NCBI GenBank assembly: GCA_017882285.1
Contig: JADGPS010000001.1
Span: 86,984-150,983, forward strand
Length of the DNA stretch: 64,000 nucleotides
Source: Paludibacter sp.
GTDB lineage: Bacteria > Bacteroidota > Bacteroidia > Bacteroidales > Paludibacteraceae
Reading direction: 5' to 3'
Shown here: positions 1 through 64,000 of the stretch, in pieces
How positions within the stretch are numbered: the stretch's first letter is position 1
How the letters are laid out: the number at the start of each line of letters is the position of its first letter
Translations under genes and position numbers: made by a program
Notes under the pieces: model-generated
What the model was told of the DNA's origin: nothing
Seen by the model: the letters and a program-made list of their open reading frames with translations, nothing else
Databases searched by the model: none

Positions 1-1175
1 AAATAATATTCGTTCAATTTTGGTAATTCAATTTTCAAATTCGGAACGCCACCATCAATATGTGCAATCATTGTGCCGAGTTCAGCCATTTTGTTTACTT
101 CGTCCACACGTTTTCCGGCAAGGAAGTTCAAGCCATCGAGGTTATTTTGATCGTGTGGGAAAATTTTTGTATGATTGCTTTCTTTTACAGAAATAACAGT
201 TTCGAAGATGCTGCGTTCGCCTTCCTGAATCCATTGACCCATAGAGTGCAAGTCGGTTGTAAAATCTACTGAAGCGGGGAAAATTCCTTTATTTTCTTTT
301 CCTTCGCTTTCGCCATAGAGTTGTTTCCACCATTCTCCGATTAAGTGCAATTTTGGGTGAAAATTCACCAGGAGTTCAATTTTCTTGCCGTTTTTATACA
401 GTTCGTTACGAACAGCAGCATATTGAGCAGCAGGGTTTTCTTCGAATCGAGTTTCCTGTCCACATTTTGATTCCATGGTTACAGCACCCTTCACTAATTG
501 ACGAATGTCGAATCCGGCAACAGCAATTGGTAGTAAACCAACCGGAGAAAGAACAGAATAACGACCGCCGATATTATCTTCAATCACATAAGTTTTGTAA
601 CCTTCCTGAGTAGCCAATGTGCGCAATGCTCCATGTGTTTTGTCGGTTACTGCTACAATCAGTTTTTGAGCAGCTGCTTTGCCTTGTTGCTCTTCCAATT
701 GCGTTTTCAGCAAGCGGAATGCCAAAGCTGGTTCGGTGGTTGTTCCTGATTTTGAAATAGAAATGATACCGAAAGGTCTGGTTTTCAATATTTCCTGCAA
801 TTCGTACAAATAATCTTCACCGATATTTTGTCCGGCATAAACCACCACAGGCGATTTGCGTTCGGTTTGTAACCAGTCGAAGCTGTTCGAAAGAGAATCG
901 ATCACTGCTTTTGCCCCTAAGTAACTTCCTCCTATACCAATTACAACCACTATTTCACAATTTTCACGAAATCTTTTAGCAGTGTTTTCCAAATCGCTAA
1001 ATTGAGTCTCGTCGATAGAAGACGGCAAGTTTAACCAACCAAGAAAATCGCTTCCTTTTCCGGTACCACTGTGCAAAGCCCCATTAGCCGCAGCAACCTG
1101 CGCTTTGTATCCGGCTACATTTTGTTCGGACACAAATCCAAACGCTTTGTCGATAGATAATTTAATATTTTTCAT
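1..1175 (-). CDS. gpi: Glucose-6-phosphate isomerase, C-terminus cut by window edge
   Basis: Cytoplasmic enzyme interconverting glucose-6-phosphate and fructose-6-phosphate in glycolysis/gluconeogenesis. The reading frame is open from the ATG at 1175 to base 1, giving 391 codons; the family form in Bacteroidota is about 445 residues, so roughly 55 C-terminal residues lie outside the window. Visible family motifs are [14 protein letters not shown] (residues 77-90), the phosphate-binding SKSGTTTEP (141-149) and the isomerase signature [11 protein letters not shown] (203-213). The start follows directly on [15 protein letters not shown], with no plausible upstream start. It is separated from gpsA by about 190 bp of repeat-rich spacer, so it probably has its own promoter, although I see no clear TAnnTTTG box there. 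Confidence 0.95.
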
Positions 1176-1205
1176 TATTATAATAGTTTGATGTTTTTAC
1201 TTCGT

Positions 1206-1228
1206 GTTATTTGTTCGCTTCGCTCACG
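1206..1228. repeat. 23-bp dispersed repeat, copy 1 (with degenerate copy at 1245-1266)
   Basis: A 23-bp sequence beginning GTTATTTGTTCGCTTCGCTC is identical to 15681-15703. An imperfect second copy with one changed base in the core lies at 1245-1266. Both loci are intergenic and both lie just upstream of a minus-strand gene start (gpi) or between minus-strand genes (lipid kinase and aroC). Its function is unknown. Confidence 0.7.
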
Positions 1229-1284
1229 ATATTAGGTTTCGCCGATATTTGTTCGCTTCCCTCACGATAGTAAGTCACTTTGCT

Positions 1285-1368
1285 CCTGATTCTAACCCAA
1301 TGAACCAATCAACTGATGAACCAATTAACTAATGAACCGATGAACAAATAAACCAGTTAACCAATCAA
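1285..1368. repeat. Near-tandem word-like repeat in gpsA-gpi spacer
   Basis: The spacer is built of imperfect 9-13 base units resembling ATGAACCAATCAACT, repeated about six times with base changes and a purine-rich skeleton. It ends at the gpsA stop codon. Similar stretches with different words occur in other spacers of this window. Confidence 0.6.
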
Positions 1369-2379
1369 CTACTTCAGTTTCTCCGATAGTTTTCGAATTT
1401 CCATAGTGGGTGAACAGCGGTTATACAGTATTTCAAACATGGAATCCACAATCGGCATGTTAACCTGATAATTTTCGTTGATTTCGTGAATACATTTAGT
1501 GGCGTAATACCCTTCGGCAATCATTTCCATTTCAATCTGAGCTGTTTTTACCGAATAACCTTTACCAATCATGCTCCCAAAAAGTCGGTTTCGACTGAAC
1601 TTGGAATATGCAGTTACCAATAAATCGCCCAAGTATGCCGGTTCATTGATGTCTCGGTGAAAGGGGTTTGTGGCATTGCAAAAACGATTAATTTCCTGAA
1701 TTGCATTAGAAATCAATACTGCTTGAAAGTTGTCACCATATTTCAACCCGTGACAAATACCGGCTGCAATGGAATAAATATTCTTCATTACGGATGAATA
1801 TTCAATTCCCAATATATCATCACTTATAGAAGTACGAATAAAATTTGTTGTGAATCGTTGTGCCAAAATGCGTGCTGTGTCACGCGAACTGCAAGCTATG
1901 GTAAGATACGAAAGCCTTTCCAAAGCTACTTCTTCCGCGTGACAGGGTCCTGCCAAAACGGCAATATTGTCTTTCGGAACATTGTAAATTTGTTCAAAAT
2001 AATCTGAAACAATCATATTTTCATCCGGAACAATCCCTTTAATTGCTGATACAATAAATTTATTGTCCAAAGGCCGTCGAAGTTTCTTAAGATGTTGTTT
2101 CATAAACGGAGACGGCGTTGCAAAAATTAATATCTCCGAAGTACGTACTAATTTATTGATGTCGCTTGTAAAATGAATGCGGTCGGTGTCAAATTTCACA
2201 CCGGTGAGGTAAGATGGATTTTTGCTTAGTCGAATAAATTCATCTATTTGTTCTTGTCGACGCATGTACCAATTAATCTCTTCGGCATTAGTAAGTGCAA
2301 TTTTAGCAATTGCTGTGGCCCAACTACCGCCACCAATTACAGCAATTTTACTTCTTTCGTTAATCATTTGTTTTATCAT
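1369..2379 (-). CDS. gpsA: Glycerol-3-phosphate dehydrogenase [NAD(P)+]
   Basis: Reduces dihydroxyacetone phosphate to sn-glycerol-3-phosphate, the backbone precursor of membrane phospholipids; cytoplasmic. The 336 residues are the usual length. The N-terminal Rossmann motif IAVIGGGSWATA is at about residues 12-23. The substrate domain contains GPCHAEEV and the segment SVMKNIYSIAAGICHGLKYG, which carries the catalytic lysine. Start choice: ATG at 2379 or the internal ATG at 2367 (MINERSKIAVIGGG); the second gives the more typical N-terminus, and the sequence does not decide. It follows lysS by 53 bp on the same strand and is probably co-transcribed. Confidence 0.95.
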   Translation of the reverse strand: MIKQMINERSKIAVIGGGSWATAIAKIALTNAEEINWYMRRQEQIDEFIRLSKNPSYLTGVKFDTDRIHFTSDINKLVRTSEILIFATPSPFMKQHLKKLRRPLDNKFIVSAIKGIVPDENMIVSDYFEQIYNVPKDNIAVLAGPCHAEEVALERLSYLTIACSSRDTARILAQRFTTNFIRTSISDDILGIEYSSVMKNIYSIAAGICHGLKYGDNFQAVLISNAIQEINRFCNATNPFHRDINEPAYLGDLLVTAYSKFSRNRLFGSMIGKGYSVKTAQIEMEMIAEGYYATKCIHEINENYQVNMPIVDSMFEILYNRCSPTMEIRKLSEKLK

Positions 2380-2432
2380 TCTTTCAACTTTTCCATAGTC
2401 CTAAACTTTGGAAAAGTTAGTATAAACTATTT

Positions 2433-4154
2433 CTACGCTTCTTCAATCCACTTTGCTACATCTTCTTTCGAAGGATTTGTCAGCTCCATTTTGTGTTTTT
2501 TATTCAATCCGCAAATATCCTGATGGAATTTATTTGGATTCAATCCTTTCAAATCATCAACAGTTTGAATTCCTGTTTTTTGAATTACAGCCACCCATTC
2601 TTCGGGAATTCCTAAAGCAACAAATTTTTCATTTCCATCCTTCTTAACAGTCTTTTCCGGTTTCATTTGCGGGAAGAAAAGTACTTCCTGAATAGCTACC
2701 TGGCCGGTCATCAACATCACAAGGCGATCCATACCAATTCCCATCCCAGAGGTTGGAGGCATACCGTATTCCAACGAGCGCACAAAGTCCATATCTATAA
2801 ACATGGCTTCGTCATCGCCTTTTTCGCTCAGATTAAGCTGTTCCTGGAAGCGTCCTAATTGATCAATCGGATCGTTCAGTTCAGAATATGCATTTGCAAT
2901 TTCTTTACCATTTACCATCAACTCGAAACGCTCGGTCAGTTCTGGGTTGTCGCGGTGGCGTTTGCACAAGGGCGACATTTCGCGTGGATAATCGGTGATA
3001 AAAGTAGGTTGGATATAGTTTTCTTCGCACTTTTCGCCGAAGATTTCGTCAATCATTTTGCCTTTACCCATGGTGTCGTCAACTTCGATATGCAATTGTT
3101 TGCACACTTCACGAAGTTGCACTTCGTCCATGCCGTTGATGTCGATGCCGGTGTATTCTTTGATGGCATCAATCATGGTGAAGCGTTTGAAAGGCGTTTG
3201 AAAGCTAATGGTTTTGTCGCCTACGGTGATTTCGTTGGTTCCGTTCACGTCCAGAGAGATTTTTTCAATCATGCTTTCGGTAAAATCCATCATCCAGTTG
3301 TAGTCTTTATAAGCCACATATATTTCCATAGCAGTAAATTCAGGATTGTGCGTGCGATCCATACCTTCATTGCGAAAGTTTTTGGAAAATTCATATACGC
3401 CTTCAAAACCACCAACAATCAGTCTTTTTAAGTATAATTCGTCTGCCACACGAAGATAAAGCGGCATGTCCAAAGCATTGTGATGCGTTGTGAATGGTCT
3501 CGCTGCAGCTCCACCGGGAATAGATTGCAAAATAGGCGTTTCCACCTCAATATATCCTTCAGCATTGAAATAATCGCGTATCGATTGATATACTTTGGTG
3601 CGTTTCAGGAAAATATCTTTGACGCCTTCGTTCACTACCAAATCTACATAACGTTGGCGATAACGCTGTTCGGGGTCTTCGAATGCATCGAAAGCCACGC
3701 CGTCTTTGTATTTTACGATCGGGAGCGGGCGAAGCGATTTGCTCAGTACGGTAAGTTCCTGTGTATGCACGCTTATTTCACCCATTTGGGTGCGGAAAAT
3801 GAACCCTTTGATACCAATAAAATCACCAATGTCCAACAGTTTTTTGAACACGATATTGTACATTTCGGGTTGTGCTTCGGTGTTGATGTCGTCGCGGCTC
3901 ACATATACCTGAATACGGCCTTTGGAGTCCTGTAGTTCAACAAAAGAAGCCTTGCCCATAATGCGGCGGCTCATAATACGGCCGGCTACGCAAACGGTTT
4001 TGCCGCTTTCTTCGTCTTTAAATTCAGCTTTTATATCGGTGGAAAATGCATCGGTTGGGTACAGGGCGGCAGGGTAGGGGTCAATGCCTAAATTGCGTAA
4101 TTCGTCCAGACTTTGCCGTCTGAACTGTTCTTGTTCGCTAAGTTCTGTGCTCAT
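2433..4154 (-). CDS. lysS: Lysyl-tRNA synthetase, class II, with C-terminal extension
   Basis: Charges tRNA-Lys with lysine. The protein has 573 residues: an N-terminal OB-fold anticodon-binding domain (about 50-150), then the class II catalytic core with motif 2 (FRNEGMDRTHNPEFT) and motif 3 (GMGIGMDRLVML). After motif 3 it continues about 70 residues (from VKKDGNEKFVALG to WIEEA), beyond the roughly 505-residue E. coli form. This tail is common in Bacteroidales LysRS and includes a helix-hairpin-like segment. The gene is first in a lysS-gpsA transcript, with a TAnnTTTG -7 box on the minus strand 24 bp upstream. Confidence 0.97.
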   Translation of the reverse strand: MSTELSEQEQFRRQSLDELRNLGIDPYPAALYPTDAFSTDIKAEFKDEESGKTVCVAGRIMSRRIMGKASFVELQDSKGRIQVYVSRDDINTEAQPEMYNIVFKKLLDIGDFIGIKGFIFRTQMGEISVHTQELTVLSKSLRPLPIVKYKDGVAFDAFEDPEQRYRQRYVDLVVNEGVKDIFLKRTKVYQSIRDYFNAEGYIEVETPILQSIPGGAAARPFTTHHNALDMPLYLRVADELYLKRLIVGGFEGVYEFSKNFRNEGMDRTHNPEFTAMEIYVAYKDYNWMMDFTESMIEKISLDVNGTNEITVGDKTISFQTPFKRFTMIDAIKEYTGIDINGMDEVQLREVCKQLHIEVDDTMGKGKMIDEIFGEKCEENYIQPTFITDYPREMSPLCKRHRDNPELTERFELMVNGKEIANAYSELNDPIDQLGRFQEQLNLSEKGDDEAMFIDMDFVRSLEYGMPPTSGMGIGMDRLVMLMTGQVAIQEVLFFPQMKPEKTVKKDGNEKFVALGIPEEWVAVIQKTGIQTVDDLKGLNPNKFHQDICGLNKKHKMELTNPSKEDVAKWIEEA

Positions 4155-4177
4155 AATCTTTTATATACAAATTGCTG

Positions 4178-4185
4178 CAAAAGTA
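4178..4185 (-). promoter_or_regulatory. Candidate -7 box for lysS
   Basis: On the minus strand this reads TACTTTTG, a perfect Bacteroidota TAnnTTTG -7 element, placing the likely transcription start about 15-20 nt before the lysS ATG. No clear TTTG -33 element is seen at the expected spacing. Confidence 0.55.
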
Positions 4186-4385
4186 CAAAAAAAGGATGAA
4201 TAATATACATGTCACTAGTGCGATGTTTGTCCTTTCGACATAATAAAAACTATATTCTGAATAAATTTTTAAGACATTCTGCCTCAAATCAAAATAAAAA
4301 AAACCTTTTTCAACTTTTTCTTTCACAGTTTCCAAACTTAAATTATCTTTATCATCGATTAAACTTACCAATCATCAACAAACAA

Positions 4386-5813
4386 ATGATCGAATTAGAA
4401 ACGCTTTTCAAGCAACAAACTCACGAAAAACTACTAAGTAAAGAAGAACTATCCGCTTCCGGTTCCAATCGACGTTATTTTAGGTTGGAGAGTAAAAACA
4501 ACTCGATTATTGGCGTGGAAGGCACTTCCATTGAAGAGAATAAGGCATTTATTGAAATGGCTACTCATTTCCACAATCAGGGTTTGCCTGTTCCTCAATT
4601 CTTGGGACAAACTTCCGATGGACGTTTTTATATTCAGGAAGATTTAGGCGATACTTTGCTTTTTGATACTATTGCCGATGGTCGTAAAACAGGAGTTTTT
4701 CACGAAGGTGAAAAAGAAATACTTCGTAAAACCATGCGTAAACTGCCAGCCATTCAAGTTTTGGGAGCGCAAGGTTTTGATTTTTCGGTTTGTTATCCAC
4801 AACCTGAATTTAATGAACGTTCCATTTTGTGGGATTTGAATTATTTCAAATACTGTTTTTTGAAATCAACCGGACTCGATTTTCAGGAAAACCGACTCGA
4901 AGATGAATTCTCCAGGTTATCGGAGATTTTGTTGCGCTCTCACACCAATACGTTTATGTATCGCGATTTTCAGAGTCGGAATGTGATGATAAAAGACGAT
5001 GAACCCTATTTTATCGATTTTCAGGGAGGACGAAAAGGACCACTTTATTACGATGTGGCTTCATTCCTCTGGCAAGCCAAAGCAAAATACAATGATGAGT
5101 TACGTGAAGAGTTGTTGCAAACTTATTTGGACGCTTTACAGGAATTGATGCCGATTGATGAAGCTGATTTCAGAATACAATTAAAGCATTTTGTACTGTT
5201 TCGAACCTTGCAGGTGTTAGGTGCTTATGGTTTCCGCGGTTATTTTGAAAAGAAACCGCATTTTCTTCAGAGCATCCCATTTGCACTCGAAAATTTGCGT
5301 TCTATTTTACAAAATAAATTCTCTGAATATCCCTACTTGTTGGAGATATTAAAGAAAATGACAGAACTGAAACAATTCAGAGAGGTATCGGTTCGTAAGC
5401 CCTTAGTAGTAAAAATATACAGTTTTTCGTTTAAAAAAGGAATTCCGCAGGATGATTCGGGTAACGGAGGCGGTTTTGTGTTTGATTGTCGCGCCGTTAA
5501 TAATCCGGGGAAATATGAACGATACGCTCATTTTACAGGATTGGACGAGTCGGTTATACAATTTTTGGAAGAAGATGGTGAAATTCTTCATTTTCTGGAA
5601 CATGCATTCGAACTGACGGATGCTTCCGTAAAACGGTACAAAGATCGTGGATTTACCAATTTGATGATTAGTTTCGGTTGCACAGGCGGGCAGCATCGCT
5701 CAGTTTATTCTGCCCAAAAAGCAGCACAACATATCAGCGAGAAATTTGGCGTGGAGATACAATTAATTCATCGGGAACAAAATAAAGAACAACTATTTGT
5801 AGCGCGAGATTAG
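4386..5813 (+). CDS. Sugar kinase (AmgK/APH fold) fused to RapZ C-terminal domain
   Basis: Probable cytoplasmic sugar 1-kinase with an added ligand-sensing domain. The start is ATG 4386 (MIELETLFKQQTHEKL; 475 residues); the frame is open upstream to 4209, but those residues are low-complexity and unlike the family. Residues 1-330 have the aminoglycoside-phosphotransferase fold in the AmgK style: NRRYFRLE near the N-terminus, QEDLGDT hinge, Brenner motif YRDFQSRNVM (192-201) and metal-binding FIDFQGGRKGP (from 209). Residues about 337-465 match the C-terminal half of RapZ: SFSFKKGIP, DCRAVNNPG, FTGLDESV and the diagnostic GCTGGQHRSVY (431-441), without the RapZ N-terminal P-loop ATPase. AmgK phosphorylates MurNAc/GlcNAc at C1, and E. 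coli RapZ's C-terminal domain senses glucosamine-6-phosphate; both are known family facts. The next gene, 25 bp on, is MurU-like, which supports cell-wall sugar salvage. The actual substrate is inferred. Confidence 0.85.
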   Translation: MIELETLFKQQTHEKLLSKEELSASGSNRRYFRLESKNNSIIGVEGTSIEENKAFIEMATHFHNQGLPVPQFLGQTSDGRFYIQEDLGDTLLFDTIADGRKTGVFHEGEKEILRKTMRKLPAIQVLGAQGFDFSVCYPQPEFNERSILWDLNYFKYCFLKSTGLDFQENRLEDEFSRLSEILLRSHTNTFMYRDFQSRNVMIKDDEPYFIDFQGGRKGPLYYDVASFLWQAKAKYNDELREELLQTYLDALQELMPIDEADFRIQLKHFVLFRTLQVLGAYGFRGYFEKKPHFLQSIPFALENLRSILQNKFSEYPYLLEILKKMTELKQFREVSVRKPLVVKIYSFSFKKGIPQDDSGNGGGFVFDCRAVNNPGKYERYAHFTGLDESVIQFLEEDGEILHFLEHAFELTDASVKRYKDRGFTNLMISFGCTGGQHRSVYSAQKAAQHISEKFGVEIQLIHREQNKEQLFVARD

Positions 5814-5838
5814 CCAAAGGCAACTAAAACGAAGGAAG

Positions 5839-6573
5839 ATGAAAGCAATGATATTTGCAGCGGGCTTGGGTACACGCCTAAAACCAGTTACCGATAATTT
5901 ACCAAAAGCATTAGTGCCAATTGCCGGAAAACCTTTGTTGGAGCATGTAATTCTGAAATTGAAATCTGCCGGTTTCGATGAAATTATTGTAAATGTGCAT
6001 CATTTTCCCGATCAGCTAATTGATTTTCTGAAAGCAAACAACAACTTTAGTATCCGGATTGAAGTTTCGGATGAACGCAATTTATTACTCGACACAGGTG
6101 GTGGTATTAGGAAAGCGGCATGGTTTTTCGATGATGAAAAGCCTTTTCTGGTGCACAATGTGGATATTCTTTCGAATGTAGATTTAAAAGTATTGTATCA
6201 CCAACATTTACGCACAAATAGTCTTGCCACCCTGGTTGTAAGCAAGCGTGATACTTTCCGGTACTTGCTTTTCGATGATAATTTGCGATTGAGTGGTTGG
6301 ATAAATGAGAAAACCGGTGAAACAAAACCGATAAATCTCAAGAAAATTGAATTGTACAATAAACTCGCTTTTGCAGGTATTCAGGTTCTATCACCCAAAG
6401 TTTTCGATTTAATGAAAAATCTTGAGCCGAAATTTCCAATTATGGATTTCTACCTGTCAAATGCAGCAAGTCAAACGATTACCGGTTTTGTGCCGGATAA
6501 TTACAATATGTTGGATGTTGGAAAATTGGATATATTGGATGAAGCAGAACGATTTTTAACACCTAATTCCTAA
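5839..6573 (+). CDS. Sugar-1-phosphate nucleotidyltransferase, MurU-like
   Basis: Transfers a nucleotide to a sugar 1-phosphate. The 244 residues form one nucleotidyltransferase domain with the N-terminal signature FAAGLGTRLKPVTDNLPKAL (residues 6-25), DTGGGI at about 85-90 and a VHNVDIL metal-binding segment near 110. Length and motifs fit MurU (MurNAc-1-phosphate uridylyltransferase), although HddC-type heptose enzymes look alike. The adjacent AmgK-like kinase favours MurU: the two would convert free MurNAc to UDP-MurNAc, bypassing de novo MurA/MurB synthesis. It is the last gene before a strong hairpin terminator. Confidence 0.8.
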   Translation: MKAMIFAAGLGTRLKPVTDNLPKALVPIAGKPLLEHVILKLKSAGFDEIIVNVHHFPDQLIDFLKANNNFSIRIEVSDERNLLLDTGGGIRKAAWFFDDEKPFLVHNVDILSNVDLKVLYHQHLRTNSLATLVVSKRDTFRYLLFDDNLRLSGWINEKTGETKPINLKKIELYNKLAFAGIQVLSPKVFDLMKNLEPKFPIMDFYLSNAASQTITGFVPDNYNMLDVGKLDILDEAERFLTPNS

Positions 6574-6576
6574 AGG

Positions 6577-6620
6577 AAAGAGGCTGTCTCAAAATTGATT
6601 TTGTGACAGCCTCTTTGATT
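6577..6620. terminator. Bidirectional terminator between convergent genes
   Basis: Near-perfect inverted repeat: AAAGAGGCTGTC (6577-6588) pairs with GACAGCCTCTTT (6605-6616), followed by a T-rich run. It lies between the plus-strand MurU-like gene and the minus-strand end of the arabinose operon, so it can serve both. Related stems occur at 35808-35846, 39401-39437 and 48321-48358. Confidence 0.85.
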
Positions 6621-6663
6621 TTTTATATTCTCTATTTATAGAAATTTACTCCAAACCAGTCAA

Positions 6664-8409
6664 TTACCAGAAATACCAGTAGAATGCAGAACACAGAACT
6701 ACTACTCCGAGTGAAGCAATTACATCCCACTTGTTCCAGCTCTTAAAGATGAGTTTTTTGTAATCACCTGTGAAAGTGATAAACTCAACCTGTTGAGCGG
6801 TTGGTTTTTTAGTAAACAATGATACTACAACCATAAACAACATGATGAAGACAAGCAACCATATCTCAAAGATAAGCCAGTTAGTATGCCAAAACCAATG
6901 AGTGGATCCCCAGAACTGACCTGTCATTACGTCTTTACCTGTATTTGTAAAGATGTTGGTCAGCAAGCGTGCCATACCAATAAGAAAGCCTACTATTAAA
7001 CCTGCTTCACCAGCCTTAGGTGTAATTTTTTTGGAAAATATACCAAGTACGAATACTGCCACCATTGCAGGAGCGAGCAGCGATTGAATGCCTTGCAGAT
7101 AGGAGTAAAGGCTGCCGAGACTCATCATGACCGGTATCCATGCAATACCAAGGACAACTACAACGATGGTTGCAATACGGCCTACTAACACGTATCTGGC
7201 TTCGCTTTTACCTTTGAACATTGGCTTGTAAAAGTCTTCAGTAAACAGAGTAGCACAGGAGTTGAAGAATGCTGCCAACGAAGCAACCAATGCCGATATA
7301 AAACCGATGGTAACAATACCTTTTACTCCTGCGGGTAATACAAACTTAACCATGGAACCAAAGGCGGTATCCGGGTTAGTTAACGTAAAGCCGCTGTCGG
7401 GACGCGCTGCCAATGCGGCGGCTATCATACCGGGAATCAAAAACATGAAGACAGGTAATATTTTGAAATAACCGGCAGCGATTGTACCTCTTCGCGCACG
7501 CTTCATTACTACGTCACTAGCTTCGCCTTTTGATTGTCCGAGCACACGTTGAACGATGTGTTGGTCGGTAGCCCAATACCAAAAGCCGATAATTGAAGCT
7601 CCGATAAATACCCAAAAACCGGGATATTCGTCATACATCGGGTCGCCCGTCTCAAAGTGGAACATATGATTGGTACCGTATGCAACACCGTCTTTCCCAA
7701 CGTTCAGCGATCTTGAATAGTCCATCATGGCAGTCCAACCTTCAGTAATACTGCCGTGTCCGAGTGCCGACAATCCTAAGAAAAGCACAAGAAATGAACC
7801 AATGATAAGTATTGGTGTTTGAATTGCCGAGAGTGTCATCACACCCTTCATGCCGCCCAAAACGGTAAAGATCCCCGTTAATACAATTAATCCGATAGCT
7901 CCGTACCAGAATGGCAAGCCAAGAAGGCTCTCCAGAAAGATCCCTCCGGTAAATGCTGTTACACTCACTTTGGTCAGCACGTAAGCTATAAGTGTAATGA
8001 TTGACAGCCATGAACCAGCACGAGGTGTGTAACGATTTTTGAGGAAGTCGGGCATTGTAATGATTTTCCCCAATTTATTATTCATCAGTTGGTAGAACGG
8101 TACAAAGAGCCAACCCAAGATGAGAATCATCCAACCTTGCATCTCCCAGTGTGCCATACCTACACCTGCCTTGGCACCTGTGCCGGCAAGCCCTACAAGG
8201 TGTTCCGAGCCAATGTTTGCAGCAAAGATAGCCATACCAATGATATACCATGGTTCGCCTTTACCAAACAGGAAATCTTCGCTGTCGGCACCCTTTTGCT
8301 TACGATTGTGTTTTTGTACTGAACGCCATACAGCCCATGATACAGCACATATTCCGACTGCGATAATTACCCAGTCGAGCCAAATAAATTCATGTGAATT
8401 CCAATTCAT
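6664..8409 (-). CDS. Sodium:sugar symporter (SSS/SGLT family)
   Basis: Inner-membrane Na+-coupled solute importer, 581 residues with about 14 hydrophobic helices. SSS-family features include the N-terminal helix DWVIIAVGICAVSWAV, FAANIGSEHLVGLAGTGA (about residues 58-75), and the sugar-transporter-like GFWYWATDQHIVQRVLG segment near 275-295. It is the promoter-distal gene of the arabinose operon, 36 bp after the mutarotase, so L-arabinose is the most likely substrate. That is inferred from context; the SGLT family also carries glucose, galactose and inositol. It ends at the bidirectional terminator. Confidence 0.92.
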   Translation of the reverse strand: MNWNSHEFIWLDWVIIAVGICAVSWAVWRSVQKHNRKQKGADSEDFLFGKGEPWYIIGMAIFAANIGSEHLVGLAGTGAKAGVGMAHWEMQGWMILILGWLFVPFYQLMNNKLGKIITMPDFLKNRYTPRAGSWLSIITLIAYVLTKVSVTAFTGGIFLESLLGLPFWYGAIGLIVLTGIFTVLGGMKGVMTLSAIQTPILIIGSFLVLFLGLSALGHGSITEGWTAMMDYSRSLNVGKDGVAYGTNHMFHFETGDPMYDEYPGFWVFIGASIIGFWYWATDQHIVQRVLGQSKGEASDVVMKRARRGTIAAGYFKILPVFMFLIPGMIAAALAARPDSGFTLTNPDTAFGSMVKFVLPAGVKGIVTIGFISALVASLAAFFNSCATLFTEDFYKPMFKGKSEARYVLVGRIATIVVVVLGIAWIPVMMSLGSLYSYLQGIQSLLAPAMVAVFVLGIFSKKITPKAGEAGLIVGFLIGMARLLTNIFTNTGKDVMTGQFWGSTHWFWHTNWLIFEIWLLVFIMLFMVVVSLFTKKPTAQQVEFITFTGDYKKLIFKSWNKWDVIASLGVVVLCSAFYWYFW

Positions 8410-8445
8410 TTTTCGCTTTTATTAAATTTCTGATTAATAATTGTT

Positions 8446-9579
8446 TTATTTTTCTACGCCAAATTTATAGATACAAGTGCTCTTGTAAACTTTTCCCGGT
8501 TCGAGAATGGTAGAAGGCCATTGTGGTTTATTTGGACTGTCGGGATAATGTTGTGTTTCCAAACAAATTCCGGTACGTTGTTTATAAACAATACCATTTT
8601 TACCTTTTACCGTTCCATCAAGGAAGTTTCCTGTATATACCTGAACACCTGGCTCGTTGGTAAATACTTCAAGAGAAATTCCTGTAATGGGTGAAGTTAC
8701 TTTAGCAGCAAGTTTTGTAACATCGCCGGCAGTATTTAATACCCAGTTATGATCATATCCATTTCCATTTTTCAGTTGAATAAAATCATATTTGTTAATG
8801 TCGGTTCCTATCACTTTTGGAGTTCTGAAATCCATTGGTGTATCTTTTACCGAATCAATTGCTCCGGTAGTCATAAATGTACTGTCAACAGGTGTATAAC
8901 CATCAGCATTGATGTAAACTGTATTATCAGTTATAGGGTTAACCGGATTTCCAGAAAGATTGAAATAGGAATGATTACATATGTTAATCACTGTTTTCTT
9001 ATCGGTAGTAGCCTCAAAATTAATCTTGATTGCATTATCTGCAGTCAGAACGAAAGTAACTTTTGCAGTTACGTTTCCGGGAAAGTTTTGATCACCATCA
9101 GGAGATAAACGGGTCAATTCTATGGTTGTGTCATTCACCTGATTTACTTTTTGATAAACCTGATATTGCCAACCTTTTGGCCCACCGTGTAAACAATGAC
9201 CAAAATTATTTGGAATCAAATGAACAGTATCTCCATCTAAAACAAATCGAGCTTTGTTTATACGATTGGCATAACGACCGATAGAAGCACCAAAATCGCT
9301 CGGAATTTTTACATAATCGGCTACACTGTCAAATCCAAGAACAACATCCTGCATTTTACCTGCTTTGTCAGGAACCATTATTGAAACAATTCGACCACCA
9401 AAATTAGTAATGCAAACTTCCATTCCGGATGCATTTTTTAGCACATACAAACCTGTCGAATCTCCATTAATAACTTTCGTGAAGTCGGACTTAACCAACC
9501 CTGAAAGCGTTTTTTCGCTTTTCTCTTTACATCCCAGCATAAGCAGCGGAAGCAAAGCTAAATAAATCAGTTTTTTCAT
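8446..9579 (-). CDS. galM: Aldose 1-epimerase (mutarotase), predicted lipoprotein
   Basis: Interconverts alpha and beta anomers of aldoses. The 377 residues begin with a lipoprotein signal peptide (MKKLIYLALLPLLMLGCKEK, lipobox LMLGC), so the mature enzyme should be tethered by Cys17 outside the cytoplasm. The core matches GalM: GRYANRI and HCLHGG (substrate contacts), NHSYFNLSG containing a catalytic histidine, and the C-terminal catalytic-Glu region CLETQHYPDSPN. Lying between araB and the symporter, it probably equilibrates arabinose anomers on the periplasmic side before uptake. The lipoprotein form is common in Bacteroidota sugar loci, unlike cytoplasmic E. coli GalM. Confidence 0.93.
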   Translation of the reverse strand: MKKLIYLALLPLLMLGCKEKSEKTLSGLVKSDFTKVINGDSTGLYVLKNASGMEVCITNFGGRIVSIMVPDKAGKMQDVVLGFDSVADYVKIPSDFGASIGRYANRINKARFVLDGDTVHLIPNNFGHCLHGGPKGWQYQVYQKVNQVNDTTIELTRLSPDGDQNFPGNVTAKVTFVLTADNAIKINFEATTDKKTVINICNHSYFNLSGNPVNPITDNTVYINADGYTPVDSTFMTTGAIDSVKDTPMDFRTPKVIGTDINKYDFIQLKNGNGYDHNWVLNTAGDVTKLAAKVTSPITGISLEVFTNEPGVQVYTGNFLDGTVKGKNGIVYKQRTGICLETQHYPDSPNKPQWPSTILEPGKVYKSTCIYKFGVEK

Positions 9580-9600
9580 GTGTATTATTTTTAAATGTGT

Positions 9601-11268
9601 TTATGAAAGTTCTTTCTCTGTAAATTGACCCAGTTTGATATAGTCTTTATACAGTTCGTTATACAATGCTACATTAGCCGGATTTGGAAAGTATTCCTGA
9701 GCAAAGCCCATACCCATTGCTTTTTGAGCATCTTCAACTTTATCGTAAACGCCGGCAACAACCGCTGCAAACATTGATGCACCGAAAGCACAAGCCTGTT
9801 CAGCTTTAGCAACTTTTATCGGCATATTCAATACATCAGCCATGGTTTGCATTACAAAAGGTGATTTCAAAGCAATACCGCCAATACCAATAATCTCGTT
9901 GATTACCACTCCATTTTCGATAAAGCGATCAACAATTGCTTTTGATCCGTAGGCAGTTGCTTCAACCAATGCACGGAAAACCAATGGTGCAGAACTACCC
10001 AGATTTATACCTGTGATGGTGCCTTTTACCATTTGATTTGCATCCGGAGTACGACGACCATTCATCCAATCGGTTGCTAAAACGGTAGATTCTGAAACCG
10101 GAACTTTTGCTGCTTCTTCAGATAAAGCCGGAATAATCTGATCCAATGATTCTTCTATCAATTTTTGTTTCGTTTCTTCGTCAATCAGAGTTGATTTTGC
10201 CAAAATATTTTCAATTGGCCAGGCTACTAAACGTTTGAACCAGGCATAAACATCACCAAAAGCAGATTGACCGGCTTCCAAACCAACCATGCCGGGAATT
10301 ACCGAACCATCAACCTGACCACAAATGCCGGGAATCAGTTTGTCGCCCATTTCCTTGTAACTTGAAACCATAATATCGCAGGTAGAAGTTCCAATGATGC
10401 GAACCAAGGCTCCCGGTTTTACTTCTGCTCCAACTGCACCCATATGTGCATCGAAAGCTCCTGCAGCAACAGCCACTTTGGTAGTTAATCCCAAACGGGT
10501 TGCCCATTCTTCGGTAAGCATACCTACTTTTTGATCACTTGGGCAAGTGTCAGCATATAAGCGCTCACGAAATCCGGCCAAAACTGGATCTAATGCTACC
10601 AAAAATTCTTCTGATGGAAGTCCACCCCATTCATTCAGCCACATGGCTTTATGTCCTGAAGCACAACGACTGCGGTAAATATTATTTGCATCATTTGTTC
10701 CTGTAATTAATGCAGGTAACCAGTCGCAATGTTCAACTATCGAATAGGCTGCATTGCGCACTTTTTCATCAACACGCAAAACGTGTAATGCTTTTGCCCA
10801 AAACCATTCCGAAGAATAGATTCCACCTTCGTACGAAGTATAATCCACATTCCATTTTACAGACAAATCATTTATTTCCTGAGCTTCTTTAATTCCGGTA
10901 TGATCTTTCCATAATACAAACATCGCATTTGGATTTTCAGCAAATTCAGGTAATATTGAAAGCGGAGTTCCGTTTTTGTCGGTAAAAGCCGGAGTACTAC
11001 CGGTTGTATCAAACGCAATACCAACCACCTTTTCGGCAGTTCCAGCCGGACATTTTGCCAAAGCTGTTTTTACTGTATATTCCAGTCCTTCAATATAATC
11101 CAACGGGTGTTGGCGATATTGATTGGCAGTTGGAACACAGTATTTACCTTCCATCCAACGTGGATAATATTTTACAGCGGAAGCCATTTCAGCACCTGTG
11201 ATGGCATCAATAACCACCGCGCGACACGAATCGCTTCCATAATCTAAACCAATAACGTATTTGCTCAT
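9601..11268 (-). CDS. araB: L-ribulokinase
   Basis: Phosphorylates L-ribulose to L-ribulose-5-phosphate, step 2 of the arabinose isomerase pathway. It is an FGGY-family kinase of 555 residues from ATG 11268 (MSKYVIGLDYGSDSCRAV); the frame extends 48 bp upstream, but those residues come from the hairpin spacer. It shows N-terminal GLDYGSDS (phosphate 1), CDWLPALITG, DAHMGAVGAEVKPGALVRI and the C-terminal IIGIGGIALKSPFVMQTMAD signature region. E. coli AraB has 566 residues. It is flanked by araA upstream and galM downstream (21 bp gap). Confidence 0.96.
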   Translation of the reverse strand: MSKYVIGLDYGSDSCRAVVIDAITGAEMASAVKYYPRWMEGKYCVPTANQYRQHPLDYIEGLEYTVKTALAKCPAGTAEKVVGIAFDTTGSTPAFTDKNGTPLSILPEFAENPNAMFVLWKDHTGIKEAQEINDLSVKWNVDYTSYEGGIYSSEWFWAKALHVLRVDEKVRNAAYSIVEHCDWLPALITGTNDANNIYRSRCASGHKAMWLNEWGGLPSEEFLVALDPVLAGFRERLYADTCPSDQKVGMLTEEWATRLGLTTKVAVAAGAFDAHMGAVGAEVKPGALVRIIGTSTCDIMVSSYKEMGDKLIPGICGQVDGSVIPGMVGLEAGQSAFGDVYAWFKRLVAWPIENILAKSTLIDEETKQKLIEESLDQIIPALSEEAAKVPVSESTVLATDWMNGRRTPDANQMVKGTITGINLGSSAPLVFRALVEATAYGSKAIVDRFIENGVVINEIIGIGGIALKSPFVMQTMADVLNMPIKVAKAEQACAFGASMFAAVVAGVYDKVEDAQKAMGMGFAQEYFPNPANVALYNELYKDYIKLGQFTEKELS

Positions 11269-11283
11269 AATATTTTTTAATGC

Positions 11284-11326
11284 ATAATTCACAATGCACA
11301 ATTCATTATTATGCATTGTGAATTAT
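11284..11326. promoter_or_regulatory. Inverted repeat in the araA-araB spacer
   Basis: A perfect 15-bp inverted repeat: ATAATTCACAATGCA (11284-11298) and TGCATTGTGAATTAT (11312-11326). A further AATTGTGAATTAT half-copy at 11328-11340 overlaps the araA stop. The transcript could fold into a stable hairpin between the two cistrons, affecting mRNA stability or relative expression. There is no long T-tract, so it is not a typical terminator. Confidence 0.5.
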
Positions 11327-11336
11327 TAATTGTGAA

Positions 11337-12839
11337 TTATCTAAGTGCTTTATTCAACATGTAATAAACTTCATTATTACGAATGTCTTGTTTGAATTGA
11401 CGAATATTGGTATCTTTATCAATAATCAACATTTCAATGTCTGCGATTTCAGCAAGGTCTTCCATCATCTCTGAGGTGATTGAGAAAGAAAAACTTGAAT
11501 GGTGAGTTCCACCTGCAGTAATCCAGGCACCGGCGCCTACTTCAAGGTTTGGTTGTGGAATCCATAAGGCACAAGCTACGGGTAATTTAGGCAATGCTTT
11601 TGGTTCAATTACTTTCACTTCGTTTACTATCATGCGGAAACGGTTGCCCATATCAACGATAGTTGCAGCGATACCTTCACCTTTATGAGCCTGGAAAATC
11701 ATGCGGGCACAAACACCTGCATCACCAATTCCCAGGAAGTGAACTTCGATACGTGGTTTTGATTCTGCTATCTCTGGGTTGATTTCCAACATGTGTGATT
11801 GAAGAATAGAACTTTTCGCACCGTCGAAATTCAACACATAATCTTCAAGGAAAGAACAACCACCGGGTAAACCTTTAGCCATAACCCACATGGTGCGAGT
11901 AAGAGCAGCAGTTTTCCAGTCGCCTTCAGCTCCGAAACCATAACCTTCGGCCATCAAACGTTGAGAAGCAAAACCCATCAATTGAGACATTCCTTCTAAT
12001 TCGTTGAAACTGGTGGTAAAAGCAGTTGCGCCTTTATCTTCCAGAAAGCGACGTAACCCGATTTCCTGAGCAGCAGCCTGACGTACTGAAATATGTTTCT
12101 CAGCACCTTTTTTGCAATCGTCGGCAAATTCGTAATTTTTTTCGTAGACAGCTATCAATGTATCAATTTCAACTTCGGTAACTGCTTCTACATAAGGAAC
12201 AAGTTTCGCAATCGGTGCATTATCTACATGGTAACCCAAACGGATTTCAGCTTCCACTTTGTCTCCATCGGTAACAGCCACATTGTTCATGTTGTCACCG
12301 AAACGGATGATTAGCATGTTTTGTGAATCTGCCCAACCGGCACAAACACGCATCCACGAAGAAATTTTCGCTTGAGTAGATTGATCTTTCCAGTAACCGA
12401 CAACAATTTTGCGAGGTTTGCGTAAACGGCTGGTAATAAATCCAAATTCACGATCTCCATGAGCTGATTGATTCAAATTCATGAAATCCATGTCGATTTC
12501 GCTCCATGGAATTTGTTCGTTGAATTGAGTGTGAAGATGCAACAATGGTTTTTTATAATCCATCAAACCGTGAATCCACATTTTAGCAGGGGAGAAAGTG
12601 TGCATCCAGGTAATAAGACCGAGACATTTGGTATCGCCGTTTGCTGCACGCATAATATCTGCAATTTCAGACGATGAGTTAGCAGTTCCTTTATAAACTA
12701 CTTTTACAGGAAGGTTACCCGATTGGTTCAACCCTTTTACCATTTCATTTGAGTGTGCGTCTACTTTTACGACCGCATCACCTCCGTACAGCAGCTGTGC
12801 TCCTGTTACGAACCATACTTCTAAATCTTTGAATTCCAT
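11337..12839 (-). CDS. araA: L-arabinose isomerase
   Basis: Converts L-arabinose to L-ribulose, the first pathway step; Mn-dependent and cytoplasmic. It has exactly 500 residues, like E. coli AraA. Family landmarks are FVTGAQLLYGGDAV near the start, GYGFGAEGDWKTAAL (metal-ligand Glu region), LEDYVLNFD with the second Glu, SHMLEINPEIA with a ligand His, and THHSSFSFSI near residue 450 with the C-terminal His. Downstream of araD (72 bp gap) and upstream of araB. Confidence 0.97.
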   Translation of the reverse strand: MEFKDLEVWFVTGAQLLYGGDAVVKVDAHSNEMVKGLNQSGNLPVKVVYKGTANSSSEIADIMRAANGDTKCLGLITWMHTFSPAKMWIHGLMDYKKPLLHLHTQFNEQIPWSEIDMDFMNLNQSAHGDREFGFITSRLRKPRKIVVGYWKDQSTQAKISSWMRVCAGWADSQNMLIIRFGDNMNNVAVTDGDKVEAEIRLGYHVDNAPIAKLVPYVEAVTEVEIDTLIAVYEKNYEFADDCKKGAEKHISVRQAAAQEIGLRRFLEDKGATAFTTSFNELEGMSQLMGFASQRLMAEGYGFGAEGDWKTAALTRTMWVMAKGLPGGCSFLEDYVLNFDGAKSSILQSHMLEINPEIAESKPRIEVHFLGIGDAGVCARMIFQAHKGEGIAATIVDMGNRFRMIVNEVKVIEPKALPKLPVACALWIPQPNLEVGAGAWITAGGTHHSSFSFSITSEMMEDLAEIADIEMLIIDKDTNIRQFKQDIRNNEVYYMLNKALR

Positions 12840-12911
12840 GATAGTTTGATTTTATTTGTTTTGTCTTTTAATTATTTGATATATGTTGAGAAATAAATCA
12901 CTGTCAACTGT

Positions 12912-13595
12912 TTACTGACCATAATATGCTCCCGGTCCGTGTTTGCGATAAAAATGTTTTTTAATCAGGTGTGGATTCATGGACAGATTTGGATTTACGC
13001 CGTAAGCGATATAGGCCATTTTGCCAACTTGTTCCATTACTATTGCATTGTGTACTGCATCGTGAGCATTTTTACCCCATGAGAATGGACCGTGGTTTTT
13101 TACTAATACACCCGGAATAAAGTCAGGATTCAATCCGTTGAATATTTCAACTACCACATTTCCTGTTTCCAGTTCGTACTCACCTTCAACTTCGGCTTGC
13201 GTCATGTCGCGCGTACAAGGAATGGCATCGCTGAAATAATCTGCATGCGTTGTTCCAATGTTTGGAATGTCACAACCGGCCTGAGCCCATGCTGTTGCGT
13301 AAGTAGAGTGGGTGTGAACGACACCGCCAATGTTCGGGAATGCTTTGTAGAATACAAGGTGTGTAGCAGTGTCCGACGAAGGTTTAAGTTTGCCTTCAAT
13401 CACTTTGCCGTCCAAGTCAACCACTACCATATCTTCGGCTTTCATGTCTTCGTACGAAACGCCCGAAGGTTTGATAACCACTAATCCGGTAGCTCGGTCA
13501 ATAGCACTCACATTTCCCCAAGTGAAAATAACTAATCCGTGTTTCACCAGATCCAGATTGGCCTGAAATACTTCTTGTTTTAGTGCTTCTAACAT
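12912..13595 (-). CDS. araD: L-ribulose-5-phosphate 4-epimerase
   Basis: Converts L-ribulose-5-phosphate to D-xylulose-5-phosphate, feeding the pentose phosphate pathway. It is a class II aldolase-fold zinc enzyme of 227 residues from ATG 13595 ([15 protein letters not shown]). The frame is open to 13658, but the extra residues ([11 protein letters not shown]...) are not family-like. Visible are [19 protein letters not shown], the zinc-ligand region [16 protein letters not shown] and [16 protein letters not shown]. It is the first structural gene after araR (59 bp gap). Confidence 0.96.
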
Positions 13596-13625
13596 AATTA
13601 TTTCTATAAAATTATTAATAAGGGT

Positions 13626-13641
13626 AATAAGTACACTTATT
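13626..13641. promoter_or_regulatory. Small palindrome between araR and araD
   Basis: AATAAGT-AC-ACTTATT, a 7-bp perfect dyad in the 59-bp araR-araD spacer. It could be a second AraR site or mark internal transcription control. It shares the AAGT/ACTT core with the operator candidate at 14421-14443, but the match is short and chance is possible. Confidence 0.3.
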
Positions 13642-13654
13642 GAATTAAAAAAAA

Positions 13655-14344
13655 TCAAATCGAAAAATGGAGTCCTTGTTGTATTAACTGATCGTATTTA
13701 TCTTTTATGAATCTGTAATAATAAGCTCCTTTTCGGGAATTGCTTTTATCTTTTTCATCCAGTTTTTCAAGGATATCCATTGCCAGAATTTTTTTTCTAA
13801 AATTTCGTTTGTCAATATCTTCCTGATAAATTGACTCGTATAAACTTTGTAAAGTTGGTAAAGTAAACTGTTCCTGCAGCAAATTAAAACCTATCGGCTT
13901 AACCGCAGCCCGGCGTTGCAATAAATTCAGAGTATTCTTTACCATCAGTGAATGGTCGAAAATAAGTTCTGGAAGTTGCGTAATTTTCACCCAGCGAGCA
14001 TCATATTTTTCGGCTAGCGAAGTATCAAACTTCTCAATATCAACAAGTGCATAATAAGCGATGGAGATTACGCGTTCCAAATCACGATTTATCTCACCAA
14101 AAGCACCAACCTGCTCCATGTAAATATCTTCAATGCCTGTATATTCGTCTACTACCCTTTTGGCTGCTTCATTAATGCTTTCGAATTTATTCACGAAACC
14201 ACCCATTAACGACCAACCACCCTGCATTGGTTCAAACGGTCGCTTTGCTATAAGTATATGCAATTCGTTTTCTCTGAACCCCATTATTATACAGTCAACA
14301 GCAACGTAATGCTTGTCTTTATTTTGATAAAATGCTGCAGTCAT
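13655..14344 (-). CDS. araR: Nudix-type arabinose regulator AraR
   Basis: Transcription factor of the NrtR/Nudix-regulator class, 229 residues: Nudix-like N-terminal domain (1-150) plus a C-terminal winged helix (about 160-229; [13 protein letters not shown] through KGAYYYRF). The Nudix box at residues 49-71 is degenerate: the REUxEE core reads RVVDEY, so catalytic acidic residues are missing and ligand sensing rather than hydrolysis is expected. Bacteroides thetaiotaomicron controls arabinose genes with a Nudix-family AraR (established knowledge); here the gene heads the ara operon. DNA-binding effector and sign of control are inferred. Probably autoregulated through the palindrome upstream. 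Confidence 0.88.
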
Positions 14345-14699
14345 TCGAATTAGGGGGAAATAAATATAAATAATGTATTGATTACTTGATATTTAATATG
14401 ATTTAAATTGCTCTTAAATTACAAGTGTAAATTAAACACTTGTTTTTTGAATATGATTCATTATATATTATGTTTTACAACACATTTTATAAAGAGAAAT
14501 AGTGTATCCAATATAAAAGTCATATCTTAACACAATTCAGTAATTGGGAAAATTTAAATATTAAATTCTTTGGCTTTTCAATACTTTCTTCCAATTCAGA
14601 GACTTAAAGTTTTATTAAACGGATATGTTGAACGACTTGCTTACTTGCTCAGTTGCCAGATTGAAAATTGACCGCAATTCAACTTTATGAGGTAGGGTT
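14345..14699. other. 355-bp regulatory spacer upstream of the ara operon
   Basis: No gene is visible. It is AT-rich and contains one clear palindrome (14421-14443). I find no TAnnTTTG box on the minus strand, so the ara promoter may be weak or activator-dependent. It also holds the terminal region of the upstream lipid kinase transcript. Confidence 0.5.
14421..14443. promoter_or_regulatory. Candidate AraR operator
   Basis: Perfect 8-bp dyad ACAAGTGT-N7-ACACTTGT, centred about 88 bp upstream of the araR start codon. The size, symmetry and position suit a dimeric winged-helix regulator controlling the araR-araDAB operon. Confidence 0.55.
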
Positions 14700-15635
14700 T
14701 TATGGAATAATCATCTGAATTGCGTTCGGAATAATACTGATTTTGAACGGAGAAAATCCGTTTACAATAATCCCATCTGCTTCCAGCAAAGCGGCTTTGT
14801 TGCATTGAACCAGTAGACTTTGAGTTTGGAATGATTCTATTACCGGATGTTCCAACAATTTTCCATTAAAAATCCGAAGCAAAGCAGTAATAATGTCCCA
14901 GATAGTGGGTTTTTTAGCCATCATCACATCCATCAATCCATCGTAGGGTACAGCATTCGGATTTTGTTTCATGCCGCCACCGCTATAACAACCGTTGGCC
15001 ACATTCATGGTAAACATTCCATTGGTGATATTTCTTTCATCCGAAAAGATCCTTACTTTATGGGCTTTGTAGGTGAAAACAGCTCCGAGCAAGGCCAAAG
15101 TATAAAGAAAGGAGTGACTTCCTAAAACAGCTTTCAACCTGTGAGTGAGATTCACGACGGCTGCGTCAAGTCCTAGACCAATTGAATTAATAAAGAAATG
15201 AGATTCTTTAATGCCTTCCATATCATATTCCACTTTGCCAATATCAATCGACTGCGTTTTTCCTTTAAAAAATACGTCGATTGATTTGTTATAATCACGT
15301 GTTAATCCCCAAAACCGACCCCAGTCGTTGCCCGTTCCGCGTGGAATTAATGCAATTTTCAACGAACTTGTGTTTTCGATATTCGCACTGAAAATGCCGT
15401 TTATCACTTCACTCATGGTGCCATCCCCACCCAAAATCATTATGTTTTTATAGTTTTTATCAACAAAATATCGTGCAATCTTCGATGCATGACCGGCAAA
15501 TCGTGTTATCCTGTAATCAAATTCAATTCCGGCATGTTTTAAAGCCAGAAAAAGATATTTTCGTTGTTGTCGGAATTTCTTTTTTCCTGATTTAGGGTTA
15601 ATTATGATGGCCCAATGTTGCGGTGTGATGTCCAT
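14700..15635 (-). CDS. Diacylglycerol/lipid kinase (DagK/YegS family)
   Basis: Phosphorylates diacylglycerol or a related lipid at the membrane face. It has 311 residues with the catalytic motifs INPKSGKKK (about 12-20), ILGGDGTMSEVINGI (nucleotide-binding GGDGT) and PRGTGNDWGR. The C-terminal domain contains GGGMKQNPNAVPYDGLMDV, typical of DgkB/YegS. Lipid specificity cannot be told from sequence. It appears to be monocistronic, separated from aroC by a 211-bp repeat-bearing spacer. Confidence 0.92.
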   Translation of the reverse strand: MDITPQHWAIIINPKSGKKKFRQQRKYLFLALKHAGIEFDYRITRFAGHASKIARYFVDKNYKNIMILGGDGTMSEVINGIFSANIENTSSLKIALIPRGTGNDWGRFWGLTRDYNKSIDVFFKGKTQSIDIGKVEYDMEGIKESHFFINSIGLGLDAAVVNLTHRLKAVLGSHSFLYTLALLGAVFTYKAHKVRIFSDERNITNGMFTMNVANGCYSGGGMKQNPNAVPYDGLMDVMMAKKPTIWDIITALLRIFNGKLLEHPVIESFQTQSLLVQCNKAALLEADGIIVNGFSPFKISIIPNAIQMIIP

Positions 15636-15680
15636 AAATTTACTCCGTGTTATTTGCTCCTTTTAGTCGCGTTATTCATC

Positions 15681-15703
15681 GTTATTTGTTCGCTTCGCTC
15701 ACG
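15681..15703. repeat. 23-bp dispersed repeat, copy 2
   Basis: Identical to 1206-1228. Just downstream in the same spacer, at 15786-15846, there is a near-tandem run of AATAACGC-AAGTAAATAACAACT-like words, partly complementary in base content to this repeat (GCGTTATT against AATAACGC). Confidence 0.7.
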
Positions 15704-15846
15704 TTATTTACTTTGATACATTTGCCTCTCAGGCTTTATTTTGCTTTACGATATATTTTCAAATGTGTTAATCAATTTTTAAAAATAACAATTAATAACG
15801 CAAAGTAAATAACAACTAATAACGCGAAGCAAATAACTATAAATAA

Positions 15847-16911
15847 CTAATTTTTCGTTAGATACAAATCCATCAACGTCAATGCAGCCATTGCTTCTAC
15901 AATAGGCACAGCACGCGGTAAAACACAAGGATCATGTCGGCCACGAGCTTCCAGTTCCACTTCGTTGATATGAATATCAAGTGTATTCTGTTTTTTCGAA
16001 ATAGTAGCTACCGGTTTGAATAAAACCCGAAAATATATATCTTGTCCGTTGCTGATTCCGCCCTGAATTCCACCAGAATTATTTGTTTTGGTCGTTACTT
16101 TGTCGCCAACTTTTACAAACGGGTCATTCATTTGCGATCCTTTCATGTTTACACCTTCAAATCCACGACCGTAATCGAAGCCATGAGTAGCGTTAATGCT
16201 CAACATGGCTTGTGCCAGTCGAGCTTGCAGTTTATCAAAAATCGGTTCACCCAATCCAACCTGAACGCCTTTAATAACACAGGAAATAATGCCACCTATA
16301 GAATCGCCTTCTTCTTTTAGTTGTTTGATATATTCAATCATTTTCTCAGCGGTTTCAGTTTCCGGACAGCGAACCACATTACTTTCGATTAATGACAAAT
16401 CAGCTGTTTCAAAAGTTTGCTTCATGGCAATGTGACCAACCTGTGAAGTGAAAGCGGTAATTTCAATTCCTTGTTTTTTTAATGCCAATTTTGCAATAGC
16501 TCCGGCGACAACGCGCGAAGCAGTCTCTCGCGCAGAACTTCTGCCTCCGCCACGATAATCACGTATTCCATATTTTTGTTGATACGTAAAATCGGCATGC
16601 GAGGGTCGATACACTTCTTTCAAATGGTCGTAATCTGAACTGTATTGATTTTCATTCCAGATAACAAAAGCAATCGGTGTTCCCGTAGTTTTTCCTTCGA
16701 AAATCCCCGACAGAAATTCTACTTTATCACCTTCTTTACGCGGTGTGGAAATGGCTGATTGCCCTGGACGACGACGATTTAACTCCTTTTGGATAAATTC
16801 TTCATCAATTTCAATTCCGGATGGACAACCATCAACAATTCCACCAATACCTTTTCCGTGGGATTCGCCAAATGAGGTGAATGTAAATAACTTTCCAAGT
16901 GTGTTCGACAT
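15847..16911 (-). CDS. aroC: Chorismate synthase
   Basis: Last step of the shikimate pathway: converts 5-enolpyruvylshikimate-3-phosphate to chorismate using reduced FMN. It has 354 residues, the usual length. All three family signatures are present: [18 protein letters not shown] (14-31), [11 protein letters not shown] (about 49-59) and [18 protein letters not shown] (about 118-135). A minus-strand TAACTTTG box lies 65 nt upstream. It appears to be a single-gene unit here. Confidence 0.97.
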
Positions 16912-16976
16912 AATATTTTGAAATGAATTATAAGTTTAGTTAGGAAAGTTCAGAATATAATCTTCAGTATAAAGTA

Positions 16977-16984
16977 CAAAGTTA
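16977..16984 (-). promoter_or_regulatory. Candidate -7 box for aroC
   Basis: Reads TAACTTTG on the minus strand, matching TAnnTTTG, with the aroC start 65 nt downstream. No clear -33 element. Confidence 0.4.
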
Positions 16985-17109
16985 TTCAAAAATTTTAAAT
17001 ACTGATTACTTTTTTGGAAAGGATTTATATCAAACTAAAAAAACAATGGATATTAAACGGTACGAAACCCCTTAATATCCACTATTTAAATTGTTGATTA
17101 TTAATTAAA

Positions 17110-17721
17110 TTAGTTACAGCCGCAACTGCTTCCGCAACTGCCAGCTTTTTCTTCTTTATCGTCGCATCCACAACTTCCATTATTGCAACTGCCATCGTCG
17201 CATCCACCTTCTCCACAACCATTACAACCACCGCCCATAAGTGCAGCTAATTCTTTTTCGGTAGCTTCGCGAACTTCAAGAACAGAACCTTTGAAGTGTA
17301 GATTTTCACCTGCTAATGGGTGGTTTAAATCAACTTTAACATGATTGTCGGTAATTGTTACAACCTGAGCATTGATACGGTTTCCTTCGCTATCCATTAA
17401 CGGAACTACATTGCCTTCGAAAATCATTTCTTCGTCAAGTTTACCATCAATTTCAAAAATAGTACGATCTAGATCTAAAACGCTTTCGTCATCATAAAGA
17501 CCGTAAGCATCTTCAGTATTAATTATGAAATCAAATTTGTCACCGGCCTGCATCCCAAACAAGTTTTCTTCAAATTTGGGAAGCATCATGCCTACACCGT
17601 AAATAAAACTCATTGGTTCATGAACAGTGGCTTTTTCCATCAATTCTAATTCTCCTTTTGTTTCGCCATCTACATACAATTCGTATTCTGCCGAAACTGC
17701 TTTGTTTGCTGTAATTTTCAT
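17110..17721 (-). CDS. slyD: SlyD-type FKBP peptidyl-prolyl isomerase with Cys-rich tail
   Basis: Peptidyl-prolyl cis-trans isomerase and chaperone of the SlyD class. Its 203 residues comprise an FKBP core (1-70 and 130-155) interrupted by an insert-in-flap chaperone domain (about 75-130: EDAYGLYDDESVLDLDR...). The tail (about 160-203) is Gly/Cys/Asp-rich with nine cysteines in CNGCGEGGC/GSCGC-style spacing. In SlyD the tail binds metals, notably nickel; E. coli's tail is His-rich as well, whereas this one is almost purely Cys. Cytoplasmic, with no signal peptide. Confidence 0.9.
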   Translation of the reverse strand: MKITANKAVSAEYELYVDGETKGELELMEKATVHEPMSFIYGVGMMLPKFEENLFGMQAGDKFDFIINTEDAYGLYDDESVLDLDRTIFEIDGKLDEEMIFEGNVVPLMDSEGNRINAQVVTITDNHVKVDLNHPLAGENLHFKGSVLEVREATEKELAALMGGGCNGCGEGGCDDGSCNNGSCGCDDKEEKAGSCGSSCGCN

Positions 17722-17826
17722 TTTTTATTTATTTGGTTTAAAATTATTATTGCATGTTTATATTAATCAGTCTATAATTGTTTTTCAAATGAAATTGTTC
17801 ATTGTAAAATGTTAAATGAAATAGAT

Positions 17827-20541
17827 TTAATACCAGGTAACGTTCGTTGTGCCATAACCGCTTTGTTTGTCGTATTTCAAATCCTTAAGCATACTGGAGT
17901 TCACCCCGATACGAAATGTGTACGATTTAAATAGTCCGAAAGGAACTATACTTCCCGACATGGTCCAACAATGCAAGTTTCTGGTAACGTTTACATTGGT
18001 GTAAGTAAATTGATTTGCTTTAAAATCATAGGAAGTGCTTGCAGAAATATTCCAATTTTTTGTTAATGAAATATGACCCGAAACACTTAAATTATGAGTA
18101 AAGCCCATTTTGTATTCCCGCCTTACTGTGTCTGGTATATTAGTACTCCCATAATTTATCGAATAATTAACACTTATATCCCATGGAATTGTAACTTTCT
18201 GATATCCATCTGCATCATTACTGGTTTTTTGATCTTTATTCAGATCATCCTTGCTGGGCAAATTGGTTGAATTTGAATTGTCTTTTGATGTATTTTTTTG
18301 ATCTGGATTGGTATTGCTTTTTGCAGATGATTTTTTCTTAAAGGTATCATTGTTAAATGTATAGCTATACGATGTACTCGTTCCCATGAAAAGTGGAAAG
18401 CCACCATGTTCCCAACGCAATTTATTAATCCTGACCAGAGATTTTCGATCGCTGCTTAAAGTATTCATGTAAGGATCAAAAGAGCCGTTTAAACTCAAGG
18501 TATAATTTTTACCTAATTTTATACGAAGATTTGTACTGAAAACAGACCATTGCATAGAGTCTACTGCCATATTATAGGAACCATTTACGGCAAAATTATC
18601 AATTAAACTGATTATATTGAATGGTTTTGTACCCGTTGTGTCTTTATCGTTTCGTACTTTCATTTCAACATTATTACTTAATGAAAAATTAATATTCCCT
18701 TGTTTTACCTTATTGGGAAAGTCGTTTAAGTAATGAGAGTATTGAACCTCTTCATCATGATAAACTAAAGGATTAGTTTTATCCACAATCGATTGTGTGT
18801 AAGTTCCATAAAATCCCCACATCGAATCTCCAAAATTTGGCATATAGCTGAATCCGACAGTTGGTGTTAAAACGTGGCGAATTCGATCAATTTTATCACC
18901 GAAAATGGATCGTATAGGTATAAAGAATCCGTAAAGTTTGGTGGATGCCGACACACCCATATTAAAATCGTAAACCCGGTTGAACCCTGAAACTGTATCT
19001 GTTTTTTCTTTTTGTCTTGTATTGTCCCAGGTCTTATTTACCGATTGGAGATACCAACGTTCAGAGTAATTAATTGTTGGAGAAATATTTATGTATTTAA
19101 ATAAATCGAAAGTTGCACTAATTGGAATGTTATGTTTCATGCTGTTTCTCCAATCACGCGCAAAAGACGAAGTCAATAATTTATTTTCTTTGGTATCAAT
19201 ACTATTTTCTAATGTCCCTGAGTATGACATGGAGATTTTTTCGTACCATCGCTCTTTCCCAACTGCATTTTTTCGTTTAAAAGGAAAAATTCTGCTCATT
19301 GAAATATTGATGTTTGGAAGTGTCAAGCTAATGGTCGAATCTTTTGTACGTTGGTTAATCAGCATACTTCCCGAAATGTTGAACGGACTGTCCGGAAAAC
19401 GTTGTGTAAATGAGACACTTGAACTTTTAGTGTTTTCTGAGTTTAAATTCGGGTTATAATAACTGTCAATATTACTACGGTTGTATCCACTTGTTGAAAA
19501 ATTAACGCTCGACGAAAAATTGAAAAACGGATTTGCTTTAGTGTCTTGTGAATGCGACCACCTGATACTCATATTGGTGGATTTGCTATAGTCGGGCAAA
19601 TCTTTTTCACCTATCACATCTTCTCGGTAACTAACACTAAGATTCCCTCTATATTTATAGCGTTTGAGGTATGTGGAAGTGGCTGTAACAGCCCAAGTTC
19701 CTTTGGTGTAAACGTCACCGCGCAATTCCAATTCGGCGTAATCATTTATTGCAAAATAATAACCGCCATTCGTTAACCCAAAACCACGAGTCAGTTCATC
19801 CTGAAAAGTTGGCATTAAAATTCCAGAAGAATATTTATCGGTAAATGGGAAGAATCCAAATGGAACGGCAATTGGCAATGGAACATCTTCGATGACAAGA
19901 TAAGCAGGTCCTGTAACAATATAACTTCCAGGTTTCACCTTAGCTCTTGTCAAATCAAGGTAAAAATCGGGATGTTCATGATTATCGCAAGTAGTATATT
20001 TTCCACCGGTCATACAAAGGATATCATTGCTTGTTTTTTTCGTTTTGTCACTGATTACATAACCTTCACCCTGCTTGGTTAGACCTTGACGAATATATCC
20101 TTTTTTTGTTTTTAAATTGTAGGTAAGTTCTTTGGAATTATATTCTGTTTTATTTTCAGAAAAAACAGGTTCTCCGATTTTTTTGCCTAAGCTGTCGATT
20201 TTACCTTTGGCAAAAACCGTGCTGCTATCCATTTTTATGCGAACAAATTCAGCTTTTAAATTGATATTCTTATACTTAATGTCAGATTTTCCGTAAAGGA
20301 TACCCGTTCCATTACCCAAAAAAACGACTGAATCCTGAGCACTGTAAACTATTTCGGCATCAATTAGATTTGAATTTTTCGTAGCAGAAGCTACAATTGA
20401 ATCATTTTTTTGCAATAAAGTATCTTTTTTTGAAGATGTACCTTTAGATTGGCTGAACCCACAAAAAGGTAAAGCGAACCATAAAAATAAAGGCAAGAAC
20501 AAAAATGCTTTGCTGAAATATAATCGGTTACAGATTTGCAT
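17827..20541 (-). CDS. lptD: LPS-assembly outer-membrane protein LptD-like
   Basis: Outer-membrane translocon that inserts lipopolysaccharide into the outer leaflet, working with LptE (an LptE-like gene is at 49814). The 904 residues have a signal peptide (FLFLPLFLWFALPFCGFSQS), an OstA/LptA-like N-terminal jellyroll (about 60-200), then an LptD beta-barrel with KYSSGILMPTF and many alternating aromatic strands, ending in an aromatic residue (TWY). A Lys/Asn/Ser-rich low-complexity insert of about 45 residues (about 735-780) sits between barrel strands. A TAAATTTG -7 box is located 33 nt upstream. Divergent from the amidase gene. Confidence 0.88.
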   Translation of the reverse strand: MQICNRLYFSKAFLFLPLFLWFALPFCGFSQSKGTSSKKDTLLQKNDSIVASATKNSNLIDAEIVYSAQDSVVFLGNGTGILYGKSDIKYKNINLKAEFVRIKMDSSTVFAKGKIDSLGKKIGEPVFSENKTEYNSKELTYNLKTKKGYIRQGLTKQGEGYVISDKTKKTSNDILCMTGGKYTTCDNHEHPDFYLDLTRAKVKPGSYIVTGPAYLVIEDVPLPIAVPFGFFPFTDKYSSGILMPTFQDELTRGFGLTNGGYYFAINDYAELELRGDVYTKGTWAVTATSTYLKRYKYRGNLSVSYREDVIGEKDLPDYSKSTNMSIRWSHSQDTKANPFFNFSSSVNFSTSGYNRSNIDSYYNPNLNSENTKSSSVSFTQRFPDSPFNISGSMLINQRTKDSTISLTLPNINISMSRIFPFKRKNAVGKERWYEKISMSYSGTLENSIDTKENKLLTSSFARDWRNSMKHNIPISATFDLFKYINISPTINYSERWYLQSVNKTWDNTRQKEKTDTVSGFNRVYDFNMGVSASTKLYGFFIPIRSIFGDKIDRIRHVLTPTVGFSYMPNFGDSMWGFYGTYTQSIVDKTNPLVYHDEEVQYSHYLNDFPNKVKQGNINFSLSNNVEMKVRNDKDTTGTKPFNIISLIDNFAVNGSYNMAVDSMQWSVFSTNLRIKLGKNYTLSLNGSFDPYMNTLSSDRKSLVRINKLRWEHGGFPLFMGTSTSYSYTFNNDTFKKKSSAKSNTNPDQKNTSKDNSNSTNLPSKDDLNKDQKTSNDADGYQKVTIPWDISVNYSINYGSTNIPDTVRREYKMGFTHNLSVSGHISLTKNWNISASTSYDFKANQFTYTNVNVTRNLHCWTMSGSIVPFGLFKSYTFRIGVNSSMLKDLKYDKQSGYGTTNVTWY

Positions 20542-20573
20542 CCGTTTGGTTTCTGGATTTCTAAATTAGGATG

Positions 20574-20581
20574 CAAATTTA
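20574..20581 (-). promoter_or_regulatory. Candidate -7 box for lptD
   Basis: TAAATTTG on the minus strand, 33 nt before the lptD ATG; part of the divergent lptD/amidase control region. Confidence 0.45.
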
Positions 20582-20677
20582 ATGAAAAAAAGGTAGTCTC
20601 ATTTAGTTATATCTTTTTTTTATGAATAATTTGAAAATTTACTCCATTCTTTCGCATTAGAAATTAGATAAAAACAT

Positions 20678-20685
20678 TACTTTTG
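20678..20685 (+). promoter_or_regulatory. Candidate -7 box for the amidase-MCE transcript
   Basis: TACTTTTG, a perfect TAnnTTTG element, 45 nt upstream of the amidase ATG. The -33 region has only a weak TTCG. Confidence 0.5.
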
Positions 20686-20729
20686 CACAAATAAAACAAA
20701 CCGATTCCTTTTCTTTCAATGGAATTTAT

Positions 20730-21986
20730 ATGCGATTAATAAAAAAGTATTTTGCTGTTTTTCAGTACTATATTTTAGTACTGGGAATTTGTGTCTCTTT
20801 ATCTGCCAATGCTCAGGATGTCAGATTTACTGTAGTTCTTGATGCCGGACATGGAGGTCATGATCCGGGTGCAATGGGTGATATTATGCGCGAAAAGGAT
20901 ATAAATCTATCCATAACGCTTGATTTGGGAACGATAATTGAACAAAATTTTAAAGATGTTAAGGTTGTTTACACCCGTAAAACAGATAAATACCTGACTT
21001 TGCAGGAACGAGCTGATGTAGTAAATAATCATCATGCAGATTTATTCATTTGTATTCATACTAATGCTGCACCTAGTCCTTCGGCTTATGGTGCCGAAAC
21101 TTTTACGCTCGGTCTTGCCAAAACAAAAGCTAATCTGGATGTGGCTATGCGTGAAAACTCAGTTATTACACTCGAAGAAAATTATAAAACCAAGTATCAT
21201 GGATTTGATCCAAATTCTGTCGATTCGTATATAATGTTCGAATTTATGCAGGATAAATATATTGATAGAAGTATTGATTTTGCTTCAATTATTCAAAAAC
21301 AATTCCTTAGTTATTGTAACCGTTCCGATCGTGGTGTTCGTCAGGCTGGGTTTTGGGTTTTACACCGTTCCGCATGTCCAAGTGTATTGGTCGAATTAGG
21401 ATTTATATCCAACCCTACAGAAGAACGTTATTTATCATCAGATCAGGGACAAAAAGAAATGGCAACGGCAATTTTCAATGCTTTCGTAGATTATAAAAGA
21501 GCTCATGATAAAAGATCAGGTCTTCAGACTTCGAATGTAACAAAAATAGACCAAAAGGTTAAAGTTGAAGAACATAAGCAACTTCAGGTTGCAAGAGCTG
21601 CTGAAGAAACGCCTAAAAAACTTGTTGTTAATACACAACAAAATCGTGTTACTGATACAGTTATAAAAATTATTTCAACAAAACAAACGCCGGTAATTGT
21701 AACTGTGACAGAGAGTAAGATAGTTCAGTCACCAATATTTAAAGTACAGCTTTTTGCTTCGAAAAAAAATGTTAAACCGAATGCCCCCGATTTTAAAGGA
21801 ATTAAAAATGTTGATTATTTTATAGAAAAAGGATTGAATAAATACACGATAGGTGCCGAAACTGACTATCAGAAAATTGAAAATATTAGAAATAAAATAC
21901 TTTCGAAATTTCCCAATGCTTTTATAATCGCGTTTGTTGGCGACCAGAAAATCTCAGCAAAAGAAGCATTAAAAACAATAAAATGA
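20730..21986 (+). CDS. N-acetylmuramoyl-L-alanine amidase (Amidase_3) with C-terminal SPOR-like region
   Basis: Zinc amidase cleaving the MurNAc-L-Ala bond during cell separation and wall turnover. It has 418 residues: signal peptide (to about residue 28, SLSANA-QD), then the Amidase_3 domain (about 32-250) with zinc/catalytic residues in LDAGHGGHDPGA, MREKDINL, CIHTNA and VELGFISN. A Lys/Thr-rich linker follows, then a short C-terminal SPOR-like segment (FKVQLFASKKNVKP). The domain order resembles AmiC-type division amidases. It is followed by an MCE-family gene 46 bp downstream, with dnaA further on. Confidence 0.93.
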   Translation: MRLIKKYFAVFQYYILVLGICVSLSANAQDVRFTVVLDAGHGGHDPGAMGDIMREKDINLSITLDLGTIIEQNFKDVKVVYTRKTDKYLTLQERADVVNNHHADLFICIHTNAAPSPSAYGAETFTLGLAKTKANLDVAMRENSVITLEENYKTKYHGFDPNSVDSYIMFEFMQDKYIDRSIDFASIIQKQFLSYCNRSDRGVRQAGFWVLHRSACPSVLVELGFISNPTEERYLSSDQGQKEMATAIFNAFVDYKRAHDKRSGLQTSNVTKIDQKVKVEEHKQLQVARAAEETPKKLVVNTQQNRVTDTVIKIISTKQTPVIVTVTESKIVQSPIFKVQLFASKKNVKPNAPDFKGIKNVDYFIEKGLNKYTIGAETDYQKIENIRNKILSKFPNAFIIAFVGDQKISAKEALKTIK

Positions 21987-22032
21987 TGGATATATTTTTT
22001 ATAGAATCTTTATTATCAATATAATAATCAGA

Positions 22033-22944
22033 ATGAAAAGAAACTATTTCACGCGCGAAGTTAAGGTTGGACTAATGGCTATAGTTGCTATTTTTGTCTT
22101 ATATTTTGGATTGAATTTCTTGAAAGGAATTGATATATTTTCACCGGTAAGTTACTATTACGGTCGTTATGAAAATATTGGGGGATTGGTCCCATCGAGT
22201 CCGGTTTATATCAAGGGCTTTAAAGTTGGTCAAGTAGAAAAAGTCGTTTATGATTTTTCTAAAAAGGAGTCGTTTGTTATAAAAATATCCGTTTCTAAAG
22301 AAATAAAACTTCCCAAGGGAACAAAAATTGAATTATACGACGATGGTTTGATGGGCGGAAAAGCGATTCAGCTCATATTTGAACCGATTATTGCTTCTCA
22401 AATTATGCATCAACCCGGCGACACCATCGAGTCGAAAGTTGGTATAGGACTAATGGCTCAGCTTTCGGGCGATTTAATGCCTAAAATTGAGGGTATTTCC
22501 ACTCAGGCTGATTCGCTTATTCGTTCGGTTCGCGTGTTAGTAGAAAATAAAAACCTTAACAAAAGTTTAGCTTCAATTGAACATAGTACTGCCGATTTGG
22601 CGGTCAGCTCTTCGCAGTTAAAGAAAATGATGAATAACGATGTCCCTCGAATTCTAGGGGATGTAAATGTTCTTACTTCCGATTTCAAGCTGATTAGTGG
22701 GAACCTGAAGAAAATCGATTATGCTGCTACATTTGCGAGCATTAATCATACCATTGCTAACCTGAATCTGATTACAGATAAGATGAACAGTTCAGAGGGG
22801 ACAATTGGTATGCTTTTGAATAATAAAGAATTGTATATCAACTTGTCGAATACTGCTGCGAATTCTGATAAATTACTAATTGATTTGCAGAAGAATCCTA
22901 AACGATATGTACAATTTTCACTTTTTGGAAGTAAAACAAATTAA
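22033..22944 (+). CDS. MlaD-like MCE-domain protein
   Basis: Periplasmic lipid-transport component anchored by one N-terminal membrane helix (VGLMAIVAIFVLYFGLNFLKG, about 12-32). It has 303 residues with a single MCE domain (about 38-115: YENIGGLVPSSPVYIKGFKVGQV is its start) and a helical C-terminal tail. MCE proteins such as MlaD form hexameric substrate channels with an ABC transporter (MlaEF), but no mlaE or mlaF is adjacent here. The role in phospholipid or LPS traffic is inferred from family. Confidence 0.9.
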   Translation: MKRNYFTREVKVGLMAIVAIFVLYFGLNFLKGIDIFSPVSYYYGRYENIGGLVPSSPVYIKGFKVGQVEKVVYDFSKKESFVIKISVSKEIKLPKGTKIELYDDGLMGGKAIQLIFEPIIASQIMHQPGDTIESKVGIGLMAQLSGDLMPKIEGISTQADSLIRSVRVLVENKNLNKSLASIEHSTADLAVSSSQLKKMMNNDVPRILGDVNVLTSDFKLISGNLKKIDYAATFASINHTIANLNLITDKMNSSEGTIGMLLNNKELYINLSNTAANSDKLLIDLQKNPKRYVQFSLFGSKTN

Positions 22945-23340
22945 CGATATTATTTATATCGATTCTAAATAGTAAATTGATATAAAAATAATTTCATTTA
23001 ATAATTTTCACAGCCGAAACCTTTTGAAAACAAGAGTTTCGGTTTTTTTTTCTTAGATAATTCCAATATTGCTTTCAAACTGTCAATAGCTTTAAAATCA
23101 ATGATATTGCAAAATTATTTCATATAATTATCTGTAAGTCAACGCATAAACTTAAAGCTCTGATATTAAAAATATTGAAATCTTAAAATATATGCAAAAA
23201 AATAATTGATTTTTTTATATCAGAAAAGTTTTGGAATTTTGTATGGCTGAAAAGAACCTCTTAAAAAGTGTTTAATTAATGCCCTTCTTTTATTTATTGT
23301 CATTACTAACCAAATCTATTTTTTTTGAAATTATCAAACA
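22945..23340. other. 396-bp spacer upstream of dnaA
   Basis: AT-rich with one terminator (23014-23051). I looked for TTATNCACA DnaA boxes on both strands and found none, so there is no evidence for oriC here. Short AT-rich runs are present but unremarkable. Confidence 0.5.
23014..23051 (+). terminator. Terminator after the MCE gene
   Basis: CCGAAAC (23014-23020) pairs with GTTTCGG (23036-23042), followed by nine T residues. It ends the amidase-MCE transcript. Confidence 0.75.
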
Positions 23341-24732
23341 ATGTCGAATAATCACGATCAATTATGGAACCGCTGTCTGAACGTTATAAAAGACAATATC
23401 AGCGAAGCGTCATTTAATACCTGGTTTGCTCCAATAGTTTCTCTAAAATACGAAAATAACATATTTGTATTGCAGGTTCCCAGCCAATTTTTCGTTGAAT
23501 ACATCGAGGAGAAATACATTGATTTGTTAAGAAAGACTCTATATCGTGAAGTGGGAGTTGGAACACGACTTGAATATCGCGTAATGATTGATAGGTCGAA
23601 CGGAAAAGGTACTCAAATTCCAAGTAACGGCGAACAATCGAAAACAAAGTCAATCTCGTATGCCTCAAATTACATTAGCCCGTATAATAAACCTCAATTG
23701 CCCGAAATTGATCCACAATTGAATCCCGCTTATAATTTTAATAATCTGATTGAGGGAAATAGCAATAAATTGGCTCGTACAGCCGGTATCAGCATTGGGA
23801 ATGAACCCGGTAAAAATATTTTTAATCCCTTATTCATTTATGGTCAGTCGGGGGTAGGCAAAACTCATTTAGCAAATGCTATTGGTGTACTAACGAAACA
23901 ATTACATCCTGAAAAACGCGTGTTGTATGTTTCTGCCAATACTTTCCAAATACAATATACTGATGCTGTACGAAGTAATACGCAAAATGATTTTTTGAAT
24001 TTCTATCAAACTATTGACGTATTGATAGTAGATGACATACATGATTTTGCGGGGAAAACCGGTACACAAAATACCTTTTTCCATATTTTTAATCACTTAC
24101 ATCAAAGCGGAAAACAATTGATTTTAACGTCTGATAAATCTCCAATCGTTATTGTTGGATTAGAACAGCGTTTGCTTACCCGTTTCAAATGGGGTTTGTC
24201 AGCCGAAATCGAAAAACCGGATTTTGATTTACGTAAATCCATACTTCAAAGTAAAATCTACCGTGATGGGTTGGAAATTTCTGAAGAAGTTATAAATTTT
24301 ATAGCAGAACATGTTGTTGATAATGTTCGAGATTTAGAAGGAGTTCTCGTGTCACTTCTTGCTCATTCAACCCTGGCAAATATGCCTATTGATGTTACGT
24401 TAGCTGAAAAAATAATCAGCCGAATTGTAAATATAACACGTAAAGTGAATACTGTTGAAAGAATTCGCGATGTTGTTTGTGAGTATTTTTCACTCACGGT
24501 TGATGCAATTTCAACCAAAAGCAGAAAACGCGAAGTAGTTCAGGCTCGTCAGATTGCCATGTATTTATCAAAACAGTTGACAAAAAGTTCATTGTCGTCA
24601 ATTGGAAATACAATAGGTCAACGAGATCATACAACTGTATTGCATGCCTGTAAAATTGTTAACGATTTAATGGATTGCGATAAGAATTTCCGATCTAGTG
24701 TACGGGAAATTGAAGAAAAGCTCAAGATATAA
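23341..24732 (+). CDS. dnaA: Chromosomal replication initiator DnaA
   Basis: ATP-dependent initiator that binds DnaA boxes and melts oriC. The 463 residues have domain I (1-80; WNRCLNVIKDNISEASFNTWF), a short linker, AAA+ domain III with Walker A YGQSGVGKTHLANAIG (about 167-182) and Walker B VLIVDDIHDF, and domain IV with the DNA-binding signature GQRDHTTVLHA (about 428-438). Two features of sequence variation: the usual LLIDDIQFL is LIVDDIHDF and GxRDHTT has Gln. The neighbours are unrelated, with no dnaN or gyrB adjacent and no boxes visible. Confidence 0.97.
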   Translation: MSNNHDQLWNRCLNVIKDNISEASFNTWFAPIVSLKYENNIFVLQVPSQFFVEYIEEKYIDLLRKTLYREVGVGTRLEYRVMIDRSNGKGTQIPSNGEQSKTKSISYASNYISPYNKPQLPEIDPQLNPAYNFNNLIEGNSNKLARTAGISIGNEPGKNIFNPLFIYGQSGVGKTHLANAIGVLTKQLHPEKRVLYVSANTFQIQYTDAVRSNTQNDFLNFYQTIDVLIVDDIHDFAGKTGTQNTFFHIFNHLHQSGKQLILTSDKSPIVIVGLEQRLLTRFKWGLSAEIEKPDFDLRKSILQSKIYRDGLEISEEVINFIAEHVVDNVRDLEGVLVSLLAHSTLANMPIDVTLAEKIISRIVNITRKVNTVERIRDVVCEYFSLTVDAISTKSRKREVVQARQIAMYLSKQLTKSSLSSIGNTIGQRDHTTVLHACKIVNDLMDCDKNFRSSVREIEEKLKI

Positions 24733-24942
24733 TAACATTTTGAAAATTAAAAGATTTGAAGAAAGCTGCATGAGAATTGCGGTTTTTTTTATGTAAAAAA
24801 CTCTTTGACCAAAATTTTTTCCAATTATTTAATAAAGTAAAATAAGTAGAAGTAAATCAGCGAGATGGATTGTTTTGTTGAAGATATAATTGCTTATTAT
24901 GCTGAAATTTGTTTAATCAAATTCGATATCAATAAAAAAAAT

Positions 24943-24958
24943 GTTGTATTTTTACAAC
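24943..24958. promoter_or_regulatory. Palindrome upstream of the pRiA4b-like gene
   Basis: GTTGTA-TTTT-TACAAC, a 6-bp perfect dyad about 20 nt before the ATG at 24978. It lies where a promoter or operator would be expected. Confidence 0.3.
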
Positions 24959-24977
24959 CGAAATAAAAAAGACAGAC

Positions 24978-25535
24978 ATGGTTTATAAATTCACAATACT
25001 ATCCGATGAGATAGATAATTTTGTAAGGGTAATTGCAATAGATCCAGAGGCAACTTTCTTCGACTTGCACAACTCAATTCTTGATTCGGTGAATTTTGAG
25101 AAGAATCAGATGACATCATTTTTTTTGTGTTCTGACGATTGGGAAAAAGGGCAAGAAGTTACTTTGGTTGAAATGGAATCGAGTTCGGAATACGATAATC
25201 TCGTAATGGATAGAACAAAACTGGAAGATTTAATATCTGATGAAAACCAAAAATTACTCTATGTGTTTGATATAATGTCAGATAGAGCGTTTTTCATGGA
25301 GTTAACTGAAATTGTTCCGAGAAAAAATCAGGATAAACCGATTTGTGTTAGGTCTGAAGGAAATCCACCGGAGCAAATAAAGGCTGACGAAGGATTATCG
25401 GTAACTCCAAAAACTAATTTGGACGAAAATTTCTACGGTGACGAAGATTATGAATTGGATGAGCTTGACAAAGAAGGATTTGGTGAAATGAATTTTGATG
25501 ACAGCAGTTTGTTTTCTGAAGATCCGAAATTTTGA
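24978..25535 (+). CDS. Plasmid pRiA4b ORF-3-like (TnpR-fold) family protein
   Basis: 185-residue cytoplasmic protein. Its N-terminal 130 residues (YKFTILSDEIDNFVRVIAID, then ATFFDLHNSILDSVNF and KLLYVFDIMSDRAFFMEL) match the style of the pRiA4b ORF-3 / IS1096 passenger family, whose biochemical role is not established. The C-terminal 50 residues are strongly acidic (DEDYELDELDKEGFGEMNFDD). Despite the family name it shows no recombinase motifs and sits in a stable chromosomal context between dnaA and miaA, so I would not read it as a mobile element. Confidence 0.7.
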   Translation: MVYKFTILSDEIDNFVRVIAIDPEATFFDLHNSILDSVNFEKNQMTSFFLCSDDWEKGQEVTLVEMESSSEYDNLVMDRTKLEDLISDENQKLLYVFDIMSDRAFFMELTEIVPRKNQDKPICVRSEGNPPEQIKADEGLSVTPKTNLDENFYGDEDYELDELDKEGFGEMNFDDSSLFSEDPKF

Positions 25536-25705
25536 TTTAGTTACGAGTTTGAATATCTTGTTTTTCAGTTATAAGTCTGCGATATATATTCTGATTTAAA
25601 TTCACAATTTATAAATTATTTCCTAAAACAGAAAATAAAACTTGTTATTTTCTGTTTTTTTATTTAGTGCTAACTTATTCCCTTTTCAATCCATATTATC
25701 GAAAA

Positions 25706-26662
25706 ATGCAAAATACCGATAATTGTCAACCACCAAATGCCAACTGTCAACTAAATAAGACTTTGCTTGTCATTTTAGGGCCTACCGGAGTTGGAAAAAC
25801 CAATATCAGTTTGCGACTTGCAGAACATTTTGGTTGTCTGATTGTTTCGTCGGATTCAAGACAATTCTACAGGGAATTGAAGATTGGAACAGCTGCACCA
25901 ACTGATGAGCAATTAAGTAGGGTAACGCATTATTTTATTGGTTCACATTCTATTTTTGATGAATACAATGCCGGACAATACGAGCAAGATGTTATTGAAT
26001 TGTTAGATAAGCTATTTAAAAAACATGATGTTGTGATGCTGGTTGGTGGGTCGATGATGTATATCGATGCGATTTGTAACGGCATGGATGATATTCCGAC
26101 AGTAGACAATGAAACTCGTATTTTTTGGCAAAAACAATTTGCTGATTTTGGATTGGAGTTTATTCAAAACAAACTAAAACAGCTTGATCCAAAGCACTTT
26201 GACGAAGTTGATTTACAGAATCCTAAAAGGATTATTCATGCACTCGAAATTTGTAGTATGATCGGAAAACCCTATTCTCAACTAAGAACCGGACAACGCA
26301 AAACTCGCCCTTTTAATATTTTGAAAATCGGTTTAAACCGACAACGACAGGAACTCTACTACCGAATCAATGCCCGAGTGGATGAAATGATAGAGAAAGG
26401 TTTGCTCGAAGAAGCAACACGGTTTTATGAATACCGACATTTGAATACGTTGAATACAGTTGGATACAAAGAACTTTACGAATATATCGATGGAAACTGG
26501 ACGTTGGACTTTGCGGTCAATATGATTAAGCAAGATTCGCGTCATTATGCCAAGCGTCAACTGACTTGGTTTAATCGGGATAAAGAAATTAAGTGGTTTT
26601 ATCCGGAAAAGGAAGATAGGATTTTGGAATTTGTAAATAAAAGCATAAAAGAGTTTTCTTAA
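25706..26662 (+). CDS. miaA: tRNA dimethylallyltransferase
   Basis: Adds a dimethylallyl group to A37 of tRNAs reading UNN codons. The start is ATG 25706 (318 residues). The P-loop [15 protein letters not shown] lies at about 24-38, [17 protein letters not shown] follows, and the substrate segment AGQYEQDVI and the C-terminal [11 protein letters not shown] and [11 protein letters not shown] are all family-typical. The first 19 residues ([16 protein letters not shown]) are encoded by word-like GTCAACC/CCAACTGTCAAC repeats of the same kind seen in spacers, so translation may really begin later at a non-ATG codon. Confidence 0.93.
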
Positions 26663-27186
26663 CCATGTAATATTACCGGCAAGGAGAAAAAGATAAGTAA
26701 AAATCCTACTTCGTTTACATATTATCTGAAATCTATTGTTGGTACATTGCTTTCCAAGTATTTACGCCTTCTTCTACTTCGAGATAAATTTACCACCACT
26801 TCTTGACAAAATTATCAACTATTTTTTGCCATATTAAATCAATTTTAAATACGGATTTCACAAACGATACCGTTAAAGCTATTAAATGAATAAGTGTTAT
26901 TTCTTTTTTTTTCAAAAAAACAATATTTAACGTTTTGTATTCTTTCTCTTCATAAACAATCTACGTGATTGATATACATGATTTTAACCATATATTATTT
27001 ATGATTTTTTATTTCAAAAACAATAAAAAGCACAGTTAATAAATAATATTTTTAAAAAAAATATTTTTGATAGTTGGATTTTGAACTTTTTTACTGTACT
27101 TTTGTTAATTCATTATCAACGAATATTTAAAAAGACAAGAAATAATGTATGTTCACTATATCTATTAATTCTTAAAATTCAAAAAA
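26663..27186. other. 524-bp AT-rich spacer
   Basis: No gene or RNA recognised. It contains long A and T runs (26905-26925, 27045-27065) and the promoter of the winged-helix gene at its right end. Confidence 0.5.
27074..27104 (+). promoter_or_regulatory. Promoter of the orphan winged-helix gene
   Basis: TTG (27074-27076), 20-bp spacer, TACTTTTG (27097-27104): a Bacteroidota sigma-ABfr-type promoter. The mRNA leader would be about 75 nt. Confidence 0.6.
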
Positions 27187-27531
27187 ATGGAAAACGAAAA
27201 CAAAATTCTCGACAAGTTATTGAAAGTGCCAATTTATACGGTTGGAGCTTTTACAATTGATGTTCAGAAACGACTTCTTACCATTAAGGGAGATTCGAAA
27301 AAACTGACTAACAAAGAATTACATTTGCTAATTATGTTATCTGCTAATACAAATGTTTTGTTAGAACGTAAATATTTGTTGGAATCAATCTGGGAAGAAA
27401 ACAACTATTTCAATGGCAGAAGCATGGATGTTTATCTTTGCAAACTGCGCAAATTATTAAGTGCTGATCCAAGACTTAATATTGTTAATATTCATGGCAA
27501 AGGATATAAATTAATTGCTCCAGCAAATTAA
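27187..27531 (+). CDS. Stand-alone OmpR/PhoB-type winged-helix DNA-binding protein
   Basis: 114 residues, essentially only the C-terminal effector domain of an OmpR-class response regulator: beta strands YTVGAFTIDVQKRLLTIKG, helices KKLTNKELHLLIMLSANTN, recognition helix region NGRSMDVYLCKLRKLL and the wing VNIHGKGYKLIAP. No receiver domain precedes it, and the 524 bp upstream carries no decayed receiver, so this is a genuine small regulator rather than a recent truncation. No histidine kinase is nearby. Targets are unknown; it is followed by metK, but the two genes are separated by a separate promoter. Confidence 0.82.
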   Translation: MENENKILDKLLKVPIYTVGAFTIDVQKRLLTIKGDSKKLTNKELHLLIMLSANTNVLLERKYLLESIWEENNYFNGRSMDVYLCKLRKLLSADPRLNIVNIHGKGYKLIAPAN

Positions 27532-27668
27532 TGTAAAGCATTTGACAAATAGGCTCAAGAAAAGGGATGTAAGAAATTATATCTCTTTTCTTTATCTTTG
27601 CAAATGGTTGGATGACAATCAATTTAATTTTATTGATAACTACTGAATGGTTAAATATTCTTGATTGT

Positions 27669-27699
27669 TTTGCTAATCAAAATGGAATCCGTACTTTTG
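27669..27699 (+). promoter_or_regulatory. metK promoter
   Basis: TTTG (27669-27672), exactly 19-bp spacer, TACTTTTG (27692-27699): a consensus Bacteroidota promoter. The predicted transcription start, about 27706, puts the aptamer at the very 5' end of the mRNA. Confidence 0.75.
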
Positions 27700-27710
27700 T
27701 AACATAAAAA

Positions 27711-27763
27711 AATGTGGAGAGATTTGGACTGCTTGCAACCACAGAAAAAAAATGCTAAACCGC
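27711..27763 (+). ncRNA. SAM-II-like riboswitch aptamer in the metK leader
   Basis: The sequence follows the SAM-II order of conserved blocks: P1 strand TGTGG (27713-27717), GATTTGG (27721-27726 region), GCTTGCAA, P1 strand CCACA (27739-27743), A-rich linker, then GCTAAA (27754-27759). GG at 27725-27726 can pair with CC at 27760-27761 where other SAM-II RNAs have CC/GG, which suggests a compensatory change in the pseudoknot. metK makes S-adenosylmethionine, so feedback control fits. The distance to the metK ATG (165 nt) is unusually long for SAM-II. Call rests on pattern recall; a covariance-model score is needed. Confidence 0.72.
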
Positions 27764-27841
27764 AAACCCTTTCTGCCCTTAATAAAGTCCTCTAAAAAAT
27801 ACTTCCCGTTTTTTTGCATAGCAATCAACATTAACTTGTAA
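27752..27841 (+). CDS. Putative 29-codon leader ORF starting inside the riboswitch
   Basis: ATG at 27752 overlaps the conserved GCUAAA strand of the SAM-II-like aptamer (AUGCUAAAC) and opens a 29-codon frame, MLNRKPFLPLIKSSKKYFPF..., ending TAA at 27839-27841. It is basic and then hydrophobic. If real, ligand binding would sequester its start codon, making the riboswitch act on leader translation and only indirectly on metK. It could equally be a chance ORF. Confidence 0.3.
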   Translation: MLNRKPFLPLIKSSKKYFPFFCIAININL

Positions 27842-27927
27842 ATTATTAAATCAATCATTTTGCAATACTATTATTCGTTCGGTATGAACGAAATTGGGAA
27901 TTGTAAATGTTTAAATTGTAAATCAAA

Positions 27928-29208
27928 ATGGGATATTTATTTTCATCCGAATCGGTGTCAGAAGGTCATCCTGACAAAGTAGCCGATCAAATTTCAGATG
28001 CAATTCTGGACAATTTTCTTGCCTTAGACAAAGACTCAAAAGTGGCTTGCGAAACTTTGGTAACTACAGGACAAGTAGTGTTGGCAGGCGAAGTAAAATC
28101 ATCAGCTTATATCGATGTACAATCGGTCACACGTCGCGTGATTAATCGCATTGGTTATACCAAAAGCGAATATATGTTCGACGGGAATGCCTGTGGAATT
28201 TTCTCGGCCTTGCACGAGCAATCCGGTGATATAAACCGTGGTGTAGAACGCGAAGATCCAATGAATCAAGGTGCAGGCGATCAAGGAATGATGTTCGGCT
28301 ATGCTACTAATGAAACCAAAAACCTGATGCCGATTGCTCTCGATTTATCGCATGCATTGGTGGAAGAACTGGCAGCCATTCGTCGCGAAGGGAAAGTAAT
28401 GACTTACCTCCGCCCGGACTCTAAATCGCAGGTAACCATTGAATACGACGACAATAATAAACCGGTAAAAGTAAACACCATCGTTGTGTCAACGCAACAT
28501 GATGATTTTACTAAACCTTCGACTACAAAAACACAGTATGAGGCTGACGAAGAAATGTTGACTATTATTCGCGAAGATGTGAAAAACATTTTGATTCCAC
28601 GTGTAAAAGCATTAGACGTTCAATTTGCCCAATTATTTAAAGGCGATTATGTTTTGCATGTGAACCCAACCGGAAAATTCGTAATCGGCGGACCGCACGG
28701 TGATACCGGTTTAACCGGACGTAAAATTATCGTGGATACTTACGGTGGAAAAGGTGCTCACGGTGGTGGTGCTTTCTCGGGAAAAGATCCTTCAAAAGTT
28801 GATCGTTCGGCAGCGTATGCAGCTCGCCATATTGCAAAAAACATTGTAGCAGCAGGTCTTGCGAACGAAGTTCTGGTGCAGGTGGCTTATGCTATCGGTG
28901 TGGCTGAACCTATGAACTTATATGTAAACACGTACCAAACTGCTAAAGTGACACTTAGCGACGCTGAAATTGCCACAAAAATCGGAAAACTATTTGATAT
29001 GCGTCCAAAAGCCATTGAAGAAAGGCTAAAACTGCGTAATCCGATTTACGAAGAAACTGCTTCTTACGGTCACATGGGACGCACACCAATTGAAGTTACA
29101 AAAACTTTTAAAGATGGCAACGGAGCTGAAATCAGCCGTACCGTGGAACTCTTTACCTGGGAAAAAACTGATAAAGTAGTCGAAATCAAAACCGAATTTG
29201 GAATGTAG
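27928..29208 (+). CDS. metK: S-adenosylmethionine synthetase
   Basis: Makes S-adenosylmethionine from methionine and ATP; cytoplasmic tetramer. The 426 residues show the N-terminal [20 protein letters not shown] (about 6-25), signature [12 protein letters not shown] (about 112-123) and [19 protein letters not shown] (about 272-290). It is somewhat longer than E. coli's 383, with insertions around 155-215, as usual in Bacteroidota. Single-gene unit: own promoter and SAM-II-like leader upstream, hairpin terminator downstream. Confidence 0.97.
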
Positions 29209-29247
29209 AGATTGAAACCCGTTTTTACTGTTTTACTAAAAAGACTT

Positions 29248-29280
29248 AACAGGCTGACCATTTTGTTAGCCTGTTTTTTA
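29248..29280 (+). terminator. metK terminator
   Basis: AACAGGCT (29248-29255) pairs with AGCCTGTT (29268-29275), followed by a T-run. Confidence 0.75.
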
Positions 29281-29369
29281 ATTTTAATATAAGGAGAGCC
29301 TGAAACCATTTATAGAACAGTTCTGTCGACTAACTTTACATTACTCCCAAACAAAAGTGTGCGGAGCTT

Positions 29370-29900
29370 TTACTCTTTAATTTCTTCTCTTACTTCTTTC
29401 TCAAGAAGAAGTTCTTTGTCGTTTGTGATTGTATTTAATACATTTAGAACTTTACGATCAACATCTTCTGATATTTCCTTTATGCGATCTAACGTTCGCA
29501 CTTTTATTAAAGCTGCAACTTCCGAAAAATCAGTATCAATCCATAATTTTTCAGTTGATGCAAAACGGTGTATGTAGGATTTATTTGAAATTCTTGATTC
29601 AATGGTGTCATTTTGCTTCTTTATGTAAGTGTTAATATAGCTCATTACACTTATCGTACTGTAATCTTTTCTAAGTGACTTAATAGAATCATAGTAATTC
29701 GTAAAAACTTCATGAACCACCTTTTCAATTACATTTTTCTTGTCAACATTTTTTATACTGTCTGTTTTTGAAATTTCAGTTTTAGTTATTGATTGAATGA
29801 TATAAATTTTATCATAACATAAATTTTTACTTGAAATACAGGTTGCATAAGTTGCTGAAAACAAGAGAATACTAACGATTAATATGATTATCTTTTTCAC
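29370..29900 (-). CDS. Hypothetical secreted protein
   Basis: Not recognised. It has 176 residues with a clear N-terminal signal peptide (MKKIIILIVSILLFSATYA), so probably periplasmic or secreted. The mature part is polar and mostly helical, rich in Lys, Ile, Ser and Thr, with two cysteines near the new N-terminus (CISSKNLC), which could form a disulfide. The last 40 residues (about 135-176) are a charged helix. No membrane segment or known motif follows. It stands alone on the minus strand between plus-strand metK and marR, in an AT-rich island that looks lineage-specific. Confidence 0.6.
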   Translation of the reverse strand: MKKIIILIVSILLFSATYATCISSKNLCYDKIYIIQSITKTEISKTDSIKNVDKKNVIEKVVHEVFTNYYDSIKSLRKDYSTISVMSYINTYIKKQNDTIESRISNKSYIHRFASTEKLWIDTDFSEVAALIKVRTLDRIKEISEDVDRKVLNVLNTITNDKELLLEKEVREEIKE

Positions 29901-30128
29901 TTGTTAATTTATTTATTGTACTTGTGATTCCAGTGCAAAATTAAGATGTGTAGCGGGATAAATTGTTATATTTTATTTTTAAAAATTTGTATAATTCACA
30001 CTTATTCTGTGAGTCAACATTTTTACATTAAATATGTGGATGGAAGGATTTTTTTTTACACATCATTAGAAAGTGTCTCATCCTGTAGAAATTTTTCTAC
30101 TGATTCAATAAAGAAATGTAATTACAAT

Positions 30129-30192
30129 AAAATGAACAATTAAAATCAATAAATAGTTATACTTTTGTAACCATTTTTAAAATGAACAATTA
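30129..30192. repeat. 14-bp direct repeat flanking the marR promoter
   Basis: AAAATGAACAATTA occurs at 30129-30142 and again at 30179-30192, 50 bp apart, bracketing a TACTTTTG -7 box (30160-30167). The second copy overlaps the first codons of the marR frame. It could be a local duplication or a pair of operator half-sites for MarR autoregulation. Confidence 0.5.
30160..30167 (+). promoter_or_regulatory. Candidate -7 box for the marR-emrAB-tolC operon
   Basis: TACTTTTG, a perfect TAnnTTTG match, 15 nt before the first ATG (30182) and 39 nt before the alternative ATG (30206). No evident -33 element. Confidence 0.5.
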
Positions 30193-30694
30193 TAGTTTTA
30201 TAACCATGTCAGAAAACAATATCATTTCTATTGATTCAGTCATCGAAAATCTAATTTCAATTCATCCATTACTATCAAAAACCTTCACCCGCTCTATTCG
30301 GCATAAAACCAATCTGAATCCGGGTTCGCTTTATGTGTTGGGTGTATTAACGCATTATGAAAAATTATCCATGTCCGAAATTGGGTGCAAATTGGCAATG
30401 CCGAAACCACATGTTACCAATCAGGTTGATAAGCTGATTGTTGAAAATATGGTTGAACGGTTTTTCGATCCTGCCGACAGACGGATTATCAATATCAGGA
30501 TTACTCCAAAAGGTATTGAAGATTTTAATGACATTAAACAGTCAATAAGTGAGGAGATGCGTCATAAACTGGAATTGTTAGATAACGAAACACTCGAAAA
30601 ATTATCAGTTGCTTCGCTTCAAGTGAAAGAAATTTTAATGACAATTGATATGGACAGAACAAAAACATCTGGAACTTGTTGTAAATCGGAATAA
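30182..30694 (+). CDS. MarR-family transcriptional regulator
   Basis: 170-residue winged-helix regulator, probably repressing the efflux genes that follow. The core shows the helix-turn-helix segment KLSMSEIGCKLAMPKPHVTNQ and the wing DRRIINIRITPKG. Start choice: ATG 30182 or ATG 30206 (MSENNIISIDSV); the latter gives a leader more consistent with the promoter and avoids the duplicated repeat, but neither is proven. A CC pair near the C-terminus (GTCCKSE) could be redox- or metal-sensitive, which is speculation. 58 bp separate it from the membrane-fusion gene. Confidence 0.9.
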   Translation: MNNYSFITMSENNIISIDSVIENLISIHPLLSKTFTRSIRHKTNLNPGSLYVLGVLTHYEKLSMSEIGCKLAMPKPHVTNQVDKLIVENMVERFFDPADRRIINIRITPKGIEDFNDIKQSISEEMRHKLELLDNETLEKLSVASLQVKEILMTIDMDRTKTSGTCCKSE

Positions 30695-30752
30695 ACAAAT
30701 AATTATTACATATTAACAATATTTCAAAAGGCAAAATATAACATTTACGAAT

Positions 30753-31751
30753 ATGAAAAAGGCAAAAAAAGATTGGAAAATTTACATTCCGCTCTCGGTA
30801 GTTATTTTGATAGTGATAATCGGCGGAATTTATTGGTACAAAGATTATTCGAGTTACATAAAAACGGATGATGCAGTAGTGGCATCGGATAATATCTCGG
30901 TGAGTCCGAAAATTATGGGTCGCATCAGCCGGCTTTATGCGCAAGAAGGCGATTCGGTAAAACAAGGACAACTGTTGGCTGAGTTAGATAGTGTAGATCT
31001 ATTGGCACAAAAACAACAGGTAATTGCGGCTAAAGCTCAAACTCAAGCTAATAAAGCTCAGACAGAAGCCAAATATCAATTTGATGAGAAAAACATCAAG
31101 GTCTTGCAAATTGGACTTGAAAAATCGAAAGAAGATTTTGATCGTGCAAATCTTCAATTTGCTGGTGGTGTTATCACGAAAGAACAATTCGACCACTTAA
31201 AAAAAACACAAGAAACGGCTCAGGCTCAATTGGAAGCGGCGAAAGCGCAGTTGGTGGTTTCGAAAACGATGATTATAAGTGCCGAAACAGCCATTGTAGG
31301 TGCTCAGGCACAAATTGGTGTGATTTCTACTCAGCTCAACAACACACGGTTACATGCACCGGTGGATGGTGTTGTAGCTAAACGTTGGTTGCTTCCGGGT
31401 GATATTACGCAACCCGGTCAATCAATCTACACCATAAATAACAACACCAAATTCTGGATACTCGTTTATTTGGAAGAAACAAAAATGGAAACTCTGCACC
31501 TCGGTCAAAAAGCTAAAATTTCGCTGGACACCTATCCCGACGTGATATTCACCGGTAAAATATTTACGATGTCTTCAACAACCGCTTCGCAATTTTCGCT
31601 AATTCCGCCCAACAATGCTTCGGGAAATTTCACCAAAGTGACGCAACGCGTGGCAGTTAAAATTTCGATTGACGGAACAGAAGGCGGACAAAAATTGTCG
31701 TCGTTCAATTTATTGACAGGTATGTCTGCTGTTGTTAAAATTATCAAGTAA
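30753..31751 (+). CDS. HlyD/EmrA-type membrane-fusion protein
   Basis: Periplasmic adaptor of a tripartite drug efflux pump: 332 residues with a short cytoplasmic Lys-rich start, one membrane helix (IPLSVVILIVIIGGIYWYKDY, about 11-31), a lipoyl/biotinyl-like domain in two halves (AVVASDNISVSPKIMGRI and RLHAPVDGVVAKRWLLPGD), a long alpha-hairpin between them (about 85-190, AQTQANKAQTEAKYQF...) and a beta-barrel domain. It lies 2 bp before emrB and is translationally coupled. Substrates are unknown. Confidence 0.93.
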   Translation: MKKAKKDWKIYIPLSVVILIVIIGGIYWYKDYSSYIKTDDAVVASDNISVSPKIMGRISRLYAQEGDSVKQGQLLAELDSVDLLAQKQQVIAAKAQTQANKAQTEAKYQFDEKNIKVLQIGLEKSKEDFDRANLQFAGGVITKEQFDHLKKTQETAQAQLEAAKAQLVVSKTMIISAETAIVGAQAQIGVISTQLNNTRLHAPVDGVVAKRWLLPGDITQPGQSIYTINNNTKFWILVYLEETKMETLHLGQKAKISLDTYPDVIFTGKIFTMSSTTASQFSLIPPNNASGNFTKVTQRVAVKISIDGTEGGQKLSSFNLLTGMSAVVKIIK

Positions 31752-31753
31752 TA

Positions 31754-33400
31754 ATGCGGAAAATAACACATACACATAGATTTCGCCGCAAAATTCGAAA
31801 TAGCGATTCAGTTTATCACCCGAAAAGTAAATTTTACAAATGGTTTGTGTTGGCTAATGTCATGTTGGGTACATTTATGGCGGTGCTCGACAGTACCATT
31901 GTCAATGTGAGTCTTCCCAAAATTATGTCATCTTTCGGCGTGGGACTTTCTACCATTCAATGGGTGATTACGGCTTACATGCTTGCCATGGCCGTCATGT
32001 TGCCCACTTCAGGCTGGTTGGCGGATAAGTTTGGTTATAAACGGGTCTATTTCTGGGGATTGTTTCTCTTTACATTCGGTTCGTTCTTATGCGGTATGTC
32101 CAACGACGAAAATACGCTTATAATGTCGCGTATTATTCAGGGATTGGGTGCCGGAATGATCCAACCACTCGGAATGGCCATTATTATCAGGGAATTTCCT
32201 TATAATCAACGTGGTTTGGCACTTGGGTTCTGGTCCATAGCCTCTGCAGCTTCCGTATCATTTGGACCGCTAATTGGCGGTTATCTGGTGGATAATTTCA
32301 GTTGGCAACTCATTTTTGACGTCAATGTACCGGTCGGTATTTTGGCCTTGTTCTTCACTGTGGTAATTCAGCGGGAATTTGTCAGTCCCAATGCACGGAA
32401 ATTCGACTATATCGGCTTTATTTCGGTTATTATTTTCTTGCCGGTATTGCTTTTCGCACTTTCAGAAGGAAATGCAGCAACCAATTCCGCCGGCTGGTCA
32501 GCTCCATACATTTTGGCTTGTTTCGCCATTTCGGGTGTAGCACTGGCAGTTTTTCTTACCCATGAACTAACTACAAAAAATCCGTTACTCGACTTACGCC
32601 TGTTAGTGAATCGCAATTTCGGAATGAGTAACTTATTGATGCTGGTATTCAGTATAGGTATGTTCGGTAGTACATTTTTGTTACCCCTTTATTTGCAAAA
32701 TTCACTTGGTTACACGGCTTTGCAATCTGGAGCTGTTTTCTTGCCGGTGGGTATTATTCAAGGCGTAATGGCACCTTTGTCCGGTATATTTTCAGATAAG
32801 CTGAACCCGAGAATTCCTATTTTGGCTGGTGTCGGTTTATTGGTGTTTAGTTTTTATTTGAACTCAAATTTGTCGTTTCTCTCGGAACATTCGTTTATTA
32901 TGACAACTCTCTATCTCAGAGGTTTTGGCATGGGAATGATTTTTACTCCTTTGAGTTCGTTTTCCTTGTCAACCATTGCACACGATAAGATGGCGCAGGC
33001 TGCGAGTATAACAAATACGGTTCGTCAAATTGGAGGAAGTCTCGGTGTTGCATTGTTAAGTACCTTGTTAACGTCGCGCGTCAATTTTCATGCTCAAATG
33101 TATGGTGGAGCGGTTCAAGCCGGTTCGCAGGCATTTCAAAGTGCAACAAGAAATATGGCTTATTATATACAGCAACACGGTGGAGGTTCATTTGCCACAG
33201 CAATGAAACAAGGCCAGAGTCTGTTGATGTCGAATGTTAGTTCGCAAGCTTATATTCAGGGCATTGACGATGACTTTTTAATTGCTGCGTTAATAACTAT
33301 GTTAGGATTTATTCCTATTTTATTGCTGAAATCGAAAAGAAAAAGTCAAATAAATCAATTGAAAGGGGACTTAAAACCCCATGTAGAAATAATCGAATAA
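31754..33400 (+). CDS. EmrB/QacA-type MFS multidrug transporter (DHA2)
   Basis: Proton-driven drug exporter in the inner membrane; 548 residues and 14 predicted helices. It carries the DHA2 motifs VLDSTIVNVSLPKI in helix 1 (about 44-57), GWLADKFGYKRVYFWG (motif A, loop 2-3) and RIIQGLGAGMIQPLGMAII (motif B/C area). The N-terminal 35 residues are basic and cytoplasmic. The start is two bases after the emrA stop. With the adjacent adaptor and TolC-like protein it forms a complete EmrAB-TolC pump. Confidence 0.94.
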   Translation: MRKITHTHRFRRKIRNSDSVYHPKSKFYKWFVLANVMLGTFMAVLDSTIVNVSLPKIMSSFGVGLSTIQWVITAYMLAMAVMLPTSGWLADKFGYKRVYFWGLFLFTFGSFLCGMSNDENTLIMSRIIQGLGAGMIQPLGMAIIIREFPYNQRGLALGFWSIASAASVSFGPLIGGYLVDNFSWQLIFDVNVPVGILALFFTVVIQREFVSPNARKFDYIGFISVIIFLPVLLFALSEGNAATNSAGWSAPYILACFAISGVALAVFLTHELTTKNPLLDLRLLVNRNFGMSNLLMLVFSIGMFGSTFLLPLYLQNSLGYTALQSGAVFLPVGIIQGVMAPLSGIFSDKLNPRIPILAGVGLLVFSFYLNSNLSFLSEHSFIMTTLYLRGFGMGMIFTPLSSFSLSTIAHDKMAQAASITNTVRQIGGSLGVALLSTLLTSRVNFHAQMYGGAVQAGSQAFQSATRNMAYYIQQHGGGSFATAMKQGQSLLMSNVSSQAYIQGIDDDFLIAALITMLGFIPILLLKSKRKSQINQLKGDLKPHVEIIE

Positions 33401-33456
33401 AATTTACATCTGCTCTTTAAGCTCCCTTAGGGAGTTCGGACAATAAATTCAAGAAT

Positions 33457-34791
33457 ATGAAATCAATTTATAAACTCTCAATAGCGTTGCTTCTATTACC
33501 ACTTATGGCGATTCAAGGGCAGAATATTGACAAACAAGTTGTTGGTGATTCTTTGACTCTTTCCAACATAATAAATTCGGTAATAAATAATTACCCGTCA
33601 CTTAAAAAAGCCGAAAAAGACATCCAATCGGAAAATGCAAAAATAGACCTTACAAAAACGGCTTATCTTCCCGATGTTAATTTCGCTACTTCCTACACAC
33701 GTTTAGGTCCTACAACTTCAATTACAATGCCTATCGGAGGCGTAAACAGAATATTACAGTTATATCCCGAAGATGTTTATTCTGCGGCTATTTCAGTTAA
33801 CGAAAATATTTATGATTTTGGTAAAACAACTAAAAGTGTTGCATTGAATGAGCAAAACAAAGAAATTGCTAAATTGTCGGTAACTCAAATAAAACAACGC
33901 TTATCATTGGCTTTAATGTTTAACTTTTATTCAATTGCATTTATTCAGGAAGCCATTATAATCAAGGATGAAGAGCTTAAAACATTAAATGAACATTTGA
34001 ATTTTGTAGAAAAAAAGGCTTCTACCGGATCGGCCACAAAATATGATATATTAACGACAAAAGTTCGTATTTCAGCCATCGAAAATCAAAAAACCGATTT
34101 ACAGACTGCATTACAGATTCAAAAAGGACAATTAAATTCATATCTTGGAAAATCTCAGGGAACGCAACTAGTCATTAAAAATGAATTGCTGATATCAAAG
34201 ATCATTCCATCAGTCGATTCACTTTGTAATATTGCATTTGCCAATCGGAATGAAATGAAAATTGCCCAACAAAAAGTAGCCATTTCACAATCACGCTTGA
34301 ATGTGGTAAAAGTACAGAACAATCCATCATTGAATTTTTTCGCTTCAGGTGGAGTCAAAAATGGCTATTTCAATGATTTTTTGCAAGATGTTCCCAAACT
34401 TAATTTTGCTGTGGGTGTAGGATTAAAAGTTCCGATTTTTGATGCCAACCGTTCGAAATATATTAAAATTCAAGCAAATGCAGATATTGAAGGGAATCAA
34501 CAGGAAACAGAACTCACACGAAGAAATATAACGAATGAGGTTGTGGAAAGCAAAGCCAATGCTCAGTCAGCATTAAAAAAAGTAACTCAGTCTGAATTGC
34601 AGTTGGAACAGGCAAAACAAGCATATTCTCTGGCAGAAACAAATTTTGAAGCCGGTGTAATAACAAACCTCGATTTGTTAGATAGTTTTACTTCCTTAGC
34701 AGAAAGTAAACTGGTTTTATTGAAAACAAAAATTGATTATACGGTAAGTTTGTATAAATTGAAAATCGCTTTAGGAGAGCAGATATATTAA
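33457..34791 (+). CDS. TolC-like outer-membrane efflux protein
   Basis: Outer-membrane channel of the pump: 444 residues with a signal peptide (MKSIYKLSIALLLLPLMAIQGQ) and two OEP repeats of long coiled coils (about 30-230 and 250-440). Typical elements are YLPDVNFATSYTR, VSVNENIYDFGKT-like strands and the second-half LKVPIFDANRSKY plus FEAGVITNLDLLDSFTSLAESKL. It is the last gene of the operon; a 57-bp gap from emrB contains a small CTCCC/GGGAG dyad. Confidence 0.92.
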   Translation: MKSIYKLSIALLLLPLMAIQGQNIDKQVVGDSLTLSNIINSVINNYPSLKKAEKDIQSENAKIDLTKTAYLPDVNFATSYTRLGPTTSITMPIGGVNRILQLYPEDVYSAAISVNENIYDFGKTTKSVALNEQNKEIAKLSVTQIKQRLSLALMFNFYSIAFIQEAIIIKDEELKTLNEHLNFVEKKASTGSATKYDILTTKVRISAIENQKTDLQTALQIQKGQLNSYLGKSQGTQLVIKNELLISKIIPSVDSLCNIAFANRNEMKIAQQKVAISQSRLNVVKVQNNPSLNFFASGGVKNGYFNDFLQDVPKLNFAVGVGLKVPIFDANRSKYIKIQANADIEGNQQETELTRRNITNEVVESKANAQSALKKVTQSELQLEQAKQAYSLAETNFEAGVITNLDLLDSFTSLAESKLVLLKTKIDYTVSLYKLKIALGEQIY

Positions 34792-34884
34792 AAAAAATAT
34801 TTCAATAAATCATTATAGATGAACTGATCTTTACGGATTGGCTCATTTTTATTATTTAAAATACTTTGATTAAAATGTTTTGAT

Positions 34885-34892
34885 TAATTTTG
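34885..34892 (+). promoter_or_regulatory. Candidate -7 box for the SGNH hydrolase gene
   Basis: TAATTTTG about 60 nt upstream of the preferred ATG at 34953, with TTTG at 34865-34868 at a short spacing of 16 bp. Confidence 0.4.
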
Positions 34893-34952
34893 AGGTCAGA
34901 AATAAACAAATTCAGATTTTTAAAAAACAACAAACTGTCAATTAGCTACATT

Positions 34953-35648
34953 ATGCGAACAAACTTCTTAATCAAATGTCTTTTTATGAGCATATTATCA
35001 TTTATCAGTTTGCAACTCAATGCTCAGGATTGGGCAAATCTTAAAGGTTATCAAAATGAAAATGCAGCATTGACTGCACCTGCAAAAGGCGAAAACCGAG
35101 TTGTATTTATGGGAAATTCCATTACACAAGGCTGGAAGGAAACTCACCCCAATTTTTTCTCCGAAAATCCATTTATCGATCGTGGTATCAGTGGACAAAC
35201 CACTCCTCAAATGTTGATTCGGTTTCGTCAGGATGTAATTGCACTTCAACCTAAAGTAGTAGTAGTTCTAGCAGGGACAAATGACATTGCCTGTAATACA
35301 GGTCCATCAACGTTGGAAATGATAATGGATAATCTGTCATCGATGGCCGATGTGGCTAATGCCAATAAAATTAAAGTTATTTTATGTTCCGTGTTGCCTG
35401 CATACGACTATCCATGGAAAAAAGGAATGGAACCCAACATTAAAATACCGAAACTGAACAAAATGATTAAAGCATATTGCGAAAAAAAGGGATTTTACTA
35501 TCTGGATTTTTTCAGCGAAATGAATGATGGAAATAATGGAATGATAACCGAACTTACAACCGATGGCGTTCATTGCACAGCAAAGGGATACGATAAAATG
35601 GAATCAATGGTTAAACCAGCCATTGAAAAAGCATTGAAAACAAAATAA
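34953..35648 (+). CDS. Secreted SGNH/GDSL-family hydrolase
   Basis: Esterase-fold hydrolase exported to the periplasm or cell surface. The start is ATG 34953 (231 residues), because the signal peptide (FLIKCLFMSILSFISLQLNA) begins there; upstream residues are out of character. Family blocks: I VVFMGNSITQGW (GxSIT Ser nucleophile), II DRGISGQTTPQML (Gly), III VVVLAGTNDIA (Asn), V TDGVHCTAKGYDKM (catalytic Asp/His). In Bacteroidota such proteins often deacetylate polysaccharides or act as platelet-activating-factor acetylhydrolase-like lipases; the substrate is unknown. Confidence 0.92.
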   Translation: MRTNFLIKCLFMSILSFISLQLNAQDWANLKGYQNENAALTAPAKGENRVVFMGNSITQGWKETHPNFFSENPFIDRGISGQTTPQMLIRFRQDVIALQPKVVVVLAGTNDIACNTGPSTLEMIMDNLSSMADVANANKIKVILCSVLPAYDYPWKKGMEPNIKIPKLNKMIKAYCEKKGFYYLDFFSEMNDGNNGMITELTTDGVHCTAKGYDKMESMVKPAIEKALKTK

Positions 35649-35705
35649 AATAGGCAAGACAAACGGATTGTTATTACTCAATTGCCCAAGAAAACGGAGG
35701 TAAAA

Positions 35706-35789
35706 ATGGACGAAAGATTGATTATGGGAGACAAACCAATAATTGAATACCGAAAACACAGACAAGAATTGATGGATTTAAAATTTTAA
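35706..35789 (+). CDS. Possible 27-residue peptide with a strong Shine-Dalgarno
   Basis: ATG 35706 opens a 27-codon frame (MDERLIMGDKPIIEYRKHRQ...) ending at 35789. An unusually strong GGAGGT (35697-35702, within CGGAGGTAAAAATG) lies 3-4 bases before the start, in a genome where such sites are rare. It may be a real small protein, or the start of a gene whose remainder was lost. It runs directly into the next terminator. Confidence 0.3.
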   Translation: MDERLIMGDKPIIEYRKHRQELMDLKF

Positions 35790-35807
35790 CCATACAATTT
35801 TCACAAA

Positions 35808-35846
35808 AAAGCTGCCTCAAATTAATTTTGAGACAGCTTTTTTAAT
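35808..35846 (+). terminator. Terminator between convergent genes
   Basis: AAAGCTGCCTCAAAtt/aattTTGAGACAGCTTT stem with one mismatch, followed by a T-run. It belongs to the same stem family as 6577-6620. Confidence 0.75.
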
Positions 35847-35886
35847 ATTTTCAAGAAAAAAAGATAGCGCCTAATTTCTTATAACT

Positions 35887-36348
35887 CTAGTCTTCAATTA
35901 CAGTACCTAAATTTACAACTTTCTCTTTACTTTTGAAATATAATTTTTCAAGATAGTCGATGTTGGGAAATTTAAATATTTTAAGTTCTTTATCAGTTTG
36001 ATCTGAAATTTTTTGGGAATCAGATAAATCCCTTAAAAGATATTTATCTTCCGAAAGCGCCACCCTACTGAATTCCTGACAGTTATTATCAAAAAGATAA
36101 GACACACTCTTATAATAAATAATTTTCAACCCTACCATAGTGGGAGCTTTGAAAATATTCATTTCATTCCCAAGTCGTTTAAGCGACTTTCTCGTATGCA
36201 GTAAAACCCTGAATGCACCCAGAGTTTCTGGAGAATTGGACTTCCAACTATTTTTATCGAAAACATAATTTACACCTTTTCGATACATGTTTTTTATAAA
36301 TTCAATACTAGTCTTTTTGAATTTCTTTGATTCTTTTGTGCGCTTCAT
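35887..36348 (-). CDS. Hypothetical protein with three internal repeats
   Basis: Not recognised. 153 residues, very basic, no signal peptide or membrane segment. It contains three imperfect repeats of about 25 residues: residues 9-33 (KFKKTSIEFIKNMYRKGVNY...), 64-89 (NIFKAPTMVGLKIIYYKSVS...) and 123-148 (KIFKFPNIDYLEKLYFKSKE...). The pattern is (I/K)FK-x-(P/T)-(T/N/S)-x6-(M/I/L)Y-(R/Y/F)K-(G/S)-V-x-Y-(V/L)F-D-(K/N)-N, weaker in the third copy. Each repeat looks like a helix with an aromatic face. It is flanked by AT-rich spacer on both sides. Confidence 0.5.
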   Translation of the reverse strand: MKRTKESKKFKKTSIEFIKNMYRKGVNYVFDKNSWKSNSPETLGAFRVLLHTRKSLKRLGNEMNIFKAPTMVGLKIIYYKSVSYLFDNNCQEFSRVALSEDKYLLRDLSDSQKISDQTDKELKIFKFPNIDYLEKLYFKSKEKVVNLGTVIED

Positions 36349-36916
36349 CTTTATTTATTTTTATTGAAAAAACTGGTACCTATTATACATTTAATATTAA
36401 CGAAAAATGAAAAAAATGTTTTATGAAGTGATTAATATTTATTCCTTTAAGAAATACTTTATTATTTTTGTTCTGAGAGCATTAATCGTGCCAAATTGCT
36501 GCAAATTACAACAAAATGAGTGTAATTTTACTATTATTTATTTTTTAACGTACCTGCATGGTTTCAACTGTTCAAAAGTAGTTTGATTTTTGCAAAATTC
36601 ACACCACAAAGAATAAAATCACGTATGTTGAATTATACTTTTTAACTTACAAAAAACAATGCGTTTTATAAGTTCTCATTCTATCAAAAAGCAATAAAAA
36701 AATTGATTATCAAATAAATATAAACAAATTAATATAGAAAAAAATTAATAAAATTATCAATAAAGAAATCAGAATTTAACCAATGAAAACGCATTTACAA
36801 AATCTCAAATCAATTTTGTCAGCTTATAAATATTTTGTATCTTTGCGCCCGTATATTGTAAAGTTATCATAATGTCTAACCTACTAATTTATTAGTAATT
36901 AAAAAAAATTTCAGAA
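36349..36916. other. 568-bp AT-rich spacer before rpsA
   Basis: No gene or structured RNA recognised. It is very A/T rich and ends with the rpsA promoter and a roughly 70-nt leader. Confidence 0.5.
36815..36845 (+). promoter_or_regulatory. rpsA promoter
   Basis: TTTG (36815-36818), 19-bp spacer, TATCTTTG (36838-36845): the best consensus promoter in the window, fitting a highly expressed ribosomal protein gene. Confidence 0.8.
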
Positions 36917-39376
36917 ATGGAAGAAAACAAAAACATCGCGGAAGAAGTAGTTCCAACCGTGGTAGAAACAGTAAACGAAGAAACACAAGTAGTAGCCGAA
37001 GCTCCTGCTGTTGAAGAAACAATGATTGAAGAAGCACTTGTAGCAGAAGAAGTAGTTTCAGAAGAAGCACCGGTAGTTGAGGAAACAATTATTGAAGAAG
37101 CCCCAGTGGCTGAAGTAATATCTGAAGTTGAAGAAACTATCGTTAAAGAACCGATAGCCGAAGAAACTATCATTGAGGAAGCTCCGGTAACTGAAGAAGT
37201 AGCGACTGAAGAAGAAGCTCTGGCAGTAGAAGTTATCGAAGAAGCACTAGTGGCTGAAGTAGTAGCTGAAGTTGAAGAAACTATCATTAAAGAACCGATA
37301 GCCGAAGAAACTATCATTGAGGAAGCTCCGGTAGCTGAAGAAGTAGCGGCTGAAGAAGAAGCTCTGGCAGTAGAAGTTATCGAAGAAGCACCATCTGCTA
37401 AAGTAAAAGCTCCAAAACCAGTGCCGGCAGGTGATTTTGATTGGGATGCTTACGAAAACGGCATCACTATGACTGCTGATTCAAAAGCAGATTTAGAAAA
37501 AGTTTACGACAACACCTTGAATGCAATTAAAGACAAAGAAGTTGTTGAAGGAACGGTAATTTTGATAAACAAACGTGAGGTAGTCGTAAACGTAGGCTAC
37601 AAATCGGACGGCGTTGTGCCAATGAGCGAATTCCGCTACAATCCAGATTTGGCAGTTGGCGACAAAGTTGAAGTGTATATCGAAAGCCAGGAAGACAAAA
37701 AAGGACAATTAATCCTTTCACATAAACAAGCCCGTGCCACCCGCTCATGGGATCGCGTAAATGCAGCGCTCGAATCACAGGAAATTGTAAAAGGTTTCGT
37801 AAAATGCCGCACCAAAGGTGGTATGATCGTGGATGTATTCGGAATCGAAGCTTTCCTTCCCGGATCACAAATCGACGTGAAACCAATCCGCGATTACGAT
37901 GTATTTGTAAACAAAACAATGGAATTCAAAGTTATCAAAATTAACCACGAGTTCAAAAACGTTGTTGTTTCACACAAAGCGCTTATTGAAGCTGAATTGG
38001 AACTTCAAAAGAAAGAAATTATCGGTAAACTTCAAAAAGGTCAGGTTCTTGAAGGAACAGTTAAAAATATCACTTCTTACGGTGTATTTATTGACCTTGG
38101 CGGCGTAGATGGTTTGATTCACATTACCGACCTTTCATGGGGACGCGTTTCGCATCCTGAAGAAATCGTTGCATTGGATCAAAAATTGAACGTTGTTATC
38201 CTTGATTTCGATGACGAGAAAAAACGTATTGCTCTCGGCTTGAAACAACTTTCTGCTCATCCTTGGGATGCGTTGAGTACTGACTTGAAAGTTGGTGACA
38301 AAGTAAAAGGTAAAGTAGTGGTTATGGCTGACTACGGCGCATTTGTTGAAATCGCACAAGGCGTTGAAGGGTTGATTCACGTTTCAGAAATGAGCTGGTC
38401 TCAACACCTACGCTCTGCTCAAGATTTCTTGAAAGTAGGCGACGAAGTTGAAACAGTAATCCTGACATTAGATCGCGATGAACGAAAAATGTCATTGGGT
38501 ATCAAACAATTGAAATCTGATCCTTGGGACAATATCGAAGAACGTTACGCTCTTGGAACAAAACATACAGCTAAAGTTCGTAACTTTACCAACTTCGGTG
38601 TATTTGTTGAAATCGAAGAAGGCGTTGATGGTTTGATTCACATTTCTGACTTGTCTTGGACTAAAAAAGTAAAACACCCTTCTGAATTTACTCAAATTGG
38701 TGCCGAAATTGATGTTCAGGTATTGGAAATTGACAAAGCAAACCGTCGTTTGAGCTTAGGCCACAAACAACTGGAAGAAAATCCATGGGATGTATTGGAA
38801 ACAATGTTTACTGTTGACAGCGTTCACGAAGGAACTATTGTTGAAATGTTAGACAAAGGTGCAGTTGTTTCATTGCCTTATGGCGTTGAAGGATTTGCAA
38901 CTCCAAAACATTTGGTAAAAGAAGATGGATCGCAGGCACAGGTTGACGAAAAGTTAGCTTTCAAAGTAATTGAATTCAACAAAGATGCAAAACGTATCAT
39001 TCTTTCACACAGCCGCATTCACGAAGATGTAAAACGTGCTGAAAAAGGAGAATCAACTGCATCTACAGTTGAGGCACCTGTGAAAAAATCGGCTCCTAAA
39101 CGTGCTAAGAAAGAAGATGCTCCCGTAGCTTCAGCAACACCTGCTGCTGAAAAAACTACATTGGGTGATATTCAATCGTTATCCGATTTGAAAGATAAAA
39201 TGGATCTAGCTGCCGAAAAAGCTGCTAAAAAAGAAAAGAAAGCGAAAGAAGCTGAAGCTGTACCTGATGCAAAAGTGCTGGTAGTAGAAGCTCCTGTTAA
39301 GGAGGCACAAATTGTTGAAGTTCCTAAAAAAGCACATGCTAAAAAGGCAGCTAAAGATGCTACACTTGAAGCATAA
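36917..39376 (+). CDS. rpsA: 30S ribosomal protein S1 with acidic N-terminal extension
   Basis: Binds mRNA on the 30S subunit and helps initiation. 819 residues, about 260 more than E. coli S1 (557). Six S1 (OB) domains run from about residue 192 to 715: domains 1-2 degenerate (ribosome side), 3-5 canonical with YGVFIDLGGVDGLIHITDLSW, YGAFVEIAQGVEGLIHVSEMSW and FGVFVEIEEGVDGLIHISDLSW, and 6 divergent. The first 165 residues are a Glu/Val/Ala/Ile-rich acidic stretch containing a 48-residue tandem duplication. The last 100 residues are Lys/Ala/Glu-rich. Bacteroidota mRNAs generally lack strong Shine-Dalgarno sites, so S1 may be unusually important. Own promoter and terminator; monocistronic. 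Confidence 0.96.
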   Translation: MEENKNIAEEVVPTVVETVNEETQVVAEAPAVEETMIEEALVAEEVVSEEAPVVEETIIEEAPVAEVISEVEETIVKEPIAEETIIEEAPVTEEVATEEEALAVEVIEEALVAEVVAEVEETIIKEPIAEETIIEEAPVAEEVAAEEEALAVEVIEEAPSAKVKAPKPVPAGDFDWDAYENGITMTADSKADLEKVYDNTLNAIKDKEVVEGTVILINKREVVVNVGYKSDGVVPMSEFRYNPDLAVGDKVEVYIESQEDKKGQLILSHKQARATRSWDRVNAALESQEIVKGFVKCRTKGGMIVDVFGIEAFLPGSQIDVKPIRDYDVFVNKTMEFKVIKINHEFKNVVVSHKALIEAELELQKKEIIGKLQKGQVLEGTVKNITSYGVFIDLGGVDGLIHITDLSWGRVSHPEEIVALDQKLNVVILDFDDEKKRIALGLKQLSAHPWDALSTDLKVGDKVKGKVVVMADYGAFVEIAQGVEGLIHVSEMSWSQHLRSAQDFLKVGDEVETVILTLDRDERKMSLGIKQLKSDPWDNIEERYALGTKHTAKVRNFTNFGVFVEIEEGVDGLIHISDLSWTKKVKHPSEFTQIGAEIDVQVLEIDKANRRLSLGHKQLEENPWDVLETMFTVDSVHEGTIVEMLDKGAVVSLPYGVEGFATPKHLVKEDGSQAQVDEKLAFKVIEFNKDAKRIILSHSRIHEDVKRAEKGESTASTVEAPVKKSAPKRAKKEDAPVASATPAAEKTTLGDIQSLSDLKDKMDLAAEKAAKKEKKAKEAEAVPDAKVLVVEAPVKEAQIVEVPKKAHAKKAAKDATLEA
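37124..37393 (+). repeat. 144-bp tandem repeat inside rpsA
   Basis: Two in-frame copies, 37124-37267 and 37268-about 37393, start GAAGTTGAAGAAACTATC and differ at only a handful of bases. They encode EVEETI(V/I)KEPIAEETIIEEAP and onward, 48 residues per unit. Near-identity at synonymous positions indicates a recent duplication or ongoing repeat-number change. Confidence 0.85.
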
Positions 39377-39400
39377 TTAATAGCTGAAATTATTATTCAA

Positions 39401-39437
39401 AAATGGCTGTCCGAGATTTCGGACAGCCATTTTTTTA
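39401..39437 (+). terminator. rpsA terminator
   Basis: Perfect 14-bp stem AAATGGCTGTCCGA (39401-39414) with TCGGACAGCCATTT (39419-39432), 4-nt loop, then a T-run. Confidence 0.9.
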
Positions 39438-39549
39438 ATTAAAATGACTATGAAAGATTCTATCTATTTTATTTTAGAAAAAAATAAATATTAGTTTTCA
39501 TTAACATACGAAAATAATTGTCTGTTTTTGTAAGAACCAAATTTAAAAT

Positions 39550-39597
39550 ATGAGATTTAGAAAAAGACTAAAACTATTTCCTGGAGTTACACTTTAA
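39550..39597 (+). pseudogene. N-terminal stub resembling a DUF4236 protein
   Basis: ATG 39550 encodes 15 residues, MRFRKRLKLFPGVTL, then TAA. This resembles the conserved start of DUF4236 proteins (MxxRKxxKxxPGVxLN). The rest of the gene is absent; transposase remnants begin immediately after, so insertion and deletion probably removed it. Confidence 0.45.
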
Positions 39598-40004
39598 TCA
39601 AAAAGTTGCATTTTCAACTTGAATCTTGCAACCGTAAAAATAACTTGTTTTTTGAAGTGCTTGAAACTACATTTAATACTGACAAGATTATCAGCTTTAT
39701 GGACAGTTTTGTTGCTCAAACAATTAAGAAAACCGTTGTTATACTGGATAATTCACCTATTCATAAATCGAAGAAGTTCATAGCAAAAATGGAAGAGTGG
39801 AAAGAAAAAGATGTATTGATTTTCTTTTTACCACCGTACTCTCCAGAATTAAACTAAATTGAAATTCTTTGGCGTAGAATCAAGTATCAATGGATACTTT
39901 TTGATGCATATATCTGTTTTCAGAATCTCAAAGAACGTTTGTCGTATGTATTGACCAATTTTGATGTAAAATACGACATTATATTTAGCTACTACTTTAT
40001 ATGA
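39598..40004 (+). pseudogene. IS630-family transposase remnant (DDE_3), 3' part only
   Basis: The frame encodes the C-terminal catalytic half of an IS630-type transposase: VVILDNSPIHKSKKFIAKM (second Asp region), FFLPPYSPELN, then a TAA at 39855-39857, and in the same frame IEILWRRIKYQW (catalytic Glu) to a TGA at 40002-40004. In intact homologues I recall PELNLIE, so the stop is a plausible single-base Leu TTA to TAA change. The N-terminal DNA-binding half is missing. Terminal inverted repeats were not found. The element cannot be autonomous. Confidence 0.8.
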
Positions 40005-40086
40005 AGAATCGAAAAAAAAATTCTCCAAATTTCTGTAACTTGGGAATTATTAATAATTCATTATTTATTTTTAATTACTTATTTAG

Positions 40087-40094
40087 TATCTTTG
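40087..40094 (+). promoter_or_regulatory. Candidate -7 box for thrS
   Basis: TATCTTTG, a perfect match, 40 nt before the thrS ATG. The -33 position reads only TTTA. Confidence 0.5.
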
Positions 40095-40134
40095 CACTTC
40101 AAAATTTAAAAGCCATTTGTAAGGTTCAATAAAC

Positions 40135-42078
40135 ATGATTAAAGTAACATTCCCCGACGGTTCGGTACGCGAATTTGCCAAAGGCATTACCGGACTGCAA
40201 CTAGCTGAAAGTATCAGCTCCCGATTAGCACAAGAAGTGCTTGCTATCACAGTAAATGAAGAAATATGGGACTTGACCCGTCCAATCGAAACTGATGCAG
40301 CCATTAAATTGCATAAATGGGAAGATGAAGAAGCCAAACATGCCTACTGGCATTCGTCAGCTCACTTGATGGCCGAAGCCCTTCAGGAATTGTATCCGGG
40401 CACTAAATTCGGTATCGGTCCGGCGATTGAAAACGGTTTCTACTACGATGTAGATCCGGGTGAAGTAGCTATTAAAGAATCAGATTTGCAGACTATTGAA
40501 GCAAAAATGATAGAACTGGCAGCTCGTAAAGAAGCCATTGTTCGCAGCGACATAAGCAAAGCCGATGCGTTGAAACGTTTTGGTGATATTGGCGAAGTGT
40601 ATAAAACGGAGATGATTAACGATTTGGCCGATGGGACAATTACGTTGTACACACAAGGCAATTTCACCGATTTATGCAGGGGACCGCACTTGCCAAACAC
40701 AGGCGAAATAAAAGCGATCAAAGTGTTGAGTGTAGCAGGCGCCTACTGGCGAGGTGACGAAAAACGCAAACAGATGACCCGTATTTACGGTATCACTTTC
40801 CCTAAGAAGAAAATGCTCGATGAATATCTCGTGTTGCTCGAAGAAGCCAAAAAACGCGACCACCGTAAAATCGGTAAAGAATTGGAATTGTTTATGTTCT
40901 CCGAAATGGTGGGTAAAGGGCTACCCATCTGGTTGCCACGTGGAACTTCGTTACGCCTTCGGTTGGAAGATTTTTTAAAAAAAATACAACGACGTTTTGA
41001 TTATCAACAAGTAATGACACCGCATATTGGTAACAAACAATTGTACGTTACTTCGGGTCACTACGCAAAATATGGGAAAGATTCGTTCCAGCCAATTCAT
41101 ACGCCCGAAGAAGGTGAAGAATATTTGTTGAAACCAATGAACTGCCCGCATCACTGCGAAATTTACAAGTTCAAACCACGTTCGTACAAAGATTTGCCAC
41201 TTCGTTTGGCGGAATTTGGTACGGTTTATCGTTACGAACAAAGCGGTGAGTTGCACGGACTGACGCGTGTACGCAGTTTTACACAAGATGATGCACATAT
41301 TTTCTGTCGTCCCGATCAGGTGAAAGAAGAGTTTTTGAAAGTAATGGATATTATTTTTATTATTTTCAAAGCGTTGGAATTTGAAAACTTCGAAGCTCAA
41401 ATTTCATTGCGTGATCCGAATAATAAGGAAAAATATATTGGTACTGACGAAAACTGGGAAAAAGCTGAAAACGCTATTATTGAAGTTTGTAAAGAAAAAG
41501 GACTGAAAGCAAAAGTGGAATTAGGCGAAGCTGCATTCTACGGTCCAAAACTTGACTTTATGGTACGCGATGCTATTGGTCGTAAGTGGCAGTTGGGAAC
41601 TATTCAGGTGGATTATAATTTGCCTGAACGTTTTGAATTGGAGTACACCGGTGATGATAACCAAAAACACCGTCCGGTAATGATTCACCGTGCGCCGTTC
41701 GGTTCTATGGAACGTTTCGTGGCTGTTTTGATTGAACACACTGCGGGTAAATTTCCATTGTGGTTAACGCCCGATCAGGTTGTAATTCTGCCTCTCAGCG
41801 AAAAATTCAACGATTATGCATTCCAGATTGCTAAAGAAATGAACTCGCAGGATATTCGTGTATCAGTGGATGACCGCAACGAAAAAATCGGTCGTAAAAT
41901 CCGTGATAACGAATTGAAACGAATCCCTTACATGCTTATTGTTGGTGAAAAAGAAGCCGAAAATGGAGAAGTTGCCGTACGCCGTCAGGGCGAAGGTGAC
42001 AAAGGAACCATGAAAGTAACTGACTTTGCTAAACTGATTACCGATGAGGTGGATGCGTTGGTGAATCAATATAATTGA
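40135..42078 (+). CDS. thrS: Threonyl-tRNA synthetase
   Basis: Charges tRNA-Thr and edits mis-charged Ser-tRNA. The 647 residues have the full domain set: TGS (1-62; [17 protein letters not shown]), editing domain (about 63-225) with the [11 protein letters not shown] HxxxH motif, catalytic core with zinc ligands in [12 protein letters not shown], motif 2 [24 protein letters not shown] and motif 3 [18 protein letters not shown], and the anticodon-binding domain (about 540-647). In many bacteria thrS is followed by infC-rpmI-rplT; here it is followed by 667 bp without a gene. The upstream neighbour is the dead IS630 copy. Confidence 0.97.
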
Positions 42079-42745
42079 TTAGACATAAGAACAAAGAGCC
42101 AAGAATCAAGATATAAAACACTAATCGGGTCAATCGGTGGCGTTTGTTCTGTTTTCAATGTTATTAAGATTTTCCGAGTTCCAAAATATTATTTTATAGA
42201 TTTTATAAGGAATTTTAATTAGATTATAAGCAAAATGCCCATTTTCTAGACAAATGTTTTTGTTTTAATTAAAATAAATATCAATTCGTATACTTTTTGA
42301 AACGTTTAGGAGTTTATTTAATAAGCAGAACAGAATATTCATTTCAATTTTAATGAGCAGATTTTAAAACGTTAAATTACTGAGTTGACAAATCAATAAT
42401 AAAATGATAAAAAACATGAAATTTTATTTTTAATCCATATCTTGCTTAAAGATCTGCGAAATAAGTGTATTAAAACTTATAAAAATGTAATATTTAAGTC
42501 GTTTTTATTCAACAACTAATTTAAGTCAGATTTTATATGTCTGGTTTTTAATTGTTTAAAAAAATATATAATTAAAATTTGTAAAAACATTGAACTATAA
42601 TGATTTTGTTATTATTTTTGTAGTCATTTTAATAACCGGATTAAGTATAAAAGCGATAAAAGTCTTGATTAAACTCAAAATATGAAATTGGAATTTCAGT
42701 TTAGACAAATAAATAAATAAAATTAATACTATTAAAAAAAACGTT
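42079..42745. other. 667-bp AT-rich spacer between thrS and the Ton operon
   Basis: No gene recognised on either strand. It starts with a word-like AAGAACAAAGAGCCAAGAAT stretch (42085-42120) and ends with the promoter of the Ton operon. No infC, rpmI or rplT remnants are seen. Confidence 0.5.
42590..42620 (+). promoter_or_regulatory. Promoter of the TolQ-ExbD-TonB operon
   Basis: TTG (42590-42592), 20-bp spacer, TATTTTTG (42613-42620), giving a leader of about 120 nt. Confidence 0.55.
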
Positions 42746-43567
42746 ATGGCAAAGAATCAAAATCAACCAAAAAAAAGTAAACAATTTACTGGTATCAAGT
42801 CTTCAGGTCTTGTTATTTTAGCATGTTTTGTACTGGCAGTTGCAATTTTTCATTATGTGTTCGGTAATCCGGCTAATTTCATGAATAACGATTCCGCTAA
42901 CCATCCCTTGGATGGTAATTTATTAGGAACAATCTACAAAGGAGGTATTATCGTTCCAGTTATCCAAACTTTATTACTTACTGTTTTGGCATTAAGTGTT
43001 GAGCGTTTCTTTGCTATTAGAACAGCCCAAGGTAAAGGTAAATTAGTTAAATTTGTAGAAGATATTAAATCTACTTTGTCTAAAGGTGATATCAAAGCTG
43101 CAACTGCAATTTGTGATAAACAACAAGGTTCAGTTGCAAACGTTGTAACTTCAGCATTAGTTAAATACGCAGAAGTTGAAGAAGATAAAGATTTATCAAA
43201 AGAACAACAAATTCTTGCAATTCAAAAAGAAGTTGAAGAAGCAACTGCTTTGGAACTTCCCATGTTGAGCCAAAACCTTCCAATTGTTGCTACTATCACA
43301 ACATTAGGTACTTTGATGGGGCTGTTAGGGACAGTGATCGGTATGATTCGTTCATTTGCAGCTTTGGCTGGTGCTGGAGGTACTGACTCTATTGCACTTT
43401 CTCAAGGTATTTCTGAGGCGTTGATCAACACTGCTTTTGGTATCGCAACCGGTGCATTAGCTGTTATATCATATAACTATTTTACTAGCAAAATTGATTC
43501 AATTACTTACTGTATTGATGAAGTAGGTTTCTCTATCGTACAAACTTTTGCTGCAACTCACAAGTAA
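42746..43567 (+). CDS. exbB: MotA/TolQ/ExbB proton-channel protein
   Basis: Inner-membrane proton-channel subunit powering TonB. Its 273 residues have three hydrophobic segments: GLVILACFVLAVAIFHYVFG (about 21-40), IIVPVIQTLLLTVLALSVERFF (about 69-90) and the paired helices LPIVATITTLGTLMGLLGTVIGMIRSF and AFGIATGALAVISYNYF (about 175-260). The last two carry the ExbB/TolQ core. The N-terminal extra helix is typical of Bacteroidota. First gene of the operon, 23 bp before the first exbD. Confidence 0.93.
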   Translation: MAKNQNQPKKSKQFTGIKSSGLVILACFVLAVAIFHYVFGNPANFMNNDSANHPLDGNLLGTIYKGGIIVPVIQTLLLTVLALSVERFFAIRTAQGKGKLVKFVEDIKSTLSKGDIKAATAICDKQQGSVANVVTSALVKYAEVEEDKDLSKEQQILAIQKEVEEATALELPMLSQNLPIVATITTLGTLMGLLGTVIGMIRSFAALAGAGGTDSIALSQGISEALINTAFGIATGALAVISYNYFTSKIDSITYCIDEVGFSIVQTFAATHK

Positions 43568-43590
43568 TCAACCTAAAATAAAGCGAAATT

Positions 43591-44202
43591 ATGTCTAAAG
43601 TAAAAGTAGCAAGGAAGAGTACCCGTATCGATATGACCGCGATGAGCGACGTTACTGTACTACTGCTGACTTTTTTCATGTTAACGTCTACGTTCGTGAA
43701 AAAAGAGCCGGTACAAGTAACAACTCCTGGGTCGGTATCCGAAATCAAAATACCTGAAACTAATATCCTGTCGATATTGATTGATCCGAAAGGGAAAGTA
43801 TTTATGAGCATGGATAAACAAGGCGATATGGTAGAAACCTTGACCAAAATGGGCAAAGATTATGGCTTAACATTTACTTCTGAAGAATTGAAGAAATTTA
43901 AAGTGTTATCCACATTCGGAGTACCAATAAAAAATATGAAGGCTTATTTAGCCATGAAAGCAGAAGAACAGGATAAAGTGCTTGCAAGTTTAGGTATTCC
44001 TTCTGATAGCATCGATAATCAGTTTAAGGACTGGGTTAAAAATGCACGTGCAACCAATCCGGATTTCCGTATTGCTATAAAAGCTGACCAAAATACGCCT
44101 TATAAAGTAATTAAAAATGTGATGGCTTCTCTTCAGGATTTGAGAGAAAACAGATACAATTTGATTACGTCACTGAAAAATGAAACTGCTAATAAAAAAT
44201 AA
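43591..44202 (+). CDS. exbD: ExbD/TolR-family protein 1
   Basis: Proton-channel partner of ExbB; 203 residues, single membrane helix near the N-terminus (MSDVTVLLLTFFMLTSTFV, about 14-32) with the functional Asp (SDVT). The periplasmic domain is longer than in E. coli ExbD (141), with an insert of about 60 residues (about 90-150). Start ATG 43591; the next exbD starts 8 bp after its stop. Confidence 0.9.
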   Translation: MSKVKVARKSTRIDMTAMSDVTVLLLTFFMLTSTFVKKEPVQVTTPGSVSEIKIPETNILSILIDPKGKVFMSMDKQGDMVETLTKMGKDYGLTFTSEELKKFKVLSTFGVPIKNMKAYLAMKAEEQDKVLASLGIPSDSIDNQFKDWVKNARATNPDFRIAIKADQNTPYKVIKNVMASLQDLRENRYNLITSLKNETANKK

Positions 44203-44210
44203 ACAAAATT

Positions 44211-44870
44211 ATGGCTGAAATACAAAGTAACGAAGGCGGCGGGAAAAAGAAAAAAGGCGGCAGTAAACAGAAGAAGTTAAGTGTTCACATTGATTTCACA
44301 CCCATGGTGGATATGAATATGTTGCTTATTACTTTCTTTATGTTGTGTACATCATTGAGTAAACCTCAAACGATGGAAATTAATATGCCTAGTAACGATA
44401 AGAAAATCACTGAACAAGATAGAGATAAGGTTAAGGCTTCAGAAGCAATTACGCTGGTTTTAACAGGTGGTGATTCTATATTCTACTACTCCGGACTTCC
44501 TAATTATAAAGATTTTAATTCATTAAAAATATCTTCTTACAAATCAGATGGTATACGTGCATTTCTTTTAAAACGGAATACTCAAGCTGTTTATAAAATC
44601 AACGATTTGAAAGAGAAAAAAATGCAATTGAAAATTACTCAGGAGCAGTTTACAAAGCAAGTATCTGAAATTAAAAATGGAAAAGGTACTCCAGTTGTGA
44701 TTATAAAAGCCTCTGATAGAGCAACATATAGAAATTTGATCGATGCACTTGACGAAATGCAAATTTGTAATATCGGCAAGTATGTAATCGATAAAATTAC
44801 TCCGGGAGAAACGTTCTTGATTAAGAATTTTAGGACAAAAGGTGAACTTTCACGTAATGCAGTAAAATAG
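44211..44870 (+). CDS. exbD: ExbD/TolR-family protein 2
   Basis: Second ExbD paralogue, 219 residues. The cytoplasmic start is Gly/Lys-rich (GGGKKKKGGSKQKK), then comes the membrane helix DFTPMVDMNMLLITFFMLCTSL with Asp in MVDMN (about 27-48). The periplasmic part is divergent from the first copy. The two copies may form a heteromeric stator, as usual in Bacteroidota Ton operons. Confidence 0.9.
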   Translation: MAEIQSNEGGGKKKKGGSKQKKLSVHIDFTPMVDMNMLLITFFMLCTSLSKPQTMEINMPSNDKKITEQDRDKVKASEAITLVLTGGDSIFYYSGLPNYKDFNSLKISSYKSDGIRAFLLKRNTQAVYKINDLKEKKMQLKITQEQFTKQVSEIKNGKGTPVVIIKASDRATYRNLIDALDEMQICNIGKYVIDKITPGETFLIKNFRTKGELSRNAVK

Positions 44871-44895
44871 TTAAACGCCTTAAAAAATATATAAG

Positions 44896-45696
44896 ATGGC
44901 TAAAATAGATTTAACTTCCTTAGAATGGCGTGAACTTATTTTTCAGGGTAAGAATAAGGAATACGGCGCATACAAAATGCGTAGTGAATCGGACAGAAGG
45001 CACAATATTGCCATGTTGATTATTGCAGTTGTAGCAGTTGTTGGCTTTAGTCTTCCTAAATTAATTGAAATGGCAACACCAAAGCAAAAGATTGTTAATG
45101 TAGATGTTATGAAAATGTCTTCATTAATAAAACCTGAGGTGAAAAATGACATTAAAAAAGTGGCACCTGTTGAACCACCTCCTGCTTTAAAAAGTTCTAT
45201 TCGTTTTACAGCTCCTGTCATTAAAAAAGACGAAGAAGTAAAAGATGAAGAACAAATGAAAAGTCAGGAAGAACTTACCAATACCAAAGTGGCAATTTCA
45301 GTTGCTGACGTTAAAGGTGTTGAAAATGGAAAAATTGATATTGCGGATGTAAAACAAGCTGTAACTCAGGAAGTTGAAGAAAAGGTATATACTGTTATTG
45401 AACAAATGCCTGTATTCCCGGGTGGAGAACAAGAACTTTTAAATTATATCAATAAAAATATTAAATATCCCGTTATTGCTCAGGAGAATGGTATTCAGGG
45501 TAAAGTAATTTTACGATTTGTTGTTTCTAAAACCGGTGTGGTTGATAAAGTTGAAGTAATTCGCTCACTTGATCCTGCTTGTGATAAAGAAGCAATCAGA
45601 GTTGTAAAATCACTTCCTCATTTTATTCCAGGAAAACAAAATGGCATGAATGTTGCCGTATGGTATACTTTACCGGTTACCTATAAATTAGAGTAG
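44896..45696 (+). CDS. tonB: TonB energy-transducing protein
   Basis: Couples the proton gradient to outer-membrane TonB-dependent receptors. 266 residues: a Bacteroidota-type N-terminus (WRELIFQGKNKEYGAYKMR), membrane helix (IAMLIIAVVAVVGFSLPKL, about 38-56), a Pro/Lys-rich periplasmic linker (about 70-170), and a C-terminal TonB domain with MPVFPGGEQELLNYINKNIKYP and GKVILRFVVSKTGVVDKVEV, ending in PVTYKLE. Follows exbD2 by 25 bp. Confidence 0.95.
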   Translation: MAKIDLTSLEWRELIFQGKNKEYGAYKMRSESDRRHNIAMLIIAVVAVVGFSLPKLIEMATPKQKIVNVDVMKMSSLIKPEVKNDIKKVAPVEPPPALKSSIRFTAPVIKKDEEVKDEEQMKSQEELTNTKVAISVADVKGVENGKIDIADVKQAVTQEVEEKVYTVIEQMPVFPGGEQELLNYINKNIKYPVIAQENGIQGKVILRFVVSKTGVVDKVEVIRSLDPACDKEAIRVVKSLPHFIPGKQNGMNVAVWYTLPVTYKLE

Positions 45697-45701
45697 TTTT
45701 C

Positions 45702-46643
45702 ATGCTGAAGTTCAAATTCTTATCTATTTTTTGTTTTTTACTGTTGTTCTCTTGTCAGAATAAAAGTAAAGATAAATTTACTGATACTTATTCATCCGGG
45801 GTAATTCCTATTGCAGTTGATGAAAATTTTCAGCCGATTATTCAGGAAGAGATAGATGTTTTTGAGGCTTTATTTCCCAAAACCGGCATTGTACCAAATT
45901 ATACAAACGAGGTAAATGCTATAAATCTATTATTGAAAGATAGTGTACGATTGGTTATTGCCACTCGTCCTCTATCTTCAAATGAAGAAAATTATCTTAA
46001 AGGTAAAAAGTTTTCACCGCACTCCTATAAGCTTGCTACTGATGGAATTGCACTGATAATCAATAACCACAACCCTGATTCATTAATTACATTAAATGAT
46101 ATCAGAAAAATTCTGACAGGTGAAGCTTTGAACTGGAAAGAAATTTATCCGAAATCTAAACTTGGAAAATTTCAGGTTGTATTTGATAATAAGAATTCGA
46201 GTACGGTTCGGTATGCAATCGATTCAATTTGCAACGGAATACCATTATCGAATAAATTATTTGCTCAAATCACAAACCCTGAAGTGATTGATTATGTATC
46301 GAAAACTCCGAATGCAATCGGAATTATAGGTGTAAACTGGTTAGGGAATCACAAAGACACAACCAATCTTTCATTTAAGAATGAAATCAGAGTTATGGCC
46401 GTTAGTGCCGAATCCGAAGCAACCGTTGCAAATAGTTATAGACCCTTTCAGGCTTATTTATTTTACGGATATTATCCTTTAACCCGTAATGTTTATATTA
46501 TCTTAAACGATCCAAGAGGTTCTTTGCCTTCAGGTTTTACTTCATTTTTAACTTTAGATCGTGGACAACGAATAATATTAAAATCAGGATTATTGCCGGC
46601 AACACAACCGGTTCGAATTGTAAATATTAAAGACGAACAATAA
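45702..46643 (+). CDS. PstS-like substrate-binding lipoprotein in the Ton operon
   Basis: 313-residue lipoprotein (FCFLLLFSCQNKSK, lipobox LFSC) with a PstS/PBP-like fold: GVIPIAVDENFQPIIQEEID, RLVIATRPLSSNEENYLKG and LTLNDIRKILTGEALNWKEI, then NSSTVRYAIDSI. PstS proteins bind phosphate for an ABC transporter, but no pstCAB is present, and it lies 5 bp after tonB. A role in phosphate sensing or as a component of the Ton complex is inferred from synteny only. Confidence 0.8.
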   Translation: MLKFKFLSIFCFLLLFSCQNKSKDKFTDTYSSGVIPIAVDENFQPIIQEEIDVFEALFPKTGIVPNYTNEVNAINLLLKDSVRLVIATRPLSSNEENYLKGKKFSPHSYKLATDGIALIINNHNPDSLITLNDIRKILTGEALNWKEIYPKSKLGKFQVVFDNKNSSTVRYAIDSICNGIPLSNKLFAQITNPEVIDYVSKTPNAIGIIGVNWLGNHKDTTNLSFKNEIRVMAVSAESEATVANSYRPFQAYLFYGYYPLTRNVYIILNDPRGSLPSGFTSFLTLDRGQRIILKSGLLPATQPVRIVNIKDEQ

Positions 46644-46667
46644 ATAATTTATTTTAAAATATGCTAC

Positions 46668-48302
46668 ATGAAACGTAACTTTCTATTTCTCATTTTGACC
46701 TTTTTTGTTATCAATCTGTCTGCTGCAGAAGCTAAAGGTGCGCAAGGAATTGCATATTATAAAGCCGGTTTTCCACAAGTTGCAAAACCCCTTTTGTTGA
46801 AGGAATATGCATCAGATTCATTAACTAGATCTGAAACTTGTTTTTATCTTGGAAATATTTATTTCGGCGAAAATAAACCGGATTCAGCAGCAATTTATTT
46901 TAAAAAAGGATTAATTGGCAAACAGGTAAATGTATTGAATATCATCGGTTTGGCTATGCTTAAAGTAAAATCAAATCCGAAAGAAGCAGATCAAGACATT
47001 CAAAATGTTTTAAAATTGCCGACAAGCAAGAAAAACCCGGATTATTTTATTGCTGCTGCTAATGCCTATTTATTTAATGGTTTAATTGATCAGGCTGTTG
47101 TTTATCAAGAAAAGGCTAAGATTATTAAATTAAAATATTCTGCTTTAGCCGTATTGTCTGGTGATATTGAATATGCGAAAAAGAATGTTGGTCAGGCATG
47201 TAGCAATTATGAATTAGCCATACTCTATGACGATAATTGCAAAGAAGCTTATATTAAATATGCGCGTGCTTATAAAAATGTAAATACACCTTTAGCAATT
47301 GAAATGTTGAATCGTTTAAAACAAAAGGATCCTTCATTCTTATTGGTTGACAAGGAGTTAGCTGACATTTATTATGCAAATAACGATTTTGAAAAGGCGG
47401 CTGAGTTATATGGCAATTACTTAAAATCAGGAAATTCAAACGTTCAAGATTTCACAAAATATGCAATGACTCTCTTTTTAAATAAAGATTATGCAAAATC
47501 ACTGGAAATAACCAAAATGGGTCTTGAAAAATTGCCGCGTAATCCTGCTTTTAATAGGTTAGCCATGTATAATAATGTAGCATTAGAAAAATATGATGAA
47601 GCAATAAAATATGCAGATTTATTTTTCAATAAAACAGATAATCCGGATATTTCCTATTATGATTATACCTATTATGGTCAGGCATTGAGATCAACTAAAC
47701 AATATGATTTGGCTATCGAGCAATTTAAAAAGGCGCTGAAACTGGATTCAACACAAGTAGGCTTTTGGAAAGACATTTCTGACATGTACGGTGAAAAACC
47801 TGATTATCCAAATGCAATTTCAAGTTATCAAACTTATATGAAACATTTACCTCAGGAAAAGATAACCTCTGAAGTGCTTTACAATCTGGCAAGAATGTAT
47901 TATAGCTCTGGGACTGATCAAAACACTAAACCTGATGCCAAAAAAGATATTTTGCTTAAAGCAGATAGTCTCTTCGCACAAGTAGCTTCGTTGGAACCTA
48001 CAAATTATCGTGGAAATGCTTGGAGAGCTCGTACAAATGTTGAACTAGACCCGGAATTAACGCTTGGTTTGTCTAAACCTTATTATGATCAAACATTAAC
48101 ACTGGTTGAGTCGAAAGCTGATGTAAAATATAATCCGGTAATTATTGAATGTTCACGCTATTTGGGTTATTATTATTTCTTGAAAAAAGACTATCCGCAA
48201 TCTAAAATTTACTGGAATAAAATTCTTGCTATTGACCCTAAAAACGATATTGCTTTGAAAGCAATTGATGGTATTGACAACGCATTAAAAGGTAAAAAAT
48301 AA
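46668..48302 (+). CDS. Tetratricopeptide-repeat protein, exported
   Basis: 544 residues with a signal peptide (FLFLILTFFVINLSAAEA) and many TPR-like helix pairs through the whole chain (for example ADIYYANNDFEKAAELYGNYLKS, YGQALRSTKQYDLAIEQFKKAL). No enzymatic domain is seen, so it is probably a periplasmic scaffold. Last gene of the Ton operon, directly followed by a strong terminator. Its pairing with the PstS-like lipoprotein suggests a complex. Confidence 0.88.
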   Translation: MKRNFLFLILTFFVINLSAAEAKGAQGIAYYKAGFPQVAKPLLLKEYASDSLTRSETCFYLGNIYFGENKPDSAAIYFKKGLIGKQVNVLNIIGLAMLKVKSNPKEADQDIQNVLKLPTSKKNPDYFIAAANAYLFNGLIDQAVVYQEKAKIIKLKYSALAVLSGDIEYAKKNVGQACSNYELAILYDDNCKEAYIKYARAYKNVNTPLAIEMLNRLKQKDPSFLLVDKELADIYYANNDFEKAAELYGNYLKSGNSNVQDFTKYAMTLFLNKDYAKSLEITKMGLEKLPRNPAFNRLAMYNNVALEKYDEAIKYADLFFNKTDNPDISYYDYTYYGQALRSTKQYDLAIEQFKKALKLDSTQVGFWKDISDMYGEKPDYPNAISSYQTYMKHLPQEKITSEVLYNLARMYYSSGTDQNTKPDAKKDILLKADSLFAQVASLEPTNYRGNAWRARTNVELDPELTLGLSKPYYDQTLTLVESKADVKYNPVIIECSRYLGYYYFLKKDYPQSKIYWNKILAIDPKNDIALKAIDGIDNALKGKK

Positions 48303-48320
48303 ATGCTGAAATAAAAATGA

Positions 48321-48358
48321 AGAGGCTGAGTCAAATTTATTTTGACTCAGCTTTTTTT
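48321..48358 (+). terminator. Terminator of the Ton operon
   Basis: GCTGAGTCAAA (48325-48335) pairs with TTTGACTCAGC (48341-48351), followed by a T-run. Confidence 0.85.
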
Positions 48359-48461
48359 AATCTAAACAATTTAATTTTACAATTTAAGTTCAAAGTTTTT
48401 TTATACTTGCCTTTATCAGCCATTTTTTGAAATTTAATGTTCAGAATCTATTAATATTTAG

Positions 48462-48469
48462 TAATTTTG
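48462..48469 (+). promoter_or_regulatory. Candidate -7 box for the sigma-54 activator gene
   Basis: TAATTTTG, 45 nt upstream of the ATG at 48515. Confidence 0.4.
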
Positions 48470-48514
48470 TCAGGTTTAATTATGTCATAATAGCAGTCTG
48501 TTTATTATCGTATT

Positions 48515-49804
48515 ATGCAACAATCTGAAATTCAAACAGTAAAACATCGATTTGGAATTATTGGAACTTCTGAATTGCTGAGTAGAGCAATTGATATTGC
48601 AGTACAAGTAGCCCCAACCGATTTATCGGTGTTAATTACAGGCGAAAGTGGTGTGGGTAAGGAGAATTTTCCTCAAATTATTCATTTTTATAGTCACAGG
48701 AAACACGGACCCTATATAGCCGTAAATTGTGGTGCCATTCCCGAAGGAACAATTGATTCAGAGCTTTTTGGCCATGAAAAAGGCTCTTTTACAGGCGCTA
48801 CAGCTGATAGAAAAGGTTATTTTGAAGTAGCAGATGGCGGAACAATTTTTTTGGACGAAGTAGGAGAATTGCCTCTTTCAACACAAGTTCGACTTTTAAG
48901 AGTACTTGAAGCCGGTGAATTTATAAAAGTAGGTTCATCTAAGACTCAAAAAACAAATGTTAGGGTTGTTGCAGCAACCAATCTGAATATGGCTCAGGCA
49001 ACCCGAGAAGGGAAATTCCGCGAAGATTTATTTTATCGATTAAATACCGTACCAATTGCAATTCCTCCTTTACGCGAGCGGAAGGAAGATATTGTGTTGT
49101 TATTCAGGAAATTTGCTTCTGATTTTGCTGAAAAATATCGCATGCCACCTGTAAAACTTACAGAAGATGCAAAACAACTTTTGACAAATTACTATTGGAA
49201 TGGAAATGTCCGTCAATTGAAAAATATAACTGAACAAATTTCAGTCATTGAACAACAACGGGAAATTTCGGCTCAGATATTAAGAACTTATTTGCCAAAA
49301 GATGAAATGGAACGTTTACCGGCTTTATTAACATCGTATTCAGGTGATAAAAAAACGTTTAACAGCGAAAGGGAAATACTTTATCAGGTACTTTTTGATA
49401 TGAAAAAAGACATGAATGATTTAAAGAAAATAGTTCATGACATTATAAATAATAAACAGGTTGATATTCAACAAGATGATATGAATTTTCAACCGGTATT
49501 TATTAATAAAAATGATAATTTATATTCAACTCCCACTAGCGGAATAGAAATAAAATCGGAGAAAGCGAATCGTGAAAACATTCAGTTTACTGCAAATATG
49601 GATGATATTGAAGACTTTCAGGAAGCCGATGAATATAATGTGTTGGAATCAGATTCAAAACCGACATCGTTGTCTGACATGGAACGTCAAATGATTAAAG
49701 ATTCCCTTGAAAAATATAGTGGAAAAAGAAAATTAGCAGCTAAAGAATTAAAAATATCAGAACGAACATTATATCGAAAAATTAAAGAGTACGGTATTGA
49801 ATAA
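48515..49804 (+). CDS. Sigma-54-dependent transcriptional activator without receiver domain
   Basis: AAA+ enhancer-binding protein activating RpoN promoters, 429 residues. The AAA+ domain starts almost at the N-terminus: Walker A GESGVGKE (43-50), GSFTGA (90-95; the usual GAFTGA with Ala to Ser), Walker B GGTIFLDEVGEL (about 108-119) and RLNTVPIAIPPLRERKEDI. An acidic low-complexity linker (about 270-385) precedes a Fis-type HTH (about 395-429; AAKELKISERTLYRKIKEYG). No sensor or receiver domain precedes the AAA+ domain, so control must be by level or by a partner. It heads lptE-TPR-secG, 9 bp before lptE. Confidence 0.93.
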   Translation: MQQSEIQTVKHRFGIIGTSELLSRAIDIAVQVAPTDLSVLITGESGVGKENFPQIIHFYSHRKHGPYIAVNCGAIPEGTIDSELFGHEKGSFTGATADRKGYFEVADGGTIFLDEVGELPLSTQVRLLRVLEAGEFIKVGSSKTQKTNVRVVAATNLNMAQATREGKFREDLFYRLNTVPIAIPPLRERKEDIVLLFRKFASDFAEKYRMPPVKLTEDAKQLLTNYYWNGNVRQLKNITEQISVIEQQREISAQILRTYLPKDEMERLPALLTSYSGDKKTFNSEREILYQVLFDMKKDMNDLKKIVHDIINNKQVDIQQDDMNFQPVFINKNDNLYSTPTSGIEIKSEKANRENIQFTANMDDIEDFQEADEYNVLESDSKPTSLSDMERQMIKDSLEKYSGKRKLAAKELKISERTLYRKIKEYGIE

Positions 49805-49813
49805 GAGTTATTT

Positions 49814-50350
49814 ATGAGAAATAAAATCAAAATATTAATATCAAACAATTATTGTAATTGGATAATTTGCATTGGAGCAATTTTACTCGTCTCATGTACT
49901 ATTTCTTATAAATTTAATGGTTCGTCGATTGATTATACCAAAACAAAGACAATCTCAATTTCAGATTTTCCTAATACTGCAGAACTAGTTTATCCGCCTC
50001 TCTCACAGGAGTTTGCTGAAACCTTACGCGACTTGTATACCAAACAAACACGTTTGCAACAGACTAAAAAAGGGGGTGATTTGCATTTGGAAGGTGAAAT
50101 AATTGGTTATCAGTTAAATCCAATGGCAATCAGCGCCGATTCATATTCTTCTCAAACAAAACTGACATTAACAATTAAAGTGAGGTTTTCAAACGATAAA
50201 AATCCGGAAGATGATTTCGAAAAAACCTATTCGGCAATTCAAACATTCGATAGCAGTAAATTATTGAACGATGTTCAAGAGGAGTTAATTAAAGTAATGA
50301 TATCCGAAATTGTCGATAATATTTACAATGATACAGTTGCAAAATGGTAA
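49814..50350 (+). CDS. lptE: LptE-like LPS-assembly lipoprotein
   Basis: Outer-membrane lipoprotein plug of LptD, 178 residues. The signal peptide ends in ILLVSCTISYKFNGSS (lipobox VSC; SYKFNG is the characteristic start of the mature protein in Bacteroidota LptE). The body carries the LptE pattern TISISDFPNTAELVYPPLSQEFAETLRDL. LptD lies 30 kb away in this window. Confidence 0.85.
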   Translation: MRNKIKILISNNYCNWIICIGAILLVSCTISYKFNGSSIDYTKTKTISISDFPNTAELVYPPLSQEFAETLRDLYTKQTRLQQTKKGGDLHLEGEIIGYQLNPMAISADSYSSQTKLTLTIKVRFSNDKNPEDDFEKTYSAIQTFDSSKLLNDVQEELIKVMISEIVDNIYNDTVAKW

Positions 50351-50402
50351 ATTGATTTCCATAATTCTTTAAATATCAGATTTATATGCCTTTAATTCAA
50401 CC

Positions 50403-51062
50403 ATGACCCATGAAGAGTTAATATCGCTTGTCAGACAACCGCAAACTGTTAATGCAGAGCAAGTGGCTGATTTAAAGGAAATGGTTGAGAGATATCCTTA
50501 TTTCGTTTCTCCGCGATTATTTCTGGCAAAAGCGTTGAAGCAATCTAATAATATTCATTCAACAGCAAATTTAAACGGAACTTCAGTATATTGTTCAGAT
50601 CGCCGTTGGTTTTATTACTATATAAATCCCGAAAAAATGGTTTCTGAAGAGCCTTACAGACATGAACGTGTCAGTAAAACATCTGGAAATTATTTTGATT
50701 TAATTGAAGCAATTGAATCTGAAGGTGGAGATTCAAAACAATCGTTGAAAAATCTTGCTGAAAAGCTTAAAGAAGCAAGAGTGATGGTAATTAAACATCC
50801 GGTAGAAAAGAATCAAGAACCGACTGTTTCGGTTCAAAAAATTAATGATAATGATTTAAACAAAAAACAATTCTCGGTTGATTTAAAATCTGTTGTTGGA
50901 GAAATTTCTGAAATTAACGCAAAAAAACTTATTTCAGAACGAAAATACAGAGAGGCTATTGAAATATTACGGGCTTTAAATTTGAATAATCCGAAAAAAA
51001 GTGTTTACTTTGCAGACCAAATTCGATTTTTAGAAAAAGTTATCTCATACTCAAAAAAATAA
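50403..51062 (+). CDS. Conserved hypothetical protein between lptE and secG
   Basis: 219 residues, soluble, no signal peptide. The N-terminal part (ELISLVRQPQTVNAEQVADLKEMVERYPYFVSPRLFLAKALKQ) has the look of a helical TPR-like module, and the C-terminal part ends in another helix pair (RKYREAIEILRALNLNNPKKSVYFADQIRFL). Similar proteins are a fixed part of the lptE-secG neighbourhood in Bacteroidota. Function unknown. Spacing to secG is 7 bp. Confidence 0.75.
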   Translation: MTHEELISLVRQPQTVNAEQVADLKEMVERYPYFVSPRLFLAKALKQSNNIHSTANLNGTSVYCSDRRWFYYYINPEKMVSEEPYRHERVSKTSGNYFDLIEAIESEGGDSKQSLKNLAEKLKEARVMVIKHPVEKNQEPTVSVQKINDNDLNKKQFSVDLKSVVGEISEINAKKLISERKYREAIEILRALNLNNPKKSVYFADQIRFLEKVISYSKK

Positions 51063-51069
51063 ACATATT

Positions 51070-51441
51070 ATGTACATTGCTATTATCATTTTAATTGTTA
51101 TTCTGTCTGTTTTATTGACTTTATTTGTATTAGTTCAAAATTCAAAAGGGGGAGGTTTAGCTGCCGGGTTTTCTTCTTCAAACCAAATCATGGGAGTTCG
51201 TAAAACAACCGATTTTGTTGAAAAAATGACATGGGGATTAGTTATAGGAGTTGTTGTACTTTCAGTATTGGCAGTTGGAATTCGTAAACATCAACCTGTT
51301 GGCGTATCAAACGAATCTGAAATTAAAGAACAATATCAACACGCTAAACAAGCTGAACCGGGCGTTGTGGCTCCTAATTTCGGAGAAAAACCCGAAGCAA
51401 CCAAAACTCCTGCTAAACCCGCTATTCCTGCCAAGAAGTAA
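51070..51441 (+). CDS. secG: Preprotein translocase subunit SecG
   Basis: Small subunit of SecYEG. 123 residues: helix 1 (IAIIILIVILSVLLTLFVLVQ, about 3-23), the conserved NSKGGGLAAGFSSSNQIMGVRKTTDFVEK loop and helix 2 (WGLVIGVVVLSVLAVGIRKH, about 56-75), then a Lys/Pro/Ala-rich cytoplasmic tail longer than in E. coli. Last in the sigma-54/lptE operon. Confidence 0.93.
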   Translation: MYIAIIILIVILSVLLTLFVLVQNSKGGGLAAGFSSSNQIMGVRKTTDFVEKMTWGLVIGVVVLSVLAVGIRKHQPVGVSNESEIKEQYQHAKQAEPGVVAPNFGEKPEATKTPAKPAIPAKK

Positions 51442-51463
51442 TTGGAATCAGAAAAATTATATA

Positions 51464-51500
51464 GGGCGTATCAAATTTTTTTGATACGCTTTCTTTTTTT
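51464..51500 (+). terminator. secG terminator
   Basis: GCGTATCAAA (51466-51475) pairs with TTTGATACGC (51480-51489), followed by TTTCTTTTTTT. Confidence 0.8.
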
Positions 51501-51573
51501 GAAACTTTAGAGTTCAAACGAATTTGATAAATTTTCACACACCAGGCAGTTAATTTTAATATTTAATAAGAAT

Positions 51574-52149
51574 ATGCTTCAAATAGATGATACTATAATA
51601 AGTCTTGATTTGCTGGATGAACATTTTGTGTGTGATTTGAATTCATGCAAAGGTATTTGTTGTATTGAAGGTGACGATGGCGCACCGTTGGAAGTGGATG
51701 AAGTAGAAATTATTGAAAATATTCTGCCAATTATTTGGAATGATTTAACTGAAAAATCAAAGGAAGTAATTCGAAAACAAGGTGTTTCGTATATTGATGA
51801 CGATGGTGAACCGGTAACTTCAATTGTGAATGGTGCCGAATGTGTTTTTACGTATATTGATAGTGACGGAATTTGTAAATGTGCTATTGAGAAGGCGTTT
51901 CGTGAAGGGAAAACTGATTTTTACAAACCAATCTCTTGCCATTTATATCCAGTTCGTTTGCAGAAGTATGATGAATTTATTGCCGTGAATTATCACAGAT
52001 GGAGTGTGTGTAATTGTGCTCGTACTTTTGGCGGAAAGTCGAGTGTACCTGTTTATCAGTTTTTAAAAGAACCACTAATTCGCAGGTTTGGTAAGGACTG
52101 GTTTGAACAACTTGAAATTGTCGATAAAGAATTAAAAAGCAGAAAATGA
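51574..52149 (+). CDS. DUF3109-family cysteine-rich protein
   Basis: 191-residue soluble protein of the DUF3109 family, not enzymatically characterised to my knowledge. Conserved Cys clusters CDLNSCKGICC (about 20-30), GAECVFTYIDSDGICKCAIEKAF, CHLYPVRL and SVCNCARTFGG look like an Fe-S or zinc site, reminiscent of the YkgJ-type cluster proteins. Stop is 1 bp before cinA's ATG, so the two are co-translated. Confidence 0.85.
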   Translation: MLQIDDTIISLDLLDEHFVCDLNSCKGICCIEGDDGAPLEVDEVEIIENILPIIWNDLTEKSKEVIRKQGVSYIDDDGEPVTSIVNGAECVFTYIDSDGICKCAIEKAFREGKTDFYKPISCHLYPVRLQKYDEFIAVNYHRWSVCNCARTFGGKSSVPVYQFLKEPLIRRFGKDWFEQLEIVDKELKSRK

Positions 52150-52150
52150 A

Positions 52151-53401
52151 ATGAAAACAAACAGCGTAAAAGTTGAGATTATAACTATTGGTGACGAAAT
52201 ACTGATAGGTCAGATTGTTGATACCAATTCGGCATGGATGGCAACAGAACTGAATAAGTCGGGTTTTGAGATTGCACAAATTACTTCTGTTCATGACAAA
52301 GCAAATCATATCGTTGAATCATTAGATTTAGCGCTCAATAGGGTTGATATTATTTTGTTTACAGGTGGAATTGGACCTACTAATGATGATATTACCAAGC
52401 AAACTTTAACGAATTATTTTGACACAAAACTGGTTTTTGATGAATCAATTATTCGAAATATTGAACAATTGTTTTCAACAAGATCAAACTTTGTTATCAA
52501 TGAATTGACTCGAGCTCAGGCTATGGTTCCTGAAAAGTGTACGGTCATTCCAAATTTGGTTGGAACTGCGCCCATAACATGGTTCGAAAAAGACGGAAAA
52601 GTAATAGTATCGATGCCGGGCGTTCCTTATGAAATGAAACAGGCAATGAATTTGGAGATTATTCCCCGTTTGCAAAAATATTTTCAAACGCCGGCTTTGC
52701 TTCATAAAACGGTTCAGGTTTACGGTTATGGCGAGTCAGCTCTGGCATTAGAAATTGCCGATTGGGAAAATGAATTACCGGAAAATGTATCTTTGGCATA
52801 TTTGCCAAATTATGGTATAGTTAAACTTAGATTGAGTGGGACTTCAAATGACATTTTAGCTTTGGAATTTATTATAAATCAACAAATTGGCAAACTAAGT
52901 CAGATTCTTGGTTCTTCAATTGTTGCCTACGAAGATATACCAATTGCAGAATTGGTTGGTAATTTATTGATAACTAAAGGACTAATGGTGGCTACGGCTG
53001 AAAGTTGCACAGGTGGCAATATCGCTCATCAATTTACAATGATTCCCGGAAGTTCAGCCTTTTATAAAGGCTCTGTTGTCGCATATTCTAACGAAATTAA
53101 AACAAATGTTTTACAGGTTTATGCTGATGATATTGAAAAATACGGAGCTGTAAGTCAAATAGTGGTGATACAAATGGCAGAAAATGTACGAAAGTTATTG
53201 AAAACTGATGTTGCAATTGCGACCTCGGGAATTGCCGGTCCAACCGGTGGAACAGCTGATAAACCTATTGGAACTGTCTGGATTGCAATATGTTCAGAAG
53301 AAAAAACAGTAAGTCGTGAATTTCATTTTGGATCATTGCGCGAACAAAATATTGAAAGAGCAACACAAGCTGCATTGCTAATGTTGAAAGAAATATTATG
53401 A
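52151..53401 (+). CDS. cinA: CinA-like nicotinamide-nucleotide amidase/competence-damage protein
   Basis: 416 residues: N-terminal MoCF-like domain (about 1-170; IGDEILIGQIVDTNSAWMA, FTGGIGPTNDDITKQ, SMPGVPYEMKQAM) and C-terminal CinA amidase domain (about 255-416; ATAESCTGGNIAH, IATSGIAGPTGGTADKPIGTVW). CinA hydrolyses ADP-ribose pyrophosphates and recycles nicotinamide mononucleotide by deamidation. Both domains carry the conserved motifs. Co-operonic with DUF3109. Confidence 0.95.
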   Translation: MKTNSVKVEIITIGDEILIGQIVDTNSAWMATELNKSGFEIAQITSVHDKANHIVESLDLALNRVDIILFTGGIGPTNDDITKQTLTNYFDTKLVFDESIIRNIEQLFSTRSNFVINELTRAQAMVPEKCTVIPNLVGTAPITWFEKDGKVIVSMPGVPYEMKQAMNLEIIPRLQKYFQTPALLHKTVQVYGYGESALALEIADWENELPENVSLAYLPNYGIVKLRLSGTSNDILALEFIINQQIGKLSQILGSSIVAYEDIPIAELVGNLLITKGLMVATAESCTGGNIAHQFTMIPGSSAFYKGSVVAYSNEIKTNVLQVYADDIEKYGAVSQIVVIQMAENVRKLLKTDVAIATSGIAGPTGGTADKPIGTVWIAICSEEKTVSREFHFGSLREQNIERATQAALLMLKEIL

Positions 53402-53480
53402 ATTAAACTCAACATTATCAGTATTTTATTGATGATAATGACGAAGTGAGTATAATTATTGAAATTTAAAGAATAAAAAA

Positions 53481-53512
53481 CTTGTACAATTAAAAAAAAT
53501 ACTATACTTTTG
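53481..53512 (+). promoter_or_regulatory. Promoter of the rpmB-rpmG-DUF4295 operon
   Basis: TTG (53482-53484), 20-bp spacer, TACTTTTG (53505-53512), 45 nt before rpmB. Confidence 0.65.
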
Positions 53513-53557
53513 CACACTGTTTTTGAGAAAAAATGTAAACAATAAAAAGATATAGAA

Positions 53558-53797
53558 ATGTCAAAAATTTGTCAGATTACCGGTAAAAAAGCAATGGTAG
53601 GAAACAACGTATCACACTCAAAACGTCGTACCAAAAGAACATTTGATGTGAACTTGTTTACAAAAAAATTCTATTGGGTAGAACAAGATACCTGGATTAG
53701 CTTAAATGTTTCTGCTAATGGGTTACGTACCATTAACAAAATTGGATTGGATGCTGCCATAAAAAAAGCGTCAGAAAAAGGGTATTTATACGCATAA
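53558..53797 (+). CDS. rpmB: 50S ribosomal protein L28
   Basis: 79 residues: [29 protein letters not shown] at the N-terminus (the CxxTGK motif is family-typical), and [18 protein letters not shown]. Large-subunit component. First gene of a ribosomal block. Confidence 0.97.
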
Positions 53798-53816
53798 TAA
53801 GTAGGAGAATTACACA

Positions 53817-54005
53817 ATGGCAAAAAAATCGAAAGAAGCAAGAGTCCAAGTAATTTTGGAATGTACTGAGCATAAAGAAAGTGGTTTACCGGGGACATCA
53901 CGTTATATTACTGTGAAAAACAGAAAAAACACACCGGCACGTATGGAGTTGAAGAAATACAACCCCATTATGAAAAAAGTAACTGTTCATAAAGAAATTA
54001 AATAA
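53817..54005 (+). CDS. rpmG: 50S ribosomal protein L33
   Basis: 62 residues; [17 protein letters not shown] and [21 protein letters not shown] are the L33 signature region. It is the zinc-free form (no CxxC pair: one Cys only). 19 bp after rpmB. Confidence 0.96.
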
Positions 54006-54015
54006 TATCTGAATC

Positions 54016-54168
54016 ATGGCTAAGAAATCGGTTGCATCTCTCCAAAAAGGAGAAGGACGTTCATTTGCAAAGGTTATTAAGATGGTGAAATCACCTAAAA
54101 CCGGTGCTTATATTTTTCAGGAAGAAATTGTTCAAAACGATAAAGTGAAAGATTATTTCGCAAAATAA
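54016..54168 (+). CDS. DUF4295 small basic protein
   Basis: 50 residues, MAKKSVASLQKGEGRSFAKV at the start and IVQNDKVKDYFAK at the end; recognised as DUF4295, a Bacteroidota-specific small basic protein encoded with L28/L33. Probably ribosome-associated, which is inferred from synteny and charge. Confidence 0.88.
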   Translation: MAKKSVASLQKGEGRSFAKVIKMVKSPKTGAYIFQEEIVQNDKVKDYFAK

Positions 54169-54195
54169 TTTCATATCGTTCCAAAAAATAGAAAG

Positions 54196-54230
54196 AATCC
54201 TCTCATTTAATAAAATGAGGGGATTTTTTT
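54196..54230 (+). terminator. Terminator after DUF4295
   Basis: AATCCTCTCATT (54196-54207) pairs with AATGAGGGGATT (one G-T pair), then a T-run. Separates the ribosomal genes from ftsY. Confidence 0.75.
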
Positions 54231-54254
54231 TGCTGTTAGCTCAAAAAAAAAACT

Positions 54255-54262
54255 TAATTTTG
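54255..54262 (+). promoter_or_regulatory. Candidate -7 box for ftsY-rimO
   Basis: TAATTTTG, 62 nt before ftsY; the following spacer (54274-54324) is a word-like AATTAATAGTCAACTAATTT repeat. Confidence 0.45.
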
Positions 54263-54324
54263 TACTTTAATTATTAGCTGATTAATCAATTAATAGTCAA
54301 CTAATTTACCAATAAACCAAAATA

Positions 54325-55275
54325 ATGGGACTATTTAATTTCTTTAATAAAGAAAAAAAAGAAACACTTGATCAAGGTTTGTCGAAAACCAAAGAAAGTG
54401 TTTTTTCGAAGTTGACGCGTGCAGTTGCCGGAAAATCGAAAGTGGATGATGAAGTGTTGGATAATCTGGAAGAAGTATTAATTACTTCGGATGTAGGCGT
54501 TGAAACTACTTTGCGCATTATCGAACGGATTGAAAAACGTGTTGCCCGAGATAAATTTGTGAACACCGACGAGTTGAATGTAATTTTGAAAGACGAAATA
54601 GCCGCTTTATTGGCTGAAAACAACTCTGATTCACCGGCTGATTTTGATGCAGTTTTACCAAAAACTCCTTATGTGATTATGGTGGTTGGTGTGAATGGGG
54701 TTGGAAAAACTACGACAATTGGAAAGTTAGCTTACCAGTTTACAAAAGCAGGGAAAAAAGTATATCTTGGTGCGGCTGATACGTTTCGTGCGGCTGCTGT
54801 TGATCAGTTGGTTATCTGGGGTGAACGTGCCGGAGTGCCTGTAATTAAACAAAAAATGGGTTCTGATCCTGCTTCGGTGGCTTATGATACTATTGCTTCC
54901 GCTAAAGCCAATAATGCCGATGTAGTTATAATTGATACTGCTGGTCGTCTACACAATAAAATCAACTTAATGAACGAGTTGACCAAAATTAAAAATGTAA
55001 TGCAAAAAATAATTTCTGATGCACCTCACGAAGTATTATTAGTGTTAGACGGTTCTACCGGACAAAATGCATTTGAGCAAGCTAAACAATTTACAAAAGC
55101 TACTGATGTTACTGCATTGGCCATTACCAAACTTGATGGGACTGCCAAAGGTGGTGTGGTTATAGGCATTTCCGACCAATTTAAAATTCCGGTAAAATAT
55201 ATAGGACTGGGTGAAGGCATAGAACATTTACAGGTTTTTGACCGGAATGAATTTGTGGCATCGTTGTTTGAATAA
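54325..55275 (+). CDS. ftsY: Signal recognition particle receptor FtsY
   Basis: SRP GTPase receptor delivering ribosomes to SecYEG. 316 residues: only a short N-terminal region (GLFNFFNKEKKE) replaces the long acidic A domain of E. coli FtsY, then the N domain (about 20-95) and G domain with GVNGVGKTTTIGKLA (about 126-140), DTFRAAAVDQL, DTAGRLHNK and TKLDGTAKGG. Membrane contact is probably by the amphipathic N-terminus. 3 bp before rimO. Confidence 0.96.
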   Translation: MGLFNFFNKEKKETLDQGLSKTKESVFSKLTRAVAGKSKVDDEVLDNLEEVLITSDVGVETTLRIIERIEKRVARDKFVNTDELNVILKDEIAALLAENNSDSPADFDAVLPKTPYVIMVVGVNGVGKTTTIGKLAYQFTKAGKKVYLGAADTFRAAAVDQLVIWGERAGVPVIKQKMGSDPASVAYDTIASAKANNADVVIIDTAGRLHNKINLMNELTKIKNVMQKIISDAPHEVLLVLDGSTGQNAFEQAKQFTKATDVTALAITKLDGTAKGGVVIGISDQFKIPVKYIGLGEGIEHLQVFDRNEFVASLFE

Positions 55276-55278
55276 AAA

Positions 55279-56571
55279 ATGAATAAAGGAACTGTTGATA
55301 TTGTAACGCTGGGTTGTTCAAAAAATCTGGTTGATTCTGAACAGTTGATGCGGCAGTTTGATGCGCTTGGTTATAAAGTAAGGCACGATGCTGAAAATCC
55401 GGATGGTGAGATTGTTATTATCAATACTTGTGGGTTTATAGGTGATGCCAAAGAGGAGAGTATCAATACTATTTTACAGTTTGCCGATTTGCGCAAACAA
55501 AATAAGATTGGCAAATTATTCGTAATGGGCTGTTTGTCCGAACGATATGTAAAAGAGCTTAGTTCTGAAATTCCGGAAGTGGATAAATTCTACGGTAAGT
55601 TCAACTATAATAATATTTTGACTGATTTAGGTCAGGAATATCGTGCTGATTTACGGTTGGAACGAACGTTGACAACACCAAATCATTACGCTTACATTAA
55701 AATTTCCGAAGGTTGTAACCGGACTTGTTCATATTGTGCCATTCCAATTATTACCGGAAAACACCGTTCACGTCCGATGGAAGACATTGAAAATGAAGTA
55801 AAAGGTTTGGTTTCAAAAGGTGTAAAGGAGTTTCAACTGATTGCCCAGGATTTGTCATATTATGGACAGGATCGGTATAAAAAACTGAAGCTGGCTGAAC
55901 TGACTGAAAGGCTATCTGATATTCCTGGTGTAGAATGGTTGCGATTGCATTATGCTTATCCGGCTCATTTCCCTTATGATGTTTTAAAGGTTATGCGAGA
56001 ACGCAACAATGTTTGTAAGTACCTGGATATTGCTCTGCAGCATGTAAGCGATAATATGCTGAAACAAATGCGCCGAAATATAACAAAAGATCAAACTTAC
56101 CAACTGATAGAAAGGATTCGTACAGAAGTGCCAGGTATTCATCTGCGTACGACTTTATTGCTTGGTCATCCGGGTGAAACGGAAGCTGACGTGGAAGAAT
56201 TGAAAGAATTTGTTCGAAAAGCTCGTTTTGAAAGGCTTGGAGCATTTGCTTTTTCCAATGAAGAAGGTACTTTTGCATATAAAACATATAAAGATGATGT
56301 TCCGGAGGAAATAAAACATAGACGTGTTGATGAAATAATGTCCATTCAGCAAAGTATTTCTGCTGAGATTAATCAGGCTAAAATTGGAAAAACTCTTAAG
56401 GTGATGATTGACAGGGTAGAGGATAAGTATTTTGTGGGAAGAACCGAATTTGATTCGCCCGAAGTTGATCCGGAAGTATTGATTCCAATTTCGAAAAAAG
56501 GTGTTGTAAAAGGTCAGTTTTATCAGACTAAAATTGTGGATGCGACCGATTTTGATCTTTATGGTATTTAA
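55279..56571 (+). CDS. rimO: Ribosomal protein S12 methylthiotransferase RimO
   Basis: Radical-SAM enzyme methylthiolating Asp88 of S12 (E. coli numbering). 430 residues: N-terminal UPF0004 domain (VTLGCSKNLVDSEQLMRQ, with cluster cysteines including NTCGFIGDAKEES and VMGCLSERY), radical-SAM cluster motif SEGCNRTCSYCAIP (about 143-156; CxxxCxxC), and C-terminal TRAM domain (about 365-430). Its specific start LGCSKNLVD distinguishes it from MiaB. Confidence 0.95.
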   Translation: MNKGTVDIVTLGCSKNLVDSEQLMRQFDALGYKVRHDAENPDGEIVIINTCGFIGDAKEESINTILQFADLRKQNKIGKLFVMGCLSERYVKELSSEIPEVDKFYGKFNYNNILTDLGQEYRADLRLERTLTTPNHYAYIKISEGCNRTCSYCAIPIITGKHRSRPMEDIENEVKGLVSKGVKEFQLIAQDLSYYGQDRYKKLKLAELTERLSDIPGVEWLRLHYAYPAHFPYDVLKVMRERNNVCKYLDIALQHVSDNMLKQMRRNITKDQTYQLIERIRTEVPGIHLRTTLLLGHPGETEADVEELKEFVRKARFERLGAFAFSNEEGTFAYKTYKDDVPEEIKHRRVDEIMSIQQSISAEINQAKIGKTLKVMIDRVEDKYFVGRTEFDSPEVDPEVLIPISKKGVVKGQFYQTKIVDATDFDLYGI

Positions 56572-56611
56572 ATTACTTCCTAACTTGTAACTTTATATTT
56601 GTAACTAACTT

Positions 56612-56902
56612 ATGAATCACAAAGAATTAATTTCGGCCATTTCCACAAAAATGAATGCTCCGAAAGCCGTAGTTGAAAAATTGCTGGAAACAACAATTTC
56701 AACTTGTACAGAGCTATTAGTGGACGAAAAAACAATTGGTTTTCAGAGTTTTGGAAATTTTGAAGTTAGAAAAAAGATGGAACGCTTATCGGTTCATCCT
56801 GCCACACAAATCAGAACCTTAATTCCGCCCAAATTAGTTGTGAACTTTAAACAAAGCAATATTCTGAAAGATAAACTTAAAGACCTGTCAAAGAATGAAT
56901 AA
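56612..56902 (+). CDS. HU-family DNA-binding protein
   Basis: Histone-like protein, 96 residues: helical half (NHKELISAISTKMNAPKAVVEKLLETTIST), then the beta-arm region (GFQSFGNFEVRKKMERLSVHPATQIRTLIPPKLVVNFKQSNILKDKL). The arm consensus GRNPxTG is replaced by SVHPATQI, so DNA bending may differ. Overlaps the next gene by 8 bp, indicating translational coupling of two HU-type proteins. Confidence 0.88.
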   Translation: MNHKELISAISTKMNAPKAVVEKLLETTISTCTELLVDEKTIGFQSFGNFEVRKKMERLSVHPATQIRTLIPPKLVVNFKQSNILKDKLKDLSKNE

Positions 56903-58160
56903 GGAAAAAATTTCATCTCAGGAAATAATTGATCTTATAGCATCAAAGGCATTGATCAGTAAACGCGCTGCAGAAGAGTTTATAAAAATGATGATTGCAA
57001 CTATTGAGGAAGCTTTGTTGGCGGGAGATATTGTGAAGATTAAAAACTTCGGAACATTTAAATTGCAATGGAATGAGCATCGTAAAAGTGTGAATGTTCA
57101 AACCGGAGAAGAAATCATTCTGGATGGTTATCATAAAGTCACGTTTATACCGGAAGCGTCTTTGAAAGACCTTGTAAACGAACCTTTTGCGCATTTAGAG
57201 CCTGTTCAGTTAGATGACGAAAACAATTTTGTTATTTCTGAAAAACATGAAATTGAGGTGTTGGATCCATTACGTATTTTCACAGAGCAAGCTTCTGAAA
57301 TCAAAGATATATTATCTGAAATACAGGCATTATCTGTAAGCTCAAAACCAGTTGCTTTGGAGGAACAAATTAAAGATCAAGAACAAACAGGTATTGAATT
57401 CGAATTAAGTAAAAAAAATGAACCTATAATTTTAGATAAAGAAAAAGTTATTGAACAAGCGATTGAACCTACTGAGATAATTTCAGAAGAACCAGTTTTG
57501 ATTGAACAAGAAGAAACTCAAATAATTTCAGAGTTAACAGATGATAAGATTGAAACATCGTCATTTTTAGAAAATGCAAAATCAAAAAACCGAAAAATTT
57601 GGTTTTCGGTGCTGATAATCTTACTGTTACTTGCCGGAACCGGATCAGGCCTTTATTTTTTATATCCACCTGCTAAGGACTTTACGGATTCAACTTATTT
57701 AAAAAGCAAAAAAACAATATTAAAAATGTCAGAAGGTGTGTCAATTACAGATATGCTAAACACAATTTCAAGTTGGGTTACACCTGAAACTAAACAAACT
57801 CCAATTCCCGAAACAATATTTATTCCAAAAGATACTTCAGCAATGGATTCAGTAACAGAGAAACCACAAATTGATAGTCTGCAGTACTTGTTTGATAATC
57901 CGAGAATTTACAGAGAGTATCTTGGTTCTGAGCGAATTAACCCGGGAAGTAGGTTAACTATAATTTCAAAACGCTATTATGGCAATAAAATCTTTTGGGT
58001 ATATATTTACGAAGCAAATAAAGACCATATTCCAAACCCGGATAATATTCCGGTTGGTACATTAATCAGAATCCCAAAAGTTGATTCTAAATTGATAGAT
58101 AGCACCAATCCACGCTGTATTCAAAAGGCAAAAGAATTGCATGATATTTATGTTGAATAA
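56895..58160 (+). CDS. HU-domain protein with transmembrane segment and LysM-like domain
   Basis: 421 residues. Residues 1-95 are an HU/IHF fold (ISSQEIIDLIASKALISKRAA, KIKNFGTFKLQWNEHRKSVNVQTGEEI). An acidic linker (about 96-230) leads to one strong membrane helix at 236-257 (WFSVLIILLLLAGTGSGLYFL). The C-terminal part, predicted outside the cytoplasm, holds a LysM-like domain (about 342-395: GSERINPGSRLTIISKRYYG and IYEANKDHIPNPDNIPVGTL). LysM binds N-acetylglucosamine polymers. The topology (DNA-binding inside, LysM outside) suggests a link between nucleoid and cell wall; this is inference. Similar HU-like proteins of unknown function occur in Bacteroidota. Confidence 0.85.
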   Translation: MNKEKISSQEIIDLIASKALISKRAAEEFIKMMIATIEEALLAGDIVKIKNFGTFKLQWNEHRKSVNVQTGEEIILDGYHKVTFIPEASLKDLVNEPFAHLEPVQLDDENNFVISEKHEIEVLDPLRIFTEQASEIKDILSEIQALSVSSKPVALEEQIKDQEQTGIEFELSKKNEPIILDKEKVIEQAIEPTEIISEEPVLIEQEETQIISELTDDKIETSSFLENAKSKNRKIWFSVLIILLLLAGTGSGLYFLYPPAKDFTDSTYLKSKKTILKMSEGVSITDMLNTISSWVTPETKQTPIPETIFIPKDTSAMDSVTEKPQIDSLQYLFDNPRIYREYLGSERINPGSRLTIISKRYYGNKIFWVYIYEANKDHIPNPDNIPVGTLIRIPKVDSKLIDSTNPRCIQKAKELHDIYVE

Positions 58161-58213
58161 GCTCCAAAAGGCAATAATGATATTTTTTATATCTATCAAT
58201 TGATTTTGATTTA

Positions 58214-58251
58214 GAAGTTCTTCAATTTTTTACATTTGAAGAACTTTTTTT
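58214..58251 (+). terminator. Terminator after the HU pair
   Basis: Perfect 11-bp stem AAGTTCTTCAA (58215-58225) / TTGAAGAACTT (58236-58246), then a T-run. Confidence 0.85.
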
Positions 58252-58366
58252 ATTCAAAATAAATAAAAAAAATGTCAGTTTATTCCTGCTAAATTCTTTC
58301 TATACTTAATAATCTAAATTGAGGTTAATAGTTATTAAATCAATGCTTTAACGCTTTTTTTAATGC

Positions 58367-58374
58367 TATATTTG
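58367..58374 (+). promoter_or_regulatory. Candidate -7 box for the moxR-bat operon
   Basis: TATATTTG, perfect TAnnTTTG, 37 nt upstream of the moxR ATG. Confidence 0.5.
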
Positions 58375-58410
58375 CTCAACAAAAAACCAACAAAACAAAC
58401 ATAAAATAAT

Positions 58411-59406
58411 ATGATTCAATCTGTTGATATTAGGGAACTTAATGAGAGAATTGAAAAACAAAGCTCTTTTGTTGATGCATTAACCATGGGAATGGACAAA
58501 GTTATTGTCGGACAAAAGCATCTCGTGGAGTCATTATTAATCGGTTTACTCTCCGATGGTCACATTTTATTGGAAGGTGTACCGGGTTTAGCAAAAACGT
58601 TGGCTATTAAAACGCTTTCGGATTTAATTAAAGGAAAATTCAGTAGAATTCAGTTCACGCCTGATTTACTTCCTGCCGATGTTATTGGAACCATGATTTA
58701 CAGTCAGAAAAATGAAGAGTTCAGCATTAAAAAGGGACCAATTTTTGCTAATTTGATTTTAGCTGATGAAATAAACCGCGCACCGGCTAAAGTTCAGAGT
58801 GCTTTGCTCGAAGCGATGCAAGAACGTCAGGTAACTATTGGTGAACATACTTACAAATTGGATGAACCATTTTTAGTTTTGGCTACTCAAAACCCAATTG
58901 AACAAGAAGGAACGTATCCGCTTCCGGAAGCTCAGGTTGACCGTTTCATGCTGAAAGTGATTATCAATTATCCTAAAAAAGAGGAAGAAAAATTGATTAT
59001 CCGTCAAAATTTGTTGAAAGAAAAACCAACAGTTCTTCCTGTTCTTTCTCCACAAGAAATTATTGAAGCTCGCGATGTGGTTCGTCAGGTTTATATCGAC
59101 GAAAAAATTGAACGTTATATTATTGATATCGTTTTTGCTACTCGTTATCCGCAAGATTACGGTTTGGATTCACTGAAAGAAATGATTTCATTCGGTGCAT
59201 CGCCCCGTGCTTCAATTAATCTCGCTTTGGCATCACGTGCCTATGCATTTATTAAACGTCGTGGTTATGTAATTCCGGAGGATATCCGCGCCGTTTGCTA
59301 CGATGTTTTACGTCACCGTATTGGTTTGAGCTACGAAGCTGAAGCTAATAACATGACTTCCGACGAGATGATTACTGAAATTTTGAATACGGTTGAAGTA
59401 CCTTAA
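58411..59406 (+). CDS. MoxR-family AAA+ ATPase
   Basis: 331-residue MoxR ATPase (AAA_3), thought to act as a chaperone for complex assembly with VWA proteins. Walker A GVPGLAKT (about 56-63), PDLLPADVIGTMIY, Walker B LILADEINRAPAKVQSALLEAMQERQVT and the Sensor 1 ATQNPIEQEGTYPLPEAQVDRF are all typical. First gene of the moxR-DUF58-batD-like-batA-batB-batC operon. Confidence 0.95.
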   Translation: MIQSVDIRELNERIEKQSSFVDALTMGMDKVIVGQKHLVESLLIGLLSDGHILLEGVPGLAKTLAIKTLSDLIKGKFSRIQFTPDLLPADVIGTMIYSQKNEEFSIKKGPIFANLILADEINRAPAKVQSALLEAMQERQVTIGEHTYKLDEPFLVLATQNPIEQEGTYPLPEAQVDRFMLKVIINYPKKEEEKLIIRQNLLKEKPTVLPVLSPQEIIEARDVVRQVYIDEKIERYIIDIVFATRYPQDYGLDSLKEMISFGASPRASINLALASRAYAFIKRRGYVIPEDIRAVCYDVLRHRIGLSYEAEANNMTSDEMITEILNTVEVP

Positions 59407-59538
59407 ATAATATGCTAATGTGCCAATTTGCTAATAAGCCAATAAATTGTTGGTGTGGTGAATAGGCAATAATATAAGATATTATTTATAGTTGAAAATT
59501 AGCATATTGGCACATTGTCATATTGGCAAATTGGAATC
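59405..59538. repeat. Word-like, partly self-complementary spacer upstream of the DUF58 gene
   Basis: Near-tandem TATGCTAATGTGCCAATTTGCTAATAAGCCAATA words on the left and TTAGCATATTGGCACATTGTCATATTGGCAAATT on the right. AATGTGCCAA (59417-59426) is the exact inverse of TTGGCACATT (59507-59516), 80 bp apart. It lies directly before the ATG at 59539. Confidence 0.6.
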
Positions 59539-60405
59539 ATGGAAACCAGTGAATTAATAAAAAAAGTACGCAAAATTGAGATAAAGTCACGTGGCTTGTC
59601 GAAAAATATTTTCGCAGGTGAATACCATTCGGCTTTCAAAGGTCGTGGTATGACCTTTTCGGAAGTACGTGAATATCAATATGGTGACGATATTCGGTCC
59701 ATTGACTGGAATGTGACAGCTCGCTTTGGGCACCCCTACATTAAAATTTTTGAAGAAGAACGTGAGTTGACGGTTGTGCTGCTAATTGACGTTTCCGGTA
59801 GTCGTGAATTTGGTACGGTTTCTAAGCTAAAAAAAGATATTTTTACTGAAGTGGCTGCAACATTGGCTTTTTCAACAATTCAAAATAACGATAAAATTGG
59901 AGTAATTTTCTTTTCCGATAAAATTGAAAAATTTATTCCACCCAAAAAAGGTAAAAAACATGTGCTGCATATTATCAGAGAATTAATTGATTTTCAGCCC
60001 GAAAGTAATAAAACTGACATTGGTGGAGCATTACGCTATTTCACAAACGCGATTAAGAAAAGCTCAACTGCCTTTATTATTTCTGACTTAATAGACACTG
60101 ATTTTGAAAAGGAATTGACAATTGCAAGCCGAAGACATGATGTTGTGGCATTGCAGGTTTATGATATTAGAGAAACAGAATTGCCGGATGTGGGCTTGAT
60201 TAAGCTGAAAGATGCAGAAACCGATGAACGAATTTGGGTTGATACATCTGATAAACGATTGAGAACTAGTTATAAGCATGCCTGGGGCGAAAGTCAGTTA
60301 GCTTTGCAAAAATCTTTTACCAAATCAGGTGTTGATATGGTTTCAATGAGTACTTCCGACGATTATGTCCGGGCTTTGATGAAACTGTTTAAAATGAGAG
60401 CCTAA
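59539..60405 (+). CDS. DUF58 domain protein
   Basis: 288 residues from ATG 59539 (METSELIKKVRKIEIKSRG); an in-frame start 24 bp earlier is within the spacer repeat. DUF58 core: GRGMTFSEVREYQYGDDIRSIDWNV, then an integrin-like VWA-type strand ending VVLLIDVSGSREFG (MIDAS-like DxSxS). Soluble cytoplasmic partner of MoxR and membrane Bat proteins in stress tolerance or envelope assembly. The operon is conserved, its molecular target is not known. Confidence 0.93.
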   Translation: METSELIKKVRKIEIKSRGLSKNIFAGEYHSAFKGRGMTFSEVREYQYGDDIRSIDWNVTARFGHPYIKIFEEERELTVVLLIDVSGSREFGTVSKLKKDIFTEVAATLAFSTIQNNDKIGVIFFSDKIEKFIPPKKGKKHVLHIIRELIDFQPESNKTDIGGALRYFTNAIKKSSTAFIISDLIDTDFEKELTIASRRHDVVALQVYDIRETELPDVGLIKLKDAETDERIWVDTSDKRLRTSYKHAWGESQLALQKSFTKSGVDMVSMSTSDDYVRALMKLFKMRA

Positions 60406-60411
60406 TTAATA

Positions 60412-60446
60412 ATTTTACAATTGACAATTTACAATTGACAATTAAC
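60412..60446. repeat. ACAATTGACAATT word repeat before the BatD-like gene
   Basis: Near-tandem TTTACAATTGACAATTTACAATTGACAATTAAC immediately upstream of ATG 60447. Confidence 0.7.
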
Positions 60447-61415
60447 ATGAGAAAATTCTTTATTTTCCTCTTTATTCCCTTTTTATTCGCGCATTCTAGT
60501 TTGTTTGCTCAAAAAATCACCGTTAATGCCAAATTGGATTCTACGGTTATCTGGATTGGAAGTCAGGCGCATTTGACATTCGAAGTTTCGCAACAACCAA
60601 ATCAAAAAGTGAATGTCCCCATTTTTTCTGATTCGATAACTGGAGGATTGGAAATTGTGGAGCCGGTAAAAACAGATACTGTAAAATCGTCTGATGGTCA
60701 TATTCTGGTTACTCAACGTTATTTAGTTACATCGTTTAAAGATTCACTTTTATACATTCCTTCTTTTCCATTTGTTTTGAATGGCGATACTGTTTGGTCT
60801 AAATCACTTTCGCTGAAAGTGGTTCAACCATTTAAAATTGATACAGCATCCAAAACGATAGCGGATATAAAACCGGTTTTCAATCCAAAATATGATTGGG
60901 CAGGTTTATTTAAAATTGTACTTCTGGTTCTATTGATTCTAATTTTATTAGCATTGTTTTATTATTTATTTCAAAAATACTTTAAGAAAAAACCGATATT
61001 GAATGAAACTGAAATAAAACTTCTTCAACCGGCTCATGTTGTAGCTTTAAATCAACTGGATAAAATTAAACAGGAAAAACTCTGGCAAAAAGGACGGCAT
61101 AAGGAATATCACACTGAGTTGACTGACGTAATTCGTGAATATATAGAGCGAATTTTCAATATTAACAGTATGGAAATGACCTCTGAAGAAATTCTCGAAC
61201 ATTTACGTTTGCTACGCAAAGAACAAAAGTCAACTTACCAAAGGCTGCAACAAATTTTACAATTGGCTGATTTAGTAAAATTTGCTAAATGGAATGTAAC
61301 TCCTGATGAACATGAATTAAGTCTTCTGAACGCATATTTATTTGTAAATCAGACTAAAGTAGAAGAAGTAAAACCTTTGGAAGAATTGAAAAAAGAGGAA
61401 ATTATCGAAAATTAA
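60447..61415 (+). CDS. Exported single-pass protein of the Bat operon (BatD-like position)
   Basis: 322 residues from ATG 60447 (MRKFFIFLFIPFLFAHSSLF is the signal peptide); upstream in-frame codons come from the spacer repeat. A periplasmic Ig-like beta domain (about 25-140), a membrane helix (LFKIVLLVLLILILLALFYYLFQKYF, about 155-180) and a cytoplasmic helical tail. Not a classical BatD with long tandem domains, but in the corresponding position. It may bridge MoxR/DUF58 to BatA/BatB. Confidence 0.75.
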   Translation: MRKFFIFLFIPFLFAHSSLFAQKITVNAKLDSTVIWIGSQAHLTFEVSQQPNQKVNVPIFSDSITGGLEIVEPVKTDTVKSSDGHILVTQRYLVTSFKDSLLYIPSFPFVLNGDTVWSKSLSLKVVQPFKIDTASKTIADIKPVFNPKYDWAGLFKIVLLVLLILILLALFYYLFQKYFKKKPILNETEIKLLQPAHVVALNQLDKIKQEKLWQKGRHKEYHTELTDVIREYIERIFNINSMEMTSEEILEHLRLLRKEQKSTYQRLQQILQLADLVKFAKWNVTPDEHELSLLNAYLFVNQTKVEEVKPLEELKKEEIIEN

Positions 61416-61464
61416 TTCGAGTTATTTTTGGTTTTCATTTATTTAAGCTATTATTTTATTAACA

Positions 61465-62448
61465 ATGACTTTTCATAATCCTGAATATCTGTTTTTACTT
61501 TTGCTTCTCATTCCAGTTGTGTTTTGGTACATTTGGGAGATGCAAAAATCTGATGCGAGTCTGCAAATATCGTCACATCGGAATTTGGCACAGTTTCCAC
61601 CTGGTAAAAAAATCAAATTTCGTCACATTCTTTTTATATTGAGAACTTTAACTATTGCTGCACTAATTGTTGCGTTAGCGAGACCACAAGCTTCAAACAG
61701 CTGGCGAACTCAAAATACAGAAGGAATTGACATCATGATGGCATTGGACATTTCAGGAACCATGTTGGCAGAAGATTTAAAACCAAATCGGTTGGAAGCT
61801 GCTAAAGCGGTTGCTTCAGAATTTATTCTTTCCCGACCGAATGATAATATCGGGTTGGTTGTTTTTGCTCGTCAAAGTTTTACCCAATGCCCATTGACTA
61901 TTGATCATGCAGTATTAATTAATTTGTTTAATAGCGTAAAATATGGTTTGATTGACGATGGAACGGCAATTGGACTTGGATTGGCAAATGCAGTAAACCG
62001 GATTAAAGACAGTAAAGCAAAATCGAAAGTAATCATTTTGTTGACAGATGGATCAAACAACTGTGGTGATATTGCTCCAATAACTGCTGCCGAAATTGCC
62101 AAAACCTTTGGAGTACGAATTTATACAATTGGGGTCGGAACAAATGGAATTGTAAATATTCCGGTGCCAACACCCCTTGGCATTCAATATCAGCAAATTC
62201 AGTCGCAATTTGATGCGAAATCACTTCAGAATATTGCCAACCTGACCGGTGGAAAATATTATAATGCAACTGATAATACCAAACTTCGTCAAATTTATCA
62301 GGAAATAGATAAGTTGGAGAAGACGAAGATTAGTGTACAACAGTACAGCAAAAAAGAAGAACAATTTTATATTTTCAGTTTGCTGGCATTCCTATTTTTA
62401 TTGCTGGAAATCCTTTTGCGAAATACAATTTTCAGAAGAATTCCATAA
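61465..62448 (+). CDS. batA: BatA-like VWA membrane protein
   Basis: 327 residues: two N-terminal membrane helices (EYLFLLLLLIPVVFWYIW and HILFILRTLTIAALIVALA), a von Willebrand A domain with MIDAS IMMALDISGTMLAED (about 90-104) and SNNCGDIAPITAAE, and a C-terminal helix (FYIFSLLAFLFLLLEILLRN, about 305-324). The MIDAS DxSGT (Thr at the fifth position) is acceptable for metal binding. It is followed 33 bp later by batB. Confidence 0.93.
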   Translation: MTFHNPEYLFLLLLLIPVVFWYIWEMQKSDASLQISSHRNLAQFPPGKKIKFRHILFILRTLTIAALIVALARPQASNSWRTQNTEGIDIMMALDISGTMLAEDLKPNRLEAAKAVASEFILSRPNDNIGLVVFARQSFTQCPLTIDHAVLINLFNSVKYGLIDDGTAIGLGLANAVNRIKDSKAKSKVIILLTDGSNNCGDIAPITAAEIAKTFGVRIYTIGVGTNGIVNIPVPTPLGIQYQQIQSQFDAKSLQNIANLTGGKYYNATDNTKLRQIYQEIDKLEKTKISVQQYSKKEEQFYIFSLLAFLFLLLEILLRNTIFRRIP

Positions 62449-62481
62449 AGCAGAATAAAAACCTAAAACCCAGAATAAAAG

Positions 62482-63525
62482 ATGTTTAGATTTGCTCATC
62501 CCGAATTTTTATTTTTACTCTTGTTAATCCCAGTATTGATAGGTGTATTCATTTATACAAACATTTTAAAAAATCGAAATATAAAGAAATTTGGCAATCC
62601 TGCACTGATTGCTCAATTAATGCCAAATGTTTCGTTTGTTCGTCCGAAAGTAAAATTTTACATACAACTGGTTGTTATTTTGCTGTTGATCATAGTCTTA
62701 GCTCAACCGCAATTTGGAACAAAAGTTGAAAGTTCGAAACGTCAGGGAATTGAAGTAATGATTGCGTTGGACGTTTCAAATTCAATGATGGCTCAGGATG
62801 TACAGCCAAGTCGGCTAGAAAATGCAAAACAGGTTTTGTCGAAACTGATTGATGGAATGAACGAAGACAAAATCGGTTTGGTGGTTTTTGCCGGTGACGC
62901 TTATACCCAACTGCCAATTACAGCCGATTATGTTTCTGCTAAAATGTTTTTGTCTTCCATTTCTACACAAATGGTTCAACGTCAGGGAACTGCAATCGGA
63001 AGTGCTATTGATTTGGCTATAAAATCATTCGGACCGAAAAACAAAATCGGTAGGACAATTATTATAATTACCGATGGCGAAAATCATGAAGATGATGCTG
63101 TTGGCGCTGCGAAACTTGCTGCCGAAAATAACATCGTTGTTCATGTTATTGGAATGGGAAAAACTGATGGAGCACCAATTCCTGTACCCGGTACTATGAG
63201 TTTCTGGAAAGATAAAGATGGGAATGTCGTGGTTTCGAAGCTCAGCGAACAAATGTGCAAGGAGATTGCCATTTCGGGTAAAGGATTATATGTTCATGCC
63301 GATAACTCGAATAGTGCCTATCGGATAATAACAAGTCAATTAGATAAAATGGCAAAATCCGATATAAAAGCAAGCGTTTTTTCAGAGTATAATGAACAGT
63401 TTCAGTCATTTGCGATACTGGCATTATTACTTTTACTGGTCGATTTTTTCGTGTTTAATCGTAGAAATAAACGTTTGACAAGGGTTAAAATTTTTGATTT
63501 GAAAGATAAAGTCGCCAGGAATTAA
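62482..63525 (+). CDS. batB: BatB-like VWA membrane protein
   Basis: 347 residues, paralogue of BatA: two N-terminal helices, VWA domain with IEVMIALDVSNSMMAQD (MIDAS DVSNS; about 87-103), and a C-terminal helix (FAILALLLLLVDFFVFN). It differs from BatA in the Asn-Ser MIDAS and a Lys-rich tail (KRLTRVKIFDLKDK). Followed by batC, 25 bp gap. Confidence 0.93.
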   Translation: MFRFAHPEFLFLLLLIPVLIGVFIYTNILKNRNIKKFGNPALIAQLMPNVSFVRPKVKFYIQLVVILLLIIVLAQPQFGTKVESSKRQGIEVMIALDVSNSMMAQDVQPSRLENAKQVLSKLIDGMNEDKIGLVVFAGDAYTQLPITADYVSAKMFLSSISTQMVQRQGTAIGSAIDLAIKSFGPKNKIGRTIIIITDGENHEDDAVGAAKLAAENNIVVHVIGMGKTDGAPIPVPGTMSFWKDKDGNVVVSKLSEQMCKEIAISGKGLYVHADNSNSAYRIITSQLDKMAKSDIKASVFSEYNEQFQSFAILALLLLLVDFFVFNRRNKRLTRVKIFDLKDKVARN

Positions 63526-63550
63526 AAATTTATAAATTACAAATCAATCA

Positions 63551-64000
63551 ATGAAAAGAATATTTTATATATTGATGATGAGCACGTTGATATTGTCTGT
63601 CACGGCTCAAAAGGAAAGTGCTGATGTTCGCTCCGGGAATAAATTATATAAAGCCTCGAAATTTACCGAAGCTGAAATTGCTTATCGGAAAGGACTTCTT
63701 AAAAACAAAAATTCCTTTGAAGCCAATTATAATCTTGGTAATGCATTGTTTAGACAAAAAAAATATGCCGAAGCACTTGAGCAATACAATAATGCATTAG
63801 CTTTACAACCCAAAGAAAAAGAAAAAATTGCTGCAACTTACCATAATACCGGAAATTCATTATTGGTTGACAATAAAATAGAAGAAAGTATAAAAGCTTA
63901 CGAAAAAGCTTTGAAAAATAATCCGAAAGACAATGATACCCGATATAATCTTGCTTATGCTCAGGCATTGTTGAAAAAGCAACAAAACAAAGATAAAAAT
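63551..64000 (+). CDS. batC: BatC-like TPR protein, 3' end cut by window
   Basis: 150 codons visible, open at the window end. Signal peptide (MKRIFYILMMSTLILSVTAQ) then tandem TPR units: ADVRSGNKLYKASKFTEAEI, NLGNALFRQKKYAEALEQYNNAL and TGNSLLVDNKIEESIKAYEKAL. In the Bat operon BatC is a TPR membrane- or periplasm-located scaffold. The C-terminus is unknown. Confidence 0.85.
   Translation, partial: MKRIFYILMMSTLILSVTAQKESADVRSGNKLYKASKFTEAEIAYRKGLLKNKNSFEANYNLGNALFRQKKYAEALEQYNNALALQPKEKEKIAATYHNTGNSLLVDNKIEESIKAYEKALKNNPKDNDTRYNLAYAQALLKKQQNKDKN

Follow-up and report, generated by a model that had tools for sequence, protein, structure and literature searches.

SAM-II passes for the textbook case of a riboswitch that acts by direct occlusion, and metK is a usual target of SAM riboswitches. 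In the window, the whole stretch of 64,000 nucleotides of Paludibacter sp. DNA that was analysed here, an aptamer of this class stands 168 nt ahead of metK, and the question is how it could control a start codon at such a distance. Our answer, from a comparison of about 160 relatives, is that the spacer between aptamer and gene probably carries two covarying elements, one complementary to the aptamer and one complementary to the metK start, which together would form an RNA platform for remote control of translation. To our knowledge, the Bacteroidota lack strong Shine-Dalgarno signals and few of their riboswitch outputs have been worked out.

The Aptamer and Its Promoter

The segment 27708-27768 on the forward strand matched the Rfam covariance model RF01726 (SAM-II long loop) with 61.1 bits (E = 2.6e-9), well above the curated cut-off of 44 bits, and this was the sole Rfam match in the 64 kb window. 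With RF00521 (SAM_alpha) the same aptamer scored 19.7 bits, below the cut-off of 36. P1 is formed by 27714-27717 with 27739-27742, L1 contains GGACUGC (27726-27732) and UUGCAA (27733-27738), and the aptamer GCUAAA lies at 27754-27759. In the homologous loci, P1 was paired in 100% of cases and covaried, as GTGG/CCAC in 124, GAGG/CCTC in 42, and ATGG/CCAT in one. The core pairing of UUGCA with UGCUAAA was kept in 100% of 48 Bacteroidales-type sequences, with one double change. Of the P2b pairs, those of the consensus register formed in 59% of cells, and two of the three showed double changes; by eye, a shifted UGC/GCA register of P2b is possible in the window. The original prediction had also seen a covarying reversal of a GG/CC pseudoknot pair. 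We rejected this, since of the 32 same-genus loci whose L1 has GGA the window alone showed CC at that place, the others having TC, TT, CT, AG, or TG. In the flavobacterial-type loci L107, L109, L116, L144, and L167-L173, an extra hairpin, variable in length, separates P1 from the AUGCUAAA strand within L3 and makes up the "long loop".

The aptamer is preceded by a Bacteroidota promoter on the forward strand (27669-27699), TTTG (27669-27672)-N19-TACTTTTG (27692-27699). The comparison of homologous leaders confirmed this promoter and the position of the aptamer close to the transcription start, as had been predicted, because the TAnnTTTG box was kept in 114 of 121 leaders, against an expectation of about 5 from shuffling. 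With the transcription start placed 5 nt past the -7 box, the transcript of the window would begin near 27704, ten bases 5' of P1, with the predicted 5' end AUAAAAAAAU (27704-27713, forward strand); in relatives the predicted start was mostly 6-14 nt ahead of P1. The ORF from 27928 to 29208 on the forward strand encodes an S-adenosylmethionine synthetase of 426 aa, in which Pfam found all three S-AdoMet_synt domains, N, M, and C (PF00438, PF02772, and PF02773), so that metK was correctly named as the target gene. By covariance score, pairing, and context, the RNA is classed as a SAM-II riboswitch at the 5' end of the metK mRNA, as originally proposed, and it presumably binds SAM.

On its upstream side the metK promoter is adjoined by an ORF of 114 aa (27187-27531; Trans_reg_C), whose product is a stand-alone OmpR-type DNA-binding domain and lacks a receiver. 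A predicted 176-aa protein with no Pfam match is encoded on the reverse strand at 29370-29900, facing metK.

Distribution and Distance to metK

The Bacteroidota SAM-II aptamer itself is already known. It was listed in 2005 for B. thetaiotaomicron (PMC1273637), and SAM-II long loops were described from Bacteroidetes and marine sequences by Weinberg in 2010 (PMC2864571), with aptamer sequence, fold, and taxon as in the window. Of 119 relatives, most of them from the same genus, family, and order, 92 carried the RF01726 element, and so did 70 of 393 genomes sampled from the phylum. Wherever metK was within reach, it lay 3' of the aptamer at nearly every locus. In 166 loci, GCTAAA and the metK ATG were a median of 90 nt apart (5th-95th percentile 57-179 nt), and in 15 of these loci at least 165 nt lay between them. 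The 168 nt of the window, which had been regarded as unusual, is therefore at the long end of the normal range of this clade.

At this distance direct occlusion of the ribosome-binding site of metK cannot apply, and here the earlier hunch was right. The direct-occlusion SAM-II riboswitches (metX, PDB 2QWY; PMC10907184) share the aptamer and presumably the OFF logic, whereas the gene start is far away in the window and in most relatives. The compact, classical layout was found at metK in two relatives, L053 and L091, where the aptamer is 2-5 nt from the start; L091 has UUG in place of the aptamer AUG. At the other extreme, metK lies 437 and 471 nt from the aptamer in L037 and L086, far beyond the usual range. 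One genome bin has a second SAM-II aptamer (L079), and the 2 kb that follow it contain no metK.

A Probable Anti-Aptamer in the Spacer

The spacer contains the bases AGUCC (27786-27790, forward strand), which are complementary to GGACU of L1 (27726-27730). In the same-genus alignment, the spacer reads AGTCC where L1 reads GGACT, and CGGTTC where L1 reads GAACCG or GAGCCG. The compensated pairs of L1 and spacer included GGACU/AGUCC, GAACCG/CGGUUC, GAGUUG/CAACUC, and GGUUGA/UCAACC. As MAFFT split GGTTC and AGTCC into different columns, this covariation was measured by swap tests. The duplex of L1 with its own spacer had a mean energy of -10.0 kcal/mol, compared to -7.9 kcal/mol with swapped L1 (n = 89, p = 5e-13, a value that is optimistic, like all covariation p values given here, because relatives are not independent). 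When each L1 type was counted once, the own spacer was better in 26 of 29 types by a mean of -2.1 kcal/mol (sign test, p = 7.6e-6). The controls of the L1-type test were near null, with -0.6 for two metK-internal regions, -0.25 for the upstream region, and 0.0 for the reversed spacer. The effect was replicated in a separate collection of 47 named genomes that had no spacer in common with the first set, where 18 of 21 L1 types agreed (p = 7e-4).

Folding pointed the same way. The aptamer with its spacer was much more stable than with a shuffled spacer, the mean z being -2.3 for the Bacteroidales type and -4.2 for the flavobacterial type, while the spacer alone was weakly structured or unstructured. 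These results indicate that the spacer holds an anti-aptamer that covaries with L1.

A Predicted Sequestor of the metK Start

Just 3' of the anti-aptamer there is a pyrimidine-rich element, CUUCCCGUUUUUUU (27802-27815, forward strand). It has two predicted pairing partners, the transcript's 5' end (27706-27719) and the metK initiation region UUGUAAAUCAAAAUGGGAUAU (27916-27936, forward strand). The latter duplex was predicted at -15.2 kcal/mol, and we refer to the element as the sequestor. In many loci it reads UUCCCGU, which is complementary to AUGGGAU of metK, and where the metK start is altered the sequestor has often changed to match, as in L066 (AAGCCAUAAU with AUUAUGGCUU) and L007 (GGUUCA with UGAACU).

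The pairing of each spacer with its own metK start was stronger than with swapped partners (162 loci, p = 1.3e-9, relatedness ignored). For the first set of Bacteroidales-type loci the same swap test gave p = 4e-5 and for the independent set p = 0.0036, and it was weaker in the flavobacterial subset of the pooled loci alone (p = 0.018). When start hexamers were taken as types, p was 0.02 for 11 types. The effect was missing in 33 metK leaders without SAM-II (p = 0.61), and eight windows deeper in metK showed none after correction. Comparison of the loci thus indicates a spacer element that is complementary to the metK start and covaries with it.

Proposed Switch

We propose, with a probability of about 0.58, that the SAM-II riboswitch shuts off metK translation from a distance through this sequestor/anti-sequestor platform. 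In the presence of SAM, the aptamer would retain its own 5' half (P1 and L1), and the sequestor at 27802-27815, prevented from pairing with the 5' end of the transcript, would be available to the metK start region at 27916-27936 and could pair with it, which is the OFF state. In the absence of SAM, the spacer would pair back onto the 5' half of the aptamer during transcription, in such a way that AGUCC meets GGACU of L1 while the sequestor meets AAAAAAAUGUGGAG (27706-27719) at the 5' end. AGUCC and CUUCCCGU would thus be paired with the 5' end of the transcript before metK is made, and with the sequestor captured by the nascent 5' end the metK start would stay open, which is the ON state.

The proposal was compared with folds of the two states, all of which are secondary-structure predictions. 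The plain accessibility of the metK start changed little between the states, and the pairing of the start with the spacer was used as the measure in its place. The predicted start:spacer pairing with the aptamer held and in the free RNA was 0.49 and 0.29, respectively, for the Bacteroidales type, and 0.36 and 0.05 for the flavobacterial type. Holding the aptamer raised the predicted sequestration of the start by more than 0.2 in 54 loci and lowered it in 3, which is the direction that would be expected of feedback repression of metK by SAM. In our model the OFF direction and the translational output are inferred.

The full-length RNA of the window was predicted to be sequestered at equilibrium with or without the aptamer (0.96 vs. 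0.94) and was not bistable, and its switch would therefore have to be kinetic. The nascent folds are consistent with such control. In the free RNA of the window, from about 108 nt to metK +4, the pairing of AAAAAAAUGUGGAG with UUCCCGUUUUUUU reached 0.91 and that of AGUCC with L1 reached 0.92. The start-paired form became the more stable one only past metK +16, by about 4.6 kcal/mol. Across loci, the sequestor was held by the aptamer strand in the nascent folds of 73 of the 79 loci that have a sequestor.

The 5' end of the transcript together with the 5' strand of P1, AAAAAAAUGUGGAG, is similar to the metK start AAAAUGGGAU, and the nascent folds predict that it can pair with the sequestor. Tentatively, the 5' end of Bacteroidota SAM-II leaders may thus mimic the gene start, so that one sequestor would choose between the two during transcription and SAM would exert kinetic control over a start codon about 100 nt away; the covariation of the 5' end with the sequestor was not significant by itself (p = 0.08). 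If true, this mimicry would be a third output mode of SAM-II besides direct occlusion and termination. A perfect 7-bp hairpin, TTCGTTC-GGTAT-GAACGAA (27874-27892, forward strand), which was also found in the minimum free energy fold, sits between the sequestor and metK and would bring them closer. It had no recognisable counterpart among the aligned same-genus leaders and is possibly only a spacer-shortening stem.

As a device, the platform resembles the translational riboswitches of other aptamer classes in which the ligand breaks an antisequestor and frees a sequestor (PMC2258182), except that the antisequestor of the window would consist of the transcript's 5' end and the 5' half of the aptamer. 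In its main text, the 2010 paper on RF01726 (PMC2864571) presents no platform, in contrast to the covarying anti-aptamer and metK-start sequestor found here. Nor was an anti-aptamer combined with a start sequestor described in the open-access papers searched. An RNA-only device that would let SAM-II cover a distant metK start appears to be new to the literature. As most metK copies of SAM-II in Bacteroidales and Flavobacteriales stand 57-179 nt from the gene, it offers a concrete and testable mode of action for them.

Alternative Outputs

The same anti-aptamer helix could serve a transcriptional output. With SAM, the spacer would be single-stranded, C-rich, and G-poor and would load Rho, while without SAM the helix would lock the spacer and metK would be transcribed. 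From +6 to +60 the spacer has a C content of 0.25-0.30 and a G content of 0.08-0.11, compared with 0.17 and 0.18 upstream, and it has little structure of its own. This composition makes Rho-dependent termination with SAM a serious alternative. Since the spacer complements the aptamer's purine-rich 5' half, part of its excess of C over G is imposed on it, and Rho attenuation does not predict the covariation of the sequestor with the metK start, so that we consider it unlikely on the whole.

Still more doubtful is a ribosome standby, in which 30S subunits bound for the remote start of metK would be recruited at the aptamer's A-rich AUG region, which SAM would hide. The A-run and the AUG are conserved, and there is a precedent, proposed for the metA leader of Sinorhizobium meliloti, where a SAM-II riboswitch with the Shine-Dalgarno sequence inside controls a start 74 nt away (Scheuer 2022, PMC9373788). 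As is predicted for the window, SAM-II acts in that leader on a start codon tens of nucleotides away; its hidden element lies in the aptamer, whereas in the window the element predicted to cover the start codon itself is a distinct one, located in the spacer. The highly variable spacer length (57-179 nt at the 5th and 95th percentiles) argues against standby, which explains neither the L1:spacer nor the spacer:start covariation.

The alphaproteobacterial RF00521 riboswitches (Corbino 2005, PMC1273637; Barrick and Breaker 2007, PMC2258182) are like the window in having P1 with a predicted pseudoknot P2 and a transcription start a few nucleotides ahead of P1, and they may also sit well upstream of the gene. 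Most of these leaders carry intrinsic terminators, and attenuation by a terminator and antiterminator is reported for many SAM-II leaders. A terminator-like hairpin was found in 10 of 89 Bacteroidales-type leaders, against 1.9 expected, but in only 1 of 26 flavobacterial-type leaders. The search for a hairpin with a U-tract between aptamer and metK in the window detected none, and we rejected an intrinsic terminator there; as the output of this platform, attenuation of this type seems scarcely probable.

The AUG Inside the Aptamer

The original prediction took the ATG at 27752-27754, within AATGCTAAAC, as the start of a 29-codon ORF (27752-27841, forward strand) that SAM would hide, with control of metK through coupling, polarity, or attenuation. 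ATG and ORF are present as described, but the significance given to the ORF did not survive the alignment of leaders. Frame 0 had no advantage in length over frames +1 and +2 (p = 0.91 and 0.42) in 90 Bacteroidales-type loci, 9 of which had ORFs of at most four codons, and the length in relatives ranged from 3 to 70 codons. Substitutions at codon positions 1, 2, and 3 were 128:117:122 in 33 close pairs, and 32 of 36 indels were not multiples of three. Some homologous leaders keep the aptamer without the ATG or the ORF, which by the refuting condition set in the original prediction counts against the ORF, and the comparison shows no coding selection. Given also the exceptions to the AUG, the ORF was rejected as a coding region or a regulated start. 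Translation from this AUG may occur, and nothing indicates that the ORF is the regulated object.

The AUG precedes CUAAA in 161 of 166 aptamers, the preceding A-run would suit initiation in Bacteroidota, and the consensus of RF00521 has no AUG at all. A structural reading is sufficient. Its A is part of the A-rich L3. Its U and G, together with the C that comes next, form pairs with A, C, and G of UUGCA, in the window U27753, G27754, and C27755 with G27735, C27736, and A27737 (P2a, or "P1a"), a UGC/GCA pairing predicted in nearly all loci. A Watson-Crick pair between these positions had been predicted through mutual information (PMC2258182). The conservation of the AUG is thus explained, as far as sequence can tell, by the service of its bases to the aptamer in L3 and in pairing with L1, and an AUG conserved within an aptamer is not necessarily a start codon. 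Since the analogous AUG1 of S. meliloti, beside the aptamer, is not used as the working start in its native context (PMC9373788), and the coding signature is absent, control through the leader ORF is very improbable. Five loci lack the AUG (L091, L092, L093, L121, and L158). In L092, with the loop TTGTAA and the tail ATACTAAA, the C-G pair has become U-A by compensatory change on both sides (TTGTAACC/ATACTAAA), by which the pairing was kept and the AUG was lost.
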